From contig NZ_FUZC01000016.1 in the NCBI RefSeq assembly GCF_900168115.1, forward strand, positions 1-64,000: a stretch of DNA of 64,000 nt. The letters are read 5' to 3'. Below, one piece after another: positions 1 to 64,000 of the stretch. The translations under genes were made by a program, and so were the position numbers. Position 1 is the first letter of the stretch, and each line of letters opens with the position of its first letter. The notes below the pieces were generated by a model. That model saw only the letters and a list, made by a program, of their open reading frames with translations, made no database searches and was not told where the DNA came from. This stretch comes from Salegentibacter salinarum. Its GTDB lineage: Bacteria > Bacteroidota > Bacteroidia > Flavobacteriales > Flavobacteriaceae.

Positions 1-3000
1 GTTGATCCTAGAATTTCTATTCCATTGATAAGAGGATTTTCCACCCCATGAATAAAGGAAATATTCAGGAAGCCATCGGTAACATTAACCGTTTTATTAA
101 TAACCGCCCCTACCTTATGCCCAAAAGTTCCGGAGATATCTATCCCTTCAAGTTCAGGATGAACTATGCCTTCCATCTCAACATTATAAATCCGTTGCCC
201 TGCTTTTGAGGTTCCATGGTAACCATTGCCTAAATATAGGCGTATCTCATAAGTGCCGGGATCCAGTGGAAATGAATACATGACATTTGGCATGCCAGAG
301 AAATAATCTGACCTTTCTGAGTTAAAAATACTGGTCGGGGTTGTTTCCAGATCAACTGAATCGGTATAATTCTTCATGCCGGAACTAGCGGTATTATTCC
401 CTCCAGCTTCAGCCAGGTATGGGGAATTCTCCGAGGACGTGTCTGCCCCCCAGTCTATTTCACCATCGATGGAAGCTATTGCAGGTCCACCAGAATTAAC
501 ACGGTATAGTACTGTAGGAGGCGCAGGATCTGAAGTTTGTGCATTTACGGTAACCCCAAAAAGCTGTTCCACGTAATAATTATCAGTGTCAGTAGCACGA
601 ACAGTAATATTAGCAATTGACGCTTCTGATGGGAAACTTATGGTTAAAAGGCTATCTAAAATGGCAGTATTGACAAGAGGATTACTATTATCTTCGATGC
701 TATATAATATATTTTCCTTTCCAGCATTATCATCAAAAAAATTATTCAAATTAATAATTTCATCATCAGAATCTACCAACCTATTGAGATCGGGTATCTC
801 CTGAACAATATATGGTTCTCCAGCTGTGATGGTCCAGGTAAAGGAAATGTTCGCTGCATCATTCGAATATCCATCTCCATCATCTACTATAATTGTAATA
901 GTATATGGGCTTTGATTATTAGCATTATTATTAATTGTTCCTCCTATTTGTCCGTTAGTAGGCTCAATAAAAACCCCTTCGGGTGCACCTGAAATACTAT
1001 AGGATAGATTACCATCCCCTCCACTTGCCACAGCGGCCAGACTTCCATCAAGTTCCTCCCCAACAATATTAAATTGATCTGGGATTTGGGAAACAACAAT
1101 AGGGGTTTCCCCTCTTGAAGAACCTAAGATCTCTATTCCGTTAATAAGAGGATTTTCTATCTGACCGTGCAATAAAGATATATCCAAAAAACCATCATTC
1201 ACGTCTACTATTTTAGTTAAAACAGAACCAGTGCGATGTCCAAACGTACCAGAAAGGTCAATATCTTTAATTTCCGGATGTGTGATCCCTTCAATTCCAA
1301 CATCAAATATCCTCTCACCAGGATCTGAAGTACCGTGATAACCATTGCCCATATATAATCGAACTTCATATTTTCCTTGCTCTACAGGAAAGGAATAAGT
1401 TACATTGGGTGGACCGGACCAATGATCAGAACGTTCTGTATTAAAGATACTGGTTGGTGTAGTACTAAGATCTATTTCTTCTGAATAATTGTTGAAACTG
1501 AAACCACTGGTATTATTCCCGCCGGCTTCAGTAAGATATAGAGAATTCTGCCCAGAGGTATCTGCTTCCCAGTCTACCTCTCCATCAAGAGACATAATAG
1601 TCGGACCCCCAGCATTAATACGGTACAAAATATTTGAAATAGGAGCTTCATTTACCGTAATCCTTAATGTTTGTTCTACATATAAATTATCGGCATCTGT
1701 AGCGCGTACGGTAATATCAGAAACTTCAGGTGAAGGTGGAAAGCTTATCTCTAAAATGTTTTCTACAACAAAAGCTTCAATAGCAGGATTGGAATTATTA
1801 ACTATAGAAAACTGTAGGTTGTCAGTTCCATAATCATCATTAAAATGATTACTCAAATCTATGGTTTGGTCTACTGATCCTATTATTCCGGTTACATCCG
1901 GGAGTTCTTTTACTATATATGGAGCACTTCCTGATACATGAAGATAATCCCATGTTCCCTCTAATTCTATTCCTTGTTCATTGGAGGATCCTATTAAACC
2001 AACAGCCAAATCCTTTTCAGAACTTTGAATAGCTTCCAGAATAGCACCTTGAGCTACAATAGAACCAGCTGAAATGCGAGGACCATTATCAAAAATATAC
2101 TCGAAAGCAATATTTCCTGAGACAGGATCAATCACATAAAATAGCGCAGCTCCAGACTCCGGTCTATTCTGTTCGGGGACAGGTATTAATAATGGATCTA
2201 ATGGCACGTCATTAATTTCCTGCTGTATAGTCAGCCCACTTTTGGTTAAAACAAATTTTATATAATTGTCCTGAAAACCAGTTCCTATAAATATCCCTAA
2301 TTCCCCGTTTGGAGTACTCGGGTGACCATATAACTGCAATGGGTCATTAAAATTAAACAGTCCTCCAGCTACGGTAAAAACTCCTGTAGACTGGTCAACC
2401 CTTACTCCATACTGAAACCCTTTTTCCTGATTGTTATTAGTACCCAGAGCTGTTCCGGTAGTCATTTGCATGGTCATAGCTCCGATGGCTCCTCCTAAAA
2501 TATCATTTGGATTCGGGTCACTGGGGTCATCACGCCTGTCCAGCCAGTTAAGCCAGTTGGGATTCGGATCACCATTATTCATAAGGCCCGTCAGTCCAAG
2601 ACCCATATACCCCTGAAGATCTGGATTGCTGGAAAAAAGTTCATTAACTACTGGTAAACTAAAAGCATCACTCCCGCTTTCCATTGGATTTCCTAATTGG
2701 AAAGGATCTTCGGTATCAGGAATTCCATCATTATCATCATCAAGGTCATTCAGGTCTGAAATTAAGGGAGCGCCGGCTGCTTTATTATGGTCATTAGGTT
2801 GAGATCCCCCATTACAATGATCTGTTTCATTGTCTATTTCATCCTGATTGGTATACCCATCGCCATCATAATCTGCCAGAGAGTCATATCCTTCATCTTC
2901 AGGCTGTAAACATATACCAAAGTCCTGAGGTTCAAACACAACTAGTTTCCCATTTAGGGTTACCACCCAAATTGTCCCAGGAAAAATATCATTATCTCCA

Positions 3001-4610
3001 TTACAGGCTACACCAAGGGCATCTCCACCAATACCGGAAGCAAATGATGGGGTAAGTTCTTTCAGACTTCCGTCTTCATTGAGTTGAACGCGTCGTAGGA
3101 CACCCGTGTTCACTCCTGCGATTAGATCTCCCTTCATAGCCCCGTTAAAATTGGAAGCAGTATATTCATCTATAGCATTTGTATTTGTACCCCAGGTAGT
3201 GACCAATGCATCTTCTGGTCCATCGGGATTCGGATCTCCGGGGCCTCTGTAATCTCCCTCTACGGGATTTGCAAACCCCACAGGAGGCCAATTAGCGGGA
3301 AGACCCAGTGCAGGATTTGAGGTAAACCCATCTATATCCTTATTGGGATGATAAATCAGTGTACGAAAAATAGCTCCTTCAGTACCTGTTATCGCCGGGT
3401 TTGTATATAAGCCGGCCCCATATGGATTTGCTCTTACAGGGGTAGGATGCCCACCATAAAAACTACCAAATTGATAAGATTGTATATCCAGAGTAACCAG
3501 GCTTAAGTGATCTTTATTATTTATCTTCTCACCTCCTGAGGTATATGAGCTTCCTGGCTCACCAGGGTCATAATCATTATTGGCATCTCCCCCTCCTTCA
3601 TTTACAGGAAAGCCTCCCCAGCCACCGTTAGCTCCATTATCTGTAACATAGACTGCTCCACTTTCGGTAACTACCAGATCATAAGCATTACGGTAACCGG
3701 GAGAAAATATTTGAACAGGTCCTCCAGCCATGATCATAGCCTGGTTGAGTCCATCATTCCCTCCAAATGGGTCATTAAAATCAATCCCATCATAACCAGG
3801 TGCATCAGGATCTGTTATTCCATTAAGGTTAGGTCTGGACGGATCGTCTAATGTGGGAATATCATAGATATATTTCCTGCCATTATCATCGAGTATAGGC
3901 ATATTTTCAAGCATCGTGAGGTTAACTGAGAGAATAGCTGCTGAAAGGGCATACTCGGTTGTATATGCAAAGTTTGTTGAGGGTCCCCCTGCATTAGTAT
4001 GCCCTCCCGAAGCAACTATTAAATAATCTTCTCCATTAATCGTGGTGAATTCCATGTTATTGGTTGAGTGATTTTCCTCAGATCGTGGTAAACCTCTTAC
4101 GATGTCTAGCTCGTCCCAGCCGATACCGTTCCAGCTAAATCTGGTAATAATACCGGAATTTGTGTCTAGTCCCACATCTCCACTGCCCCCACCGCCACCG
4201 CCGCCAATTCGAAAATCACTGGTGGATACATATATAACCGGATTAGTTGCCGTACCAATTACTTCCAATCCTATGGTTTGCCGCATTGTACTTTCGTGAA
4301 GTGAACCATCATCATTGTAACCTTGTATAGACTGGATGCCATTAATTTGCTCCATTTCGGTAACAATATAGTCACCTTCGTCAGTTCTTTCCAGTGTTAG
4401 GGCTTTTATCACACCCACATATTCCGCAACGTATAATCTCCCATCAGGTCCAAAGGTTAGCGAAGTACCATTATTAATGGTACCCTTCCCATTAAGATCA
4501 ATATTGTTCTGTGAAAAACTCTGAGCCTTTAGTTCAGAACTAGGGCAAAAGTGAAGATAAATGGAAACCAAAAGGATGGCTTTTAAAGCCGAATAGAATA
4601 AAGTTTTCAT
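1..4610 (-). CDS. Large secreted propeller/malectin-domain protein (C-terminus beyond window)
   Basis: An open frame of at least 1536 codons runs on the minus strand from the ATG at 4610 off the left edge. Residues 1-30 form a signal peptide ending near KAQS. Residues about 40-530 read like a beta-propeller of the sugar-dehydrogenase/NHL kind (FGPDGRLYVAE, ending in a SPGYRNAYDL segment). About 575-635 is rich in Asp/Asn and resembles thrombospondin-3 calcium loops (DYDGDGYTNQDE, DDDNDGIPDTEDPF). A concanavalin-like region of about 200 residues follows. Then come two copies of a cadherin-like plus malectin module, with malectin parts at about 995-1160 and 1368-1536. Such proteins usually bind or process carbohydrate outside the cell, and many carry a C-terminal secretion tag, which would lie outside this window. 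It also has a GGGGGGGSG linker near residue 140. It sits downstream of the polysaccharide operon, but a 174-bp gap suggests its own promoter. Domain names come from sequence pattern only; the exact function is unknown. Confidence 0.8.
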   Translation of the reverse strand, partial: MKTLFYSALKAILLVSIYLHFCPSSELKAQSFSQNNIDLNGKGTINNGTSLTFGPDGRLYVAEYVGVIKALTLERTDEGDYIVTEMEQINGIQSIQGYNDDGSLHESTMRQTIGLEVIGTATNPVIYVSTSDFRIGGGGGGGSGDVGLDTNSGIITRFSWNGIGWDELDIVRGLPRSEENHSTNNMEFTTINGEDYLIVASGGHTNAGGPSTNFAYTTEYALSAAILSVNLTMLENMPILDDNGRKYIYDIPTLDDPSRPNLNGITDPDAPGYDGIDFNDPFGGNDGLNQAMIMAGGPVQIFSPGYRNAYDLVVTESGAVYVTDNGANGGWGGFPVNEGGGDANNDYDPGEPGSSYTSGGEKINNKDHLSLVTLDIQSYQFGSFYGGHPTPVRANPYGAGLYTNPAITGTEGAIFRTLIYHPNKDIDGFTSNPALGLPANWPPVGFANPVEGDYRGPGDPNPDGPEDALVTTWGTNTNAIDEYTASNFNGAMKGDLIAGVNTGVLRRVQLNEDGSLKELTPSFASGIGGDALGVACNGDNDIFPGTIWVVTLNGKLVVFEPQDFGICLQPEDEGYDSLADYDGDGYTNQDEIDNETDHCNGGSQPNDHNKAAGAPLISDLNDLDDDNDGIPDTEDPFQLGNPMESGSDAFSLPVVNELFSSNPDLQGYMGLGLTGLMNNGDPNPNWLNWLDRRDDPSDPNPNDILGGAIGAMTMQMTTGTALGTNNNQEKGFQYGVRVDQSTGVFTVAGGLFNFNDPLQLYGHPSTPNGELGIFIGTGFQDNYIKFVLTKSGLTIQQEINDVPLDPLLIPVPEQNRPESGAALFYVIDPVSGNIAFEYIFDNGPRISAGSIVAQGAILEAIQSSEKDLAVGLIGSSNEQGIELEGTWDYLHVSGSAPYIVKELPDVTGIIGSVDQTIDLSNHFNDDYGTDNLQFSIVNNSNPAIEAFVVENILEISFPPSPEVSDITVRATDADNLYVEQTLRITVNEAPISNILYRINAGGPTIMSLDGEVDWEADTSGQNSLYLTEAGGNNTSGFSFNNYSEEIDLSTTPTSIFNTERSDHWSGPPNVTYSFPVEQGKYEVRLYMGNGYHGTSDPGERIFDVGIEGITHPEIKDIDLSGTFGHRTGSVLTKIVDVNDGFLDISLLHGQIENPLINGIEILGSSRGETPIVVSQIPDQFNIVGEELDGSLAAVASGGDGNLSYSISGAPEGVFIEPTNGQIGGTINNNANNQSPYTITIIVDDGDGYSNDAANISFTWTITAGEPYIVQEIPDLNRLVDSDDEIINLNNFFDDNAGKENILYSIEDNSNPLVNTAILDSLLTISFPSEASIANITVRATDTDNYYVEQLFGVTVNAQTSDPAPPTVLYRVNSGGPAIASIDGEIDWGADTSSENSPYLAEAGGNNTASSGMKNYTDSVDLETTPTSIFNSERSDYFSGMPNVMYSFPLDPGTYEIRLYLGNGYHGTSKAGQRIYNVEMEGIVHPELEGIDISGTFGHKVGAVINKTVNVTDGFLNISFIHGVENPLINGIEILGS

Positions 4611-4784
4611 CTTTTAAATGATTAGAATTATGACCTGATAATTTTGAAAATTGGATAGAATATTACTCACCAGAACAGCTCTAGCGTAAAAATCTTTTAT
4701 TTATTTAGAGTGGTAGGGACTATAGATTCCCAGCTAAGGACTTAGCGGGATGTTCAATGCTGAAAATGGAAGAAATGGTTTATT

Positions 4785-7154
4785 TTAAATATCGAAAACA
4801 GTAGATTTATATCCTTTGCTCCAGGAGCGCTCTTTAGCTTCACCATATCCGTAGCCATAATTATTGCCATAACCCAAATGGGCTTTAGACACGTGATTGA
4901 GAATAAATGCAATCTTAGAAAATTTTTCTTGTTCTTTTGCTCGCTGCGGAAATTCAAGTAATTCCTTATCTGTAAATCCCGCTTTTACTATATATAAAAC
5001 TATATCAGCAAACTTGGTAAGTAAAAATGTATCTGCTACTAGCAATGATGGAGCTGTATCTATAACAATATAATCATAATCTTTTTGCATGTATTCAATT
5101 AAAACACCCATTTTTTCCGTTTTAAGCAGCTCGTAAGGATTTGGGGGATAGTTTCCACTTAAAAGAATATCTAAATGAGCATTCAAGCTTGATTTCTGAA
5201 TTAGACAGTCCAAAGTTAAAGTATCATCTGCCAGATAATCGCATAAACCTAGTTTTTGACTTTTATTTATCACAAATGGCTGAAGTTTAGAGTTTCTCAA
5301 ATCTCCACCAATCAGTAAAACTTTCTTTGAGGTATTTGCAAGCGTAATAGAAAGATTAATTGAGGTAAATGTCTTTCCTTCTCCTTTAATTGTAGAGGTT
5401 ACTAAAAATGTAATACCCGAATTCTTATTTTTTTTAGTTATAAGTAGGTACTGTAAATTCGTTGTTAGAATTCTAAATGCTTCTGCCAGAACAGATCGAT
5501 CATTTGATTTAATAAGTTTTAATTTTTGCTTCATTTTTGGAATTTCACCCACCAATGGTATATTTGAAGCCATACTTTCAATATCTACTCGCTTTCTTAT
5601 CTTATTATCAAGAAGACCAGTTATATAGATTAATGAAAAAGGTATGAATAAACCTAAAATAAATGTTCCCATATATACACTTCTGGAATTAGGAGAAATG
5701 GGATAATCGCTAAAATATGCGCGATCTACTATTTTTGCCTTAGGTTCGGTTATGGCCATAGCCAACGAATTTTCTTCTCTTTTTTGCAATAAGAACAAAT
5801 ACAAAGTTTCTTTAATACTCTGTTGTCGTTCTATCCCCCTATACTGGAGTTCTTTTGTGGGAACTGAATAAATTTTAGAACCAATACTGGACGCCTGTCT
5901 TTGAATATCTTCTTGTGAAATTAAAAGATTTGATCTGGCTCGGTTTAGACTTTGTACCACATTGGCTTTGATTTGATCTATTTGACTGTTCAATTTTATT
6001 ACCATTGGGTTTTTTTCACTGGACCCAGCCAAAAGCCTGTTTCGATCTAATATAAGAGAATTGTATTCATCAATTTGATCGTTGACTCCACCTTCTGACA
6101 GACCTAAATTAGATGGTAAAAGATTCCCATCAGAGTTTGAAGAAATATATTCCAACATTGCGTTGGAAAGCTCCAGTTGTGTGCCAATCTCCTGTCTTTT
6201 TTTATTATAATCACTCGCATTCTGTATAAACATTTGAGATTCTGCGTGTATATCTGTAAGTTGATTTTGTTGTTTGAAAATTTTCTTTCCGGTTTCAACT
6301 GAATCCAGTTCCTCATTGATAATTGCCAGGCGTTCATTTATAAAATCAAATGTATTTCCGGCTATTAGGTTTTTATCTTCTATCGCCGATCTGTTGAACT
6401 CCATAATTAATTGATCTAAAATATCTCGTGCTTTTTCTTTTACCGGATCGGTAAGTTCAATTCCAATCAAGAGGGAATTTTCGTCCGCCTGGGTAAAATT
6501 TATTTTGTTGCGATAATTGGCAGCTATTTTATTTATTTCTGAAAATTGAACTATGGTTTTACCCTCATAATCTCTATTATTTTCCCGGGGGCGAATTATT
6601 ATTTGTGCAAACCCTAGATCTATCGTGTTACCTGGCTCCTCCTCTTTAATCCTTCCTGTTTGTAGATTTTTAATCTTGTATATCTTATTGGAAGATCTCC
6701 AAACTTCAAACCTGCCTCCACCATTTTGTTTCAGAAGATTTTCATCAAAGCCCATGACGTGGATTGAAAAAGGAACGTTCTCATAAAGTTCAATATCATT
6801 GAACTCGCCCTCTATATAATATTGAATATATAAATTCAAGGACCTAACCACCTCATTCATTAACCGTCTCGACCGTAAAATACCCAGGTCGTTTTCTATA
6901 CTTTTAGTCCCCGCAGTACTCATAATTCCCAGGTCTTTAAAGATTACAGATTCAGAATTTTTGGAAGAATCATCTTTAAGAATAATTTGGGTCTTGGCAA
7001 GATATTGAGGTGTAGTATATCTTAGATATGTATAACCTGCCGCACCGCAAATAATAATGCATAGTATAAACCAGGGCCATTTTTTTAAGTATTTAGTGAT
7101 CTCCTTTCTCATATTGATCTTATCCATATGAGCTTTATTGATATTGTTTTCCAT
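4785..7154 (-). CDS. Wzc-like polysaccharide co-polymerase with C-terminal tyrosine autokinase
   Basis: This 789-aa inner-membrane protein controls chain length and export of the polysaccharide. A Wzz-type segment begins at the N-terminus, with a first membrane helix at about 26-45 and a second at about 491-512. Between them lies a long coiled-coil periplasmic part, and the segment before the second helix fits the GNVR domain. The cytoplasmic BY-kinase follows: Walker A GEGKT near residue 590, Walker A-prime as LLIGGDLR near 611, and Walker B IVIDTAP. The A-prime motif has Gly where Wzc of E. coli has Asp, which I recall as common in Bacteroidota homologues. The C-terminus carries a tyrosine cluster (LGYGNNYGYGYG), the expected autophosphorylation site. 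It lies 8 bp after the wza-like gene and is the last gene of the cluster. Confident at family level. Confidence 0.95.
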   Translation of the reverse strand: MENNINKAHMDKINMRKEITKYLKKWPWFILCIIICGAAGYTYLRYTTPQYLAKTQIILKDDSSKNSESVIFKDLGIMSTAGTKSIENDLGILRSRRLMNEVVRSLNLYIQYYIEGEFNDIELYENVPFSIHVMGFDENLLKQNGGGRFEVWRSSNKIYKIKNLQTGRIKEEEPGNTIDLGFAQIIIRPRENNRDYEGKTIVQFSEINKIAANYRNKINFTQADENSLLIGIELTDPVKEKARDILDQLIMEFNRSAIEDKNLIAGNTFDFINERLAIINEELDSVETGKKIFKQQNQLTDIHAESQMFIQNASDYNKKRQEIGTQLELSNAMLEYISSNSDGNLLPSNLGLSEGGVNDQIDEYNSLILDRNRLLAGSSEKNPMVIKLNSQIDQIKANVVQSLNRARSNLLISQEDIQRQASSIGSKIYSVPTKELQYRGIERQQSIKETLYLFLLQKREENSLAMAITEPKAKIVDRAYFSDYPISPNSRSVYMGTFILGLFIPFSLIYITGLLDNKIRKRVDIESMASNIPLVGEIPKMKQKLKLIKSNDRSVLAEAFRILTTNLQYLLITKKNKNSGITFLVTSTIKGEGKTFTSINLSITLANTSKKVLLIGGDLRNSKLQPFVINKSQKLGLCDYLADDTLTLDCLIQKSSLNAHLDILLSGNYPPNPYELLKTEKMGVLIEYMQKDYDYIVIDTAPSLLVADTFLLTKFADIVLYIVKAGFTDKELLEFPQRAKEQEKFSKIAFILNHVSKAHLGYGNNYGYGYGEAKERSWSKGYKSTVFDI

Positions 7155-7162
7155 AACCAGAC

Positions 7163-7942
7163 TTATTTGGTGATTAAGATAATGAGTGAGGCAATTACAG
7201 ATATAATAGATAGGTAAGTTGAAGCTAAGCCGGTAGAACCCGCTGACTGCCTTCTTGTTCCTCGTGGTTCAACATAAATAACATCGTTTTGTCTTAAATA
7301 ATAATGGGGGTTATTGACCACCCCGGCATCGGTAAGATCAAGATAAGCATACGTTTTATGATCTCCATCTTCTCCCATTACAAGAATATTTTTTCTTTGT
7401 CCGAAAATGGTAAGATCACCGGCCATACCTAAAGCTTTGGTTATACTTATGTGATCATCATCAATAAAAAATGTCCCGGGGTTCTTCACTTCGCCTAAAA
7501 CGGTAATTTGAAAATTTAAAATCCGTACATTCACTATTGGATCCTTTACATATTCAGCAATTAAATCCTGTATTTTCTTCGCCAGTTGTATGTTGGTATA
7601 ACCTTCTACCTCGAGTTCTCCTATAACAGGAAAAACTATGGTACCTTCATCTGAAACAAGATAGGTTTCAAGTTCTACTTCTCCCATTATCCTGTCCTGA
7701 GAGGTAATAGATTTGGTAAGGTTAAATGGTAAAGCTGCTTCCTGTTCTGGTGCCGAAACTCGAATAGTAAGCACATCATCTGGCTGGATTTCCAGATTAT
7801 TCCCAGATCGTTTCGCTTCATTTTTTCTTAATTGTTCTATCTCCTGAAAGTAAACCATCTCTTTTCTAGAAACGCAGGAATAAAGTAATATGCATAATAT
7901 ACCAGACAGCAAAAGCCGCTTGAGAGTAGAATTGAATTTCAT
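7163..7942 (-). CDS. Wza-like outer-membrane polysaccharide export lipoprotein
   Basis: The 259-aa product belongs to the poly_export/SLBB family that forms the outer-membrane channel for capsule or exopolysaccharide. A lipoprotein signal ends in LLYSC, with Cys23 as the lipidation site. The export domain is at about 45-140 (IQPDDVLTIRVSAP, VSDEGTIVFPVIGELEVEG). An SLBB domain follows (ITVLGEVKNPGTF). A hydrophobic helix at about 238-258 ends the chain, matching the C-terminal transmembrane helix by which Wza crosses the outer membrane. It is shorter than E. coli Wza (about 380 aa), the usual size in this phylum. It is directly upstream of the wzc-like gene and about 35 bp downstream of the wcaJ-like gene, so the three assembly genes form one unit. 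Confidence 0.93.
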   Translation of the reverse strand: MKFNSTLKRLLLSGILCILLYSCVSRKEMVYFQEIEQLRKNEAKRSGNNLEIQPDDVLTIRVSAPEQEAALPFNLTKSITSQDRIMGEVELETYLVSDEGTIVFPVIGELEVEGYTNIQLAKKIQDLIAEYVKDPIVNVRILNFQITVLGEVKNPGTFFIDDDHISITKALGMAGDLTIFGQRKNILVMGEDGDHKTYAYLDLTDAGVVNNPHYYLRQNDVIYVEPRGTRRQSAGSTGLASTYLSIISVIASLIILITK

Positions 7943-7977
7943 AAAATGGTTTTAGTTAAAAATTAGAGAATGCTGTG

Positions 7978-9330
7978 TTAGAAGGCCTTTTCATCACCCA
8001 ACACGGCATTATAAATGGTTTGGTAGATGATTTTAAAATCCATCAAAGGAGTCCATTTTTCGAGATAAAAAATATCAAACCTTGTTCTGTTAATAATATC
8101 TGATTTACAGGAGATTTCTCCTCTATAGCCCTTAATTTGTGCCAGTCCTGTAATTCCGGGTTTTGTAAAGTGTCTAACCAGGTACTTATCAACAGTTCCC
8201 GCATATTCCAAAGTATGAGTTTCCATATGTGGGCGCGGTCCAACCACACTCATTTCCCCTTTTAGCACATTTATAAATTGGGGTAATTCATCAATACTAG
8301 TTTTTCTTAATATCCTGCCGAGTTTGGTAACACGCGGATCATTTCGGCTACACATTCTTTCATTAGCCAATTTATTCACCGCCATAGATCTGAACTTATA
8401 ACACCAAAATGGTTTTTTATTGTAACCGTGTCTAAGCTGTTTAAAAAATAATGGCCCCTTTGATTCAATCTTCATCAAAATAAAAACCAGTGGTATAAGC
8501 CAGGATAGTATAAAGACTATAACGAAAATGGAAAATAGGACATCGAAAATGCGTTTTCCGTATTTAGCATAATTCTTTTCCAAAGGGGATTTCCTTAAAT
8601 TTAAAACCGGAACGGTGCCAAACAACTCAACATTCATTGAACGGGTAAAAATTTCCTTGTTATCAGGTATTAATTTGAGGTGCTTAAGGTTATTATCCGC
8701 AAAAGATATTAAACGGTTTAGCTGTTCATTAGAAAGTTGAGAAACTATACAGTAAATTTCATCAATGTTATTCTTCAAAATAAAATCATAGCAAGATTCC
8801 ACATTTCCCAGGTAATCTTTGTTATCAGAACTTTTGTTATGAAAAAAACCTTTATACCTATAACCAAAATCGGGTTCATCAAAAACTTTTCTGATTATTC
8901 CCATATTTTTATCATTTCCCACTATTACCACATTTTGGTAATTTCCTCCCTCTAAACGATAGAGCCGTCTAACGGAAAAGAAGAACCACCGATAAAATGT
9001 TAATATTAATAGGAGAAATACAAGGGTAAATACCTGGTACTCTATTACCAGTTCCAATTTCAGAAATGCAAACACTGAAAAGTACGCTAAACAGAATAAT
9101 AGGTAATGACGAAGAAACTTATTGAATTTGGTTCTAAACCGCTCCTTCCTTTCTACAACATAAAAATTTAGACAAAGGGCAGATAATATCCAGGCTAAAT
9201 TGAAACCTATAATAGCCAGAATATTAGAATAGAATTCAGGATTTAATAAATGTAAAAAAACATTTATTATTACTAAATGTGCCAATAATGAAAAGGGCAT
9301 TATAAAAGGAGACCATTTCATTTTATTCAT
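7978..9330 (-). CDS. WcaJ-like undecaprenyl-phosphate sugar phosphotransferase (initiating transferase)
   Basis: This 450-aa polytopic enzyme starts the repeat unit by moving a sugar-1-phosphate, often glucose, from a UDP-sugar to undecaprenyl phosphate. The N-terminal half has four or so membrane helices and a nucleotide-binding-like fold (NVVIVGNDKNMG near 130-145). The C-terminal catalytic part from about 255 shows the hallmarks of the bacterial sugar transferase family: KRIFDVLFS, PLFFKQLRHG, CYKFRSM, SIDELPQFINVLKGEMSVVG and the PRPH motif, then KPGITGLAQIKGYRG. The sugar specificity cannot be read from sequence. It sits between a family 2 glycosyltransferase gene and the wza-like gene. 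Its first 60 residues resemble the separate 61-aa peptide encoded at 10199-10384. Confidence 0.95.
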   Translation of the reverse strand: MNKMKWSPFIMPFSLLAHLVIINVFLHLLNPEFYSNILAIIGFNLAWILSALCLNFYVVERKERFRTKFNKFLRHYLLFCLAYFSVFAFLKLELVIEYQVFTLVFLLLILTFYRWFFFSVRRLYRLEGGNYQNVVIVGNDKNMGIIRKVFDEPDFGYRYKGFFHNKSSDNKDYLGNVESCYDFILKNNIDEIYCIVSQLSNEQLNRLISFADNNLKHLKLIPDNKEIFTRSMNVELFGTVPVLNLRKSPLEKNYAKYGKRIFDVLFSIFVIVFILSWLIPLVFILMKIESKGPLFFKQLRHGYNKKPFWCYKFRSMAVNKLANERMCSRNDPRVTKLGRILRKTSIDELPQFINVLKGEMSVVGPRPHMETHTLEYAGTVDKYLVRHFTKPGITGLAQIKGYRGEISCKSDIINRTRFDIFYLEKWTPLMDFKIIYQTIYNAVLGDEKAF

Positions 9331-9373
9331 ATTTATATTGAAAAATGTAACCTAGCGGAATACAAATTATCTT

Positions 9374-10153
9374 TTAGGCTTTTGGAAAAATGCTAGTTAA
9401 ACTACGGAACTGAGGAATTAAATACTGGGGGACTTTACGCCCAATTTTGCAGAAAAGGGTAAAAAAACCACTTAACCTATTGAGCCGAATAATCCTTAAA
9501 TCTTCTTTAGATTTCTTAATTTGTAATTTCATTGAAGTACTTAATCCGCCCAGACGCATTTTAACTACCCATTCATTAAGGAAGTACTTTTTTATATCAT
9601 CATTTTGAAACCACCTCAATGAAATTTCGTAATCGCTTGCTATCGTATACCCAGAATTATACATTCCATATATTTGAAAAACCTCTTTCCGAACAAAAAT
9701 GGTAGTATGCAGGGGTATCCATCCAAAAAACAGAAATCTTTTATTGAATGGTTTGGAAGAATACATTCGTTTAACTTTTTCTGGATTTTTTTGATCTACA
9801 AAAAGTCCTTTCGCATACACGAGATCTGCATTTGATATTTTAAATGCCTCTACCACTTTTTTAATCGTATCTGCCTCGTAAAAAAAATCGTCCGAATTGA
9901 GGATGCCTATTAAATCTCCTGTCGCATTTTTTATTCCCTTGTTTAAAGCATCAAAAATACCCTCGTCTTTTTCCGAAATATAATATCCCAATTTATCCTG
10001 ATATTTTTCGACTTCCAGTTGCGTACCATCATTAGAACCACCATCTATCACAAGGTGCTCTATATCATCATAACTCTGATTCAAAACTGACTCAATACAT
10101 TCCGCAATGCAATATTGCCTGTTGTAAACAATGGTAATTATTGAAATTCTCAT
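9374..10153 (-). CDS. Family 2 glycosyltransferase (WcaE/WcaA-like)
   Basis: The 259-aa cytoplasmic enzyme has a GT-A fold opening with ISIITIVYNRQ and the sequence VIDGGSNDGT, both typical of family 2. The metal- and nucleotide-binding DxD motif is LNSDDFF near residue 90. The pattern DEGIFDALNKGI resembles colanic-acid-type transferases that act early in repeat-unit assembly. No membrane helix is visible. It lies 43 bp upstream of the wcaJ-like gene in the same direction, so it may add the second sugar after the initiating one; this is inference from position. Donor and acceptor are unknown. Confidence 0.9.
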   Translation of the reverse strand: MRISIITIVYNRQYCIAECIESVLNQSYDDIEHLVIDGGSNDGTQLEVEKYQDKLGYYISEKDEGIFDALNKGIKNATGDLIGILNSDDFFYEADTIKKVVEAFKISNADLVYAKGLFVDQKNPEKVKRMYSSKPFNKRFLFFGWIPLHTTIFVRKEVFQIYGMYNSGYTIASDYEISLRWFQNDDIKKYFLNEWVVKMRLGGLSTSMKLQIKKSKEDLRIIRLNRLSGFFTLFCKIGRKVPQYLIPQFRSLTSIFPKA

Positions 10154-10198
10154 ATTTGAAAAATTAATTAATTAAAATAAAAGAAGAGAAAAAAAGAA

Positions 10199-10384
10199 TT
10201 AGGCTCTTTCATGATTATAAGCCTGTGCCCCTATTAGAACAATAAGTATGACCCATAAAATATTATAGCCCGCAATTATATTTAAATTCATTGCAATTTC
10301 AGAACTTAAAAAAAAGCAGATACTGTCAATTACTATTAAGTGCATAAATGCCGCGAACGATAGTGTTAAAGATGAAGTTTTCAT
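10199..10384 (-). CDS. Small membrane peptide resembling the N-terminus of the WcaJ-like transferase
   Basis: The 61-aa product has two predicted membrane helices (about 8-28 and 34-54) and ends in a charged tail. It aligns over its whole length with residues 5-64 of the WcaJ-like protein encoded at 7978-9330: both begin MKxS, share HL(V/I)I near residue 15, N followed by IxG(F/Y)N and W around 33-44, and end near an ER pair. It has its own ATG and a stop 45 bp before the next gene. It may be a free-standing regulatory or scaffold peptide, or the remnant of a second wcaJ whose remainder was lost; the neighbouring DNA shows no further wcaJ sequence. Function is unknown. Confidence 0.6.
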   Translation of the reverse strand: MKTSSLTLSFAAFMHLIVIDSICFFLSSEIAMNLNIIAGYNILWVILIVLIGAQAYNHERA

Positions 10385-10654
10385 AATTTATATTTTATAC
10401 ATTGATATAGGTGGATTTCTATCGCTAAAAATGGAGTAAGCTGAACTGCCATCTAGGCGTCTTTTATTGGATAGAAGCTACATTGAAGGTGGGGCCTTAC
10501 TTCACAAAAGGCTCAATAAACGTAGGTAGGATATCAGGATATGTCTAAAATATATTAGAAAGTAGAAGTTTGGGAAGGGTACTTTTTTACTGCTCAGGTA
10601 ATGTTATTAATATTATCGTATTTGAATATTGAACAAACATTTTTAAAAAAGTTG
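10385..10654. other. 270-bp gap inside the polysaccharide cluster
   Basis: This is the largest non-coding gap within the cluster. No open frame or clear terminator is present. On the minus strand, a TACGTTTA element near 10520-10527 is one base from the TAnnTTTG consensus, so a secondary promoter for the downstream genes (small peptide to wzc) is possible. A short GCCTT/AAGGC hairpin lies nearby. Neither is strong evidence. Confidence 0.3.
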
Positions 10655-11638
10655 CTATTTAACCAAGTGAAGGGATAAATTTCTTTCTTTTAACGGAGTT
10701 CCATGGTAAATGGCTTCAAAATATTGAATTGTCTTAGATAAACCTTCTTTTAACTGGATTTCTGGTTTCCAACCATTGAGTTTGGCTGTTGCCAAATGAA
10801 TGTCTGGTTGTCTCCTTTGAGGATCGTCCTGGGGAAGTGATTTGAAAATTAATTTTGAATCAGATCCTGTGAGTTCTAAAATATTCTCTGCTAGTTCCAT
10901 CATAGTATATTCCTTCTGGTTGCCAATATTAACGGGACCGGTAAAAGCGTCTTCAGTATTCATCATTCTTATCATGCCCTCTACTAAATCATCTACATAT
11001 TGAAATGATCTGGTTTGACTACCATCCCCAAAAATAGTAATGTCCTCACCTTTTAAAGCTTGCATAATAAAATTGGAAACTACCCTACCGTCATTGGGAT
11101 TCATGTTGGGACCATAAGTATTAAAGATTCTAATGATTTTTATACAAACATCATTTTGTTGATGGTAATCCATAAACAGCGTTTCAGCACAACGTTTACC
11201 TTCATCATAACAAGACCTCGGTCCAATTGGGTTTACATTTCCCCAATAACTTTCTGGTTGGGGGTGTATTTGTGGATCGCCATACACTTCGCTTGTACTG
11301 GCCTGTAAAATTTTGGCTTTAATTCTTTTTGCCAGTCCAAGCATATTTATAGCTCCGATTACTGAAGTTTTGGTAGTTTTTATAGCATTATACTGGTAAT
11401 GAACCGGGCTGGCCGGACAGGCCAGATTGTAAATTTCATCTACCTCTATAAAAAATGGCGTCGTAATATCATGCCTAATAACCTCAAACAAAGGATTCTT
11501 CATTAAGTGAATTATATTTTTTTTACTACCTGTAAAATAGTTATCTAAACAAATTACCTCATTTCCCTCTTTCAACAGTCGTTCACATAGATGGGACCCA
11601 ATAAATCCTGCCCCACCTGTAATTAAAATTCTTTTCAT
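10655..11638 (-). CDS. uxs: UDP-glucuronate decarboxylase (UDP-xylose synthase)
   Basis: This 327-aa extended short-chain dehydrogenase/reductase converts UDP-glucuronate to UDP-xylose using bound NAD. The Rossmann motif GGAGFIG begins at residue 8. The catalytic set is Thr/Ser114-116 (STSE) with Tyr144 and Lys148 (SCYDEGKR). The segments [35 protein letters not shown] and [15 protein letters not shown] are close to the family pattern that separates this enzyme from epimerases. Length is normal for the soluble form. The cluster lacks UDP-glucose dehydrogenase, so the UDP-glucuronate must come from a gene elsewhere. Its presence predicts xylose, or a sugar derived from UDP-xylose, in the polysaccharide. 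Confidence 0.93.
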
Positions 11639-11669
11639 AGTTGCATATTTAAGTAGTTATCAATAGTAA

Positions 11670-12269
11670 TTAGAATAGGTTAACGACCTCTTCAGTATTT
11701 TTCCATCTTTCTTTTTCAAAGTCGCTCCCGGTTCTTTTGCATATAAGGTTATTCTTCACATCTGATGTTATAACTGAGCCAACCGTAATCACGCTATCAA
11801 TTCCGATTGTAACATTTGGCCCAATAAAACAACAAGCTCCAATCCAACAACCATTTTCAAGATTTATAGGTCCATTTCTAAATGGCATGGATGGTTTACG
11901 ATAGTCGTGATTGCCACCACAGAGAAAAGCCCTTTGGGAAATACAAACATTATCCCCGATATTAATTTTCTCAAAATTCAAGATGAACACTTCTTCCCCA
12001 ATCCACACATTATTGCCCATCTCCAGTTTCCAGGGAAAATGTATATTCACCCTGGGCTTAAGAATTACATTCTTTCCGACTTTTGCTCCAAACAATCTTA
12101 ATAAAGAAACTTTTAAAGAGCTTGGAAAAGGAAAAGCAGTTAAGAAAAAAAGCATTTTAAATAAATACCAGGTTACCTCTTTTATCCTGCTTGCGCCTCT
12201 GTCCAGACCTATTGAAGCGTCAAACTCGTTGAGCTTTACTTTTGAAATAGCTTTTGCATCCATAACCAT
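11670..12269 (-). CDS. WcaF-like hexapeptide-repeat acetyltransferase
   Basis: The 199-aa protein is a left-handed beta-helix acyltransferase. Hexapeptide repeats run from about residue 75 to 175 (KVGKNVILKPRVNI, NNVWIGEEVFILN, GCWIGACCFIGPNVTIG). The catalytic histidine region is GGNHDYRKPSMPF. The arrangement, with a helical N-terminal part and FPFPSSLKVSLLRLFGAKVG, fits the colanic acid acetyltransferase WcaF. It probably O-acetylates a sugar of the repeat unit with acetyl-CoA in the cytoplasm. Only 4 bp separate it from the upstream glycosyltransferase gene, so the two are translated together. The acetylated sugar is unknown. Confidence 0.88.
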   Translation of the reverse strand: MVMDAKAISKVKLNEFDASIGLDRGASRIKEVTWYLFKMLFFLTAFPFPSSLKVSLLRLFGAKVGKNVILKPRVNIHFPWKLEMGNNVWIGEEVFILNFEKINIGDNVCISQRAFLCGGNHDYRKPSMPFRNGPINLENGCWIGACCFIGPNVTIGIDSVITVGSVITSDVKNNLICKRTGSDFEKERWKNTEEVVNLF

Positions 12270-12273
12270 TGAT

Positions 12274-13515
12274 CTAGAAATCTACTCCTTCCATATTAGT
12301 AAGTGATTTGCTTAATACTTCAAACAATCGGCTGGAAGCTTTAGAAATAGCAAATTTTTCCTCAAAGTTTATTTTTGCATTTTTAGCCATATCATCCTTC
12401 CTCTCCTTATCTAAAGCCCACCAACGTTCGAGAAGATTTGATACACCAATTAAGGTATCATCTTCAACGAACCCCGCATCAGAGTTCAAGATTTCTCGCC
12501 AAATATTAACTTTATTTGTAATTAATACCGGTTTTCTGCAAGCCATAGCTTCAACAATTGCAATTCCAAAATTCTCCTGATGACTAGGTAAAATAAAAGC
12601 TTCACACCCATAAAAAGCTCCCCATTTTGCATCTCCGGAAAGCATACCTGGTAAAAAAACATTTTCTTTTAGGGCAGGATTATGATTAATAATGTTCTGA
12701 ACTTTTTTACCATACTCCGATGCTAATCCGGGTCCAGCTATTACTAATTTTGGAATTTTACTGGCTGATATTTTAGCCTTACCCCCATTATTCAATAAAT
12801 CTGCATAAGCTTCCACTAAAATATCTACCCCCTTTTTCTCATGGATCCTGCTTAGAAAGAGCACATAATCATTATTCTCAATTCCTTTACATTGTTCTTT
12901 AAAGGAAACTTTCATTTCGGGGATAAACTCAGGTGGAGCTTCTACTCCCAGACCCACCACAATTTCTTCTTTTGGATGGTAAGGTTTAAAAGGGATACGT
13001 GCCATTAAACACTCTGTTTCACAAGTAAAAAGTATGGCATCTGCATTGTTTACAATCTTTCTTTCAATTAATTCCCAGTATATTTTATTCCTAATCGCCT
13101 TTAATTTTCTATCCGGCGCAGTTTGAAAATAGGGGTCTAACATTCCATGAGGCATCACATGAAGTTTCGGTAAGTTTTGTCTAAAATCACCACGTCCCTC
13201 TAATTCTTTCCTAATCTTTTCGAATGCATAAGATGGATATTGCCACAGCCCATGGACAATGATAGCATCATACTCAGAGAAATTTTTTCTTAACCAGGGC
13301 ATAAGCTTAGCACTATAAGACCAGAATTTATCTGAAGGGCCTAGTGCATAAACTTTAAAATCACTTTTTAATATGAAATCTTCATCAGGTGAATTAACAC
13401 AAACTACTTCATTAGCCACCTCATATTCTGAAAGTCCCGAAATAACGGTCCGCACAGCTTGACAAACACCACCGCGTTCAGGATTCATATTATCTATTGC
13501 GTGTAAAAGCCTCAT
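12274..13515 (-). CDS. Family 4 glycosyltransferase
   Basis: This 413-aa GT-B enzyme opens with LHAIDNMNPERGGVCQAV, the glycine-rich acceptor-side loop of family 4. The C-terminal donor-binding half has LFLSRIHEKKGVDIL and the E-x7-E motif in ENFGIAIVEAMACRKPV. It is expected to be a retaining transferase using a nucleotide sugar. The HVMPHGML segment is also seen in related exopolysaccharide enzymes. Its start codon shares one base with the stop of the preceding gene (TAATG), which points to translational coupling. The substrate cannot be assigned. Confidence 0.9.
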   Translation of the reverse strand: MRLLHAIDNMNPERGGVCQAVRTVISGLSEYEVANEVVCVNSPDEDFILKSDFKVYALGPSDKFWSYSAKLMPWLRKNFSEYDAIIVHGLWQYPSYAFEKIRKELEGRGDFRQNLPKLHVMPHGMLDPYFQTAPDRKLKAIRNKIYWELIERKIVNNADAILFTCETECLMARIPFKPYHPKEEIVVGLGVEAPPEFIPEMKVSFKEQCKGIENNDYVLFLSRIHEKKGVDILVEAYADLLNNGGKAKISASKIPKLVIAGPGLASEYGKKVQNIINHNPALKENVFLPGMLSGDAKWGAFYGCEAFILPSHQENFGIAIVEAMACRKPVLITNKVNIWREILNSDAGFVEDDTLIGVSNLLERWWALDKERKDDMAKNAKINFEEKFAISKASSRLFEVLSKSLTNMEGVDF

Positions 13516-14687
13516 TAGTTATTTTCAGATTTTAGAATATCCAGGTAAATCTTTTCAATCTTATCAAGCGCATCTTTAGAATTGAACCTCCTTGCGTTTT
13601 GGATTCCTCTTTCTTTTATCATTTCGAGTTCAGTACTAGAACTACTTATTATTTTTTCCAAAACCTCGGCAGCATTTTCACTCCATTTCATAACTTCCAA
13701 AGAACTAGAAGGTTTTCTGGGAACATACAAGGCCGCTTTCTTTGCCACCTCGGTCATTGGCGCCTCTCTCGTAGTAATTACCGGGCATCCGGAGGCCATT
13801 GCTTCTGCTATTGGCCAACCAAATCCTTCAGCCAACGATGGAAAAAGAAAAACTGAAGCACCGGCGTAAACTTTTTTAAGCCATTCGTCTGAAAAAGAAT
13901 CCAGCATATGTATATCTTTTTTGAAGGAAGAACTTTGCCATTCATTCCGAATAAGTTCATCGGGTTTTTCTCCCACAAGCAGGAGCGGTAGGTCTTTTTT
14001 AAATTTTATTCGCCAGGCATTATAAATCTCAATAACTCCCCTCCTGTTTTTATACCACTGATTACCGCCAACGTGAAGTATATAACCATGGCAAACATCG
14101 ATTCCGGTTTTCTCCTTTAAATCAATTCGCACCTTAAAAACATTCATTGGTTTAAAGCTATTATTGAGCCCGTTATAGACCACTTCAGATACTCCGGCAG
14201 TGGAAGAGGTAAACCTATGAAGATCTCGTTTCGTATTTTTCGATACAGAGATGTAGTTTCTGCCTCTAGAATAGCCTCTGCGAATCATAGCCTGATATTT
14301 TTTGCCAGTCCAACCAGTAATATTTTCTGAAATTTCGTCTAGGGCAGCTCGCTGAGCCAGAAAATCATGACAGTGAATAGCATGTGGCCTATTAAAAACC
14401 AACGGCACCCAGGGTCCCAATGCATGATCTGTAAATACAAACAGGGTATCTGCACTCTCTTTTTTTACTTTGAAATATACTTCCAAGGGAAACAATAAAT
14501 ACTGATCTAAATACCCAAGCCATTTTTTAAATTTTTCAACCATAGGCAGATAATAAAATCGTCCTCTAGGTGACCATACTCTGGTTGTGTGTCCCCGTTC
14601 CCGCATCCCTTCATCCAGTAAACGGGTAAATCGCGGCATACTTTTGTGAGCGATAAAACTGGGATGTGAGAAAAAGACAATGTTCAT
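13515..14687 (-). CDS. Family 4 glycosyltransferase
   Basis: The 390-aa protein has the two-domain GT-B layout. The N-terminal half contains RGHTTRVWSPRGRFYYLP. The linker and C-terminal half show ILHVGGNQWYKNRRGVIEIY, LLLVGEKP, and the family 4 motif EGFGWPIAEAMASGCPVITT. It overlaps the next gene by one base and starts 17 bp after the polymerase-like gene ends, so it belongs in the same operon. The donor sugar is unknown. The pattern GLNNSFKPM before the donor domain resembles mannosyltransferase-like members, but this is weak evidence. Confidence 0.9.
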   Translation of the reverse strand: MNIVFFSHPSFIAHKSMPRFTRLLDEGMRERGHTTRVWSPRGRFYYLPMVEKFKKWLGYLDQYLLFPLEVYFKVKKESADTLFVFTDHALGPWVPLVFNRPHAIHCHDFLAQRAALDEISENITGWTGKKYQAMIRRGYSRGRNYISVSKNTKRDLHRFTSSTAGVSEVVYNGLNNSFKPMNVFKVRIDLKEKTGIDVCHGYILHVGGNQWYKNRRGVIEIYNAWRIKFKKDLPLLLVGEKPDELIRNEWQSSSFKKDIHMLDSFSDEWLKKVYAGASVFLFPSLAEGFGWPIAEAMASGCPVITTREAPMTEVAKKAALYVPRKPSSSLEVMKWSENAAEVLEKIISSSSTELEMIKERGIQNARRFNSKDALDKIEKIYLDILKSENN

Positions 14688-14704
14688 CCTGACTAAATAT
14701 TGTT

Positions 14705-16030
14705 CTAAAAATGATGTGTGATTTTTTCATCTTCCACGTTTAATGAAGCGAGCAATAACCCACCTATTAATATCGCGAATCCCAAAGTTGTAGGTTGGGC
14801 CCATTGGCCCTGGGGTACGATTAAAAGACAAAAGCTTAACAACATCCAGGGTAGAAAATCGCCTGTTTTTAGCCTCTGATAACTAGCCAAGGCCATCTGT
14901 AGACAAATTCCCAAGCGGATTAAAATAACTCCAAATCCCATTAAAAATCCCATCTCCCCCATCAATCTTAACCATTCATCTTCTGCTACTAGAAAGTTCC
15001 TACCTCCTGTTAACAGGAAACTAGCCACATTTGTACCTAATCCGATTCCGTATCCCCAAAATGGAATTCTTTCTGCTGAAGAACCACTAACTGCAGAAAT
15101 TAAGTTTCCAAAATATCTGTCTACCAGAGTACCTTGCAAGCCACCTTCTACTTTGCTTGCAGTTTCAAACCGACTGGTAAACACTTCAGTACTTGTTTGA
15201 AAAATTTCTACATTATTCAAAACGCTTAAAATAACAAAGCCTGCAATGCCTGCTCCAATGATACGGCCAGCATATTTTGGATTTCTAATACTGGCAAGGA
15301 CCGCAAATGTTACCCCTATGATAACTTGAAATAATAATGATCTACTAATAGAAAGTGGGATAGCAATAAACAAAGCAATAGTTGCAGCAATGAGCAATAA
15401 ACGATTCACTTTTATTCCTCCTATCCAGAAATAAAAAACAAAACAGCTAAGGAGGCTAAAGAACATAGTATTACCTGTCGTAAAGGAGAATGTTCCTGAC
15501 GGCCTAAAATATCCCATTGCGCCACTAAATCCTGACCCTTCCATATCCCCTCCAACGCCACGATTAACCCAGGCCGATTGGGGACTATAAAATTGTAGCG
15601 ATATTAAAACTATCATTGGTATAGCTATCCATAACATAATCTTTCCAACCTTGATCACATCTTCGTGGGAAAAAACTTTACCAATCACGAAAATTACAGG
15701 AAATTGAAGCATAAGAATTCTTGCACCAAAAATTCCAATAGCAAGATTGCCGTGCCCAAAAATTAGCGCCGTAACAAATGCAAACATTCCTATGCCTAAC
15801 ATACCCACTAAGTAAATTGAAGGTGGAAGAAGATTTCTTCTCCAGGCATGGAAAAGGAGAAAAAGAGCAACAGGATCCCGAACAATTAAAAGTGGAGCGG
15901 CAAGACCCGGTAAAAACCATTTACGTAGGGCACCTTCAAATAGCAGGAGGAAAAAATAACCCCAAATACCCAGTTTAAGTAATCGGTATGGATCATTTTC
16001 ATCTACAAGCCTGGCTAGAATGATTCTCAT
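14705..16030 (-). CDS. Wzy-like polysaccharide polymerase / O-antigen ligase-family membrane protein
   Basis: The 441-aa product is strongly hydrophobic with roughly ten to twelve membrane helices. A hydrophilic loop lies at about 285-340 (ETASKVEGGLQGTLVDRYFG), where Wzy and O-antigen ligase proteins carry their periplasmic catalytic loop. The segment IPFWGYGIGLGTN after this loop is a familiar feature of the family. In a Wzx/Wzy pathway it would join lipid-linked repeat units in the periplasm. It is the only such gene in the cluster, and a flippase and a co-polymerase are present, so the polymerase role is the best reading. It lies between two family 4 glycosyltransferase genes with short gaps. 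Confidence 0.8.
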   Translation of the reverse strand: MRIILARLVDENDPYRLLKLGIWGYFFLLLFEGALRKWFLPGLAAPLLIVRDPVALFLLFHAWRRNLLPPSIYLVGMLGIGMFAFVTALIFGHGNLAIGIFGARILMLQFPVIFVIGKVFSHEDVIKVGKIMLWIAIPMIVLISLQFYSPQSAWVNRGVGGDMEGSGFSGAMGYFRPSGTFSFTTGNTMFFSLLSCFVFYFWIGGIKVNRLLLIAATIALFIAIPLSISRSLLFQVIIGVTFAVLASIRNPKYAGRIIGAGIAGFVILSVLNNVEIFQTSTEVFTSRFETASKVEGGLQGTLVDRYFGNLISAVSGSSAERIPFWGYGIGLGTNVASFLLTGGRNFLVAEDEWLRLMGEMGFLMGFGVILIRLGICLQMALASYQRLKTGDFLPWMLLSFCLLIVPQGQWAQPTTLGFAILIGGLLLASLNVEDEKITHHF

Positions 16031-16032
16031 CT

Positions 16033-17304
16033 TTAAATTCGTAATTTCGAAGCATTTGCTTTTCCGACATGTTCACTTATAGCAGTAGCTAATTCTTTCC
16101 CATATACGCTCCAGGGACGTTGTTTTGCAGTTTCCCTGGCAGCTTTTCCTACTTCAGATATACTTTTAGGGTTTTGCAACAAATAATCTAAACACTCTTC
16201 CAAAGCAATGGTAGAACCAGCTTTTATGAGCCAACCATTCTCATTATGGATTATCACATCTGGTCCGGCGGTTCTTTCAGTCGTAATCACCGGCGTACCT
16301 TGAGACATAGCTTCGGTTATAACCATTCCAAACCCTTCAAACAGGGATGGAAATAATAACACATCGTGATCTCTCATCAGTTTTAATATTTCGGAATGTG
16401 GTAAACTGGGAATCCACTTATGTTTAGACAGATTTTCATCCAGTACCCGACAATTATCCGAGGCTTTATAACCTACCACCGTTAAAGTTACGTGCGGTTG
16501 TAATTTATCCACAACAGCAAATACATCTGCAATCCCTTTACGCTGTGACAGCCCACCTACAAATAATAATTTAAGGGGTTTTAAATTATTGATTCCTTCA
16601 TATTTCCTAGTACTAATTGGTGGTGGGAATCCGTATGGTATTATTTCAATAGGAGCTAAATTTCCAGGGTAATTTTTAAGAGTATGAGCAGTGAAACTAC
16701 TGGCAACAAAAATTCTATCAGCAAGGGCTAATTCCTCATCTTTGCGTATTAGTTTTTCTTCTGAATCTTTAAGACCCGTTAGAGTTGCACTCCATTCAGG
16801 CCACCTTTCTTTTTCTAATTCCAGCAATTCCCTCGCGGTTCGCCAGTAGCCAATAGGTAAATCGTAAAAACAGCTTAGACCCAAATTGTGAGCCTCTCGG
16901 AACGTTTTTAAGGCACCATCTTCATAGGCATAAACACCTTTTGCTCCTCTTTTCTTTGCTTCTTTTAAGCGTAAGCTCGTTCTGTGGTCCAGGCTATTAT
17001 ATACTGAATCAATACAAAAAATACCTTTTTCGTGCCTTGTAAGAAAAGTTGCTCCTATTTTTCCAGCTATAAGCCTCCCTGTTTCTAACACTGGCCAATT
17101 GTGAGTATAATTTTTCAAATCAGGAGAAAAGCTTCTTCGTCTTATTTCAGAAAAAGTTGGAAAAGAAGCCAGACGATCCAGTAAGCCATTTGGAAATAAT
17201 GCTATTCCAGTATGAAATTCTGAAAGCATATCTTTCTCTAAAAAACCCTGTAATGCTGAACGATTAAACTGATTACTGTTTGGATGGGATACTATTATTT
17301 TCAT
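16033..17304 (-). CDS. Family 4 glycosyltransferase
   Basis: The 423-aa protein begins MKIIVSHPNSNQF and lacks a signal peptide or membrane helix. The C-terminal half is a clear GT-B donor domain: KLLFVGGLSQRKGIADV, SLPHSEILKLMRDHDVLLFPS and the motif EGFGMVITEAMSQGTPVITT. The N-terminal half is more divergent and includes GVYAYEDGALKTF, seen in transferases acting on lipid-linked oligosaccharides. It lies 3 bp upstream of the polymerase-like gene. The 92-bp gap on its 5-prime side is one of the longer ones in this stretch. The substrate is unknown. Confidence 0.88.
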   Translation of the reverse strand: MKIIVSHPNSNQFNRSALQGFLEKDMLSEFHTGIALFPNGLLDRLASFPTFSEIRRRSFSPDLKNYTHNWPVLETGRLIAGKIGATFLTRHEKGIFCIDSVYNSLDHRTSLRLKEAKKRGAKGVYAYEDGALKTFREAHNLGLSCFYDLPIGYWRTARELLELEKERWPEWSATLTGLKDSEEKLIRKDEELALADRIFVASSFTAHTLKNYPGNLAPIEIIPYGFPPPISTRKYEGINNLKPLKLLFVGGLSQRKGIADVFAVVDKLQPHVTLTVVGYKASDNCRVLDENLSKHKWIPSLPHSEILKLMRDHDVLLFPSLFEGFGMVITEAMSQGTPVITTERTAGPDVIIHNENGWLIKAGSTIALEECLDYLLQNPKSISEVGKAARETAKQRPWSVYGKELATAISEHVGKANASKLRI

Positions 17305-17396
17305 AATGAAATGGTTTTCTATTAGTGATTCAGCAAAAAGGGAGAAAAGCTTCTACTTCCCTATTCTAATCTTTGGATAATAAATTAGATTCGTTT

Positions 17397-18422
17397 TTAG
17401 GCAGCTTTTGATTTTCGCAAAAAGAATTGTGAACCTTTTATCAAATCTTTGATTTTTACAATTAATTTTCTTTTAAAAGAATAATATTTTGCTCCCAAAG
17501 ATCCTGGATTTAAATAACTGGAAATCCGGGATCTTACCTTTTTACTATCGTAGATATTTAGAACTCTCTGGGTAATAATATCTTTCTCGGATTTGGTGAA
17601 ATAGCTGCTTTTTAAGGCAAACGCATGTTCAAGGGCAAATTTCTCCCGTTGTGTTTTAATAATATTCTCGGACCAGTTGCGTCTTTTATAAGCTGGTTCT
17701 ACACATTCATCAAATAATCTTTGGTACCCAATAAGTTCAGCTTCTTTGCGCTGGAGAGAGATCCTATAATTATTCTTATCTACCCATACACGATAATAGG
17801 CCAGTATCTTTGATGAAAATACATTACCCCAATTGGCATCGGCAATTCGAACCCATAAATCATAATCCTCTGTGTATTCCGGACGACCGCTGGTAAAGTT
17901 CAGTTCTTCTAAAACGTTTCTCCTAAACATACAAATGTTAGCAGCTACTTTATAACCGTAAATGCTTTCCCTTAGGGATTTTTCAGCAGAATAGAATTCT
18001 TTTTGGCGAGCGAGTAAACGTTTTCTGGTAAAATGATGGTGTTCATCTATTTGCTGAACATTAACATGTCCCACACCGGCCTCGGGGTATTTCTCGAATA
18101 ATGAAAGAAGGGTTTTTACATAATTTGGATGTAGGAGATCATCTGAATCTAAGCGGACGATAAAATCTGTTTTTGGCCATCTAAGAAGCTTGTTTACATT
18201 TTTAGCAATCCCCAGGTTCTCATCATTTTGTTGGTAATAAAAATTAGAATATTCCGCATTAAATTTCTCGCAGATTAATTTAGTGTTATCTGTACTTCTA
18301 TCGTCACAGACATATACTGAAATTTCTGGGAATGTTTGGTCCAAGGCAGATTGAATACTTCTTTTTAAATACTCTGCCTGGTTGTAGGTGGGGATGCAAA
18401 TAGCTACTGTCAATTTTTTCAT
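17397..18422 (-). CDS. Family 2 glycosyltransferase
   Basis: The 341-aa enzyme opens with VAICIPTYNQAEYLKRSIQS and contains VCDDRSTDNT, the standard family 2 nucleotide-binding start. The DxD motif is RLDSDDLL near residue 95. The ED pair in EYTEDYDLWVRIA, around 180, supplies the likely catalytic base. The last 90 residues are basic and may contact the membrane or acceptor. Four base pairs separate it from the neighbouring 386-aa glycosyltransferase gene. Donor and acceptor are not predictable. Confidence 0.9.
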   Translation of the reverse strand: MKKLTVAICIPTYNQAEYLKRSIQSALDQTFPEISVYVCDDRSTDNTKLICEKFNAEYSNFYYQQNDENLGIAKNVNKLLRWPKTDFIVRLDSDDLLHPNYVKTLLSLFEKYPEAGVGHVNVQQIDEHHHFTRKRLLARQKEFYSAEKSLRESIYGYKVAANICMFRRNVLEELNFTSGRPEYTEDYDLWVRIADANWGNVFSSKILAYYRVWVDKNNYRISLQRKEAELIGYQRLFDECVEPAYKRRNWSENIIKTQREKFALEHAFALKSSYFTKSEKDIITQRVLNIYDSKKVRSRISSYLNPGSLGAKYYSFKRKLIVKIKDLIKGSQFFLRKSKAA

Positions 18423-18426
18423 CGTT

Positions 18427-19587
18427 TTACATTTTAATCAAAGGGATAGAAACTTTGCTTTGAGCTTCTCCTATTATTTCCAGAATATTTCGTGCAATTT
18501 TTTCCTTTATATTTCTGGGGGTAAATTTCTCCATTTTAACCTGTTCTGGGAAACCATCTAATTCCCATTTCAAGTGGTGGTTATCATCAACTAAATCCTT
18601 GTTTCCACAATTGAAATTTTTATCGAGCCCGGCAAAAAGTATTGGTAAACCATGCTCCACATAAGCCGCATAAACCCCACTTTTTTCTAAAAGTTGGGGT
18701 GCTGTTAAGGTTATGCCCATATCTATATACTGAAGAAATCCCGAAATAATTGCCGGCGGTTGTTCTTCAAGAATTATAATATTTAAGGAAGGTATTTCTT
18801 TCTTTAAATCATCCTTAAGTTCAGCTGCTGTATACTGATTTGACCTTCCTGCAATGAATAAAGTAATTGAAGATTTAGTTTTTTTCAACTGTGATATAAA
18901 TTTTTCCTTTTGCCATACAAATGGAATGGTTCCAAAAATCCCCAGCTTTAAAGATTCCTCAGTATTTACTATACCTCTGGCATTTAGTATATCTTCAAAT
19001 AATATCTCAGCGCCAGGGATATATGGAATATTGCTGAAAATTGGTAATAAAAAACTAGGAATTCCTTCCTTACTTAATAAGCCCATGTAGGTGGAATTAC
19101 TGGTAAACACTTTTACAGGTTTTAAATCCCAAACCAGATATTTAATGATGAGCTTATGGATTTCACCTATTATTTTATTTTTTATACTATCTTCTTTCGC
19201 AGCCCCTATCCATAATTCATGAAACATGATACTTACCTGTGAATAATTCTTCAATAGTTTATTTATAATATGGATAGGCCTGAAACTAAATCCCCTGGGG
19301 TGGTATCCATAAATAACGAAATGCCACATTATATGGTCTGGTTTTATTTCATCTATCCATTCTCTTGATTTTATTACTCTTGAGCCCCAAGATTTTTTAT
19401 TGCTAAGCCTTAATGAAAGGATTGTTTCAATCTTTTCTTCTTCATTCACTGAAAGAAAAGGATCGTTTATTGCGAGAATTGCAACTTCGTGCTGTTGGAG
19501 TAATAATTCCTTTGCCAGGATCTGAACATAATCTCCAACCCCGTCTTTCCCCCCTTCTAAACAACCACAGATAAAAAGAATATTCAT
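18427..19587 (-). CDS. Divergent GT-B (family 4-like) glycosyltransferase
   Basis: The 386-aa product starts NILFICGCLEGGKDGVGDYVQILAKEL without its first residue: the glycine-rich loop of GT-B enzymes. A donor-domain-like segment has LGIFGTIPFVWQKEKF and SITLFIAGRSNQY. The canonical E-x7-E motif is not clear; the best match is LLEKSGVYAAYVEHGLPI, with nine residues between the two Glu. It may therefore be an unusual or altered family 4 member. It overlaps the exostosin-like gene by 4 bp (ATGA), so the two are coupled. I am sure of the fold, less of activity. Confidence 0.72.
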   Translation of the reverse strand: MNILFICGCLEGGKDGVGDYVQILAKELLLQQHEVAILAINDPFLSVNEEEKIETILSLRLSNKKSWGSRVIKSREWIDEIKPDHIMWHFVIYGYHPRGFSFRPIHIINKLLKNYSQVSIMFHELWIGAAKEDSIKNKIIGEIHKLIIKYLVWDLKPVKVFTSNSTYMGLLSKEGIPSFLLPIFSNIPYIPGAEILFEDILNARGIVNTEESLKLGIFGTIPFVWQKEKFISQLKKTKSSITLFIAGRSNQYTAAELKDDLKKEIPSLNIIILEEQPPAIISGFLQYIDMGITLTAPQLLEKSGVYAAYVEHGLPILFAGLDKNFNCGNKDLVDDNHHLKWELDGFPEQVKMEKFTPRNIKEKIARNILEIIGEAQSKVSIPLIKM

Positions 19588-20552
19588 AAAAGACTATTTT
19601 TATAAAATCTCAATAAATTTCTTGTATGAAAGGGCCTCAAAAATTGACTATAGGTATAAACCTTCTTATTAATTCCACTTTCCCTAGATTTCATAAGATC
19701 TTCACACATACATGCGATATGGTGAAAACATACTTCTTTAGAAAACCACATTTCCCAGTTTTTTCTAGCTAACCTCCCCATTTTTCGAGCTTCTCCCTTC
19801 TTTTCCAATAGTATATCTGGTATTTCTTGAATATCCTTTTCTGCCACACGTAAGGAAAATTCATCCCAATCCGGCCCCCTCATAGGAACCCAGTCATCTG
19901 AGATAATAACAGGAGTTATCCCCATTTCCATGGCTTCATACAAACGGTAAGAATTTACTCCTTCCCCTCTAGGGCATAGTATAAAGTGACTGTTTAAGGA
20001 AACATCCGCATATTCTTTCTCAACTATTTTTTTTGTATTTGAATCCAATTCCCACAGGTTTATAGCGCTACTATCTTTAACAAAACTGTTAGAGTAATTT
20101 AGGTCCAGAATCCTTTGTCTGATCGTGTGAGTCCTTGCAGCTCCAATAAAAGAAAATAAAAATTCCCTTTCAGTACTTTCTTCTCTAAAAAGAACAGATT
20201 CATTTTTATATTGCTTAGCTATATAAGGTCCAGATCTCACCAATCTTTTTCTATAGTATCGACTTTCGATTGATGGCAAAATGCTTGGTAACAAGGGTAA
20301 AGGTTTATCTATATCAGTATAGAGAATTGACTTATGGGGGTATTGTTTATATAAATCATTTTTTAGTACTTTAAAAAAATACGGATCTTCAGGTGGGTGA
20401 TGTTCGGTAAATAATATAATATCCGCAGCGTCCGGATCATCTGAAACAGAATGTTCTTTAAACGTATCTAATCTGGCAGACTCCTTTAACCATGAAACTG
20501 CAAAATTTTGAGAATGATGATAAGGATATGCAGAAGTAAGAAATAAATTCAT
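19584..20552 (-). CDS. Exostosin-like (GT47-type) glycosyltransferase
   Basis: This 322-aa protein matches the exostosin pattern: HFILCPRGEGVNSYRLYEAM with GITPVIISDDWVPMRGPDW, around residues 195-240. The first part of that signature is the conserved nucleotide-sugar pocket of the family. The N-terminal half has YPYHHSQNF and LFTEHHPPEDPYF. In bacteria these enzymes appear in capsule and exopolysaccharide clusters. Donor specificity varies (glucuronate, galactose, xylose, arabinose), and here UDP-xylose made by the cluster is one possible donor, which is speculation. The gene is separated from its upstream neighbour by 111 bp that contain a hairpin. Confidence 0.83.
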   Translation of the reverse strand: MNLFLTSAYPYHHSQNFAVSWLKESARLDTFKEHSVSDDPDAADIILFTEHHPPEDPYFFKVLKNDLYKQYPHKSILYTDIDKPLPLLPSILPSIESRYYRKRLVRSGPYIAKQYKNESVLFREESTEREFLFSFIGAARTHTIRQRILDLNYSNSFVKDSSAINLWELDSNTKKIVEKEYADVSLNSHFILCPRGEGVNSYRLYEAMEMGITPVIISDDWVPMRGPDWDEFSLRVAEKDIQEIPDILLEKKGEARKMGRLARKNWEMWFSKEVCFHHIACMCEDLMKSRESGINKKVYTYSQFLRPFHTRNLLRFYKNSLL

Positions 20553-20594
20553 TTAACTATTTTGTTTTGAAACAGTAGCTTAGGTTTGTTTTAA

Positions 20595-20640
20595 TTTAAA
20601 AATCACTGGTAGGAGTTTTCAACTCCTACAAAGTGCTATC
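20595..20640 (-). terminator. Intra-operon hairpin, possible attenuator or weak terminator
   Basis: Between two glycosyltransferase genes there is a perfect 9-bp stem (GTAGGAGTT / AACTCCTAC, 20609-20629) with a 3-nt loop. CACT and AGTG extend it after a small internal loop. In the direction of transcription (minus strand) it is followed by ATTTTTAAATT, a short T-tract. It has the form of a rho-independent terminator but lies inside the operon, so partial termination or RNA processing is more likely. Confidence 0.5.
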
Positions 20641-20663
20641 TTTTAAGGTAGATTTAAAATAAA

Positions 20664-21575
20664 TTATACTTGGGAAGTATGATTAGGAGAATATTCCTTT
20701 CGAATTTTTTGAAGCTCCTCTTGAGTAACAAAAAGTGTTCTTATTAAAAGATCGAGATGAATCGCTCTGTGAGAAAGGTTAAACAATATACCTCTCCCTT
20801 TAAATTTATAAAAGTTAGCTAGTGTATCTAGCACAATATCTTTTATTAATTGTTTTAAAAAGAAAAATGGACTATGTGCTTTAAAAAGATCTTCATCTTT
20901 AATAATGAATTTCCAATAAGATTCTTTGTAAAATTTTCGGGTCTTCCAAAAGTTCAAGGAATCTACTTTTCGCCAGGGATGACAAACTGCTGCCTTTGGG
21001 AGAAATAAAGAAGAGAATCCTAGCGATTTTATTCGATAGCTAAAATCCATATCCTCAAAATAGAACTTGAAATTTTCATCGAACCCTCCCAATTTCCAAT
21101 ATAATTCTCGGGAGACCATAAAATTACAAGAAGGCATTTGCCCTCCAGTCTCATTAATTGGAGCTACTTCATTAAATGCCATTTTCAGTTTATCGGGATA
21201 GGTTCGTCCTTCAAAAACCATAATTCCAGGATTACTTTGCTCAGCTTTATCATATTCTTTAATCCAATTTGGATCTGGCAGGCAATCGTCATCTGTAAAT
21301 ATCAACCATTTTCCTTTTGCCACTCTGGCCCCATTATTCCTATTTGCTGCAGGCCCTCTACCAGCACCTTTAGTCCATTTCACAAAAGGAAAATTTAATT
21401 CAATCATAGATTCTGCCGTGCTTATTTCCCCATCATCGGTCACGATTATTTCAATCTCACCTAATGAGTAATACTGCTTAGAAAGCCTTTCTAAACATTC
21501 TGCCAGTAATTCATTTCTATGGCATGTCGGGATTATTACACTAAATTTCAAGTTACTCATAGTTATTACCTTCAC
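20664..21575 (-). CDS. Family 2 glycosyltransferase
   Basis: The 303-aa enzyme shows SVIIPTCHRNELLAECLERL and VTDDGE at the N-terminus, and the metal-binding FTDDDCLPDPNW near residue 95. GGFDENFKFYFEDMDFSYRI, at about 165-185, holds the ED catalytic base typical of rhamnosyl/galactosyl-type family 2 members. The start could be either ATG at residue 1 or the one at residue 6 (MSNLKF). It is the first glycosyltransferase gene after the pyruvyl-transferase-like gene. The specific linkage is unknown. Confidence 0.9.
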   Translation of the reverse strand: MKVITMSNLKFSVIIPTCHRNELLAECLERLSKQYYSLGEIEIIVTDDGEISTAESMIELNFPFVKWTKGAGRGPAANRNNGARVAKGKWLIFTDDDCLPDPNWIKEYDKAEQSNPGIMVFEGRTYPDKLKMAFNEVAPINETGGQMPSCNFMVSRELYWKLGGFDENFKFYFEDMDFSYRIKSLGFSSLFLPKAAVCHPWRKVDSLNFWKTRKFYKESYWKFIIKDEDLFKAHSPFFFLKQLIKDIVLDTLANFYKFKGRGILFNLSHRAIHLDLLIRTLFVTQEELQKIRKEYSPNHTSQV

Positions 21576-21615
21576 TATTTCGCTAAAGATTATTAGCGTA
21601 TTGCATTCCTATGAT

Positions 21616-22518
21616 TTATTTGGACTTTTGAAGAAAACCATAGGTAGATTTTATCATTTCTATTTTTTCAAGAAGCTGTTCGATCTTTCGATCTAATAAC
21701 CTTTCGCTACTTAAGAACTGTTGCTTTGACTTTAATCCGACAAATTGTTTAACCACATTTCTATTCAAGAAATTATCCTGGTAAGTTTCATATATTTTGC
21801 TCATACCCCTCACGTGTAGATCTTTCTCTTTTGCTTTAAATTTTGCTGTAATTTTTTGAATTATCATCTGGCTGGAATAAATCGAGGGAAGGTTGTTGGG
21901 TCTATATTCTAGCGCCAATGATTCCGTCCAGTCCCTCCACTTGAATTCATTAATAGTTGGATAAAGTTTTACCGGTATCCAGGGAACTCTTAATGTATCT
22001 GCTACAATAGCTCCATGCATAGCCTCTGCAATTACAACTTTAGATTGTGAAATTTGCTTTAAGATCACTTGAATGTCTCCAGCAGGATCTATATAATTAT
22101 ACCCCGCCTCCTTGCATATTCTTTTCCAGTCGTTAAAATGAATACTCGCATGATGAGGCATAAAAGAATAATCAAAAATCTTTATTTCATTCGGGAAATA
22201 CATTTCCCTCAATAATGCAGCACCGTCAGTTATTCCTAGTTTTGAATCCAGCCCCAGTACTTTTGCCGTCAAAGGACCCCGAACACAAGAAATTTCGTAG
22301 CTTTTATCAATTTTAGGCAAATCGCCATAATACGCATACCCTGTGCTAAAAACAATTTTTCTCGTTTCAGGCGGAAATTCTAAATGTAATATAGATCCAA
22401 TACCTAAAAATATCTCATCCTTATTTGCGTCAAAAAAACCCGGAAAAAACCTATTAAGGATTAAGGGATTTAGTGCATCTCCAAAATTAGGAACCTTCTG
22501 AAAGTAAATTAACTTCAT
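21616..22518 (-). CDS. Polysaccharide pyruvyl transferase family protein
   Basis: The 300-aa product begins MKLIYFQKVPNFGDALNPLI, the N-terminal NFGD signature of the family that transfers pyruvate from phosphoenolpyruvate to a sugar as a ketal. FLGIGSIL, SCVRGPLTAKVLG and the conserved AEAMHGAIVADTLRVPW, around residue 170, also fit. The ketal would add negative charge to the polysaccharide. Some members act as glycosyltransferases, so the activity is not proven. The gene overlaps the end of the flippase gene by 32 bp. Confidence 0.85.
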   Translation of the reverse strand: MKLIYFQKVPNFGDALNPLILNRFFPGFFDANKDEIFLGIGSILHLEFPPETRKIVFSTGYAYYGDLPKIDKSYEISCVRGPLTAKVLGLDSKLGITDGAALLREMYFPNEIKIFDYSFMPHHASIHFNDWKRICKEAGYNYIDPAGDIQVILKQISQSKVVIAEAMHGAIVADTLRVPWIPVKLYPTINEFKWRDWTESLALEYRPNNLPSIYSSQMIIQKITAKFKAKEKDLHVRGMSKIYETYQDNFLNRNVVKQFVGLKSKQQFLSSERLLDRKIEQLLEKIEMIKSTYGFLQKSK

Positions 22519-23815
22519 CTTTTGTCTTTTTTAAACCTATGAATCCAACAAGGACTTTGTTTGAAAGATTAAACACACTTAATATTATTGCGTAAATAAG
22601 TACGTTATAAGTGGTGCTTAGGTCCATTTTAAAAATTAAAAATATCTGCAACAGGATATTAGATGAGATACTAACTATTGGGATCCAATACCACAACCAT
22701 TTTCTTGAACAATTCATATCCCACATGACCACATTGAGGAAAATGATTGCGGAATTAAGTACTAGCAGGCCTACTTCGCGATCTAAATGATCATATTTAC
22801 TACCCATTATCCATAAAAATGGTTGAGGGAACAGGAATGCGATGATTGATAGTAATGCTGCAATTGCTAGAGCCCCTGAGATAATTGAAAAATATTTTTT
22901 ACTTAGGCCCTCATTGGGCTGCCTTGCTAGAAAGGGAACGATTAAAGTTGAGCTCGCTGCATTCAAAATAAAAAATATCTGTCCCACCCTTCCTAAGGCT
23001 CCTACCTCTGCAATATTCTGGGTATTGCCAAAAATGCTTATAAGAAAAAGGGCAATTTGTGCACTAAAAGCTGAATAGATAATTCCGGGCATTACCGGTT
23101 TTACGTACTGCAGCATTTCTTTTTTAGTTTCAGAAGGGCTGCTCGATGGTTCTGCTATATACTCCTGAGACCTATTTTTATAGTGTTTTCCATTATACCA
23201 TATCAAAAAACTTGTACCCAAAGCAGCCAACCAGGCATTGATAATTGAAAAAAGGGCAAGGATTCCCAGAAAGCTTAGGCGGAATAGAGCGCTTTTTAAT
23301 TGTATCCTGTAAAAATTCTTAAGTTTTGCGTGTATTATTAATGGGGTTGCATAAAAGGCACTGTTTCCCGAAAGATATAAATTGCTTAAAATGGCAATCA
23401 ATAATAATAATGTTATATAAAAAGGCCAATTATGATGAGCAGTTATAACTGGAAAACCTACTAAACAGGTTGCTCCAACAACAGCAAAAAGCCTATTTCT
23501 AAAAAATTTACCGGCTTTTATATAACCACCTAAGACCTCCTTATCATAAATCCTTGATCCAACTAGTGCTATTACAGAACCGGAAAAACCCAACTCCACT
23601 AAAACCTGGGCAGTAGATTGAAAAGCAAAGGCTACACTATATTGAGCATATTGCTCTACTGTCAACCATCTTATAAGAAGAAACCCGGTAAATAATTGAA
23701 CAAATTGTACGACCCCCTGACCGACCAGGAAAGAACTTATTAGCCTTATTTGACCTTTAGTTATAAAAGATCCGCTTTCAATCTTAATACTTATACTTTG
23801 AAGCAGATCCTTCAT
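22487..23815 (-). CDS. Wzx-like lipid-linked oligosaccharide flippase
   Basis: The 442-aa protein has about twelve membrane helices and resembles the polysaccharide biosynthesis (MATE-like) transporters. The opening ISSFLVGQGVVQFVQLFTGFLLIRWLT (shown here as one helix region) and the LVELGFSGSVIALVGS loop are typical. It would flip undecaprenyl-linked repeat units across the inner membrane for the Wzy-like polymerase. Length is somewhat short for the family but complete. It is followed with a 32-bp overlap by the pyruvyl-transferase-like gene and preceded by fcl with a 37-bp gap. Confidence 0.87.
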   Translation of the reverse strand: MKDLLQSISIKIESGSFITKGQIRLISSFLVGQGVVQFVQLFTGFLLIRWLTVEQYAQYSVAFAFQSTAQVLVELGFSGSVIALVGSRIYDKEVLGGYIKAGKFFRNRLFAVVGATCLVGFPVITAHHNWPFYITLLLLIAILSNLYLSGNSAFYATPLIIHAKLKNFYRIQLKSALFRLSFLGILALFSIINAWLAALGTSFLIWYNGKHYKNRSQEYIAEPSSSPSETKKEMLQYVKPVMPGIIYSAFSAQIALFLISIFGNTQNIAEVGALGRVGQIFFILNAASSTLIVPFLARQPNEGLSKKYFSIISGALAIAALLSIIAFLFPQPFLWIMGSKYDHLDREVGLLVLNSAIIFLNVVMWDMNCSRKWLWYWIPIVSISSNILLQIFLIFKMDLSTTYNVLIYAIILSVFNLSNKVLVGFIGLKKTKDEVNLLSEGS

Positions 23816-23852
23816 AGTTTTTAAATAGCTGGTTGTCCCGCTTTCAGATGAC

Positions 23853-25016
23853 CTAAGCTTTCAATTTGGATTCCATTTTTTTATAAATACTATACTTATA
23901 CCAACTATACAAACTTTCTATTCCCTCGTCTAATTCAACCTGAGCCTTCCAGCCTAAAGCCTCCAGCTTGGAAATATCTGTTAATTTGCGATAGGTACCA
24001 TCCGGCTTTTCCGTATTAAAAAAAAACTCTCCTTTAAATCCAATTATCCTTTTTGTCATTTCTGCTAATTGAGCGATGGATACTTCTTTACCCGTTCCTA
24101 TGTTAATATGAGTATTACGAACCTCCTGAATTGCACTCTCATTATCCTCTTGAATTGATACAATATCCTGAAAATTCCTGTTTTCCATTAAAAAGATGCA
24201 CGCCTCTGCCATTTCTTCGCTCCACATAAACTCTCGATAGGGGGTCCCAGTTCCCCATATTTCAATGGAAACCACTTTCTTAGAGTTATCTATCTGGTAT
24301 TTTGCTCTTTTTATTCTTACACCAAATTTTTCTAAAACACTTAAAATTTCAGTTTTTTTAGCGTTACCATTAATTCCTTCTATAGGCCGGGAGTTTAGAT
24401 CTTCTTTAATTTTAAACCAATCATCTTCCTCCAGGGCCTTGCCCAAATAAATCTTTCTTATTAAGGCTGGTAAAACATGGGCCGTTTCAAGATTAAAGTT
24501 ATCTGCAGGGCCATATAAATTCGTTGGCATCGCGCTTATAAAATTTGTCCCATACTGAAGATTATAACTTTCGCACAATTTAATTCCCGCTATTTTAGCA
24601 ACAGCATAAGGTTCATTGGTGTATTCTAATGGTCCTGTTAGTAAATATTCTTCTTTAATTGGCTGTTTACAGTTTTTCGGATAAATGCAGGTGCTTCCTA
24701 AAAACATCAACTTCTTAACATTATTAAGGTATGAGTGATGAATTATATTATTTTGTATCATACTATTTTCATACAGAAATTCTGCCCGATAATTATTGTT
24801 TGCTATAATCCCTCCTACTTTTGCTGCAGCCAGGAAAACGTATTCCGGCTTCTCTTCTCTAAAAAATTCTTCAACAGCAATACAATCCATTAATTCAAGC
24901 TCCTTATGAGTTCTGGTTATTATTTGAGAAAAGCCTTTAAATTCTAGCTGCTTCAGAATAGCACAGCCAACCAGACCGGTATGTCCTGCTATGTATATTT
25001 TAGCGTTTTTTTTCAT
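23853..25016 (-). CDS. fcl: GDP-L-fucose synthase, with an internal insertion
   Basis: This enzyme epimerises and reduces the 4-keto sugar made by Gmd to GDP-L-fucose with NADPH. The Rossmann motif is GHTGLVG at residues 8-14. The catalytic site includes LGSTCIYPKNCKQP near 106 and Tyr/Lys in EPYAVAKIAG near 135. MPTNLYGPADNFN and WGTGTPYREFMW are further signatures. At 387 aa it is about 70 longer than E. coli Fcl; the extra length lies at about 190-250, between the ALIRKIYLGK and WGTGTP segments. I recall similar insertions in Bacteroidota homologues. It lies 24 bp after gmd. Confidence 0.95.
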   Translation of the reverse strand: MKKNAKIYIAGHTGLVGCAILKQLEFKGFSQIITRTHKELELMDCIAVEEFFREEKPEYVFLAAAKVGGIIANNNYRAEFLYENSMIQNNIIHHSYLNNVKKLMFLGSTCIYPKNCKQPIKEEYLLTGPLEYTNEPYAVAKIAGIKLCESYNLQYGTNFISAMPTNLYGPADNFNLETAHVLPALIRKIYLGKALEEDDWFKIKEDLNSRPIEGINGNAKKTEILSVLEKFGVRIKRAKYQIDNSKKVVSIEIWGTGTPYREFMWSEEMAEACIFLMENRNFQDIVSIQEDNESAIQEVRNTHINIGTGKEVSIAQLAEMTKRIIGFKGEFFFNTEKPDGTYRKLTDISKLEALGWKAQVELDEGIESLYSWYKYSIYKKMESKLKA

Positions 25017-25040
25017 TAGTTTCTTATTTCTAAATAATTC

Positions 25041-26153
25041 TCATTCATAATAATTCATAACCGTAAAACCAACATCTTTTAAGCACTGTTCTTTTCTCAT
25101 TAAGTTGAGATCACTTTCTACCATTTCCTTAATTAAGTCATTCAATTCAAATTCCGGAACCCAACCTAATTTGTTTTTTGCTTTTGAAGCATCTCCAACA
25201 AGTAATTCTACCTCTGTCGGTCTAAAATATCTGGGATCTATAGATAGAACTTCAGTCCCTGTCGTAATTTTAAAATCAGGATTGTGACAATAAGTTACTA
25301 CGCCTTTTTCATTTATGCCCTTCCCTACAAATTTCAGTTCTATTCCTACCTCTGCAAATGCCAATCTTACAAAATCTCTTACGCTAGTGGTTTTTCCTGT
25401 AGCGATTACCCAATCTTCGGGCTCATCTGCTTGTAAAATCATCCACATCATTCTTACATAATCTTTAGCATGACCCCAGTCACGTTGGGCGTCCAAGTTT
25501 CCCAAGAATATTTTCTCCTGTAAGCCAAGGGCAATTCTGGCAACAGCCCGTGTGATTTTACGTGTAACGAAAGTTTCACCCCTTACAGGCGATTCGTGAT
25601 TAAATAGGATTCCATTACAGGCAAACATATTGTAAGCCTCCCGGTAATTAACAGTTATCCAGTAAGCATATAACTTTGCAACCGCATAAGGACTTCTAGG
25701 ATAGAAAGGTGTAGTCTCAGACTGAGGAACTTCCTGTACTTTCCCATATAATTCGGAACTTGACGCCTGATATATTCGTGTTTTCTTTTCTAAACCGAGT
25801 AACCTAACGGCGTCGAGTATTCTAAGGGTTCCCAATCCATCGGTATTCCCTGTATACTCTGGAATTTCGAAAGATACATGAACGTGGCTCATCGCTGCCA
25901 GATTATAGATTTCATCTGGTTGTATTAACTGAATGAGTCGAATTAAATTGGTGCTATCCGTCATATCACCATAATGCAATATGAAATTACGATTGTTTAC
26001 ATGTGGATCCTGATAAAGATGATCAATTCTATCTGTATTGAATTGGGAGGATCTCCTTTTAATTCCATGAACTAAGTAACCTTTATCTAGCAAAAATTCG
26101 CTTAAATATGCACCATCCTGGCCGGTTATACCTGTGATTAAAGCTGTTTTCAT
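25041..26153 (-). CDS. gmd: GDP-mannose 4,6-dehydratase
   Basis: The 370-aa enzyme makes GDP-4-keto-6-deoxymannose, the first step to GDP-L-fucose. I place the start at the ATG at 26153 ([14 protein letters not shown]), since the longer open frame from 26237 adds 28 residues with no family resemblance. The NADP motif is GITGQDG. The catalytic residues lie in [16 protein letters not shown] and [33 protein letters not shown] and [16 protein letters not shown] are near-invariant in the family. It is the promoter-proximal gene of the cluster, with a leader of about 300 nt if the candidate promoter near 26.48 kb is right. Confidence 0.96.
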
Positions 26154-26473
26154 TGAAATCTTTTTAGTAAATTTATAATAACGCTTGTGGCTAATGATAT
26201 ATATTAAATTACATGGCTTCGCCGTCGTGAGTCCCATTTTGCTTTTTAAGGGAATTCACTGTAGTGTAAAAGGAATTAGTTGGGGATTTACATAAAAAAG
26301 AAGTGGGGACTTCAATTTTTTTATTATCATCTTTAGATAATAGGGTCATTACAAAAAATCCTAGGGTGATTTTTCGTAGCAGGGTATACAATAAATAAAA
26401 GTAACGGTGGGGGCTTTAATTAGAAGGTAGAGACATCTAATCTTGAAGTAAAAATATAAATAAAGATTGGGAT

Positions 26474-26500
26474 CAAAAGTATTTTTCGATATAATACCAA
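26474..26500 (-). promoter_or_regulatory. Candidate promoter of the polysaccharide operon
   Basis: On the minus strand TACTTTTG at 26474-26481 matches the flavobacterial -7 element TAnnTTTG exactly. A TTG at 26498-26500 lies 16 bp upstream of it, close to the usual 17-23 bp spacing of the -33 element. It faces gmd and would leave a leader of about 310 nt. No other element this good is seen between 26.2 and 26.9 kb. Confidence 0.4.
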
Positions 26501-26535
26501 GATTCTTGTTAATTAGTAATTTAAAAAACAATAAT

Positions 26536-26577
26536 AAATTATAATAATTAACATATAATTATTAATTATTATAATTT
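26536..26577. repeat. Perfect 16-bp inverted repeat upstream of the polysaccharide promoter
   Basis: The arms at 26536-26551 (AAATTATAATAATTAA) and 26562-26577 are exact reverse complements, separated by 10 bp. The repeat lies about 36 bp upstream of the candidate -33 element. It is pure A/T, so chance is a concern, but 16 matching pairs exceed what AT content alone readily gives. It could be an operator, a nucleoid-protein site or a cruciform. Confidence 0.55.
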
Positions 26578-26887
26578 ACCCTATAGTTATCGAATAATAT
26601 AAAAAAAAATGCATTTAAAAAGCTAATTATCCTTTTTAAGCATACGAATTATTTGATTTAAATTAAAATTTTTAACGTATTTATTTGAAGAATTTTCTTA
26701 CAATAAACAATATAGATAAGGTTATTATTTTCTTTCGTTGAGGAGGCTTTGCTTACGTATTGCAGAGCTCGCTTATGTTTAACCCTATTCAGAACAACTT
26801 GATTGACTTTAATAAATAAATTCACTCCATGTTACCATTTCTTAGACCCAATTAAGATTCACAACGAAAAAGGTGGATAGAATAATA
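26578..26887. other. AT-rich intergenic DNA
   Basis: Together with 26154-26577 this makes a long gene-free stretch between gmd and the first recombinase remnant. I see no supported gene or RNA here. Several TAnnTTTG-like strings occur, as expected for AT-rich DNA. Confidence 0.5.
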
Positions 26888-27540
26888 TCAATTTAAAAAA
26901 TCTACCACATTATTCAAAGCCTCATCAGTTTGGGTATTAATAAAATTTGATAGGTACATCATCGTAGTAGTAATTGAGCAATGCCTATAAAGTTGCTGTA
27001 ATAACTGAACAGAAATTTTATCCCCAGATACATTTCCAAAACTAAGTCTTGCAATGTTCATAGTAAGCTTCTTCACAATCCCCAAATATTTTGCAATTCG
27101 AACTAATCGTCTATTAAAATTACGCGTTATGGTTTTTTCTCTTTTTCGAACTTCTATTTGATCATCCAAATTAGTGCCCCTTAATTCTGGAAAAACTAAA
27201 TTACGGGTGGTACTTTTCTGTGGCAGGTACAAGTCTAAAATATTCTGAGCTTTAGTAGGAATTAGAGACACCAGTTTATCATTTTTCTTAATCCTATATT
27301 ATTATCGGTTATCCTTTAAGTCGGTCTATTTTTAATTGAATAATATCTGTTATTCGTACAGAATAACAACTTGATAGCCATATATTTAAAACATGTTGAT
27401 TAGCTTCATTTAAATCCTTTTCATTTTCTAATTTCTTCAGTTCTTCTTTTGTTAGGCCTATTTTTTTAGCTATAAAATTTGAAAAACGGGCGCCCCTTCC
27501 GACGCACTTACGGTATTAAAGAAACGCAAAATAATGGCTG
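26888..27540 (-). pseudogene. Tyrosine recombinase remnant 1 (frameshifted)
   Basis: Two frames together give the catalytic half of a Bacteroidota site-specific integrase. The piece at about 27309-27500 reads GLTKEELKKLENEKDLNEA then NIWLSSCYSVRITDII before a stop. The piece at 26888-27271, open a little further upstream through KNDKLVSLIPTKAQ, continues to the C-terminus with LTMNIARLSFGNVSGDKISV and HCSITTTMMYLSNF. The frame is broken near 27285-27310. The HxxR(H) box has decayed to NIARL, losing both histidines, although the nucleophile Tyr remains. No N-terminal arm- or core-binding domain is left. It must be inactive. It lies downstream of a second recombinase remnant and a tRNA-Pro. Confidence 0.8.
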
Positions 27541-27555
27541 CCAAATTTCCTCCTA

Positions 27556-28672
27556 CTACTTCAAGCCATTCCTTAGAATATATAAATCATGAGATATCTT
27601 AGAATCTACTACCATTGCATAAATCTGGGTGGTCGATAATTTTGTATGTCCCAAAAGTTTAGATAACGTTTCTATGGGAACTCCATTAGCTAAAATTACA
27701 GTTGTGGCAAAAGTATGACGGGCGGAGTGAAAACTTAATTCCTTATTGATTTTTACCGCTTTGGTGACTTCCCTTAGATACTGGTTTGTTTTCTGGTTGG
27801 AATGGACCCGAAATAAAATATCACTCGAATGTACTTTTGGATGATCCTGGTATTTTTCCAGAATTCTTTCGGCTTCCTCCAATAGTGGAATTCTAAGCAT
27901 CTTATTGGTTTTTATCCTTCGGGTGTAGATCAATGTCTTTCCATCCACACCTATCTGAATATGCTTTTTCTTTAGATCCTTCACATCACCATACGGCAAC
28001 CCCGTATAACAGCAGAACAGGAAAATATCACGGTTAATTTTATGGGTATCTCTTTTGAATTTTTGGTTTTTTATTTTTTGTAATTCTTCTTGGGATAGAT
28101 AGATCATATCCACCTGGTCAAAGCGGAGTTTAAACCTTTTGGTTAGGTTCTTTTCAATCCAGACTAAATCTTCGGCCAGGCGCATCAATTTTTTAAAGCG
28201 TTCCAAATGTTTCATTATTTTGGAAGCTGGGCAAGTCTCTTATGTGATTTTCAAATCCCAATGTAAATTGGTAATTAATCTGTTTTAATTAAATATCTGG
28301 AGTATGATACTGGGCTTTAAAAAATCTTTGAGGTAATTTTCCGTAGTTGTATAGTTTTTCATTGTAACATACTTTAAAACCTTGCCCATTTTCCTCTTAT
28401 AATATTTGATCAAATAAATGAGTGTATAATGTTGCTGGTCACTCCCCAGAAATCTAGTTTTGACCGTCTCCGTCGTTACAAGCATCCCATCTTCTACAAG
28501 ACTGTCATGGGTTTCATAGAGTTACGCCTTGGTTTCATCAATTTTTTTATTGATGAGTCGGCTTTCAGAACAGTTACCGGTAAGTTTGCTGGCAGCTTGA
28601 TTCCACTTGTCAATCGAAATATTACGTTTTAAACTGATTTCAAGGGATTTACCGTTTACGGTAAATCAGGCT
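27556..28672 (-). pseudogene. Tyrosine recombinase remnant 2 (nonsense codon and frameshifts)
   Basis: Three pieces rebuild a full-length Bacteroidota integrase. The N-terminal piece (about 28555-28672) reads FTVNGKSLEISLKRNISIDKW without a start codon in frame, and a TAA interrupts it after DETKA. The same frame goes on to GKVLKYVTMKNYTTTENYL and stops at 28285. A short piece (FENHIRDLPSFQN) follows in another frame. The catalytic domain (219 aa, 27556-28215) is still open, with RHTFATTVILANG, LLGHTKLSTTQIYA and the HSAR box. The Arg I position is TGLPYGDV, lacking Arg as in IntDOT-type recombinases. The gene is broken but was of the kind that moves conjugative elements. Confidence 0.85.
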
Positions 28673-28844
28673 TAGAGGATAGCTGATTCTGGTTGTTGTT
28701 TCTTCTTTGGGATTATAAAAGAAATGGAAAAGGTTTGACTGGTACGCCTAGCTTTGTTGTTTAAATGAAACAATTAATTAAGGCGAAAGTCAAACTACCA
28801 ATACATAATTATGGGGTACCGGTAAGCTAAAAATACAAAAAAAT

Positions 28845-28890
28845 AACTCACGATTAACTCTCAAATTCACCGTGAACTCACGATTAACTC
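28845..28890. repeat. Pair of 16-bp direct repeats beside the tRNA
   Basis: AACTCACGATTAACTC occurs at 28845-28860 and again at 28875-28890, 30 bp apart. The repeats lie between the recombinase remnant and the tRNA-Pro, where integrase arm-type binding sites or attachment-site parts are expected. No third copy was seen in the window. Confidence 0.6.
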
Positions 28891-28894
28891 ACAT

Positions 28895-28942
28895 AAAAAG
28901 AAAGGGTAACTACATGAAAACCATATAATTACCCTTTTTTTA
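28895..28942 (-). terminator. Terminator downstream of tRNA-Pro
   Basis: AAAGGGTAA at 28901-28909 pairs with TTACCCTTT at 28929-28937, and flanking A- and T-runs extend the stem. On the minus strand it ends in TTTCTTTTTAT, so it can terminate the tRNA transcript. T-runs on both sides make it potentially bidirectional. The 19-nt loop is long. Confidence 0.5.
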
Positions 28943-28961
28943 TGTTAAAATATAACTTGTA

Positions 28962-29039
<78 letters not shown>

Positions 29040-29337
29040 ATTGTTCTTATCTGCTCAAATTTCATCTTTTAGAATTCCTTATTTAAAAGATCTTTTTTGT
29101 CGAATTACTTGCCTTGAGCTAGCCTAAGTCATCTATGTAATTCAGGCCACAAATTAAAGGGCTTATTTACTATTATCAAAGCGAAATCTTCCTTTTTTAA
29201 GAACTAATCTATAAAACCATATTGCTCAATTAGTTTAAATCTTCCTTTATTTAAAAGTGGATAAATTATGGAAACTCAATTCTAAAAAAACTGACAGTAC
29301 AAAAATTAAGAAACGGTAATATTCATCTATTTTTTTC
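29040..29337. other. Intergenic region without recognised features
   Basis: About 300 bp of AT-rich DNA lie between tRNA-Pro and the end of the alpha/beta hydrolase gene. It presumably carries the tRNA promoter. I found no open frame, repeat or clear terminator. Confidence 0.4.
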
Positions 29338-30234
29338 TTATCGCGGAAGAATTTGTTTAGATTCTTGAATAATTTCTTCCAGTTTCGCGACTATTTTCAT
29401 CGGTTTTTCTTCCTGTAGAAAATGACGCGAACTTAATTGATGAATGTTAGATAACCCCGCTGCTTCTTTTATTTCTTGCCCATGATGGTCAAGGGTGAGA
29501 AAAGGATCGTCTGCACCCCAAACTGCCTGTATAGGATAAGGCACATTTTGTACTGCTTTATAGCATAAACTTCTAAATTCTTCTGAATTATCAAAACTTC
29601 TCATAATTTTTAAAAAAGCATCGCCCCCATCAGACCGCTTTAAAATATCTACATAAGCATTAATCTCGTTCTCTGGAATTGCCGAGCTATCGTTTACGCC
29701 CATTTTATTAAACATGATTTGCCAGGTAGGATATTGTATGGTGGCCAATTCAATTTCACCCAATGCAGGTTTTTCAAAAGGGCGCATAGGCCATGGCTTT
29801 TTAAAATTCACCCCATCTATCCAGGTATTAAGAACAGTAATTGACAAAATCTTATCTCTATTTTCTGCCGCCAGTGTAAATCCAATGGGGCCTCCTATAT
29901 CGTGAATAAGTAGGTGGTATTTAACCAAACCTAAACTTTTAGCTGCTTCAGCGCAAAATTTGGCTAAAGAAGAAAATGAATAATCAAAATCTTCCGGTCT
30001 GTCAGAAAAGCCTAAACCAGGAAAATCGATAGCTACTCCCCTATATCCTTTGTCGGCTAATACGGGAACGATATTTCGATATAAAAAAGAAGAAGTAGGT
30101 ACGCCATGTAGACATAATACAGCTTCACCTTTACCCTGATCCAGGGCAAAACATTGAAGACCCTTAACATTAAAATATTTCCCGGAAGCTTCGTGCTTCT
30201 CGATAACCGATTCAATAGAATTTTTCCCACTCAT
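29338..30234 (-). CDS. Alpha/beta hydrolase of the haloalkane dehalogenase / epoxide hydrolase type
   Basis: The 298-aa protein has an Asp nucleophile at residue 112 in the elbow LLIHDIGGPIG. The oxyanion-hole motif is CLHGVPTSSF at 41-50. WGADDPFL near 245 supplies the acid and SSRHFLQEE near 272 the histidine. An Asp nucleophile rather than Ser separates these enzymes from esterases and indicates hydrolysis through an alkyl-enzyme ester, so an epoxide or haloalkane is likely. No halide-binding Trp follows the nucleophile directly (Ile is there), so epoxide or another substrate may be more likely. No signal peptide. It is a single gene with an upstream neighbour in the opposite direction. 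Confidence 0.8.
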   Translation of the reverse strand: MSGKNSIESVIEKHEASGKYFNVKGLQCFALDQGKGEAVLCLHGVPTSSFLYRNIVPVLADKGYRGVAIDFPGLGFSDRPEDFDYSFSSLAKFCAEAAKSLGLVKYHLLIHDIGGPIGFTLAAENRDKILSITVLNTWIDGVNFKKPWPMRPFEKPALGEIELATIQYPTWQIMFNKMGVNDSSAIPENEINAYVDILKRSDGGDAFLKIMRSFDNSEEFRSLCYKAVQNVPYPIQAVWGADDPFLTLDHHGQEIKEAAGLSNIHQLSSRHFLQEEKPMKIVAKLEEIIQESKQILPR

Positions 30235-30583
30235 AATATAAGGTTTGTTCTAATTTAATAAAACTAAAAATTATATAAAGAGATTATGATTGGAATTGGG
30301 TTGTTGGATATTCAATAAAGGAAGAGTTTGTGATTTAGAATAAGGTAGTTAAACATATCTTTGAATTAAGACAAAGAATGTTAAACTCCCTCGAAACAAG
30401 CTCAAGTGGCATTCATAGGTAACAACTTTTCAATTTACGAATGAAACTACGCGGCATTCAAATTTGATTACGAGTAAATCTTCCGATTTCCACAAGTTCG
30501 TAAAATTCAAACAGAATGTTATTTTTTTCTTAGATGACGTTAAAACTTTTAGTCATTCATTACAATAAATTTAAATTGTAAGT
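30235..30583. other. Divergent intergenic region between hydrolase and permease genes
   Basis: It should contain promoters for both genes. A TATCTTTG at 30356-30363 matches the -7 consensus toward the permease but without a well-spaced TTG. Just before the permease start, TTACAAT and ATTGTAA (30560-30581) form an inverted repeat with an 8-bp spacer, which could be an operator or a leader hairpin. Nothing else is evident. Confidence 0.3.
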
Positions 30584-31822
30584 ATGGGAGAAAAGAAACT
30601 TAAAAGGTCTCTGGGATTATGGGACATCTTAATGTTTGGAATTGGTGGTATTGTAGGTGCCGGTATTTATGCAATTATAGGAGAAGCAGCAGCGCTTGGG
30701 GGGAATATGCTTTGGCTAAGTTTTATTATTGCTGCAACAGTGGCTCTTTTAACGGGATTATCTTACGCCGAATTTGTTAGTCGGTTCCCCGATTCCGGTG
30801 GAAGTTTTGAATATATTAAGCAAAGCCTGGGCAAAAAGCCGGCTTTTTTTATGTCTATTTTTATGGTATTTACCGGTGTGGTGGCAGCCGCTGCCATAGC
30901 TATTAGCTTTGCCAGTTACCTAAATAGATTATGGGATCTTCCGGCGTGGATAATTGTAATAGGTATAGTTGCATTAATGGCCCTATTCAATATCTTTGGC
31001 GCTAAATACAGTTCTTATTATAATTCAGTCGCTACGGTTATAACCCTCGCGGGACTTGCGGCAGTTATTGCAGTTTGTATTCCCGAATTTGGCTCTACAG
31101 ATCTAACCAAGCTTAATGATTCTGGCTGGAATGGAGTTATAGCCGGTAGTGCTTTAATTTTCTTTAGTTATATAGGATTTGAAGATCTGGTGAAAATGGC
31201 AGAAGAAACCAAAAACCCTGAAAAGAATATGCCTAAAGGTGTACTTTTAAGTGGTTTGGCTGTCCTTGTTTTATATGTTCTAATCGCCATAAGTTCAGTT
31301 AGTGTTCTAGACTGGCAAAAACTTTCAGAATCCGAAGGTCCCTTGGCTGCAGTAATAGAAACTAAATTGGGTACAGCTGGTGCTACGGGACTCGTTGTAG
31401 TAGCTCTTTTCGCAACCAGCAAAACTATTCTGAGTAATATCCTGGGAACCTCCCGCCTACTCTATGATGTCGCCCGGGATAGCGAAGTAAACTGGTTAAA
31501 AAAGTTTACCACTATTTCAGGAATAGGAAATGCTCCAAATTACGCCATTATTGCCATAGCACTGATGGCTATTGGCTTCGGACTGCTCGGAGATTTAAAA
31601 ATGGTGGCCAGTATCAGTAACATCTTTATTTTTATTGTTTTTGGAATGGTGAATTTTTCTTTATTAATTTTTCGGTATAAAAACAGAATGAATAATAAAA
31701 AAGCTCCTTTTCATATTCCTCTAAATGTAAATAACATTCCGATTCCTACTGTTATTGCCTTGCTTACTATCCTGATTTTATTTGGTTACAACCTTTACAA
31801 CCTAACCCAGGGAAATATGTAA
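30584..31822 (+). CDS. APC-family amino acid permease
   Basis: The 412-aa integral membrane protein has about twelve helices. The first helix carries the APC substrate-binding motif GIGGIVGAGIYAIIG. FSYIGFEDLVKMAEETKNPEKNMP near residue 195 is the consensus loop of the APC superfamily. It likely imports one or more amino acids, coupled to proton movement. The start is fixed by the ATG at 30584, followed at once by a basic stretch (GEKKLKRSLGLWDI). The gene is alone and convergent with nadB. Substrate specificity cannot be told. Confidence 0.92.
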   Translation: MGEKKLKRSLGLWDILMFGIGGIVGAGIYAIIGEAAALGGNMLWLSFIIAATVALLTGLSYAEFVSRFPDSGGSFEYIKQSLGKKPAFFMSIFMVFTGVVAAAAIAISFASYLNRLWDLPAWIIVIGIVALMALFNIFGAKYSSYYNSVATVITLAGLAAVIAVCIPEFGSTDLTKLNDSGWNGVIAGSALIFFSYIGFEDLVKMAEETKNPEKNMPKGVLLSGLAVLVLYVLIAISSVSVLDWQKLSESEGPLAAVIETKLGTAGATGLVVVALFATSKTILSNILGTSRLLYDVARDSEVNWLKKFTTISGIGNAPNYAIIAIALMAIGFGLLGDLKMVASISNIFIFIVFGMVNFSLLIFRYKNRMNNKKAPFHIPLNVNNIPIPTVIALLTILILFGYNLYNLTQGNM

Positions 31823-31857
31823 GTTGAAATTTTATAAAACTTAAGGATAGTTTGATA

Positions 31858-33390
31858 TCAATTAGAAAATTTATAGGTTTTCTTTTTATTAAAAAACTTG
31901 CTTTTAATCGCATGTTCAAGTATGATGATGGCTGTTTGAATCATATTTTTCAGCTCAAAAAATTCCAAATACTTATTCTTACATAATTTTTCAAGTTTTT
32001 CATCTAAAAAATTCAATTTCACCAACGCTTTCTTCTTTTCATTTTCTTCGGAAGTATAAAGCAAGTTATAGCTCATAAGGTGATTTAGCTCTTTTTCGAA
32101 CTTATTTAGAATATCATTTTCTTCTTTGCTTTGATCAATTTGAAGAGCCGCTTCCTGCTGAAGCTTCTCTACCAGAATTGAATCCAACTTTTCTACCACC
32201 TTACCTGCGGCCTGGTGAGAAAATACAAGTGCTTCCAGCAGAGAGTTTGAAGCCAATCTGTTGGCCCCATGCAAACCGGTGTGTGCACATTCTCCCGAAG
32301 CATAAAGTTGATTAATACTGGTCCTGGCAAATTTATCTACCTGAATGCCGCCGCACTGGTAATGAGCAGCAGGCACTATGGGGATAAGATCATTTTCATA
32401 ATTAATACCTTCGTCCAGACAATGTTGTACAATGGTTGGAAAATGATTTTTGAAAGCTTCTGGATTAAGATGTCTGCAATCCAGAAATACCGATTTTTTA
32501 CCTGATCGTTGTAATTCTCTCATAATTGCTTCAGAAACTATATCGCGGGTCGCAAGTTCTCCGTGAGTATCATATTTAAAAAGGAATCTATTTCCGGTAC
32601 TGTCAACTAGGTGGGCTCCAAAACCTCTAACTGCTTCAGAAATAAGGAACAAAGAATGCTGATTTTTCGTATAAAGAGCGGTGGGATGAAATTGAATAAA
32701 ATTCATATTTGATATTTTTGCGCCCGCTCTGTGCGCCATAGCAATTCCGTCTCCTGTAGCCACTAAAGGATTCGTAGTATTTTCAAATATTCTTCCACTT
32801 CCGCCGGTTGCCAAAAATGTAATGCGAGAACTAATGCTTACCTCTTCAGCCATTTTCCTTTCTATCGCCCTTACTCCTATGCAGGTGGTAGATGATTCTT
32901 GCTTTTTCAGAATTATATCGGTTACAAAATAATGATCGTAAAAAATAATATTTGAATAAGATGCTGCTTTTTGAAGCAATTTTGTCTCCATTTCTTTCCC
33001 GGTAAGGTCCTGATGATGTACAATTCGTTTTTGCGAATGTCCGCCTTCCAGTCCCAGTTCCAGTTCTCCCAGTTCATTAGCGTCAAAGCTGGTGCCCCAG
33101 TTAATAAGCTCGTACAATCTCTCCGGGGCCTGCGAAATTACCATTTTTACAATTTCGGGATCATTTATGCCTTTGCCGGCTTTCATTGTGTCCTCTATAT
33201 GTTGCTCAAAACTATCTCTTATTTTATCGACCACTACCGCAATCCCACCTTGCGCTTTAATAGTATTCCCAACATCATTATTACTCTTTGTAAGCACGTG
33301 AATAGTGGCTTCAGGTTTTGCTGTAGCCACCTTAATTGCAAATGATAATCCGGCAATTCCAGAACCTATAACTAAAACATCTGTTTTCAT
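31858..33390 (-). CDS. nadB: L-aspartate oxidase
   Basis: This 510-aa flavoprotein oxidises L-aspartate to iminoaspartate for NAD synthesis. The FAD dinucleotide fold is VIGSGIAGLSFAIK at residues 6-19. The segments KAQGGIAVV, EGGHSQKRIVHHQDLTG and HFHPTA-like NFIQFHPTALY match the succinate dehydrogenase/aspartate oxidase family. ASGECAHTGLHGANRLASNSL holds the C-terminal FAD and substrate contacts. The C-terminal helical extension is longer than in E. coli in basic residues but otherwise normal. It starts 3 bp after nadA, so the two enzymes, which pass on an unstable intermediate, are made together. Confidence 0.97.
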   Translation of the reverse strand: MKTDVLVIGSGIAGLSFAIKVATAKPEATIHVLTKSNNDVGNTIKAQGGIAVVVDKIRDSFEQHIEDTMKAGKGINDPEIVKMVISQAPERLYELINWGTSFDANELGELELGLEGGHSQKRIVHHQDLTGKEMETKLLQKAASYSNIIFYDHYFVTDIILKKQESSTTCIGVRAIERKMAEEVSISSRITFLATGGSGRIFENTTNPLVATGDGIAMAHRAGAKISNMNFIQFHPTALYTKNQHSLFLISEAVRGFGAHLVDSTGNRFLFKYDTHGELATRDIVSEAIMRELQRSGKKSVFLDCRHLNPEAFKNHFPTIVQHCLDEGINYENDLIPIVPAAHYQCGGIQVDKFARTSINQLYASGECAHTGLHGANRLASNSLLEALVFSHQAAGKVVEKLDSILVEKLQQEAALQIDQSKEENDILNKFEKELNHLMSYNLLYTSEENEKKKALVKLNFLDEKLEKLCKNKYLEFFELKNMIQTAIIILEHAIKSKFFNKKKTYKFSN

Positions 33391-33393
33391 AAT

Positions 33394-34338
33394 TTATAGT
33401 TCCATCATACGTTTTATTGGTCTGTGAGCAGCTTTCATCAATCTTTCCTTCAGTATTATTTCGGGCGATTCATCTTTTAGACAAGCCTTTAATTTTTGTA
33501 ACGTATTCATTTTCATAAAAGCACATTCACTGCATGCACAGCTATTATCTTCTTTTGCCGGTACCGGAATTAAGGTTTTATTAGGTACATCCATTTGCAT
33601 TTGATGGAGGATTCCTGCCTCGGTAGCGACAATAAAGGTATCCTGCTGACTGGATTTTACGAAATTGAGCATTCCCGACGTTGATCCTATGTAATTTGAA
33701 ATTTTAAGTATATGCTCTTCTGATTCTGGATGAGCAATAATTTTAGCCAAAGGATACTTGGCGTATAATTCCAGCAATTTATCTATAGAAAAAGCTTCAT
33801 GAACAATACACGCGCCATCCCAGAGTAACATTTCCCTGCCGGTTTTTTCAATTAAATATCGTCCCAGGTTCTTATCGGGAGCAAAAATGATTGACTTATC
33901 TAAAGCAATGGAGTTTATCACTCTTTCAGCATTAGAAGAGGTACAAACCACATCACTCATTGCCTTAATTTCAGCAGAACAATTAATATAAGTGACCACA
34001 GCGTGGTTAGGATATTGTTCTTTTAATTCCTGAAAAGCTTCAGGAGGGCAACTTTCAGCTAAAGAGCAACCGGCGTTAATATCGGGTAAAAGAACTTTTT
34101 TAGACGGATTCAGGATCTTGGCAGTTTCTGCCATAAAATGTACGCCGGCAAAAACAATAATATCAGCATTGGTGGTAGCAGCTTTTTTCGCCAGCTCCAA
34201 ACTATCACCTACAAAATCGGCGATCTCCTGGATTTCCGGTTCCTGATAATAATGAGCCAGGATCACGGCATTTTTTGCTTTTTTTAATATTGAAATCTCG
34301 TTTTGTAGTGATATATTATTTTCCGTTAACACACTCAT
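33394..34338 (-). CDS. nadA: Quinolinate synthase
   Basis: This 314-aa 4Fe-4S enzyme condenses iminoaspartate with dihydroxyacetone phosphate to form quinolinate. AVILAHYYQEPEIQEIADFVGDSLELA, split between the first helix and strand, is the N-terminal signature. The three cluster-binding cysteines are expected in YINCSAEIKA, CIVHEAF and the CACSECAF segment near the C-terminus. PESEEHILKISNYIGSTSGM is also conserved. Length and motifs are normal. It is the first gene of the nadA-nadB operon. Confidence 0.97.
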   Translation of the reverse strand: MSVLTENNISLQNEISILKKAKNAVILAHYYQEPEIQEIADFVGDSLELAKKAATTNADIIVFAGVHFMAETAKILNPSKKVLLPDINAGCSLAESCPPEAFQELKEQYPNHAVVTYINCSAEIKAMSDVVCTSSNAERVINSIALDKSIIFAPDKNLGRYLIEKTGREMLLWDGACIVHEAFSIDKLLELYAKYPLAKIIAHPESEEHILKISNYIGSTSGMLNFVKSSQQDTFIVATEAGILHQMQMDVPNKTLIPVPAKEDNSCACSECAFMKMNTLQKLKACLKDESPEIILKERLMKAAHRPIKRMMEL

Positions 34339-34701
34339 TATAATGGTTTTTAGAGAAAAAAGTATTCAGAATTTTTTGAAAACCTAAACTTCTGAGACTT
34401 TCAGAAGTATATAACCGAATAAAACCACTGCGGAACAAGCTCCATTAATTGCAAGCAATTATTTAATTTCAAGGTAAGCCCCGGAGCATTAACTTTCGAT
34501 TATCGAGTAAAACTAAAGCGATTTTATTCTTCGTTTTATGACCCTAATCAGAAAAAAGAGAATTCTTATAAATTCTGAATTTTTTTCACGATGAGAAATT
34601 GAATTTCTAAAGCTATTTATACAAATTATCGGAATGTGACTGCGATCATAAATTTTTGTATGCCTTAAAATCTTTCTTTGTAAAAATTAAATTTTACGAA
34701 A
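34339..34701. other. Intergenic region upstream of nadA and the DUF438 pseudogene
   Basis: This 363-bp divergent region should hold the nadA promoter. I see no NiaR/NrtR-like palindrome that I can support, no open frame and no structured RNA. Confidence 0.35.
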
Positions 34702-35664
34702 ATGAATGAAACGATTGATACTTCTAAACTAGTTGCAGGACACCCGGTAAGTGTTTATTTTAAGGAAAAAGAATTGATAAAATTACTTACTGAAGAACTA
34801 AAGGATACAGATCCATCAAGTGAATATCAAAAGTTCTATAATATTTTTAATCAGTTGCAATCGGTAGAAAGACGATTTGAAAGAAAGGAAAATCAATTAT
34901 TTCCTTTTTTAGAAAAACGAGGCTGGAACAACCCATCACAGGGAATGTGGTCTTTTCACGATACTTTAAGAGAGCAATTTAGATTACTGAGAAAAAAAAT
35001 TGAAGCACGGGAAATAGAAGAAATAGATCAGGATATTCAATATCTTATCAGCGGAATTTTCAGATTGTTATTAATTGAAGAAACAACATTATTCCAAACG
35101 CTCTAAAAATACTAACAGAAGAAGACTGGACAAAAGTACGTGCCGGCGAAAAGAAATAGGTTGGATGTTACCGCAGGTTCCCCCGGTCTTTCCTAATAAG
35201 GAATACGTGCATCCCAGCCAGATTTCACCAAAAGAGAACTTCCATTTTCGCTAGAGAATACCGCCCATTACGATGAAGGTTATATGACGGTTGAGCAGGT
35301 TAACCTGCTTCTTAAAACTATGCCGTTAGACCTTACTTATGTTGATGAAAATGATAAAGTGATATTCTATAACCGCGGAGAAGAACGCGTTTTCCCCAGA
35401 AGTGCAGGTATTATTGGCCGGGAAGTAAAGTTCTGTCATCCTCCAAAAAGTGTAGGAACTGTTTTAAAAATTCTTGAGGAATTTAGAAAAGGAACTAAAA
35501 GTGAATCATCTTTCTGGATTAATTTTAAAAGTAGACTTATCTACATCAGGTATTTTGCTGTTCGTGATGCGCAGAAGAAATATAAAGGCGTTATTGAAAT
35601 GTCTCAGGATATTACTGATATTAAGAATATAGAAGGAGAAAAACGCTTACTGGACTGGGATTAA
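34702..35664 (+). pseudogene. DUF438/hemerythrin-like/PAS protein, broken by frameshifts
   Basis: The stretch encodes, in several frames, one protein of the DUF438 family. The first frame (134 aa) gives AGHPVSVYFKEKEL and RKENQLFPFLEKRGW with MWSFHDTLREQF, the hemerythrin-like domain with its His and Glu ligands. The protein continues in other frames with ALKILTEEDWTKVRAGE, then EIGWMLPQVPPVFPNKEYV, then from 35284 a PAS domain (DLTYVDENDKVIFYNRG) to GEKRLLDWD, the usual C-terminus. At least two frame changes lie between about 35090 and 35280, plus stops. Family members are thought to sense oxygen, nitric oxide or redox state. Short separate proteins remain possible, but the pieces look like a recent decay product. 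Confidence 0.8.
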
Positions 35665-35829
35665 GAATTAGGTAATCACTAAGTGATTAAAAGAATCCCC
35701 ACGAGGAAACTAGACAACAAGCTTATGCCTTTGTATTAGGAAACAAAATAGCAGCCGCTTTTTAAATTGATAATTTTAAAAACCTTTACTTTGCGGAATT
35801 CGATTTCCTTACCTTTTAAATGTACCATC

Positions 35830-36606
35830 ATGAAATATTCTGCCAATTTTAAAACTTTACTTCCCCTATTCCTTTTAATTATCGTTCCCTTGCTGAGCCT
35901 GGCTCAGGAACAGGAATATTATGAACTCAAGGTTTATGAATTCGAAAACGATGAGCAGATAGAAAAGACAGAAAATTACCTTCAACAAGCTCTAATGCCC
36001 GGTTTCGAAGAATTGGGAGTGAAAAATATTGGAGTTTTCAAACCAAAGGCCGACAGCCTAAATAAACTGTATGTATTGATCCCTTATACTTCTTTAGAGG
36101 AATTTGGGTCAAAAAATAAAGCCTTCCAGAATTCAGAAATTCTCCAGCAAAAAGGCGGTGAATATATATCGGGATCAAATGATAATCCACCTTATAAAAG
36201 AATGAGTACCATTCTGCTAAAAGCATTTAAAGATATGCCGGTAATGAAACCATCCGTCATAGAGGGGCCAAAAAAAGACCGGGTTTATGAATTAAGAAGT
36301 TACCAATCCTCAACCGAAGCTTTGCTGAAAAATAAAATAAAAATGTTTAATGAAGGTGGGGAAATAGAGCTTTTCGATGAACTGGATTTCAATGCTGTTT
36401 TTTATGGTAAAGTTATAGCAGGACCTGATATGCCAAATCTAATGTACCTCACAACATTCAGCGACCGGAAATCAAGAGACGAGCACTGGGAAAGCTTTGG
36501 AAATTCTCCTGTATGGAAAAAAATGGAAATTATACCCGAATACCAGGGCAATGTTTCTCAAATAGATATTCACTTTTTATATCCTACTGAATATTCTGAT
36601 TATTAA
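35830..36606 (+). CDS. Secreted NIPSNAP-domain protein
   Basis: I start the protein at the ATG at 35830, which gives a clean signal peptide (LLPLFLLIIVPLLSLAQ) and 258 aa; the longer frame from 35767 would bury it. Two ferredoxin-like NIPSNAP repeats follow: YYELKVYEFENDEQIEKTENYL at about 30-50, and RVYELRSYQSSTEALLKNKIKMF at about 150-170. The second repeat ends with TTFSDRKSRDEHWESF. Proteins of this kind in Bacteroidota are periplasmic or exported with unknown function, often beside catabolic genes. It stands alone before the nitrate cluster. Confidence 0.85.
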   Translation: MKYSANFKTLLPLFLLIIVPLLSLAQEQEYYELKVYEFENDEQIEKTENYLQQALMPGFEELGVKNIGVFKPKADSLNKLYVLIPYTSLEEFGSKNKAFQNSEILQQKGGEYISGSNDNPPYKRMSTILLKAFKDMPVMKPSVIEGPKKDRVYELRSYQSSTEALLKNKIKMFNEGGEIELFDELDFNAVFYGKVIAGPDMPNLMYLTTFSDRKSRDEHWESFGNSPVWKKMEIIPEYQGNVSQIDIHFLYPTEYSDY

Positions 36607-36784
36607 TACACGATCATAATACAGGTAGTAAAACATAATCATTCAATAAATAAAGATACTGTGTCACTTCCGGTATAATAAATTTCAGGAAAACCCATTT
36701 TAGCCATTTACAAAATACTAATCTGTTATTTCTAAGCTTACATTTTTCACAATACCATTTTTCTGCGCAGAAATTTAAATTTAA

Positions 36785-36800
36785 TACGTATAAATACGTA
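36785..36800. promoter_or_regulatory. Nitrate-regulon palindrome upstream of nirB
   Basis: TACGTATAAATACGTA has perfect 7-bp arms around a 2-bp centre. It lies 34 bp before the nirB ATG and just upstream of TAAATTTG (36809-36816), a perfect -7 element, so it occupies the place of the -33 box. This suggests activator-dependent transcription. Related elements occur upstream of narK and cobA. Confidence 0.6.
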
Positions 36801-36808
36801 TTTTTCTT

Positions 36809-36816
36809 TAAATTTG
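36809..36816 (+). promoter_or_regulatory. Candidate -7 element of the nirB promoter
   Basis: TAAATTTG matches the flavobacterial TAnnTTTG consensus exactly and lies 18 bp before the nirB start codon. No TTG is found at the right distance upstream; the palindrome occupies that place. Confidence 0.45.
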
Positions 36817-36834
36817 ATTTAAACTTACGTAGTT

Positions 36835-39345
36835 ATGAGAAAAATAGTTGTAGTTGGAAATGGAATGGTGGGTTATAAATTTTGTGAAAAATTAATGGCC
36901 AGCCCAGATAGAGAAAACTTTCAGGTTCAGGTATTTGGGGAAGAACCTAGCCCGGCCTATGATAGGGTTCACCTGAGTGAATATTTTTCAGAAAAAGGGA
37001 AAAATGAATTACTTCTAGCTCCAAGAAGTTGGTATGAAGATAATGGAATTGAACTACGTACTTCTTCTCTTATTTCAGAAATAAATACCGAAAAAAAAGA
37101 AGTTGTCACCTATAAAGGAGAAAAAGTAAGCTACGAGTACCTTGTGATCGCGACGGGTTCTTCTGCTTTTGTACCACCTATAAAAGGTTCAGAAAAAACC
37201 GGGGTTTTTGTTTATCGCACTACAGAAGATCTGGATGCTATAAAAACCTATGCAAAGAAACTTCAGAAGAAATACAAATCTAAAGCTACGGTGCTAGGAG
37301 GCGGACTGTTAGGTCTGGAAGCGGCTAACGCGGCCAAAGAGCTTGGTCTTGAAACCAGCGTTGTAGAATTTGCACCTAGGTTGATGCCAAGACAATTAGA
37401 TGAAGCTGGTAGTAATACCCTTATTGGTAAAATTGAAAGTTTAGGGATAAAAATCTTAACCAATAAAGCAACTTCAAAGATAAGCGGTGAGGAAGAAATT
37501 GATGCACTTACCTTTTCAGACGGTTCCAGGCACGAAACCGATATGCTTATTATTTCTGCAGGAATTCGACCTCGTGATGAACTGGCAAAATCTAGCGGAC
37601 TTAAAACCGGCGAGCGGGGTGGAATATTTGTGAATAATAAAATGGAAACTTCGGCAAAAGATGTTTACGCAATTGGTGAGGCCGCGCTCTATAACAACGC
37701 TATTTATGGCCTTGTCGCGCCGGGATATAATATGGCCGAGGTTGCAGTTTCTCAAATTTGTGGTGGTGATAAAACTATGGCCGCTCATATAGATATGTCT
37801 ACACAACTAAAACTAATCGGCACTGATGTAGCAAGTTTTGGCGATCCGTTTATTGAAAATGAAGAAATTTCTGCTATTACCTACGAAAACAAGCAAAGTG
37901 GAATTTATAAACGAATAAACGTATCCCGCGATGGTAAAAAACTGCTTGGTGGAATTTTAGTTGGGGATGCTTCAGATTATCAGAATTTATTTCAGATATA
38001 TATCAACGGAATGAAACTTCCGGAGAATCCTGAAGATCTTATTTTGGGAAGCCGCGGTGGGGAAAATACAGCCATGGGTTCAGTAACAGACTTACCCGAT
38101 ACCGCACAAATTTGTTCCTGCGAAGCTATTTCAAAAGGAGATATCTGTAAACCACTGGAGTCTGGGGAATGTTGCTCAATGGACGATGTGGTAACTAAAA
38201 CCAAAGCCTCTACCGGTTGTGGTGGTTGCAAACCTATGGTTACCGATCTTTTTAACGCTACTATGAAATCCCTTGGAAAAGAGGTGAAAGAGGTGATTTG
38301 CGAACATTTCGATTTTAACCGGCAAGAAATCTTCGACCTGGTAAAAATTAATAAAGTCCAAGATTTTGATGAAGCGCTGAATCTCTTCGGAAAAGGGCAT
38401 GGTTGTGAAAAATGTAAGCCGGTCCTGGCTTCAATTTTTGCAAGTATAACTATGGAAACTGCCAATAAGCAGGTTACTATCCAGGATAGTAACGATAAAT
38501 TTTTAGCCAATATTCAACGAAATGGAACTTATTCTATCGTTCCACGGATTCCCGGCGGTGAAATTACACCCGATAAATTAATGACTATAGGTGCTGTGGC
38601 TAAGAAATTTGACCTTTACACCAAAATCACCGGTGGGCAACGTATAGATCTTTTCGGTGCCGAATTGCACCAACTGCCTGAAATATGGAAGGAATTAATT
38701 GATGCCGGATTTGAAAGTGGACACGCTTACGGAAAATCGCTGCGAACGGTAAAAAGCTGTGTGGGTTCTACCTGGTGCCGTTTTGGAATGCATGAAAGCG
38801 TAAGTTTTGCAATTCAAATTGAAGAACGCTATCGCGGTTTGCGCTCACCGCATAAATTAAAAGGCGGGGTTTCCGGCTGTATTAGGGAATGTGCTGAGGC
38901 TCGTGGAAAGGACTTTGGAATCATTGCGGTAGAATCCGGTTGGAATTTATACGTATGTGGAAATGGTGGCGCCACCCCAAAACACGCGATTTTACTTGCC
39001 GAAGGTTTAGACGATGAAACTACGATAAAGTACCTTGATAGATTTTTGATGTATTACATCCGAACCGCCGCGCCACTTATGCGTACCGCGCCCTGGCTAG
39101 AAAAATTGGACGGAGGTATTGAACACTTAAAAAAGGTGGTAATTGAAGACTCTTTGGGAATCGCTGAAGATCTTGAAAAAGAAATGCAGGGTCTAATTAC
39201 CAATTACGAATGTGAATGGAAACAGGCAATTGAGGATCCTGAAATGATGAAGCGTTTTAAACATTTTGTGAATTCGGATGAAGGTGATGATAATATTAGT
39301 TATGTCCCTCTTCGTGACCAAAAAATGCCAAGAGCCTGGACCTAA
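36835..39345 (+). CDS. nirB: Assimilatory NAD(P)H nitrite reductase, large subunit
   Basis: This 836-aa enzyme reduces nitrite to ammonium with six electrons from NAD(P)H. Residues 1-400 form the FAD/NAD(P)-binding module (VVVGNGMVGYKFCEKL, ATVLGGGLLGLEAANAA, VYAIGEAA). About 420-540 contain BFD-type [2Fe-2S] segments (CSCEAISKGDICKPL, TGCGGCKPM, GCEKCKPV). The C-terminal part is the siroheme/4Fe-4S domain, with the four cluster ligands in KSCVGSTWCRFG near 640 and SGCIRECAEA near 680. Size and order are those of E. coli NirB. It is followed by nirD and a DUF4202 gene, and preceded by a palindromic element, so nitrate or nitrite control is likely. Confidence 0.97.
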   Translation: MRKIVVVGNGMVGYKFCEKLMASPDRENFQVQVFGEEPSPAYDRVHLSEYFSEKGKNELLLAPRSWYEDNGIELRTSSLISEINTEKKEVVTYKGEKVSYEYLVIATGSSAFVPPIKGSEKTGVFVYRTTEDLDAIKTYAKKLQKKYKSKATVLGGGLLGLEAANAAKELGLETSVVEFAPRLMPRQLDEAGSNTLIGKIESLGIKILTNKATSKISGEEEIDALTFSDGSRHETDMLIISAGIRPRDELAKSSGLKTGERGGIFVNNKMETSAKDVYAIGEAALYNNAIYGLVAPGYNMAEVAVSQICGGDKTMAAHIDMSTQLKLIGTDVASFGDPFIENEEISAITYENKQSGIYKRINVSRDGKKLLGGILVGDASDYQNLFQIYINGMKLPENPEDLILGSRGGENTAMGSVTDLPDTAQICSCEAISKGDICKPLESGECCSMDDVVTKTKASTGCGGCKPMVTDLFNATMKSLGKEVKEVICEHFDFNRQEIFDLVKINKVQDFDEALNLFGKGHGCEKCKPVLASIFASITMETANKQVTIQDSNDKFLANIQRNGTYSIVPRIPGGEITPDKLMTIGAVAKKFDLYTKITGGQRIDLFGAELHQLPEIWKELIDAGFESGHAYGKSLRTVKSCVGSTWCRFGMHESVSFAIQIEERYRGLRSPHKLKGGVSGCIRECAEARGKDFGIIAVESGWNLYVCGNGGATPKHAILLAEGLDDETTIKYLDRFLMYYIRTAAPLMRTAPWLEKLDGGIEHLKKVVIEDSLGIAEDLEKEMQGLITNYECEWKQAIEDPEMMKRFKHFVNSDEGDDNISYVPLRDQKMPRAWT

Positions 39346-39391
39346 GTTTTACCGGCTTTCAAACCAATTCCTAACATCAAACTTTTAAACA

Positions 39392-39769
39392 ATGCAAGAA
39401 TTATTAGCTCAATACCAAAGTGTAGCCGCACCAGAAGTAATTAAATGGGTGAATGTTGGTAAAGCCATAGATTTCCCAGAAAATGGCGGTGCCTGCATAA
39501 AATATAAAAACAAGCAAATTGCGGTTTTTAATTTTACCCGGGAATCCCACTGGTACGCATGCCAAAACCTTTGTCCGCATAAACTGGAAATGGTTCTTTC
39601 CCGCGGGATGATAGGCGATAAAGAAGGAATTCCAAAAGTGGCCTGCCCTATGCATAAAAAAACCTTCTCCTTAAAAGACGGGAATAACCTGAATGGCGAG
39701 GATTATAAAATTGCAGTCTATCCCGTTAAAATTGAATCAGAAAATGTCTATATTGGTTTTATAGATTAA
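39392..39769 (+). CDS. nirD: Nitrite reductase small subunit (Rieske-type)
   Basis: The 125-aa protein has a Rieske-like fold. Unlike many NirD proteins, which lack the cluster, this one keeps all four ligands: Cys61 and His63 (CPHK), and Cys85 and His88 (CPMHKKTF). It can therefore probably hold a [2Fe-2S] centre. It partners NirB in nitrite reduction. The gene starts 46 bp after nirB and is followed 12 bp later by the DUF4202 gene. Confidence 0.92.
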   Translation: MQELLAQYQSVAAPEVIKWVNVGKAIDFPENGGACIKYKNKQIAVFNFTRESHWYACQNLCPHKLEMVLSRGMIGDKEGIPKVACPMHKKTFSLKDGNNLNGEDYKIAVYPVKIESENVYIGFID

Positions 39770-39781
39770 GACAACCTCCCA

Positions 39782-40360
39782 ATGAGTAAATTCCAGGAAG
39801 CCACAAAGCGAATAGACGCTAAAAATGCTGAAGATCCTAATTTGGAAATGTCAGACGGAAAAGAAGCTCCGAAAGAATTATTGTATTCAGAGCGGATGAC
39901 AGATAAGTTATTAGACTTTCACCCGCAGGCTTCCGAAGAATTACAAATTGCGGTGCGTGCCCAGCATATTTGCCGTTGGAAAGTGCCACGTGACAGCTAT
40001 CCAAAAAACAGGGTGGGATATTTAAAATGGCGTGAAGGACTTAAAAAAACCCATGCTGAAATTACAGATGAAATTCTTAAAGAAGTAGGTTATGACAAAG
40101 ATTTTCGTGACCGGGTTTCATTTTTAATAAGGAAAAAACATATTAAAAAAGACGAAGGTTCCCAGGTAATGGAAGATGTAGTTTGCCTGGTTTTCCTTGA
40201 ACATTATTTTGATGATTTTGCGACAAAACACAATGAGGAAAAAATAATAGATATTGTAAAGAAAACCTGGGCAAAAATGTCTCCTGAAGGCCACGAAGCC
40301 GCCCTTAAACTTCCCCTTTCCAATCGCAGCGAAACTCTAATACAAGAAGCTTTAAAATAA
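39782..40360 (+). CDS. DUF4202-family protein
   Basis: The 192-aa soluble protein matches the DUF4202 pattern: FQEATKRIDAKNAEDPN at the N-terminus, YSERMTDKL near 37, AVRAQHICRWKVPRDSYP at about 58-75, and FLEHYFDDFATKH at about 139-151. The His and Asp residues in QHICRW and LEHYFDDF could be a metal or phosphate site, reminiscent of HD-like proteins, but I do not know this. Members occur beside nitrite and nitrate assimilation genes in many bacteria, as here, so a support role in the pathway is inferred. It lies between nirD and the sensor kinase gene with 3-12 bp gaps. Confidence 0.88.
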   Translation: MSKFQEATKRIDAKNAEDPNLEMSDGKEAPKELLYSERMTDKLLDFHPQASEELQIAVRAQHICRWKVPRDSYPKNRVGYLKWREGLKKTHAEITDEILKEVGYDKDFRDRVSFLIRKKHIKKDEGSQVMEDVVCLVFLEHYFDDFATKHNEEKIIDIVKKTWAKMSPEGHEAALKLPLSNRSETLIQEALK

Positions 40361-40363
40361 ATA

Positions 40364-42172
40364 ATGGCGCCCAATAGCTCTCTAGACCAACATACATTTA
40401 TAAAACTTAGAAAGCTGTACATTCTGGCCCTAACAGCAATTGCGCTTTCGGTAATTATAAGTCAGTTATTTATCGGGAAATTCCTTGAAGAACAGGAAGG
40501 AGATTCAAAACTTATCAATATCTCCGGTCGCCAGCGAATGTTGAGCCAGAAACTCACCAAAGAATGCCTTTTACTCCTAAAAACGGAAAATATAAACGAG
40601 CGCCAAGACATTGCCCAAAACCTGGAAGAAAGCCTTACCCGGTGGACACATTCTCACGAAGTTTTACAAAATGGAAGCGACAGTTTAAATATTGTTTCAG
40701 AACAGACTGAAGAGATTGAAGAAAAATTCAGTGAAATTCAGCCTTATTTTGAGAAAATTAGGGAAGCATCGCAAAGTATAGTGCTGAAAATAAAAGAAAA
40801 CCCGGGACGTCCCATAGAAAATTTTTCAGCTGAAATTGCCATAATTAATGAAAACGAAGCCGCTTTTCTCGGGATTATGGATGCAATCGTAAATCAATAT
40901 GACGAGGAAGCACATACACGGGTAGAGCGACTGCAAAACTTGGAATTATTTTTAACAATTTTTACGCTTTCGATTTTATTATTGGAATTTTTCTTCATCT
41001 TTTTACCAACTGCCAAAGGCGTTAAAACCAATATTAAAAACCTGATCCATGCAGAATCACGGGCTGTAAAAATGGCGCGGAACGCTGATGCCATAAGCGA
41101 GGCTCGTGAAAAATCAGTAAAAGAATTACGCGCCCTTGGGCAGGCAATGGATCAAATTTTACTTTTTGCCAGGATTACTCCAAATGGCGATATTTTGCAT
41201 ATAGGCGATCAGTTTTCCAAACTATTTCAGTATAAAAAATTTAATATAGAGACTAAATTCTCCGAAGTTTTATCACCCAAAGAAAATGAACAACTCAATA
41301 TTGAAAAACTTATTTCAGCGCATAAAAGATCGGGCTGGCAGGGAGAAGTAAAAGCCACTACGAAAGATAACAAAGATATTTGGCTGGAATTATCTATAGT
41401 TCCCTTTCAACCAGAAAAAGATAAAACGGAGCTTACTATTATAGGTGTGGATATCACCAAAAATAAAGAAGCGCAGCTAAAAATTGAAGAACTTACGAGA
41501 AGGAGTTACGAAGAAAAAATGCGGCAACAGGGTCTAATTGCAAAAAAAATCATTGAAAATCAGGAAAACGAGCAAAACCGAATTGCAAAAGATATTCACG
41601 ATGGAATTGGCCAAATGCTAACCGGACTTAAATATAACCTTGAAAGCATAGATTTTAAATATCCAGAAAAAGCCGAAAGCAAAATTGAAAGTTTAAAGGA
41701 ATTAAGTACAAGAATTATCCAGGGAGTTCGCGCTGCTACTTTCAACCTCACTCCACCGGAACTCACGGATCACGGGATAGTACCGGCCCTTCAAAAACTC
41801 ACCGAAGAACTTTCAAAACTAACAGGGAAAAATATTATTCTATTCAATAAAACCGGTTTCTCACGGCGCCTGGGAAATATTATTGAAATTAACCTTTACC
41901 GCATCACCCAGGAAGCCGTAAATAACGCGATAAAATATGCCGATTCTACCCATATTATTGTTAGTGTGAGCCATAGTAAAGAAATTCTAAGTATTAGTAT
42001 TGAAGATAATGGCAAAGGCTTTAACCCCGAAGGTATTTCGACAGAAAAAAATGGGAATCGCGGGATGGGTCTTACTTTTATGAAAGAACGTGTGAAATTT
42101 ATAGACAGCCGACTTTTTATAAATTCATCACCCGGTGAAGGAACCAGGATTACGCTGAATCTTCCGCTGTAA
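40364..42172 (+). CDS. NarX-like nitrate-sensing histidine kinase
   Basis: The 602-aa membrane kinase has helices at about 17-37 and 190-212 enclosing a periplasmic helical sensor. Just after the first helix is NISGRQRMLSQKLTKE (about 52-67), the P-box-like start of the PilJ/NarX type sensor, where nitrate binds in NarX. A PAS domain lies at about 255-370. The HisKA_3 phosphoacceptor is His412 in RIAKDIHDGIGQML, and the ATPase domain follows (QEAVNNAIKYA, IEDNGKGF, NRGMGLTFMKERV). Such kinases pair with LuxR-type regulators, and one is encoded 58 bp downstream. Position after nirBD makes nitrate or nitrite the likely signal. Confidence 0.9.
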   Translation: MAPNSSLDQHTFIKLRKLYILALTAIALSVIISQLFIGKFLEEQEGDSKLINISGRQRMLSQKLTKECLLLLKTENINERQDIAQNLEESLTRWTHSHEVLQNGSDSLNIVSEQTEEIEEKFSEIQPYFEKIREASQSIVLKIKENPGRPIENFSAEIAIINENEAAFLGIMDAIVNQYDEEAHTRVERLQNLELFLTIFTLSILLLEFFFIFLPTAKGVKTNIKNLIHAESRAVKMARNADAISEAREKSVKELRALGQAMDQILLFARITPNGDILHIGDQFSKLFQYKKFNIETKFSEVLSPKENEQLNIEKLISAHKRSGWQGEVKATTKDNKDIWLELSIVPFQPEKDKTELTIIGVDITKNKEAQLKIEELTRRSYEEKMRQQGLIAKKIIENQENEQNRIAKDIHDGIGQMLTGLKYNLESIDFKYPEKAESKIESLKELSTRIIQGVRAATFNLTPPELTDHGIVPALQKLTEELSKLTGKNIILFNKTGFSRRLGNIIEINLYRITQEAVNNAIKYADSTHIIVSVSHSKEILSISIEDNGKGFNPEGISTEKNGNRGMGLTFMKERVKFIDSRLFINSSPGEGTRITLNLPL

Positions 42173-42196
42173 CAAGATTAAACTTCTATTTAAAAA

Positions 42197-42220
42197 TGCG
42201 TATTTTCGTACGTATAAAAT
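42197..42220. promoter_or_regulatory. Degenerate nitrate-regulon palindrome upstream of the narL-like gene
   Basis: The bases around 42197-42216 contain TGCGTAT and ACGTAT. Read on the reverse strand, it gives TACG, AAAA, TACGCA followed by TTTTTA, which aligns with the nirB element and its trailing T-run. It lies 14-34 bp before the regulator's ATG. Less regular than the nirB and narK copies. Confidence 0.35.
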
Positions 42221-42230
42221 CCGAAATATT

Positions 42231-42899
42231 ATGGGGCAAACCAAAATTCTTTTAGCCGATGACCACGAATTAGTACGTGATGGTATTATAGCACTACTGG
42301 AAAATGAAGAAAACCTAACAGTTGTGAATGAAGCGGCAAACGGCAAAGAAGCCCTTGAAATCATTGAGAAAGACACCCCCGATTTACTGATTGTAGACAT
42401 TAGAATGCCGGAGCTAAACGGTATTGAAGTAGTAAAAAAAGTCAAAAAAGATTTTCCCAATTTAAAAACACTGGTGCTTTCTATGCACGATTCTACCGAA
42501 TACGTAGTGCAGTGTGTTGAAGCCGGCGCAGATGGTTACTTATTAAAAGGATCGAGCAAGGAAGAATTCCTAAAAGCCATTAATAAGATTGCTGGCGGAG
42601 GGAAATATTTTAGTGGTGATATTTCTGCTATAATTGTGAGCAATTTTGTGAATGGAAATTCCGAAAAGCGCGTAGATACAAACTCCCAAAAACAGGATGC
42701 TGCACTTAATATTCTCACTAAAAGAGAGAAACAAATCCTGGAACTTATTTTAGAAGGAAAAAATAACCAGGAAATTGGCGATGAGCTTAAAATAAGTAAG
42801 CGAACTGCTGAAGCTCACCGCTTTAATTTAATGAAAAAATTAGAAGTAAAAAACCTAATGGAACTCACGCATAAATCCAGGGAACTAAAATTAATCTAA
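42231..42899 (+). CDS. NarL/FixJ-family response regulator
   Basis: The 222-aa protein has a receiver domain with the acidic pair Asp10/Asp11, phosphoacceptor Asp56 (LLIVDIRMPEL) and Lys in YLLKGSS near 105. A linker precedes a LuxR-type helix-turn-helix at about 155-215 (LTKREKQILELILEGKNNQEIG, KRTAEAHRFNLM). It is the evident partner of the HisKA_3 kinase just upstream. Together they probably control the nitrate genes, and the shared palindrome is its candidate target. It has its own 58-bp leader with a related element, which could mean self-regulation. Confidence 0.93.
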   Translation: MGQTKILLADDHELVRDGIIALLENEENLTVVNEAANGKEALEIIEKDTPDLLIVDIRMPELNGIEVVKKVKKDFPNLKTLVLSMHDSTEYVVQCVEAGADGYLLKGSSKEEFLKAINKIAGGGKYFSGDISAIIVSNFVNGNSEKRVDTNSQKQDAALNILTKREKQILELILEGKNNQEIGDELKISKRTAEAHRFNLMKKLEVKNLMELTHKSRELKLI

Positions 42900-43077
42900 A
42901 AAATCTTATCATCTTAATTTATTCTAGCAAATTATAACTGTAACTCCCCTACTCTCCTACCAAAAAATTAATTCTTACCTGAAGATTAATATTTTGAACA
43001 TCTAATTATTAAATATTTATAATTCTAGAGGCTCAATTTTCTAATTTTCGCATTAATTCATCTTTACTTATTTTTCT

Positions 43078-43091
43078 AAGTATTTATACTT
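43078..43091. promoter_or_regulatory. Nitrate-regulon palindrome upstream of narK
   Basis: AAGTATTTATACTT has perfect 6-bp arms around TT and lies 26 bp before the narK start. It is followed by ATTTTTA as the nirB element is followed by TTTTTC. A further ACTTATTTTT just upstream makes a direct repeat of the right half. Confidence 0.55.
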
Positions 43092-43117
43092 ATTTTTAGA
43101 TCGCAAAACTAAGTATT

Positions 43118-44518
43118 ATGAAAGATGTGATCACTGGTAAAGCAACGAAATTAGACTTAAGAAATTTAAGAAGTATTCCAATAAGAACGTTTTGGATTTC
43201 GGCAATTGCCTTTTTTATCTGTTTCTTCTCCTGGTTTGGAATTGTTCCTTTTATGCCCCAGGTAGAAAAAGATTTAGGACTTAGTCCCTCTCAAAAATGG
43301 AATGCTATTATCCTGGCGGTATCGGGAACAGTTTTTGCCCGCCTGCTTATTGGTAAACTATGCGATAAATACGGACCAAGGCTCTGCTACACCTGGTTAT
43401 TGATGTTAGGCGCCATACCCACCATCCTCTGCGGACTGGTACAAACTCCATTGCAATTTCAGCTATGTCGTTTATTTATGGGGTTCATTGGAGCTTCATT
43501 TGTAATTACACAAGTGCATACTTCCTTAATGTTCGCCTCTAATGTAGTGGGGACTGCCAATGCAACTTCTGCCGGTTGGGGAAATTTGGGTGGTGGCGCA
43601 AACAGGTTGGGAATGCCTTTAATTGCTGCCGCTCTTGTTGCTTTTGGAGTGGCAGAAGCCGAAGTTTGGCGGTATGCCATGGTCGTTGCAGGGCTGGTAT
43701 GTTTCAGTATGGGCTTTGTTTATTATTTCTTTACCCAGGACACCCCGGAAGGAAATTTTTCAGATTTAAAAAAATCGGGAAAAAGGATTCCGGTTAAGAA
43801 AGATCAAAACGGCTTTTTAACCGCTATCAAAGATTATCGCGTTTGGATACTCTTTGTAGTCTACGGAGTATGTTTTGGGATAGAACTTACCGTGTACGGT
43901 ACAATGGACAGCTATCTGCAAAACACCTTTAACCTGGAGCGTGTAACAGCTGGAAATATTATTTTGGGCTTTGCCCTTATGAACCTTTTCGCCCGAACCC
44001 TGGGCGGATACTTTGGTGATAAATCGGGAGAAAAAGGGGGCTTAAGGGGTCGGGTATTTTTTCTTACCCTAATTCTAATTGCTGAAGGGGTTATACTTTC
44101 GTTATTCTCGATGGCCGGTAGTCTTATTATAGCTATTATTCTCCTCACTGCCTTCAGTTTAGCTGTCCAAATGGCCGAAGGTGCTACGTTTGCTGTCGTT
44201 CCCTTTATCAATAAAAAAGCTATAGGTTCTATCTCTGGAATCGTGGGTGCCGGGGGAAATGTGGGAGCGTTCTTAGCTGCCTTATTCCTGAAAATTAAAT
44301 CGGTTGCCGCCGAAGAAGCAGCAATTGCCGCTAACGAAGGCCGCAGTAGTGAAATTATTGAATCAGCAAGGGCTTCTGCATCTTCAGCAGCCATTTCAGA
44401 TGCATTTCTCTGGATTGGTTTTAGCATTCTGGCCGCAGGCCTTGTTAGCCTGGCCATTCGTTTCTCCCAGGAAGATGAAAAAGAAGCTGCATTAGAATTA
44501 AATCATCAAAACGCTTAA
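43118..44518 (+). CDS. narK: Nitrate/nitrite transporter of the NarK/NasA type
   Basis: The 466-aa major facilitator protein has about twelve helices. FISFFSWFGIVPFMP-like sequence after the first helix, and the glycine-rich nitrate signatures GTANATSAGWGNLGGGANRLGMP (near 145-170) and GSISGIVGAGGNVGAFLAAL (near 370), identify the nitrate/nitrite porter family. An Arg in the RLLIGKLCDKYGPR loop and the second helix is expected to bind nitrate. It probably imports nitrate for the reductase encoded next. The C-terminal third has an Ala-rich loop (EEAAIAANEGRSSEII). It has its own upstream palindrome. Confidence 0.93.
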   Translation: MKDVITGKATKLDLRNLRSIPIRTFWISAIAFFICFFSWFGIVPFMPQVEKDLGLSPSQKWNAIILAVSGTVFARLLIGKLCDKYGPRLCYTWLLMLGAIPTILCGLVQTPLQFQLCRLFMGFIGASFVITQVHTSLMFASNVVGTANATSAGWGNLGGGANRLGMPLIAAALVAFGVAEAEVWRYAMVVAGLVCFSMGFVYYFFTQDTPEGNFSDLKKSGKRIPVKKDQNGFLTAIKDYRVWILFVVYGVCFGIELTVYGTMDSYLQNTFNLERVTAGNIILGFALMNLFARTLGGYFGDKSGEKGGLRGRVFFLTLILIAEGVILSLFSMAGSLIIAIILLTAFSLAVQMAEGATFAVVPFINKKAIGSISGIVGAGGNVGAFLAALFLKIKSVAAEEAAIAANEGRSSEIIESARASASSAAISDAFLWIGFSILAAGLVSLAIRFSQEDEKEAALELNHQNA

Positions 44519-44632
44519 AAATCCTTTAATAATCACCTGAGTTTTATACGGATTTAGCAGAAATCAACCATTCTTTTAATGAATTATAAGCGCTTAATAA
44601 CCAGCGTTTAAGTATATTTTGTCGCTGAATTT

Positions 44633-47600
44633 ATGAAGAAAATACAACAAGAAGAATTTAAAACTACCTGCTCCTATTGCGGAGTAGGCTGTGGTATTGT
44701 AGCACAAAAAAGCTCTGATAATAAGATCACGGTTAAAGGTGATAAAAACCATCCTGTAAACCGCGGAATGCTATGTTCTAAAGGTATGAACCTTGATTAT
44801 GTGGCGAATGACCTATCTGACAGAATCCTTTATCCAGAAATGCGTTGGAGCAAATCTCATCCACGGGAACGGGTAAGCTGGCACAAGGGTCTTGATCGCG
44901 CTGCCCGAGTTTTTAAAACCCTCATTCAAAAATATGGACCGGATAGCGTTGGCTTCTACGTTTCGGGACAATGCTTAACTGAAGAGTATTATATAGCCAA
45001 TAAACTCACCAAAGGATTTCTAGGTACAAATAATATTGATACCAATTCCCGTTTATGTATGAGCTCGGCAGTAGTAGCTTATAAAAAAACATTCGGGGAA
45101 GATTCTGTGCCGGTTTCTTATGATGATATTGAGCTGGCCGATTGCTTTTTAATTGCCGGCGCTAACCCCGCCTGGTGCCACCCTATTCTCTTCCGAAGAC
45201 TTGAAAAACATAAAGAGGAAAACCCCGAAGAAGTAAAAGTAATTGTTGTAGACCCTCGAAGAACCGATTCTGCTCGGTTCGCCGACCTTCATCTTCAACT
45301 TATACCAGGGACCGATATTATTCTTTTTAACGCCATCGGCCGCCGTTTAATAGAAAGAGGTTACATAGACAAAAGATTTATAAAAGAGCACACTGAAAAT
45401 TTTCAGGATTATAAAAAACAAGCTTATTCCCTTTCCCTAAAAAAAGCAGCTAAGGGATGTGGTTTACCGGTAGATGAGATAAAAGAAGCTGCTGAAATGA
45501 TTGGTCGCTCCAAAGGCTTCATCAGTATGTGGGCTATGGGGCTTAATCAAAGTTCTGTGGGCACCGATAAAAATTTTGCCCTGCTTAACCTTTCCCTAAT
45601 AACCGGAAGGGTTGGAAAACCCGGGAATGGTCCCTTTTCCCTAACTGGACAGCCCAACGCTATGGGCGGAAGGGAAGTTGGCGGAATGGCAAATCTACTC
45701 GCGGTACATAAAAACCTGAATAATCCACAACACAGGCAGGAAGTTGCTGACTTTTGGGGTGTAGATAAGATTTCAGAAAAACCGGGTTATACCGCTACCG
45801 AAATGTTTGATGCGCTGGAAAGCGGAGAATTAAAAGCGGTGTGGATTGCCTGTACAAATCCAATGGTGAGCCTACCCGATGTTCGGAAAGCTGAAGCTGC
45901 ACTTAAAAAAGCTAAATTTGTTGTGGTGCAGGAAATTTCCCATAAATCTGATACCCTGGAATGTGCCGATTTGGTTTTACCCGCCGCCGGATGGATGGAG
46001 AAAGAAGGTACTATGACGAATTCTGAAAGACGAATTTCTTATCTGCCCCAAGAGCTTAGCCCCCCCGGGGAAGCACGTGCCGATGTGGAAATTTTTTGCG
46101 ATTTTGCACAAAGAATGGGATTCTCTGAATTTAACTATAATTCTACAGAAGAAATTTACGCAGAATACTGCGAAATGACGAAAGGTACCAATATTGATAT
46201 TTCCCATCTAAATTACGATCGGCTCAAAAACGAAGGAAGCATTCAGTGGCCAGTGCCAGAATATCGTCATCCCGGTACAACACGACTATTTGAAGACCAT
46301 CAGTTTTACACGCCATCAAAAAAAGCGATTTTTAATATACCTGCTTCAATCAATAATACATCTACACTCCCCGATGAAGAATTTCCATTAATACTCACCA
46401 CGGGAAGGGTTCGGGATCAATGGCACAGTATGACAAAAACCGGAAAGGTTTCCCGGCTACGCACCCATTATTCTTCGCCGGTATTAGAAATAAATCCTGT
46501 AGATGGAATTAAATATTTTATTAAAAACGGAGAGGTAGTTGAAGTAAAAAGCGAGAATGGAAATGTTAGGTTACGAGCGAAAATCACTAAAGATGTACGG
46601 CCAGGTGTACTATTTTTACCCATGCACTGGGGTAAACAGTTAAGTAGTGATCTTAACCGGGCAAATAACTTAACTTTTAATCGCGTTGATCCGCAATCAA
46701 AAGAACCAGATTTCAAATTTACCAGGGTGTCGGTTTCCAAATTTAAAAAACCGGTTGAAAAGATAATAATTATTGGGGCGGGTGCTGCAGCGTTTCGGTT
46801 TGTTCAAAATTATCGCGACCATAATGTTGATGACGAATTACACGTCTTTTCAGAAGAAGAGCATCCTTTTTATAATAGGGTTTTATTACCCGAGTATGTT
46901 ACAGAAGAACTCAGCTGGGAAAAACTTCTAAAAATCAAGGAGACTGAATTAGGGAAATTAAACCTTCAGCTTCATAAAGGCGGTGCAATTTCCAAAATAG
47001 ACGAAAAAGAAAAATCGGTAACCGACCACCTGGGTAAAAAACATCATTTTGATAAATTGATTATTGCCACCGGTAGTCGGGCATTTGTGCCAAAAGATGC
47101 CCAGCTTGATTTACCGGGAAGATTTACTATGAGGAGCAAGTTAGATGCCGATGAATTTAAAACTTATCTGCAAAACACTGGGCTCCCCGCAGAAGAGCAG
47201 CACGTAGTAATTGTTGGCGGTGGCCTCCTTGGCTTAGAACTCGCTGCAGCATTGCAAAAAGAAAATGTGAATATTACTATAGTTCAGCGTTCGTCTCGAC
47301 TTATGGAACGCCAGCTTGATATCCTTTCCAGCAGGCTGCTTGCCAGTGACGTTCAGGAGCGGGGTATTAACATTTATTTTGACAATGAAGTAAGTACTGT
47401 TTTTGATGATCAAGAAAACCCAGGAGAACTAGATATTAGTCTTAAAAGCGGGAAAATTCTTAACGCCCATGCTATTGCTTACGCCATTGGAACACGTCCT
47501 AATATTGAAATTGCGAAAGAAAGCGGTCTAAATTGTGGCCGTGGTGTGAAAATAAACGAACACTTACAAACCTCTAACCCCAATATTTTTGCAATTGGAG

Positions 47601-48157
47601 AAATTGCTGAATATAAAGGCCAGTTATTTGGAATCACTTCTGCCGCCGAAGAGCAAGCCGAGGTTCTTTCTAACTTTCTGGCCGGTGATGTTGGCAGTAT
47701 TTACCGCGGATCGGTATTAATGAATATCCTAAAATTCAAAAACCTGGACCTTTGTAGTGTCGGAGATATAAATGTACCTGATAACGATCCATCATACGAG
47801 GAGATTGTTTTTACCGATGTCAGTAAAAGATATTATAAAAAATGTATTGTAAAAGATGATTTGCTGGTGGGAGCCATTTTAATGGGGGATAAAAATGAAT
47901 TTGCTCAATTTAAAACACTTATTGAAAGTAAAATGGAATTGGCCGATCAGCGGGATACCTTATTACGGGGGTCAGGAAGCAGTAAGCCGGTAAAAGGAAA
48001 ACTTGTTTGCTCCTGTAGCCAGGTTGGTGCCGGAAATTTACAGGAAGCCATTAAAAATGGAAATAAAGATTTTACAACACTTTGCAAAGAAACCGGTGCC
48101 GGTTTGGGTTGTGGAAGTTGTAAGACCGAAGTTCGGGAACTTTTAGCGGTGGGGTAG
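44633..48157 (+). CDS. Assimilatory nitrate reductase fused to a NirB-like NAD(P)H/FAD module and BFD cluster
   Basis: At 1174 aa this is a three-part fusion. Residues 1-700 form a molybdopterin oxidoreductase of the NasA type: a 4Fe-4S site at Cys13, Cys16, Cys20 and Cys48, then NTNSRLCMSSAVVAYKKTFG, and the C-terminal molydop-binding domain (LTTGRVRDQWHSMTKTG). From about 707 to 1110 a FAD/NAD(P) module resembles that of NirB (IIIIGAGAAAFRFVQ, HVVIVGGGLLGLELAAAL, IFAIGEIAEY). The last 50 residues are a BFD-like [2Fe-2S] domain (LVCSCSQVGAGN, GLGCGSCKTEV). In other bacteria the reductase gets electrons from a separate NasB/NasC protein; here the chain seems built in, so NAD(P)H could drive nitrate to nitrite directly. 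It follows narK by 114 bp. Confidence 0.93.
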   Translation: MKKIQQEEFKTTCSYCGVGCGIVAQKSSDNKITVKGDKNHPVNRGMLCSKGMNLDYVANDLSDRILYPEMRWSKSHPRERVSWHKGLDRAARVFKTLIQKYGPDSVGFYVSGQCLTEEYYIANKLTKGFLGTNNIDTNSRLCMSSAVVAYKKTFGEDSVPVSYDDIELADCFLIAGANPAWCHPILFRRLEKHKEENPEEVKVIVVDPRRTDSARFADLHLQLIPGTDIILFNAIGRRLIERGYIDKRFIKEHTENFQDYKKQAYSLSLKKAAKGCGLPVDEIKEAAEMIGRSKGFISMWAMGLNQSSVGTDKNFALLNLSLITGRVGKPGNGPFSLTGQPNAMGGREVGGMANLLAVHKNLNNPQHRQEVADFWGVDKISEKPGYTATEMFDALESGELKAVWIACTNPMVSLPDVRKAEAALKKAKFVVVQEISHKSDTLECADLVLPAAGWMEKEGTMTNSERRISYLPQELSPPGEARADVEIFCDFAQRMGFSEFNYNSTEEIYAEYCEMTKGTNIDISHLNYDRLKNEGSIQWPVPEYRHPGTTRLFEDHQFYTPSKKAIFNIPASINNTSTLPDEEFPLILTTGRVRDQWHSMTKTGKVSRLRTHYSSPVLEINPVDGIKYFIKNGEVVEVKSENGNVRLRAKITKDVRPGVLFLPMHWGKQLSSDLNRANNLTFNRVDPQSKEPDFKFTRVSVSKFKKPVEKIIIIGAGAAAFRFVQNYRDHNVDDELHVFSEEEHPFYNRVLLPEYVTEELSWEKLLKIKETELGKLNLQLHKGGAISKIDEKEKSVTDHLGKKHHFDKLIIATGSRAFVPKDAQLDLPGRFTMRSKLDADEFKTYLQNTGLPAEEQHVVIVGGGLLGLELAAALQKENVNITIVQRSSRLMERQLDILSSRLLASDVQERGINIYFDNEVSTVFDDQENPGELDISLKSGKILNAHAIAYAIGTRPNIEIAKESGLNCGRGVKINEHLQTSNPNIFAIGEIAEYKGQLFGITSAAEEQAEVLSNFLAGDVGSIYRGSVLMNILKFKNLDLCSVGDINVPDNDPSYEEIVFTDVSKRYYKKCIVKDDLLVGAILMGDKNEFAQFKTLIESKMELADQRDTLLRGSGSSKPVKGKLVCSCSQVGAGNLQEAIKNGNKDFTTLCKETGAGLGCGSCKTEVRELLAVG

Positions 48158-48202
48158 CTTGCACTTTTGCTCACGGCTTCAGTTTAAATTAATAGAATAT
48201 TT

Positions 48203-49651
48203 ATGGAAAAATCATTCTCGAGAATAATTATAAAAGGAGGAGTTTTGTCGCCTGCTGAATTAAAGGAAATCGTAGAACTGGCCGAAACATCAGGTTCAGA
48301 TTCTATTTCACTGGGGTCACGGCAGGATATTTTGATTACCAAAGAAATTGAGGTTGATAATTTTTCTGCTGAAAATAAATATCAAATCATTCCGCCTAAA
48401 ACTGATGGATCTGAAAATATAGTTTCTTCCTATGTTGCTGCCGATATTTTTCCGGGAACGCACTGGCTTACCGGTGACCGGTATTTATATGTTTTGGAAC
48501 AATTTAGAAATCCGTCCAATTTAAAAGTAAATATTACAGATCCTAAACAACGCCTGGTTCCTTTATTTACGGGGGATCTAAATTTTATTGCATCGGAACA
48601 CGAAGATTATTGGTATTTATACATCAGGTTACCTGAATGGAAAAAAATGCAGGTGTATCCCGCACTTATCTATACCTGGGACGTGGGAGAAATTGTCTAT
48701 GGAATTGAAGAATTGCTTCAGGAAGAACCTGAAGAGGTTGAAATGATCTTCAATTTATTAAGTGATGCCCTGGAATCCAATAATAGAACCGTAGATAAAG
48801 CTTTGGAAATCGGTTACCACCCATTTCCCTATTACGAAGGAATGAATAAAATTGGAATGGATAGTTATTGGCTGGGACTTTACTGGCGAAATAATAAATA
48901 TTACACCAGTTTTTTAAAAGAAATGTGTGATTTATGCGCCGAGTCCAAAATTGGAAAAATTTCAATTACCCCCTGGAAATCTTTGATTATAAAGGGTATT
49001 CCAACAAATTCTAAACTTGAATGGGAGAAATTTCTCGGAAAAAGCGGAATTAATGTACGGCACTCTATGTTAGAATTAAACTGGCATATTCCGGTAGATA
49101 ACGAAGAAGCGCTGAACCTAAAAAAATACCTGGTTTCAAATTTTGATCAAAACGATATTAGCACCTATGGATTGACTTTCGGTATTTTCGATTCAACCAA
49201 AAGAAGCAACTATTTTACTGCAGTGGTAATTGAAAAAAATCAGGCGCCAGAAATTCTAAATGAGATTGGGGTACGCGACACTTACAATTTACTTTACGCT
49301 CAAAATTTTGATCCCAATACCCGAGATTATGTGATTCACGTACAGGAAGTTGATAAAGTTGAATTACCCGGTTTACTTATAGAATTGAGTAAAATGTATT
49401 TTAACCAATTAGGAGAAAAGGAAGAAAAACCCCGAAAAAAGCCCGAACCAGAACCCAGGAAGGAAAAATCAAGTAAAGAGATCTGGCAGTGTAATGCCTG
49501 CCTCAGTATTTATGATGCAGAATTTGGTGATATTACTCAGGAAATCCCTCCTGGCACCAGTTTTACGCAATTACCGGGAAACTACGAATGTCCGCTATGT
49601 GAGGCTACAAAATCAGAATTTGAAAAACGCATTCAGGAAAAGGTTGGTTAA
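48203..49651 (+). CDS. Nitrite/sulfite reductase-like protein fused to a C-terminal rubredoxin
   Basis: The 482-aa protein has two parts. Residues 1-420 recall the ferredoxin-type half-domains of nitrite/sulfite reductases (IIIKGGVLSPAELKEIVELA, SISLGSRQDILI), but I see no siroheme cysteine set, so it is probably not catalytic in that way. A Pro/Lys/Glu-rich linker (about 410-432) leads to a rubredoxin: WQCNACLSIYD and YECPLCEA carry the four iron-binding cysteines. It likely passes single electrons within the nitrate/nitrite system. It lies 45 bp after the nitrate reductase fusion in the same direction. Similar proteins are, to my knowledge, found in flavobacterial nitrate clusters, but the role is not established. 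Confidence 0.75.
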   Translation: MEKSFSRIIIKGGVLSPAELKEIVELAETSGSDSISLGSRQDILITKEIEVDNFSAENKYQIIPPKTDGSENIVSSYVAADIFPGTHWLTGDRYLYVLEQFRNPSNLKVNITDPKQRLVPLFTGDLNFIASEHEDYWYLYIRLPEWKKMQVYPALIYTWDVGEIVYGIEELLQEEPEEVEMIFNLLSDALESNNRTVDKALEIGYHPFPYYEGMNKIGMDSYWLGLYWRNNKYYTSFLKEMCDLCAESKIGKISITPWKSLIIKGIPTNSKLEWEKFLGKSGINVRHSMLELNWHIPVDNEEALNLKKYLVSNFDQNDISTYGLTFGIFDSTKRSNYFTAVVIEKNQAPEILNEIGVRDTYNLLYAQNFDPNTRDYVIHVQEVDKVELPGLLIELSKMYFNQLGEKEEKPRKKPEPEPRKEKSSKEIWQCNACLSIYDAEFGDITQEIPPGTSFTQLPGNYECPLCEATKSEFEKRIQEKVG

Positions 49652-49667
49652 TTTTTAATAAAGAGTT

Positions 49668-50480
49668 TTATGCAGTTTGGTGTAAATTAAGATAGTTTAA
49701 GTTTTGAAGGACAAATTCGTCAACTTCACTATTATTCACCCCGTTATTATATGCCTCACATTCCTTTACCACTTCGCCAATAATGATAATTGCCGGGGTT
49801 CCAATTTTATATTTTTTTACCAGGTTTTCAATATTATGAATGTTTCCGGCAATGAGCTTTTGATCCTCCCAAGTCCCGTTTTGTATTATTGCAATCGGTA
49901 ATTCTCCTTTAGCTTCGTTTTTATATAAAGCCACAATTTCAGCCAGTTTACTCATTCCCATTAAAATCACAACAGTTGCTGAAGTTTTGGCTGCCAGGGC
50001 TACATCTTTAGAAAGTTTATGTCCCGAAGTTGTCCCGGTAATCACCCAAAAACTTTCGGCGGTATGCCGTTTGGTCACCGGGATTCCCGCCGAAGCCGGC
50101 ACCGAGATGGCCGAAGAAATTCCCGGGATTATTTCTACTTTTACGCCATGTGCACAGGCATATTTCTTTTCTTCACTTCCGCGGCCAAAGACAAAAGGAT
50201 CTCCTCCTTTTAAGCGAACTACCGGTCCCTTTTCCCTGGCAAATTTTACTATAAGCTCATTAATCTGGTCCTGAGCATACGCGTGGCAACCCTTTCTTTT
50301 TCCGACGAAAATTTTTTCGGCATTGGATGCGTGTTCCAGAATTTGAGGATTTACTAATGCGTCGTAAAGAACAACGGCTGCAATACTCAGTGTCTTTACA
50401 GCTTTTAAAGTCAGCAAATCCGGGTCTCCGGGACCAGCACCAACGATTGTACATTTTGGGTTTTGGATTAGTGTTTGCAT
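49668..50480 (-). CDS. cobA: Uroporphyrinogen-III C-methyltransferase (siroheme synthesis)
   Basis: The 270-aa SUMT enzyme adds two methyl groups from S-adenosylmethionine to uroporphyrinogen III, giving precorrin-2. The signatures are VGAGPGDPDLLTLKAVK at residues 13-29, VRLKGGDPFVFGRG at about 88-101, PGISSAISVPASAGIPVTKR near 118-137, and MGMSKLAEI. The methyltransferase domain stands alone, without the CysG oxidase/ferrochelatase part, so other genes must complete siroheme. Siroheme is the NirB cofactor, which explains its location. It converges on the rubredoxin fusion gene with a 16-bp gap and has its own promoter region with a palindrome. Confidence 0.95.
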   Translation of the reverse strand: MQTLIQNPKCTIVGAGPGDPDLLTLKAVKTLSIAAVVLYDALVNPQILEHASNAEKIFVGKRKGCHAYAQDQINELIVKFAREKGPVVRLKGGDPFVFGRGSEEKKYACAHGVKVEIIPGISSAISVPASAGIPVTKRHTAESFWVITGTTSGHKLSKDVALAAKTSATVVILMGMSKLAEIVALYKNEAKGELPIAIIQNGTWEDQKLIAGNIHNIENLVKKYKIGTPAIIIIGEVVKECEAYNNGVNNSEVDEFVLQNLNYLNLHQTA

Positions 50481-50572
50481 TTTTATCTGATTATTTTCAA
50501 TTCTGACTGCAAAATTAATTCAGGTATAACCTTCAGTTAGAAAACACAATTTATAAAAACCCTTAGAAAATT

Positions 50573-50586
50573 AAGTATTTTTACGT
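50573..50586. promoter_or_regulatory. Nitrate-regulon palindrome upstream of cobA
   Basis: AAGTATTTTTACGT is a near-palindrome with the same half-sites as those before nirB and narK (AAGTAT left, ACGTAA as reverse of right). On the minus strand it is followed by ATTTTC. It lies 92 bp upstream of the cobA start. Confidence 0.45.
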
Positions 50587-50967
50587 AATTAATCACTTAC
50601 AAGAAAGTGTTTTTATCAGCTTCGCAATGTTCCGGATTAAAATTAATACTATATTATTTTCAGAAGAAAATAATAAGAAACCCCTAATAAATTCCTTTCT
50701 AGATCTTTCCAAAGTATAAGCAAAACAATTCATAATCCCGCTTTATGATAAAAAGCTACCTCTTTTAATTAAATTCTAAACAAATTAATACGTGATTTAT
50801 ATAATTTAAAATCCATTCAATATCCTAACTCAAAATTTATTATTTTTAGTGGATTAAACTAATTAAAAATATTGCGGCTTTGTGAAAATTTGTGTCTTTT
50901 CCCACCGAATATTTGATAATTATAATTATCTGAACAATTAAACCGAAAATCTATCCCTACACCGCCT
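50587..50967. other. Intergenic region between cobA and the response regulator gene
   Basis: The 487-bp gap (50481-50967) includes the palindrome listed separately. The remainder is AT-rich with no supported open frame, RNA or repeat. It must hold divergent promoters. Confidence 0.4.
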
Positions 50968-51969
50968 ATGTTTAAGAATAAATCCTACCATTTCCTATTA
51001 ATCGAGGATAACGATGGAGATTATTACTTAATCTCTGATTATTTAAAAGAAAAATTACCAGAGCATTCCCTAACCCGGTATAGTAGATTCTCAGATTTTA
51101 AAGAGAATGAACTTAATGTCAAATATGACGCTATTCTGCTTGATCTTAACCTTCCCGATAATAAAGGAAATGACCTGGTAACCAAAATTTGCCATCTTTT
51201 TGCTGAAATTCCTATAATTGTATTAACGGGAGAAGTTTTTGAAGAATTTGCGTTACATGCTATTTCCCTGGGTGCTTCAGATTATTTGATAAAAGATAAT
51301 CTAAACCCCGATATCTTATATAAAAGTATAATTTACAGTATTGAGCGAAAAGCAAATCTGCAATTACTTAAAAAATCGCAGCAATTATATTACGATTTGT
51401 TTGAGTTTAATCCCCAGCCAACCTGGGTTTATGATTTGGAGACTTTACGGTTTTTAGATGTAAATGAGAAAGCTATAAATCATTATGGATATTCTAAGGA
51501 AGAATTTCTAAATATGACGATAAAAGATATTCGGCCAAAAGAAGATATTCCAATAATGGAAGCCTCTTTAAAAGATTTTAAAGCTGAAAAAAAGTTAGAG
51601 GGGAAAAGGATTTTTACTCATTTAAAACAAAATGGCTCAGAAATTCAGGTGAAGATTGACAGTAAAATTATCACTTATATGAATCGCAGGGCCGCAATAA
51701 TTGTTGCTACCGATATAACCGAGGAAATTGAACACCAGCAAATAATTGAAAAACAAAACGAAGAATTGAAAAATATCACCTGGATACAATCCCATTTAGT
51801 TAGGGCCCCAGTTGCAAAAATTCTAAGTATAGTGAAAGAAACTACCTGGCATGAGCTAAACGGGGAAGAACGTAATTTTTTATTTAAAGGTTTAAATGAC
51901 TCGGCTACCGAATTAGATGGAATTACCCGCCAAATAATCGGGAAATCTGAAGCTATACTTCAACTATAA
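50968..51969 (+). CDS. Response regulator with PAS domain and an HisKA-like segment but no ATPase domain
   Basis: The 333-aa protein has a receiver domain (residues 5-125) with acidic residues at 13-14, phosphoacceptor Asp59 (AILLDLNLPD) and Lys in YLIKDN. A PAS domain follows at about 140-255 (QPTWVYDLETLRFLDVNEKA). The last 70 residues (ITWIQSHLVRAPVAKILSIV) match the His-box of flavobacterial histidine kinases that read SHxLRAPxA, yet the chain ends before any ATPase domain. It may be phosphorylated by other kinases or act as a phosphotransfer protein. It stands alone beside the nitrate cluster, but no evidence ties it to nitrate. Confidence 0.85.
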   Translation: MFKNKSYHFLLIEDNDGDYYLISDYLKEKLPEHSLTRYSRFSDFKENELNVKYDAILLDLNLPDNKGNDLVTKICHLFAEIPIIVLTGEVFEEFALHAISLGASDYLIKDNLNPDILYKSIIYSIERKANLQLLKKSQQLYYDLFEFNPQPTWVYDLETLRFLDVNEKAINHYGYSKEEFLNMTIKDIRPKEDIPIMEASLKDFKAEKKLEGKRIFTHLKQNGSEIQVKIDSKIITYMNRRAAIIVATDITEEIEHQQIIEKQNEELKNITWIQSHLVRAPVAKILSIVKETTWHELNGEERNFLFKGLNDSATELDGITRQIIGKSEAILQL

Positions 51970-51993
51970 AGATATAGCTAAAAAAAATCCAGA

Positions 51994-53214
51994 TCATTCA
52001 GCGTTTGATTTATTAACCGATTTAGCGTACCATTTAGAAAAGGCTAAACTACTAAGGCCGTGAATTACCGTAGAAGCCATTACCACCAAACTTGTAACAA
52101 TCCATGCATTTTCATCTTTAGTCTTTTCAAGAGTTAGTATAGAATAATAAAGTGCAGCCACACCAATGGGACCAAACCAGCCGATTAATAGCTGATCTTT
52201 AAATTTGGATTTAAATTGAGGAGCTGCCCTAAGAATCAAGAGAAAACCGGGAATCCTTCTGAATAAAATTATCGCCAGAATTATGGCTAATGAAGTCCAA
52301 ATCCCTAAATCTATCCACTCTTTCCAGGGAAGAAGTAAACCAAAAATAAAAAATACCGGAATTGTAAATATACGATCCATAGATTCCTGAACATGTTCCT
52401 CCTGAATAGTTTCATTTTCAGAAATTTCAGAAGAAAAAGCAAAACCTCCTATAAAAACGCTAAAAATTCCGTTCATACCTATCGCATTAAACCCAGATAA
52501 TAATAAAAATGCAAGCGCCAAAGAAAAAGGCAATACCGCTTTAGTGGTCATCCATCCTTTCACGTGGGCCTTATGCATTAATTTTCCTAATAATTTTCCT
52601 AATCCGAATGCTAAAAACCCGCATAGAACGGTTGCAAACAGTAAATCTTTTAAAACCCAGTTTTGAAAATTCTGCCCGGTGGTTATCGAAGCAAGAATTA
52701 GAAGAATTAACGGATAAACCAGCCCATCGTTTACTCCAGATTCAAACGAAATTGTATTTCTTATCCTTGCCGCTAAAAATTTCTTTGCATTCTCTCCAGA
52801 AACAATTGTAGAGGCCACTACAGGATCTGTAGGAGTTATGATTGCTCCTATAAGGCAGCTTTCAGGTAGCGATAGAGGCAACAACCAGAATAAGAGAACT
52901 GAACTACTTAAAAACATTGCAAGAATTCCCAAAACAATAATCATAGATTGTGTTTTAAAATGCTTTCTAAAGTAATTAGGGGGAATACGTAATGCCGTAG
53001 CCATTAGAGCTACAGCCATAGTAAATTCTGTAGCCTTTTTAAGAATATCTAGAGATTTACTATTCTCCAGTGATATTAAGTTGAATAAATCGGGGCCAAG
53101 GACCACCCCAAAAATTAATGCAATTAAAGGATCGGTTATATAATGATTCTCCAGTTTTTTATAAAAGGTGCCAGATAGAATAATTAAAGCACTAATAGTA
53201 AAGATTAATAACAT
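51994..53214 (-). CDS. Na+/H+ (cation/proton) antiporter
   Basis: The 406-aa membrane protein has about twelve helices and belongs to the CPA cation:proton antiporter superfamily. Key sequences are PTDPVVASTIVSG near 130 (helix 4/5 break) and FESGVNDGLVYPLILL near 155, which carries the Asn-Asp ion-binding pair. WFGPIGVAALYYSIL near 345 is conserved too. It would exchange sodium for protons across the inner membrane, useful to a marine bacterium. It converges on the response regulator gene with 24 bp between them. Downstream of its start region lies intron debris. Confidence 0.92.
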   Translation of the reverse strand: MLLIFTISALIILSGTFYKKLENHYITDPLIALIFGVVLGPDLFNLISLENSKSLDILKKATEFTMAVALMATALRIPPNYFRKHFKTQSMIIVLGILAMFLSSSVLLFWLLPLSLPESCLIGAIITPTDPVVASTIVSGENAKKFLAARIRNTISFESGVNDGLVYPLILLILASITTGQNFQNWVLKDLLFATVLCGFLAFGLGKLLGKLMHKAHVKGWMTTKAVLPFSLALAFLLLSGFNAIGMNGIFSVFIGGFAFSSEISENETIQEEHVQESMDRIFTIPVFFIFGLLLPWKEWIDLGIWTSLAIILAIILFRRIPGFLLILRAAPQFKSKFKDQLLIGWFGPIGVAALYYSILTLEKTKDENAWIVTSLVVMASTVIHGLSSLAFSKWYAKSVNKSNAE

Positions 53215-53399
53215 ATCACTCGACTTTAAAGGCGGTTGTTTATAGATATCATTGTTTATCCTAAACCTAAGTTATTAAATTATTTATGCTAAAAGAAAAT
53301 TGCCGGTTTCATATCATTGAAAATGTAAATGTTTTTTATTCAGTAGTTGGAAAATTTCCTCCATAAAATCTTTAGTTAATTTCTGTAGTTAAAATCAAG
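53215..53399. other. Upstream region of the antiporter gene
   Basis: AT-rich DNA between the antiporter start and the intron-derived segment. It should hold the antiporter promoter; no confident element could be assigned. Confidence 0.3.
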
Positions 53400-53551
53400 A
53401 ATCGGGTAGGAAGTTAAGGATTAGTTCCCTACCTGTCCTCCCACACCTGATTCTGCCTCGCGATAGACACCCTTGCTTTTGGCTAAAGATAGGCAGCTAT
53501 AAACCCTCATAACGGACTTGCACCGTCGAGTGATATGCATGCTCGGCACAC
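53400..53551 (-). other. Segment resembling the 5-prime part of a group II intron
   Basis: On the minus strand the stretch starts GTGTGCCGAGCATGC and includes ACTCGACGGTGCAAGTCCGTT, which resemble the 5-prime end and domain I start of bacterial group II introns, followed by CAAGGGTGTCTATCGCGAGGCAG. It lies just after the 3-prime end (domains V-VI) of the intron described next, about ten bases on. It may be a second, truncated copy inserted beside the first. Assignment is by pattern only. Confidence 0.4.
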
Positions 53552-53563
53552 CATAAACAAGTA

Positions 53564-53607
53564 GGGTGAAGATAATAAATATTTGAGCATTTATTATCTT
53601 CATCCCT
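53564..53607 (-). ncRNA. Group II intron domain VI-like hairpin
   Basis: A 14-bp perfect stem (TGAAGATAATAAAT with its complement) is closed at the base by GGG/CCC with one unpaired A. It follows domain V by about six bases, as domain VI should. The unpaired A could be the branch point, but it is on the 5-prime side of the stem, unlike the usual place. Confidence 0.5.
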
Positions 53608-53613
53608 CTTCCA

Positions 53614-53644
53614 GAACCGGGCATACGGGTCTCGTACCCGGCTC
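53614..53644 (-). ncRNA. Group II intron domain V
   Basis: The 31-nt minus-strand sequence starts GAGCCGGGTACG and ends CCCGGTTC. It folds into a long stem-loop of domain V form with the AGC catalytic triad near the 5-prime base, four bases after the stop codon of the reverse transcriptase remnant. Confidence 0.7.
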
Positions 53645-53647
53645 ATG

Positions 53648-54675
53648 TTAAATCTTATTCAGTACTGTTCGATAGTACTGATGCAAAGTATTCCCTTCAA
53701 CGGTGTCCATTGCGTCCAACCCTAATTCTGAGAAGTACTTATTTGGCAGGGCATAGTGTATTAAATTGGTGGAGGAGTTTCTTCATCGGGTTACCGATAG
53801 CTTAAGAAAATTCCCCTTATAACCCATACGCCTTAGTTGTCGGTGAAGAGGTTTCCAGCTTTTCCAGCTTTTCATCACCATCATTCGTAACCTTCTCCTG
53901 ATCCAGCTTAAAAGATCCTGGAACAGCTTTTTGGTCAAGCCTATTCGAAAGTAGTTGGCAAAGCCCCTTAATAGCGGGTTCAGTTCTTTAATATAGAAAG
54001 CTATACTTTTGCCCTTTAGTTCTAGGGGTTAGTAATTTTACTCTCTTTTTGAACCTCTTGATGCTTTTGTAGGATACCACTACTCCATAGGGCTTATCAC
54101 CACACCTAAATATTGAATGCCTTCTTCGATGGGTGTCAGACTGCTCTTGTTTTTATTCACTTCTAACCGAAGCTCTTTTTCCAGATAACTCGTGGCTTTA
54201 GCCATATATTTTCCAGCTTGAGCTTTGGTTGGTGCAAACAACAGGACGTCACCGGCGAACCTCACCATTCGTATTCCTGAATTTTTCATATGCTGGTCGA
54301 ATACGTCTTAGCACTTCGTTTAAGACGATACCCATAACTGGAAGGATGGAATTCGGGATCGAAGATAGGTTGCAATACATTAAGCAGCGATTGTTGTACA
54401 ATACGATCTCTGATGGTTGGGATACCCAATCCTCTCTTGCTCCCGTCTGGTTTATCGATATTGACCCGCCTTACCGGCTGTGGCTTATACCTCCCCTCTT
54501 TTAGTTCCATGGAGAGTTGGCACAAATTCTCCTCTAAAGCTGAATTAAAATCAGCTATACTTTGGTTATCCACTCCCTGGGCTCTGGAACCTTTATTTTT
54601 CCTTACCTCACGGTAGGCTTGTTCCAGCCTCGGTAATGCATATACCTTGTCTATAAGACTGTACCATTTTCGCAT
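53648..54675 (-). pseudogene. Group II intron reverse transcriptase/maturase, internally deleted
   Basis: Piece one (54286-54675) gives YALPRLEQAYREVRKNKGS, GVDNQSI and GLGIPTIRDRIVQQSLL up to FHPSSYGYRLKRSA, that is RT domains 0-2. It then stops. Piece two (54080-54289) holds the active-site region as VRFAGDVLLFAP, where active enzymes have YADD; the second-position Gly and Phe replace Ala-Asp surroundings, and one catalytic Asp is lost. About 110-130 codons are missing between the two. Further frames to 53648 give the maturase domain (KELNPLLRGFANYFRIG, WIRRRLRMMVMKSWK, NKYFSELGLDAM) with an internal stop. It cannot be functional. Confidence 0.85.
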
Positions 54676-54983
54676 AAGGAAACTTTCTCTTCTTTGCAGT
54701 ACGGTTTATTTCTTCAGCAGAATTAGACAGATTGTTTGTTCATAAGATATACTGTTGTCTTTAGCACTGTGGCAATCTATAACAGTAAAAAGGGCACTTT
54801 TTGCAACCTTACCCCCAATATATGCCGGAATCGGTTCGATTTCTCTATGTTCCACTAACTTGCTAGGTCTTCCTTCACACCCCACCGTTGCCAGTGACGC
54901 ACTTGACTTTGCATTGCTCTTCCTCCGATAAGGTGAGCGGGCTTTCTTTCAAGCCTCGGAATTGTTTGTATGAAGGGCAAACA

Positions 54984-55013
54984 AAAAACCACCGGGAATT
55001 CCGGTGGTTTTAA
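54984..55013 (-). terminator. Rho-independent terminator of the TPR gene
   Basis: AAAACCACCGG and CCGGTGGTTTT form a strong hairpin with a short loop. On the minus strand it is followed by TTTTTTGTTTG. It lies 20 bp after the stop codon of the TPR gene. Confidence 0.85.
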
Positions 55014-55033
55014 AATATAAATAGAAGATTTAA

Positions 55034-56272
55034 TTACTCTAAACGAGCTTTAAGCTCTGCAGCTTTTTCTTCTTCTCCTAATTGGTTATAGATATTGATT
55101 GTAGTCCTAATTGCTTCAACGTTTTCAGGATTTCTTTCAATTACTTCCTCAAGGTATGGAACAGCTTCTTCATAAATCTCTATACGCTCTTCTTCAAGTT
55201 CCTCATAACGTTTGTTATCTTCTTCACTCATTCCAAGCTCATTCATCTCGTCAATCAGATCACGTTCTTTTGCCAATATTGCCACTACAATATTCATTCT
55301 TGCATTGGTCATATCAGGATCAATTTCAAGAGCTTTTTCGTAATATTCAATAGCCTGTTCGTTATTACCTAAATCTGCAGCTGTTACACCTAGATTATAA
55401 TAAACGTTTGGGTCGTTAGGATTTTTCTTTACAATTTCCTGCATTAGTTCATTGTACTTTTCCTTATTACCCATTCTGTAATGAACATCAGCTTCTGCCT
55501 GAATTAATGCAATATTGTCAGGGTTTTCAGCTTTAGCGTCCTGAATAGCTTCAATTGCTTTTTCATCTTCACCTTCCTGGATGTAGATTAAAGCAATGTT
55601 CTTAGCAATCTCTCCTTTTTTGGTAGGAATTTTACGGTCTTGAGGATCTTCGTACTCGCCAGTTTTAATCATTAAATCACGTTGCTCTTTAGGCATTACT
55701 TCCTGTTCACCAGTTTCTACATTGGTGGCAAGATATTCTACACCAGAACCATCAAAACCTAATTCTTTAAGGTCTTCATAATATTCCAGAGCAGTAGTAT
55801 AATCCTGAGCGTTCAATGAGTTACCCGCAGCATAGTACAAATAAAGTGTATCCTGCTTATTTAATTGATAACTGTAATGCAATTTATCTGAAGCACTCTC
55901 ATAATTTTCGGTATTTTGATCGTTGATAGCACTTTGTACTAAAGCATTCCTTACCTGGTCAAATCCCTGTACGGCTTCATCATCATTCCCCATATCCTGA
56001 GCTTTTTGAAAAGCTTCTGCAGCTACTTCCAGGTCTTCCATAGAAGCATTCTCACCATTTCCTAAATACGCCTGACCTTTATAAAGGTAGAACCGCTCTG
56101 TCCATTTATCATTTGCTTCAGAGAGCATAGATTCCGCAGTTTGTAATTCAGTTTTGGCTTCTGCATAGTTACCATCATCTACGGCTTTACCCGCACTTCT
56201 AATTTCACTTTTTTGTGCAACGGCAGCCACCGATAATAATGACAACGCAACAGTAAAAATATTAGTTTTCAT
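55034..56272 (-). CDS. Secreted tetratricopeptide-repeat protein
   Basis: I take the ATG at 56272 as the start, giving 412 aa with a signal peptide (TNIFTVALSLLSVAAVAQ); the longer frame from 56305 overlaps gyrA and adds eleven Asn/Lys-rich residues. TPR repeats appear at about 25-100, 130-165 and, most clearly, 230-345 (IALIYIQEGEDEKAIEAIQDA, NVYYNLGVTAADLGNNEQAIEYYEKALEIDP), with another near 375-405. The protein is acidic. Such proteins in Bacteroidota act as periplasmic scaffolds; no specific partner is indicated. It follows gyrA by about 20 bp and may be co-transcribed with it. Confidence 0.88.
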   Translation of the reverse strand: MKTNIFTVALSLLSVAAVAQKSEIRSAGKAVDDGNYAEAKTELQTAESMLSEANDKWTERFYLYKGQAYLGNGENASMEDLEVAAEAFQKAQDMGNDDEAVQGFDQVRNALVQSAINDQNTENYESASDKLHYSYQLNKQDTLYLYYAAGNSLNAQDYTTALEYYEDLKELGFDGSGVEYLATNVETGEQEVMPKEQRDLMIKTGEYEDPQDRKIPTKKGEIAKNIALIYIQEGEDEKAIEAIQDAKAENPDNIALIQAEADVHYRMGNKEKYNELMQEIVKKNPNDPNVYYNLGVTAADLGNNEQAIEYYEKALEIDPDMTNARMNIVVAILAKERDLIDEMNELGMSEEDNKRYEELEEERIEIYEEAVPYLEEVIERNPENVEAIRTTINIYNQLGEEEKAAELKARLE

Positions 56273-56294
56273 CTTGTTTTGGTTTTTATTATAG

Positions 56295-58826
56295 TTATTC
56301 TTCACTATCGTCTACAATAGTTGTGCCATTTGGGTTTTCTTCAGTCTCTTCAGCCTTCTCCGGGTCTTCCATTAACTCAACATCATCTTCATCATGCAGT
56401 ACTTTTGCAACTGCTGCAATAGCATCGTTCCCTTTTAAGTTGATTAATCTAACCCCCTGAGTTGCACGTCCCATAACCCTAAGATTTGCAACTTCCATTC
56501 TTATTACAATTCCAGATTTATTGATGATCATAATATCTTCTTCATCTGAAACATTTTTAATAGCAACAAGACTACCGGTTTTTTCGGTTATAGAAATAGT
56601 TTTCACACCTTTTCCTCCCCTATTGGTAATTCTATAGTCTTCAAGGCTGGATCTTTTTCCGTATCCATTTTCAGAAACTACAAGAATATCAGAATTAAAA
56701 TCTTCTACCGATATCATTCCTACCACTTCGTCTTTATCGTCGGCAAGAGTTATTCCTCTCACCCCTGAAGCGTTTCTTCCCATAGGTCTGGTTTTTCCTT
56801 CTTCAAACCTAATGGCTTTCCCACTTCTCACAGCAAGCATAACCTGGCTGTCACCATTGGTTAGTTTTGCTTCAAGCAATTCATCATCTTCTCTAATGGT
56901 AATTGCGTTAATTCCATTAGTTCGGGGTCTTGAATATTGCTCTAAAGAAGTTTTCTTAACCTGGCCTTTTTTAGTGGCCATAATTACATAATGCTTATTG
57001 ATGTACTCTTCGTCTTTAAGATCCTGAGTACAGATAAAGGCTTTTACGCGATCGTCTGGATCAATATTTATAAGATTTTGAATAGCTCTTCCTTTTGAAG
57101 CTTTACTGCCTTCAGGAATTTCATAAACCCGCATCCAGAAACATTTTCCTTTTTGAGTAAAGAATAACATATACTGGTGGTTGGTTCCTGAAAATAAATA
57201 TTCAAGGAAATCTTCATTTCTTGTGTTAGATCCTTTCTGGCCAACTCCTCCCCTGTTTTGAGTTTTATATTCTGTTAAGGAAGTCCTTTTAATATACCCT
57301 GCATGAGAAATTGTGATTACTACCCTTTCATCCGGAATCATATCTTCAATACTTAAATCTCCCCCGGCATATTCTATTGTAGAGCGTCTTTCATCTCCGT
57401 ATTTTTCTTTAATCTCCAGAAGTTCGTCCTTAATAACCTGCATTCTGCGTTCTTTTCGCGCCAAAATGTCTTTAAGGTCTTCTATGGTTTCCATTATTTC
57501 TTCATACTCTGCACGAAGTTTATCCTGTTCCAGGCCAGTAAGCTGGCGTAAACGCATTTCTACAATGGCCTTTGCCTGCAATTCGCTCAATTCAAAGCGC
57601 TCAATTAATTTATTTCGTGCTTCTTCTGCGTTACTTGAAGAACGAATTAAAGCAATTACCTCATCTATATTATCTGAAGCGATAATTAAACCTTCAAGGA
57701 TATGAGCCCTATCTTCGGCTTTTCTAAGTTCAAATTCTGTTCTTCTTACAACAACCTCGTGCCTGTGCTCAACAAAATGATAAATAATATCTTTCAAGTT
57801 AAGCATCTCTGGCCTTCCTTTTACAAGCGCAATATTATTTACACTAAAGGAAGTTTGTAAAGCTGTATGTTTATAAAGGGTATTTAAAACTATATTCGGG
57901 ATTGCATCTCGTTTTAATTGATAAACGATTCGCATCCCGTTTCTGTCAGATTCATCTCTAATAAGACTAATTCCTTCAATTTTCTTCTCATTAACAAGAT
58001 CGGCAGTTTTCTTAATCATATCTGCCTTGTTCACCTGGTAAGGAATTTCAGTAACTACTAAAAATTCCTTTCCGTTAATTTCTTCTATTTGAGATTTAGC
58101 ACGCATCATTATACGGCCTCTTCCGGTTTTAAAAGCTTCACGAACCCCGTCGTAACCATAAATAGTTCCACCGGTAGGAAAATCAGGAGCTTTAATATGC
58201 TCCATTAGTTCCTCTATTTCTATATCATTGTTTTCGATGTATGCAACGGTTCCGTCTATTACTTCAGAAATATTATGGGGAGCCATATTGGTAGCCATAC
58301 CTACGGCAATACCGCTCGCTCCATTTACAAGAAGGTTGGGAATACGCGTTGGCATAACAACCGGCTCGTTCAAGGAATCGTCAAAGTTAAGCTGAGTATC
58401 TACCGTTTCTTTATCGATATCAGCAAGCATATCCTCACTGATTTTTCGCATTCTGGCTTCGGTATAACGCATTGCTGCAGGACTATCGCCATCTACAGAA
58501 CCAAAGTTACCCTGGCCATCTACAAGCATATAGCGCATGCTCCAGTGTTGGGCCATCCTTACCATAGTATCGTAAACGGAAGAATCTCCGTGAGGGTGAT
58601 ACTTACCAAGTACTTCCCCTACAATCCTGGCCGATTTTTTATAAGACCGGTTAGAGAGTACACCAAGTTCATACATACCATACAATACCCGGCGATGCAC
58701 CGGTTTTAACCCGTCACGAACATCTGGTAAAGCACGTGACACAATGACCGACATTGAATAATCAATGTAGGCCGATTTCATTTCATCTTCAATATTTATA
58801 GGAATAAGCTTTTCTCCTTCAGCCAT
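56295..58826 (-). CDS. gyrA: DNA gyrase subunit A
   Basis: The 843-aa subunit breaks and rejoins DNA in gyrase. The N-terminal part has [15 protein letters not shown], the quinolone-resistance region [17 protein letters not shown] and the catalytic Tyr in [10 protein letters not shown] near 122. The residues matching E. coli Ser83 and Asp87 are Ser and Asp, the sensitive state. The long coiled-coil and six-blade C-terminal domain follow, with the GyrA box as [10 protein letters not shown] near 520. The acidic tail ([15 protein letters not shown]) is common in the phylum. Upstream and divergent is clpC. Confidence 0.98.
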
Positions 58827-59077
58827 ATTGTAAAGTTTATTTTAGTTCTCTAATCTAACGAGCCAATTTACGTATTTTATAGATGTTCAAGCCCTGTTTG
58901 GAGTATTGTTTACCCAAATTTTATTAACAAATATTTAGTGTGCTATCGTTGATAAGTTCCTTATTTTACCCTTTGAATATTGAAAGTAATTTTGTCAATT
59001 AGCTAATATCATAGGATTAGGTACAATTTTTGAAAGTTTTGTACTGAACAAATCATTAGAGAGAAAGGAAGATAAAG
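58827..59077. promoter_or_regulatory. Divergent promoter region of gyrA and clpC
   Basis: The 251-bp gap separates the two start codons. TAATTTTG at 58987-58994 matches the -7 consensus facing clpC, but its nearest TTG is only 11 bp upstream, so the call is weak. No CtsR-like heptad repeat is seen. Confidence 0.3.
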
Positions 59078-61639
59078 ATGGATGATAATTTTTCACCAAG
59101 AGTAAAAGATGTAATTGCATATAGCAAAGAAGAAGCATTGCGTTTAGGACACGATTTTATTGGAACTGAACACCTTATGCTTGGTTTGCTGCGAGATGGA
59201 GATGGTAAAGCCATAGATATTTTAAATGCTTTAGATATAGATTTAAGTCATTTAAGACGTAAAGTTGAAATACTTAGCCCGGCCAATCCAGAATCTACTG
59301 CAGTTTCTAACGAAAAAAGAAACCTGCACCTTACCCGCCAGGCAGAGCGGGCCTTGAAAACAACTTTTTTAGAAGCCAAGCTTTTTCAAAGTTCTAATAT
59401 AAATACTGCGCACCTATTGCTATGTATTTTAAGAAATGAAAACGATCCCACCACTAAATTACTTAACAAGCTTAAGATAGATTATGATGGGGTTAAAGAC
59501 CAGTTTAAATATATGATTGCCAGCGATGAAACTGATTTTCAGGATAGTCCTACGGCCGAATCATTTTCTGACGACGATAGCAATACCGATGACGCTACTA
59601 AAGACAATCCGTTTAGCGGAGGTGGTAGCGGCCCGGGTAAAACTTCTAAAAAGTCTAAAACTCCAGTTTTAGATAACTTCGGAAGGGATTTAACCGCGAT
59701 GGCTGAGAATGATAAACTGGACCCCGTTGTTGGACGTGAGAAAGAAATTGAAAGAGTTTCGCAAATTTTAAGCAGAAGAAAGAAGAACAACCCTTTGCTA
59801 ATCGGTGAACCCGGAGTTGGTAAATCGGCTATTGCTGAAGGTTTGGCATTAAGAATTATTCAGCGTAAAGTTTCAAGAATACTGTTTGACAAACGCGTGG
59901 TGACTTTAGATCTTGCCAGTTTAGTAGCAGGAACCAAATACCGAGGTCAGTTTGAAGAGCGTATGAAGGCTGTGATGAACGAGCTGGAAAAGAATGATGA
60001 TATTATTCTTTTTATAGATGAGATTCATACCATTGTAGGTGCCGGTGGCGCAACAGGAAGTCTGGATGCCAGCAATATGTTTAAACCCGCCCTTGCAAGA
60101 GGGGAAATTCAATGTATTGGTGCGACAACTTTAGATGAATACAGGCAGTATATTGAAAAAGATGGAGCTTTAGAAAGAAGATTCCAGAAGGTGATTGTAG
60201 AACCTACTACCGTAGAGGAGACTATTGAAATTCTAAATAATATTAAGGATAAATACGAAGATCACCATAATGTTTCTTATACCGATGATGCGATTGAAGC
60301 CTGTGTGAATTTAACCAATAGGTATTTAACCGATCGTTTTCTTCCAGATAAAGCTATCGATGCGCTGGATGAAGCAGGGGCCCGTGTACATATCACTAAC
60401 ATCGACGTACCAAAACAGATTTTAGATCTGGAACGTAAATTGGAAGAAGTACGGGAAAAGAAAAATTCTGTAGTTAAAAAGCAGAAATACGAAGAAGCTG
60501 CAAAACTTAGGGACGACGAGAAAAACCTTGAAAAAGAACTGCAAATAGCCCAGGAAAAATGGGAAGAAGAATCTAAGAAACATAAAGAAACGGTTGACGA
60601 AGATAGCGTTGCCGATGTTGTTTCTATGATGACCGGTGTTCCTGTAAACAGAATTGCACAAACCGAAAGCAATAAATTGGTTGAACTTCCTAAGAAAATC
60701 AAAGGAAAAGTAATTGGCCAGGATGATGCGGTTAGCAAAGTGGTTAAAGCCATTCAAAGAAACCGTGCGGGTCTTAAAGATCCTAACAAACCCATTGGGT
60801 CATTTATATTTTTAGGTCAAACCGGGGTTGGTAAAACTCAGTTAGCTAAAGTGCTTGCCCGGGAATTATTTGATAACGACGATTCACTTATTCGAATAGA
60901 TATGAGTGAGTATATGGAGAAGTTCGCCATTTCAAGACTGGTTGGAGCGCCTCCGGGATACGTTGGTTACGAAGAAGGTGGGCAGCTTACTGAAAAAGTA
61001 CGTAGAAAACCTTATGCGGTTATTCTCCTTGACGAGGTAGAAAAAGCACATCCAGATGTTTTCAATATGCTGCTTCAGGTGTTGGATGATGGATATTTAA
61101 CCGATAGTTTAGGAAGAAAAATCGATTTTAGAAATACTATCATCATAATGACTTCTAATATCGGAGCAAGAAAACTTAAGGATTTCGGTCAGGGTGTTGG
61201 ATTTGGTACCGCTTCACAGCGTTCTCAAGTTGATGAAAATGCAAGAAGCGTAATTGAAAACGCGCTCAAAAAAGCATTTGCCCCTGAGTTCTTAAACAGG
61301 ATTGATGATGTAGTGATCTTTAACAGTCTTGAACGCGAAGATATTCACAAGATCATTGATATTGAATTAGTGAAATTATTCAGCAGAATTGGAAGTCTTG
61401 GTTACAACCTGACCTTAAGTGGTAAAGCCAAGGATTTTATTGCTGAAAAAGGATTTGATAAACAATATGGTGCGAGGCCTTTAAATAGAGCTATTCAGAA
61501 ATATATTGAAGATGCGCTAGCTGAAGAAATCATAACTTCAAAATTAGCCGAAGGTGATAAGATTTTTATGGATCTCGATGAAGAGAAAAATGAATTAACT
61601 ATAAAAATCGATAAGGCGGTTAAAGAAACCGAATCTTAG
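59078..61639 (+). CDS. clpC: Clp protease ATPase subunit ClpC
   Basis: The 853-aa AAA+ unfoldase feeds proteins to ClpP and helps in stress. The double Clp-N domain is at about 5-145 (FSPRVKDVIAYSKEEALRLG, GTEHLMLGLLRDGDG). Walker A of the first ATPase is GEPGVGKSAIAEG near 247 and of the second GQTGVGKTQLA near 582. A UVR-like/middle coiled-coil segment lies at about 458-490 (KQKYEEAAKLRDDEKNLEKE). The second domain keeps LLDEVEKAHPDVFN and the C-terminal D2-small domain. The spacer after Clp-N is long and Asp/Ser/Thr-rich (about 145-190). A terminator follows the gene. Confidence 0.97.
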   Translation: MDDNFSPRVKDVIAYSKEEALRLGHDFIGTEHLMLGLLRDGDGKAIDILNALDIDLSHLRRKVEILSPANPESTAVSNEKRNLHLTRQAERALKTTFLEAKLFQSSNINTAHLLLCILRNENDPTTKLLNKLKIDYDGVKDQFKYMIASDETDFQDSPTAESFSDDDSNTDDATKDNPFSGGGSGPGKTSKKSKTPVLDNFGRDLTAMAENDKLDPVVGREKEIERVSQILSRRKKNNPLLIGEPGVGKSAIAEGLALRIIQRKVSRILFDKRVVTLDLASLVAGTKYRGQFEERMKAVMNELEKNDDIILFIDEIHTIVGAGGATGSLDASNMFKPALARGEIQCIGATTLDEYRQYIEKDGALERRFQKVIVEPTTVEETIEILNNIKDKYEDHHNVSYTDDAIEACVNLTNRYLTDRFLPDKAIDALDEAGARVHITNIDVPKQILDLERKLEEVREKKNSVVKKQKYEEAAKLRDDEKNLEKELQIAQEKWEEESKKHKETVDEDSVADVVSMMTGVPVNRIAQTESNKLVELPKKIKGKVIGQDDAVSKVVKAIQRNRAGLKDPNKPIGSFIFLGQTGVGKTQLAKVLARELFDNDDSLIRIDMSEYMEKFAISRLVGAPPGYVGYEEGGQLTEKVRRKPYAVILLDEVEKAHPDVFNMLLQVLDDGYLTDSLGRKIDFRNTIIIMTSNIGARKLKDFGQGVGFGTASQRSQVDENARSVIENALKKAFAPEFLNRIDDVVIFNSLEREDIHKIIDIELVKLFSRIGSLGYNLTLSGKAKDFIAEKGFDKQYGARPLNRAIQKYIEDALAEEIITSKLAEGDKIFMDLDEEKNELTIKIDKAVKETES

Positions 61640-61667
61640 AGTTTTAAAGAATTACTAGTTTTATAAG

Positions 61668-61707
61668 AGGCTATTTGAAAGAATTATTTCAAATAGCCTT
61701 TTTTTAA
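61668..61707 (+). terminator. Rho-independent terminator of clpC
   Basis: AGGCTATTTGAAA pairs with TTTCAAATAGCCT over 13 bp, with a six-base loop, and a run of seven or more T follows. It lies 28 bp after the clpC stop. Confidence 0.9.
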
Positions 61708-61756
61708 TATAGTCCCTGAAATATATTAAATTTGCAAAGAATTAATCCCTACATTA

Positions 61757-62131
61757 ATGACTACTGATATTATGGAATTGGAATTTGGGCAAGTGCGCAT
61801 TTTTCAAAATATCCTGATTGCCGAATTGAATGAAGGTGTCCTTTTCACGTCAGAAAATAATAAAGAATTATTGGCTATTGGAAAAGAGGCGTTTAAAGGT
61901 GGACCCTATGGTTATATTTCTTTCCGTAAAAATTCTTATGCCGTAGATCCTATGGTTTACCGGGAATCTGCCCTGGCCGAAAACTTAAAGGCTATTGCAG
62001 TGGTAAGTGAAAATGAGCTTATTCGCTTAAATGCCCATAAAGTAGAACGTCAATTTTATAAAACACAAAATTCTTTTGAGGTTTTTGATAATTTAGACCA
62101 GGCAATAAACTGGATCCGCTACAAAATTTAA
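61757..62131 (+). CDS. Small uncharacterised protein (STAS-like)
   Basis: The 124-aa protein has no signal peptide or membrane helix. The frame opens at 61757; a second ATG at 61772 (residue 6, MELEFGQVRIF) is an equal candidate. The alternation of strands and helices (VRIFQNILIAELNEGVLFT, YGYISFRKNSYAVDP, AIAVVSENELIRLNAHKVER, SFEVFDNLDQAINWIRYK) recalls the STAS/SpoIIAA-like fold, whose C-terminal helix often carries such a D-x-AINW pattern. I do not know a function. It overlaps the end of hutH by 4 bp, convergently. Confidence 0.7.
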   Translation: MTTDIMELEFGQVRIFQNILIAELNEGVLFTSENNKELLAIGKEAFKGGPYGYISFRKNSYAVDPMVYRESALAENLKAIAVVSENELIRLNAHKVERQFYKTQNSFEVFDNLDQAINWIRYKI

Positions 62132-63636
62132 TCAAAGATATTTTCTTTAAAACTGAAGTTGTTCAAATAAGTTTTTGCGGCTTGTATGTGTGGCGCCATC
62201 GTCACATCGTTATGTAAAATGGGGACTACTTCTCTAAATTCCCCCAAAACCTCACTCAGCATTACCGAAGTTTTTGCCGGCTCTCTAAAGTGCATTGCCT
62301 GCGAAGCATTAAATAACTCGATAGCCAGCACACTATTTAAATTTTCAACTACTTTTAAGAGCTTTGTTGCACCGTTTGCTCCCATACTTACGTGATCTTC
62401 CTGCCCATTTGAAGAAACTATAGAATCTACAGAAGCCGGAACTGCAAGTTGTTTATTCTGACTCACAATACTGGCTGCGGTATACTGCGGAATCATAAAT
62501 CCGCTGTTTAAACCGGGATTTTCAACCAAAAATGCCGGTAAGCCACGAAGCCCGGAAACAAGCTGGTAAGTTCTCCTTTCTGAAATATTAGCAAGTTCAG
62601 CCAAAGCAATAGCCAAATAATCCACCGCAAGGGCCAAAGGCTGCCCGTGAAAATTTCCACCCGAAATAATCTTATCTTCTTCAATAAAAATATTAGGATT
62701 GTCGGTAACCGAATTAATCTCAGTTTTAATCGTTTTTCTTACAAAACTCAAGGTGTCTTTACTAGCACCGTGAACCTGAGGGATACATCTAAAACTATAA
62801 GGATCCTGCACATTTTCCTTCTCACTTTTAGCAATCTGGCTATCTTCTAAAAATCTGCGCATACGTTCAGCAGTTTTTATTTGTCCGCGGTGTGGTCTGG
62901 CAAGATGCACCAATTCGTCAAAAGGGGATAAATTACAATCAAAAGCATCTATAGAAACCGAACCAATAAGATCGGCCAGATAAGATAATTTATACGATTT
63001 TATCAAAGCATAAACTGCATGCGCACTCATAAATTGCGTCCCGTTTAGCAAGGCCAAACCTTCTTTAGACTGCAATTTTAAAGCATCCCAATCCTGGCGT
63101 TTCAGCAATTCTTCTCCGCTAATAACTTCATCTTCAAAATAAACTTCTCCTTCGCCAATTAAAGGTAAGGCCAAATGGGCAAGCGGTGCAAGATCGCCGG
63201 AAGCTCCCAAAGAACCCTGTTCATAAACTAACGGTAAAATATCAAGATTGTAAAAATCTATCAGTCTTAAAACGGTTTCCAGCGCAATACCCGAATTTCC
63301 GTAGCTTAAAGATTGAATTTTCAGTAAAAGCATCAATTTTATAATCTCCTTATTCACTTTATCACCGGTTCCGCAGGCGTGAGATTTTACGAGATTTTCC
63401 TGAAGTTCAGTTAATTTACCTGGACTTATTTTTACATTACATAAAGCTCCAAAACCGGTATTTATTCCATAAACGGGAGTATCGCTTTCGGTGATTTTTT
63501 TGTTTAAGTATTTTCTGGATTTTTGGATATTCGATTCAGCCTCTTCACTAAGCGCCAATTTTTTCTTATTCACCATTATATCTTCAATGGTTTCCAAATC
63601 TAAAATGGCTGAACTGATATAATGATGAGACTGCAT
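62128..63636 (-). CDS. hutH: Histidine ammonia-lyase
   Basis: The 502-aa enzyme removes ammonia from histidine to give urocanate, the first step of histidine breakdown. The self-forming MIO cofactor arises from Ala145-Ser146-Gly147 in GSLGASGDLAPLAH. The active-site Tyr is in VYGINTGFGAL near 55-65. TDNPNIF, GNFHGQPLALA and the C-terminal SNGQEDHVSMGANG region complete the family pattern. Other hut genes are not seen in the window. The possibility of a tyrosine ammonia-lyase or aminomutase with the same fold remains; the His-specific context (Ser/His/Gln around SHACGTGD) favours HutH. Confidence 0.9.
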   Translation of the reverse strand: MQSHHYISSAILDLETIEDIMVNKKKLALSEEAESNIQKSRKYLNKKITESDTPVYGINTGFGALCNVKISPGKLTELQENLVKSHACGTGDKVNKEIIKLMLLLKIQSLSYGNSGIALETVLRLIDFYNLDILPLVYEQGSLGASGDLAPLAHLALPLIGEGEVYFEDEVISGEELLKRQDWDALKLQSKEGLALLNGTQFMSAHAVYALIKSYKLSYLADLIGSVSIDAFDCNLSPFDELVHLARPHRGQIKTAERMRRFLEDSQIAKSEKENVQDPYSFRCIPQVHGASKDTLSFVRKTIKTEINSVTDNPNIFIEEDKIISGGNFHGQPLALAVDYLAIALAELANISERRTYQLVSGLRGLPAFLVENPGLNSGFMIPQYTAASIVSQNKQLAVPASVDSIVSSNGQEDHVSMGANGATKLLKVVENLNSVLAIELFNASQAMHFREPAKTSVMLSEVLGEFREVVPILHNDVTMAPHIQAAKTYLNNFSFKENIFD

Positions 63637-63887
63637 AAATTACAATTTTAGATAATGAAGATAAATTCTGAACTTATTGAAGTTACAGTAAATTCAAGTG
63701 AATATTTTTAATTAAAAATGATTAAATTTTATTTCGAAAAAGATTGAAAATCGATAATTCAGCTATAAAATAAATTCTTTTTAATTTCAGGGTCAAAATT
63801 CTTATTTCTACGGATGCAATCCAAATTTAAAACCAAATTTTTAAGAATTACTCAAATTAAAGTTTTAAACAAACCTAAAAGAAGATT

Positions 63888-64000
63888 TTATACCTTCTTT
63901 TTATCATTCATCAACGCCAAATATGCTTTCCCCAGGTTATCACAAATATCGCCCGAAATTAAAGATTCATAACCATTTTCTTCAGCAACAATATCGCCTG
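63888..64000 (-). CDS. C-terminal end of an unidentified protein
   Basis: An open frame enters from the right edge and ends with a TAA at 63888. The visible residues include AEENGYESLISGDICDNL and KAYLALMNDKKKV. The stretch resembles the C-terminal helix pair of a larger enzyme, but I do not recognise the family from 37 residues. It lies about 250 bp upstream of hutH in the same direction. Confidence 0.5.
   Translation of the reverse strand, partial: GDIVAEENGYESLISGDICDNLGKAYLALMNDKKKV

Follow-up and report, generated by a model that had tools for sequence, protein, structure and literature searches.

Large phosphoglycosyl transferases (PGTs) commit undecaprenyl phosphate to a polysaccharide, and roles have been proposed for their DUF and catalytic parts. 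In the WbaP dimer two four-helix bundles form the central stalk; they are reported to contribute only modestly to the interface, through a limited contact via helix 3, while most of the contact is made by the DUF hairpin (PMC10942596). In rhizobia, ExoX and PsiA, two small proteins of the inner membrane, are reported to act post-transcriptionally on the initiating transferase (PMC3233446), and in Myxococcus the single-domain response regulator EpsW has been modelled in contact with the DUF and catalytic domain of EpsZ (PMC12802240). These two reports provide a precedent for post-translational control of PGTs by partner proteins. RmpD of Klebsiella (49-58 aa) binds Wzc and makes chain length more uniform, and it is reported to give no convincing contact with WcaJ (PMC10294653).

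The window analyzed here (the whole 64,000-nt stretch of Salegentibacter salinarum DNA) carries on its minus strand, in this order, an SDR gene, a 270-nt gap, a small frame, and GT2, WcaJ, Wza-like, and Wzc-like genes (Table 1). The small frame lies where the earlier note had it and runs from an ATG start to a TAA stop. Its stop codon lies 45 nt from the GT2 start. No remainder of a wcaJ gene follows it, as had been noted, but WcaJ is the second gene downstream and not the third. The GT2 protein has WcaE as its nearest NCBIfam model (87.6 bits vs a cut-off of 369.2), the WcaJ lies above the cut-off of TIGR03025, the general EPS transferase model, and the Wza-like protein matches NCBIfam export models below their cut-offs. 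Against TIGR03023, the NCBI WcaJ model, the same WcaJ falls just under the cut-off (394.7 vs 410.75 bits).

Table 1. Features of the polysaccharide block around the 61-aa frame, with positions in the window
Feature	Positions	Strand	Evidence
Stand-alone predicted membrane hairpin of 61 aa, paralogue of WcaJ TM1-TM2	10199-10384	minus	ORF, eight homologues, AlphaFold2, hhalign
270-nt gap 5′ of the peptide gene, likely the 5′ end of the transcription unit	10385-10654	minus	
GT2 glycosyltransferase (Glycos_transf_2), constant downstream neighbor	9374-10153	minus	
WcaJ-type large monotopic phosphoglycosyl transferase; four TM helices, CoA_binding_3/DUF, Bac_transf	7978-9330	minus	
Stretch of wcaJ coding TM1-TM2 (residues 1-52 counted from MKW), the paralogous part	9166-9321	minus	
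Wza-like polysaccharide export protein, next gene of the block	7163-7942	minus	
Wzc-like chain-length/tyrosine autokinase, last gene of the block	4785-7154	minus	passes TIGR01007
SDR, NAD-dependent epimerase/dehydratase; variable upstream neighbor, outside the constant block	10655-11638	minus	

The peptide is related to the N-terminus of this WcaJ, as the earlier note had proposed. In BLASTP the two share 14 identical and 25 positive positions of 46 (E 1e-7 for the pair), and in a search of its own genome the peptide finds itself and then the WcaJ N-terminus (E 7.9e-4), with no other match below 0.01 and the third at 0.37. A profile of the nine peptides described below aligns with a profile of 18 WcaJs (hhalign, 97.8% probability, E 1e-12), peptide residues 1-52 to WcaJ residues 1-52; this alignment spans TM1, the loop, and TM2, and the likeness ends beyond TM2. 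The match claimed earlier, end to end with WcaJ residues 5-64, therefore reflects a real likeness but is too long, since the local alignment stops at peptide residue 46 and the profile alignment at 52. H15, L16, N41, and W44 are common to all nine peptides and present in 47, 52, 52, and 54, respectively, of 54 WcaJs; together with Y40 they are the conserved residues common to peptide and WcaJ, and all lie within the two helices. The spaced HL, N, and W that had been singled out are found in both proteins. At position 20 of TM1 the two groups differ, with D in eight of the nine peptides (N in that of genome G427) and N in 53 of the 54 WcaJs. The sole WcaJ with D20, the residue typical of the stand-alone peptides, is L102 of genome G356. 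Two features of WcaJ, its TPETY-type loop motif and the basic stretch that follows TM2, were not seen in the nine peptides. For the window peptide Pfam gives nothing up to E 1 and NCBIfam nothing up to E 0.1, and the other members give only weak Pfam matches, to five unrelated names (best E 0.0039). Thus, at 61 aa, the window peptide lacks recognizable Bac_transf and DUF/CoA_binding_3 domains of the large PGTs, and by the profile comparison it has TM1-TM2 of their four-helix bundle.

The peptide is predicted to be a two-helix membrane protein. Hydropathy gives two hydrophobic segments of membrane length (19 residues) in all nine members, whose N-termini carry one or two basic residues, and AlphaFold2, run on the nine-row alignment, models helices at 2-26 and 30-60 (mean pLDDT 75, pTM 0.46). 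A fold search with the hairpin model returned nothing at E ≤0.001, which is unsurprising for a pair of helices, and a profile search of PDB sequences gave no match up to E 1. In the model of the window WcaJ, helices at 4-26, 34-51, 66-87, and 93-123 lie ahead of the DUF; the model is of middling quality (mean pLDDT 66) and was left out of contact analysis. Its structural alignments match mostly in the DUF region, and the best solved relatives of the protein are WbaP and PglC.

The earlier note had called the peptide an orphan and had suggested a search of related clusters for a conserved small frame at the same position. Such a frame, intact, is found in nine genomes including that of the window, so the peptide is no orphan: stand-alone homologues of 59-66 aa lie directly before GT2 and wcaJ in two Salegentibacter genomes, six genomes of a second genus (that of G139), and Salinimicrobium sp. 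TH3. In S. tibetensis (contig NZ_JAIQZA010000004.1) a 61-aa frame lies between SDR and GT2 genes, and the WcaJ that comes next is 73% identical to that of the window. The peptides of the other peptide-GT2-WcaJ loci have 61 (G139), 59 (TH3), 65 (G336), 61 (G425), 65 (G427), 66 (G428), and 60 aa (G429), and the homologues are 24-41% identical to the window copy. The peptide-GT2 gap is 10-49 nt across the nine loci, the order peptide-GT2-WcaJ-(Wza)-Wzc is constant, and a Wzc-like gene is present in every one; the gene upstream of the peptide varies, with an SDR match there in five of the nine stretches. G139 (L120) has no Wza match between WcaJ and Wzc, unlike the other eight clusters. Two large proteins lie close to these blocks. 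In S. tibetensis (L020, 9412-15894) a 2160-aa protein behind the polysaccharide block starts, judged by eye, with a signal-like segment, contains repeats, and ends in a sorting-like one, and in TH3 the peptide gene is immediately preceded by the end of a large protein that looks secreted (L051, 1-1617). It is very probable that this is a real conserved family of small genes, so far from Salegentibacter and close relatives.

Stand-alone members were sought closely in two genera, some of whose genomes are 61-82% complete. The peptide is present in two of the 15 Salegentibacter genomes, by both profile and single-sequence searches, and in 6 of the 16 genomes of the second genus examined; six other Salegentibacter genomes match the peptide profile only through the N-terminus of a 448-453 aa frame. 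When GT2 was searched for in the same 31 genomes, it was found in exactly the eight that bear the peptide and in none of the 23 others. The first family search (299 genomes, two-row profile) was read to E 0.001. A later one covered 397 genomes drawn from a larger group, with at most 16 candidates scored per genome, and 46 of these genomes match; the stand-alone members among them are those of G000, G139, and G336, with a relic in G157. Its weak short-frame matches in G107, G179, G416, and G104 were left out of inspection; that in G386 is a broken frame with no EPS genes recognized alongside. A gene-order search of 296 genomes matched in seven, G038 and G660 of which were left out of inspection. 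In the collection of named genomes a scan with WcaJ gave four loci and a scan with the peptide alone gave no match, and tblastn with the window peptide found nothing in the plasmid collection up to E 0.1.

Neither WcaJ nor GT2 is always accompanied by the peptide. Related WcaJ loci without GT2 in front, in S. maritimus (L052) and Gramella sp. AN32 (L053), show no such frame, and none lies within 1.5 kb upstream of the related wcaJ genes without GT2 in G434, G432, G435, and G430. GT2 homologues without a peptide, 55-62% identical to the GT2 of the window, occur in the order SDR-GT2-WcaJ (L058), with another PGT (L057 and L062), and followed by an export gene in place of a PGT (L060 and L061). 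The peptide thus marks one particular module.

The peptide is under clear purifying selection, yet it evolves much faster than its neighbors. In all 36 pairs of the nine peptides pN is smaller than pS, although most pairs are near saturation; in the closest pair, S. tibetensis and G425 (69% identical, unsaturated), pS is 0.47, pN 0.16, and dN/dS 0.25, with 13, 9, and 21 differences at codon positions 1, 2, and 3. Of the 36 pairs, 27 vary most at position 3, and position 2 is the least variable overall. A codon model on the GT2+WcaJ tree, in which G427 and G429 are placed by only their first 181 and 216 WcaJ residues, gives omega values of 0.152 (peptide), 0.019 (GT2), and 0.014 (WcaJ). For the peptide, omega=1 is rejected (lnL -1727.96 with omega free vs -1782.61, best of seven kappa values), so the ratio of synonymous to nonsynonymous change, the other check suggested earlier, comes out on the side of a maintained gene. 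Mean distance is 1.54 for the peptide vs 0.30-0.57 for GT2, Wza, Wzc, and the WcaJ parts. In a tree of the nine peptides and 54 WcaJ N-termini a branch supported at 100/98 sets the peptides apart; with only 66 columns in the alignment and a long branch, the tree does not point to a particular donor WcaJ. A different kind of fragment is present in G157, from another genus (L116, C14 164,908-165,075, minus strand). This 55-aa frame is of the WcaJ type in sequence and loop, has N20, and lies 2.4 kb upstream of an intact wcaJ, with no GT2 recognized among same-strand frames of at least 150 aa. It is a genuine recent wcaJ relic or partial duplication, and the nine peptides are unlike it.

The peptide probably serves as a partner, either of WcaJ itself or of the WcaJ-GT2 step. 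It keeps the packing residues of a half-bundle and little else, so most simply it would bind the WcaJ bundle or itself. We favor a role as a subunit or in coupling, because the peptide gene heads the unit and is accompanied by WcaJ and GT2 in all members found. We consider the chance about even that it is a hairpin paralogue of the WcaJ bundle that docks on WcaJ and either tunes it or couples GT2 to it, with WcaJ as the presumed partner. In such a mechanism the peptide would be made together with WcaJ and GT2, insert as a helical hairpin with both ends cytoplasmic, and pack against the WcaJ four-helix bundle through H15, L16, Y40, N41, and W44, replacing or capping one hairpin in the WcaJ dimer. 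The consequence would be to set the amount of active PGT and/or to hold GT2, putatively the enzyme adding a later sugar, near the Und-PP-sugar product. The possible effects are activation, gating, coupling to GT2, and inhibition.

The WcaJ partners offer a hint of such contact, one that depends on the cut-off. In the WcaJs of the nine loci six of seven clade-specific residues (A14, A36, F102, F105, F109, and L120; the seventh is Q195) lie in the TM bundle at a 10% cut-off; in nested control clades 22 of 68 do so. When six non-nested clades serve as controls, the TM enrichment has p 0.04 at 10%, 0.11 at 5%, and 0.36 at 15%. A first pass with an extra sister-group filter had given three positions, all in the bundle; the count of seven comes from an alignment with other MAFFT settings. 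On an ideal TM4 helix F102, F105, and F109 fall within 60 degrees. The WcaJ that is paired with GT2 in the absence of the peptide (L058, read as L036) does not have A14, F102, F109, or L120 and does have A36 and F105, and other peptide-less WcaJs share A36, F105, and F109 (L029) or A36 (L053). Mirror-tree correlations with the peptide (eight genomes, 28 pairs, G139 omitted as it has no Wza match) are 0.11-0.39 (Pearson), the highest being with GT2 (0.39) and not with WcaJ, and the peptide distances are near saturation. The earlier idea of a stand-alone modulator of the initiating transferase thus fits the observations, but the mirror-tree did not single out WcaJ and the residue enrichment shifts with the cut-off. 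Counted against this mechanism are also the fast evolution of the peptide (24-41% identity, and a high omega next to those of GT2 and WcaJ), more than would suit a tight partner, and the three GT2-PGT pairs without it (L057, L058, and L062), by which it is not generally needed for pairing.

A bolder version, which we hold only tentatively, is a split and duplicated PGT, in which the half bundle has become a separate obligate subunit of a hetero-oligomeric initiating transferase, WcaJ and the hairpin together building its membrane part, and GT2 is recruited to the complex. If true, the Und-P step would have an assembly line built into it, and the four-helix bundle would gain a function.

It is rather unlikely that the hairpin serves only as a membrane anchor or adaptor that holds an otherwise soluble GT2 near an unregulated WcaJ. 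The position of the peptide gene directly before GT2 in all nine loci, the co-occurrence of the two in eight of eight genomes of the two genera, and the (low) mirror-tree maximum for GT2 speak for it, but GT2 homologues occur without a peptide beside a PGT (L058, L057, and L062) or an export gene (L060 and L061), and an anchor alone leaves the homology to the WcaJ bundle unexplained. Less probable again is that the peptide hinders WcaJ, poisoning its homodimers as a negative control like ExoX. A half-bundle copy could serve as a decoy, and ExoX and PsiA are reported to lower EPS through the initiating transferase (PMC3233446); the peptide shows no sequence kinship with ExoX, and its constant 5′ place in the unit would argue for a constitutive subunit over a titrating inhibitor. 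We regard a chain-length factor acting on the Wzc-like protein as improbable. The Wzc-like gene is in the block in nine of nine loci, and RmpD is a membrane protein of about this size that binds Wzc and evens chain length (PMC10294653), but it has a single TM helix, at the N-terminus, and a basic C-terminal region, whereas the peptide has two hydrophobic segments in all nine members and is predicted to be a hairpin related to WcaJ.

There is also very little to recommend a leader peptide or 5′-region element, a reading in which the frame would govern operon expression and the protein as such would not matter. The peptide is the first frame after a gap of 262-472 nt in all nine loci (measured to the nearest same-strand frame of at least 100 codons), beyond which the gene varies. 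However, a shared k-mer search of the 250 nt upstream in the nine loci gave nothing above shuffled sets, little of that DNA is alignable, Rfam has no match in window positions 9300-10800, and what is conserved is the amino-acid sequence, in agreement with a paralogue of a membrane protein. One of the nine upstream stretches has a Bacteroidota-type -7 box. The weakest reading, that the peptide is a functionless relic of a wcaJ duplication (an option raised in the earlier note), has in its favor the homology to a truncated piece, the fast divergence, and the G157 example, but it is rejected as extremely improbable, and could stand only if selection acted on overlapping DNA signals. It is contradicted by a frame that has stayed open in nine genomes although synonymous distances are mostly saturated (in a neutral, AT-rich simulation with 75% of sites redrawn, it stayed open in 0.9% of 20,000 runs), by the constraint described above, by the clade of their own that the peptides form, and by the contrast with G157; the absence of constraint and the loss of the frame in relatives that mark a wcaJ pseudogene were not found.

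The 61-aa gene is a candidate partner or regulator of the first step of sugar-polymer synthesis. A protein that is just half of the four-helix bundle, kept by selection beside the enzyme, would give a natural handle on the role of that bundle. Among the titles and abstract openings of the literature found, in which subscription journals are thinly covered, no stand-alone PGT membrane fragment is named. As a PGT partner the peptide would represent a new and minimal class, without sequence kinship to ExoX to the extent that hhalign shows.

Compared with known systems, the TM1-TM2 hairpin of the peptide is homologous by sequence to the WcaJ/WbaP four-helix bundle (PDB 8t53); unlike the large PGTs it is half a bundle on its own gene, without the DUF and catalytic domain, and it has D20 in place of N20 in eight of nine cases. 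RmpD is like it in being a membrane protein of about 60 aa tied to capsular polysaccharide and unlike it in having one TM helix, a basic C-terminal part, binding to Wzc, and an rmpADC locus (PMC10294653). EpsW resembles the proposed role as a separate partner, that of EpsZ, that sets PGT activity post-translationally (PMC12802240). Both are more distant parallels than ExoX and PsiA (NF052519; SyrA PF11089), repressors of ExoY and PssA, which like the peptide are small membrane proteins encoded near an initiating PGT gene of an EPS cluster. ExoX of S. meliloti, on pSymB, is different in having 98 aa and lying on the strand opposite the PGT frame; the stretch that it adjoins matches the catalytic part of WcaJ and is presumably exoY from its position. 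Used as a control, this ExoX matches both NF052519 (166.5 bits) and SyrA. None of the nine peptides matches SyrA at E 1, the window peptide (the one member scanned) has no match to NF052519 up to E 0.1, and ExoX against the peptide profile gives 1.4% probability over 17 columns in hhalign, which is not significant. ExoX is thus the nearest functional precedent; the peptide is not of the ExoX family, but by analogy it may work likewise.
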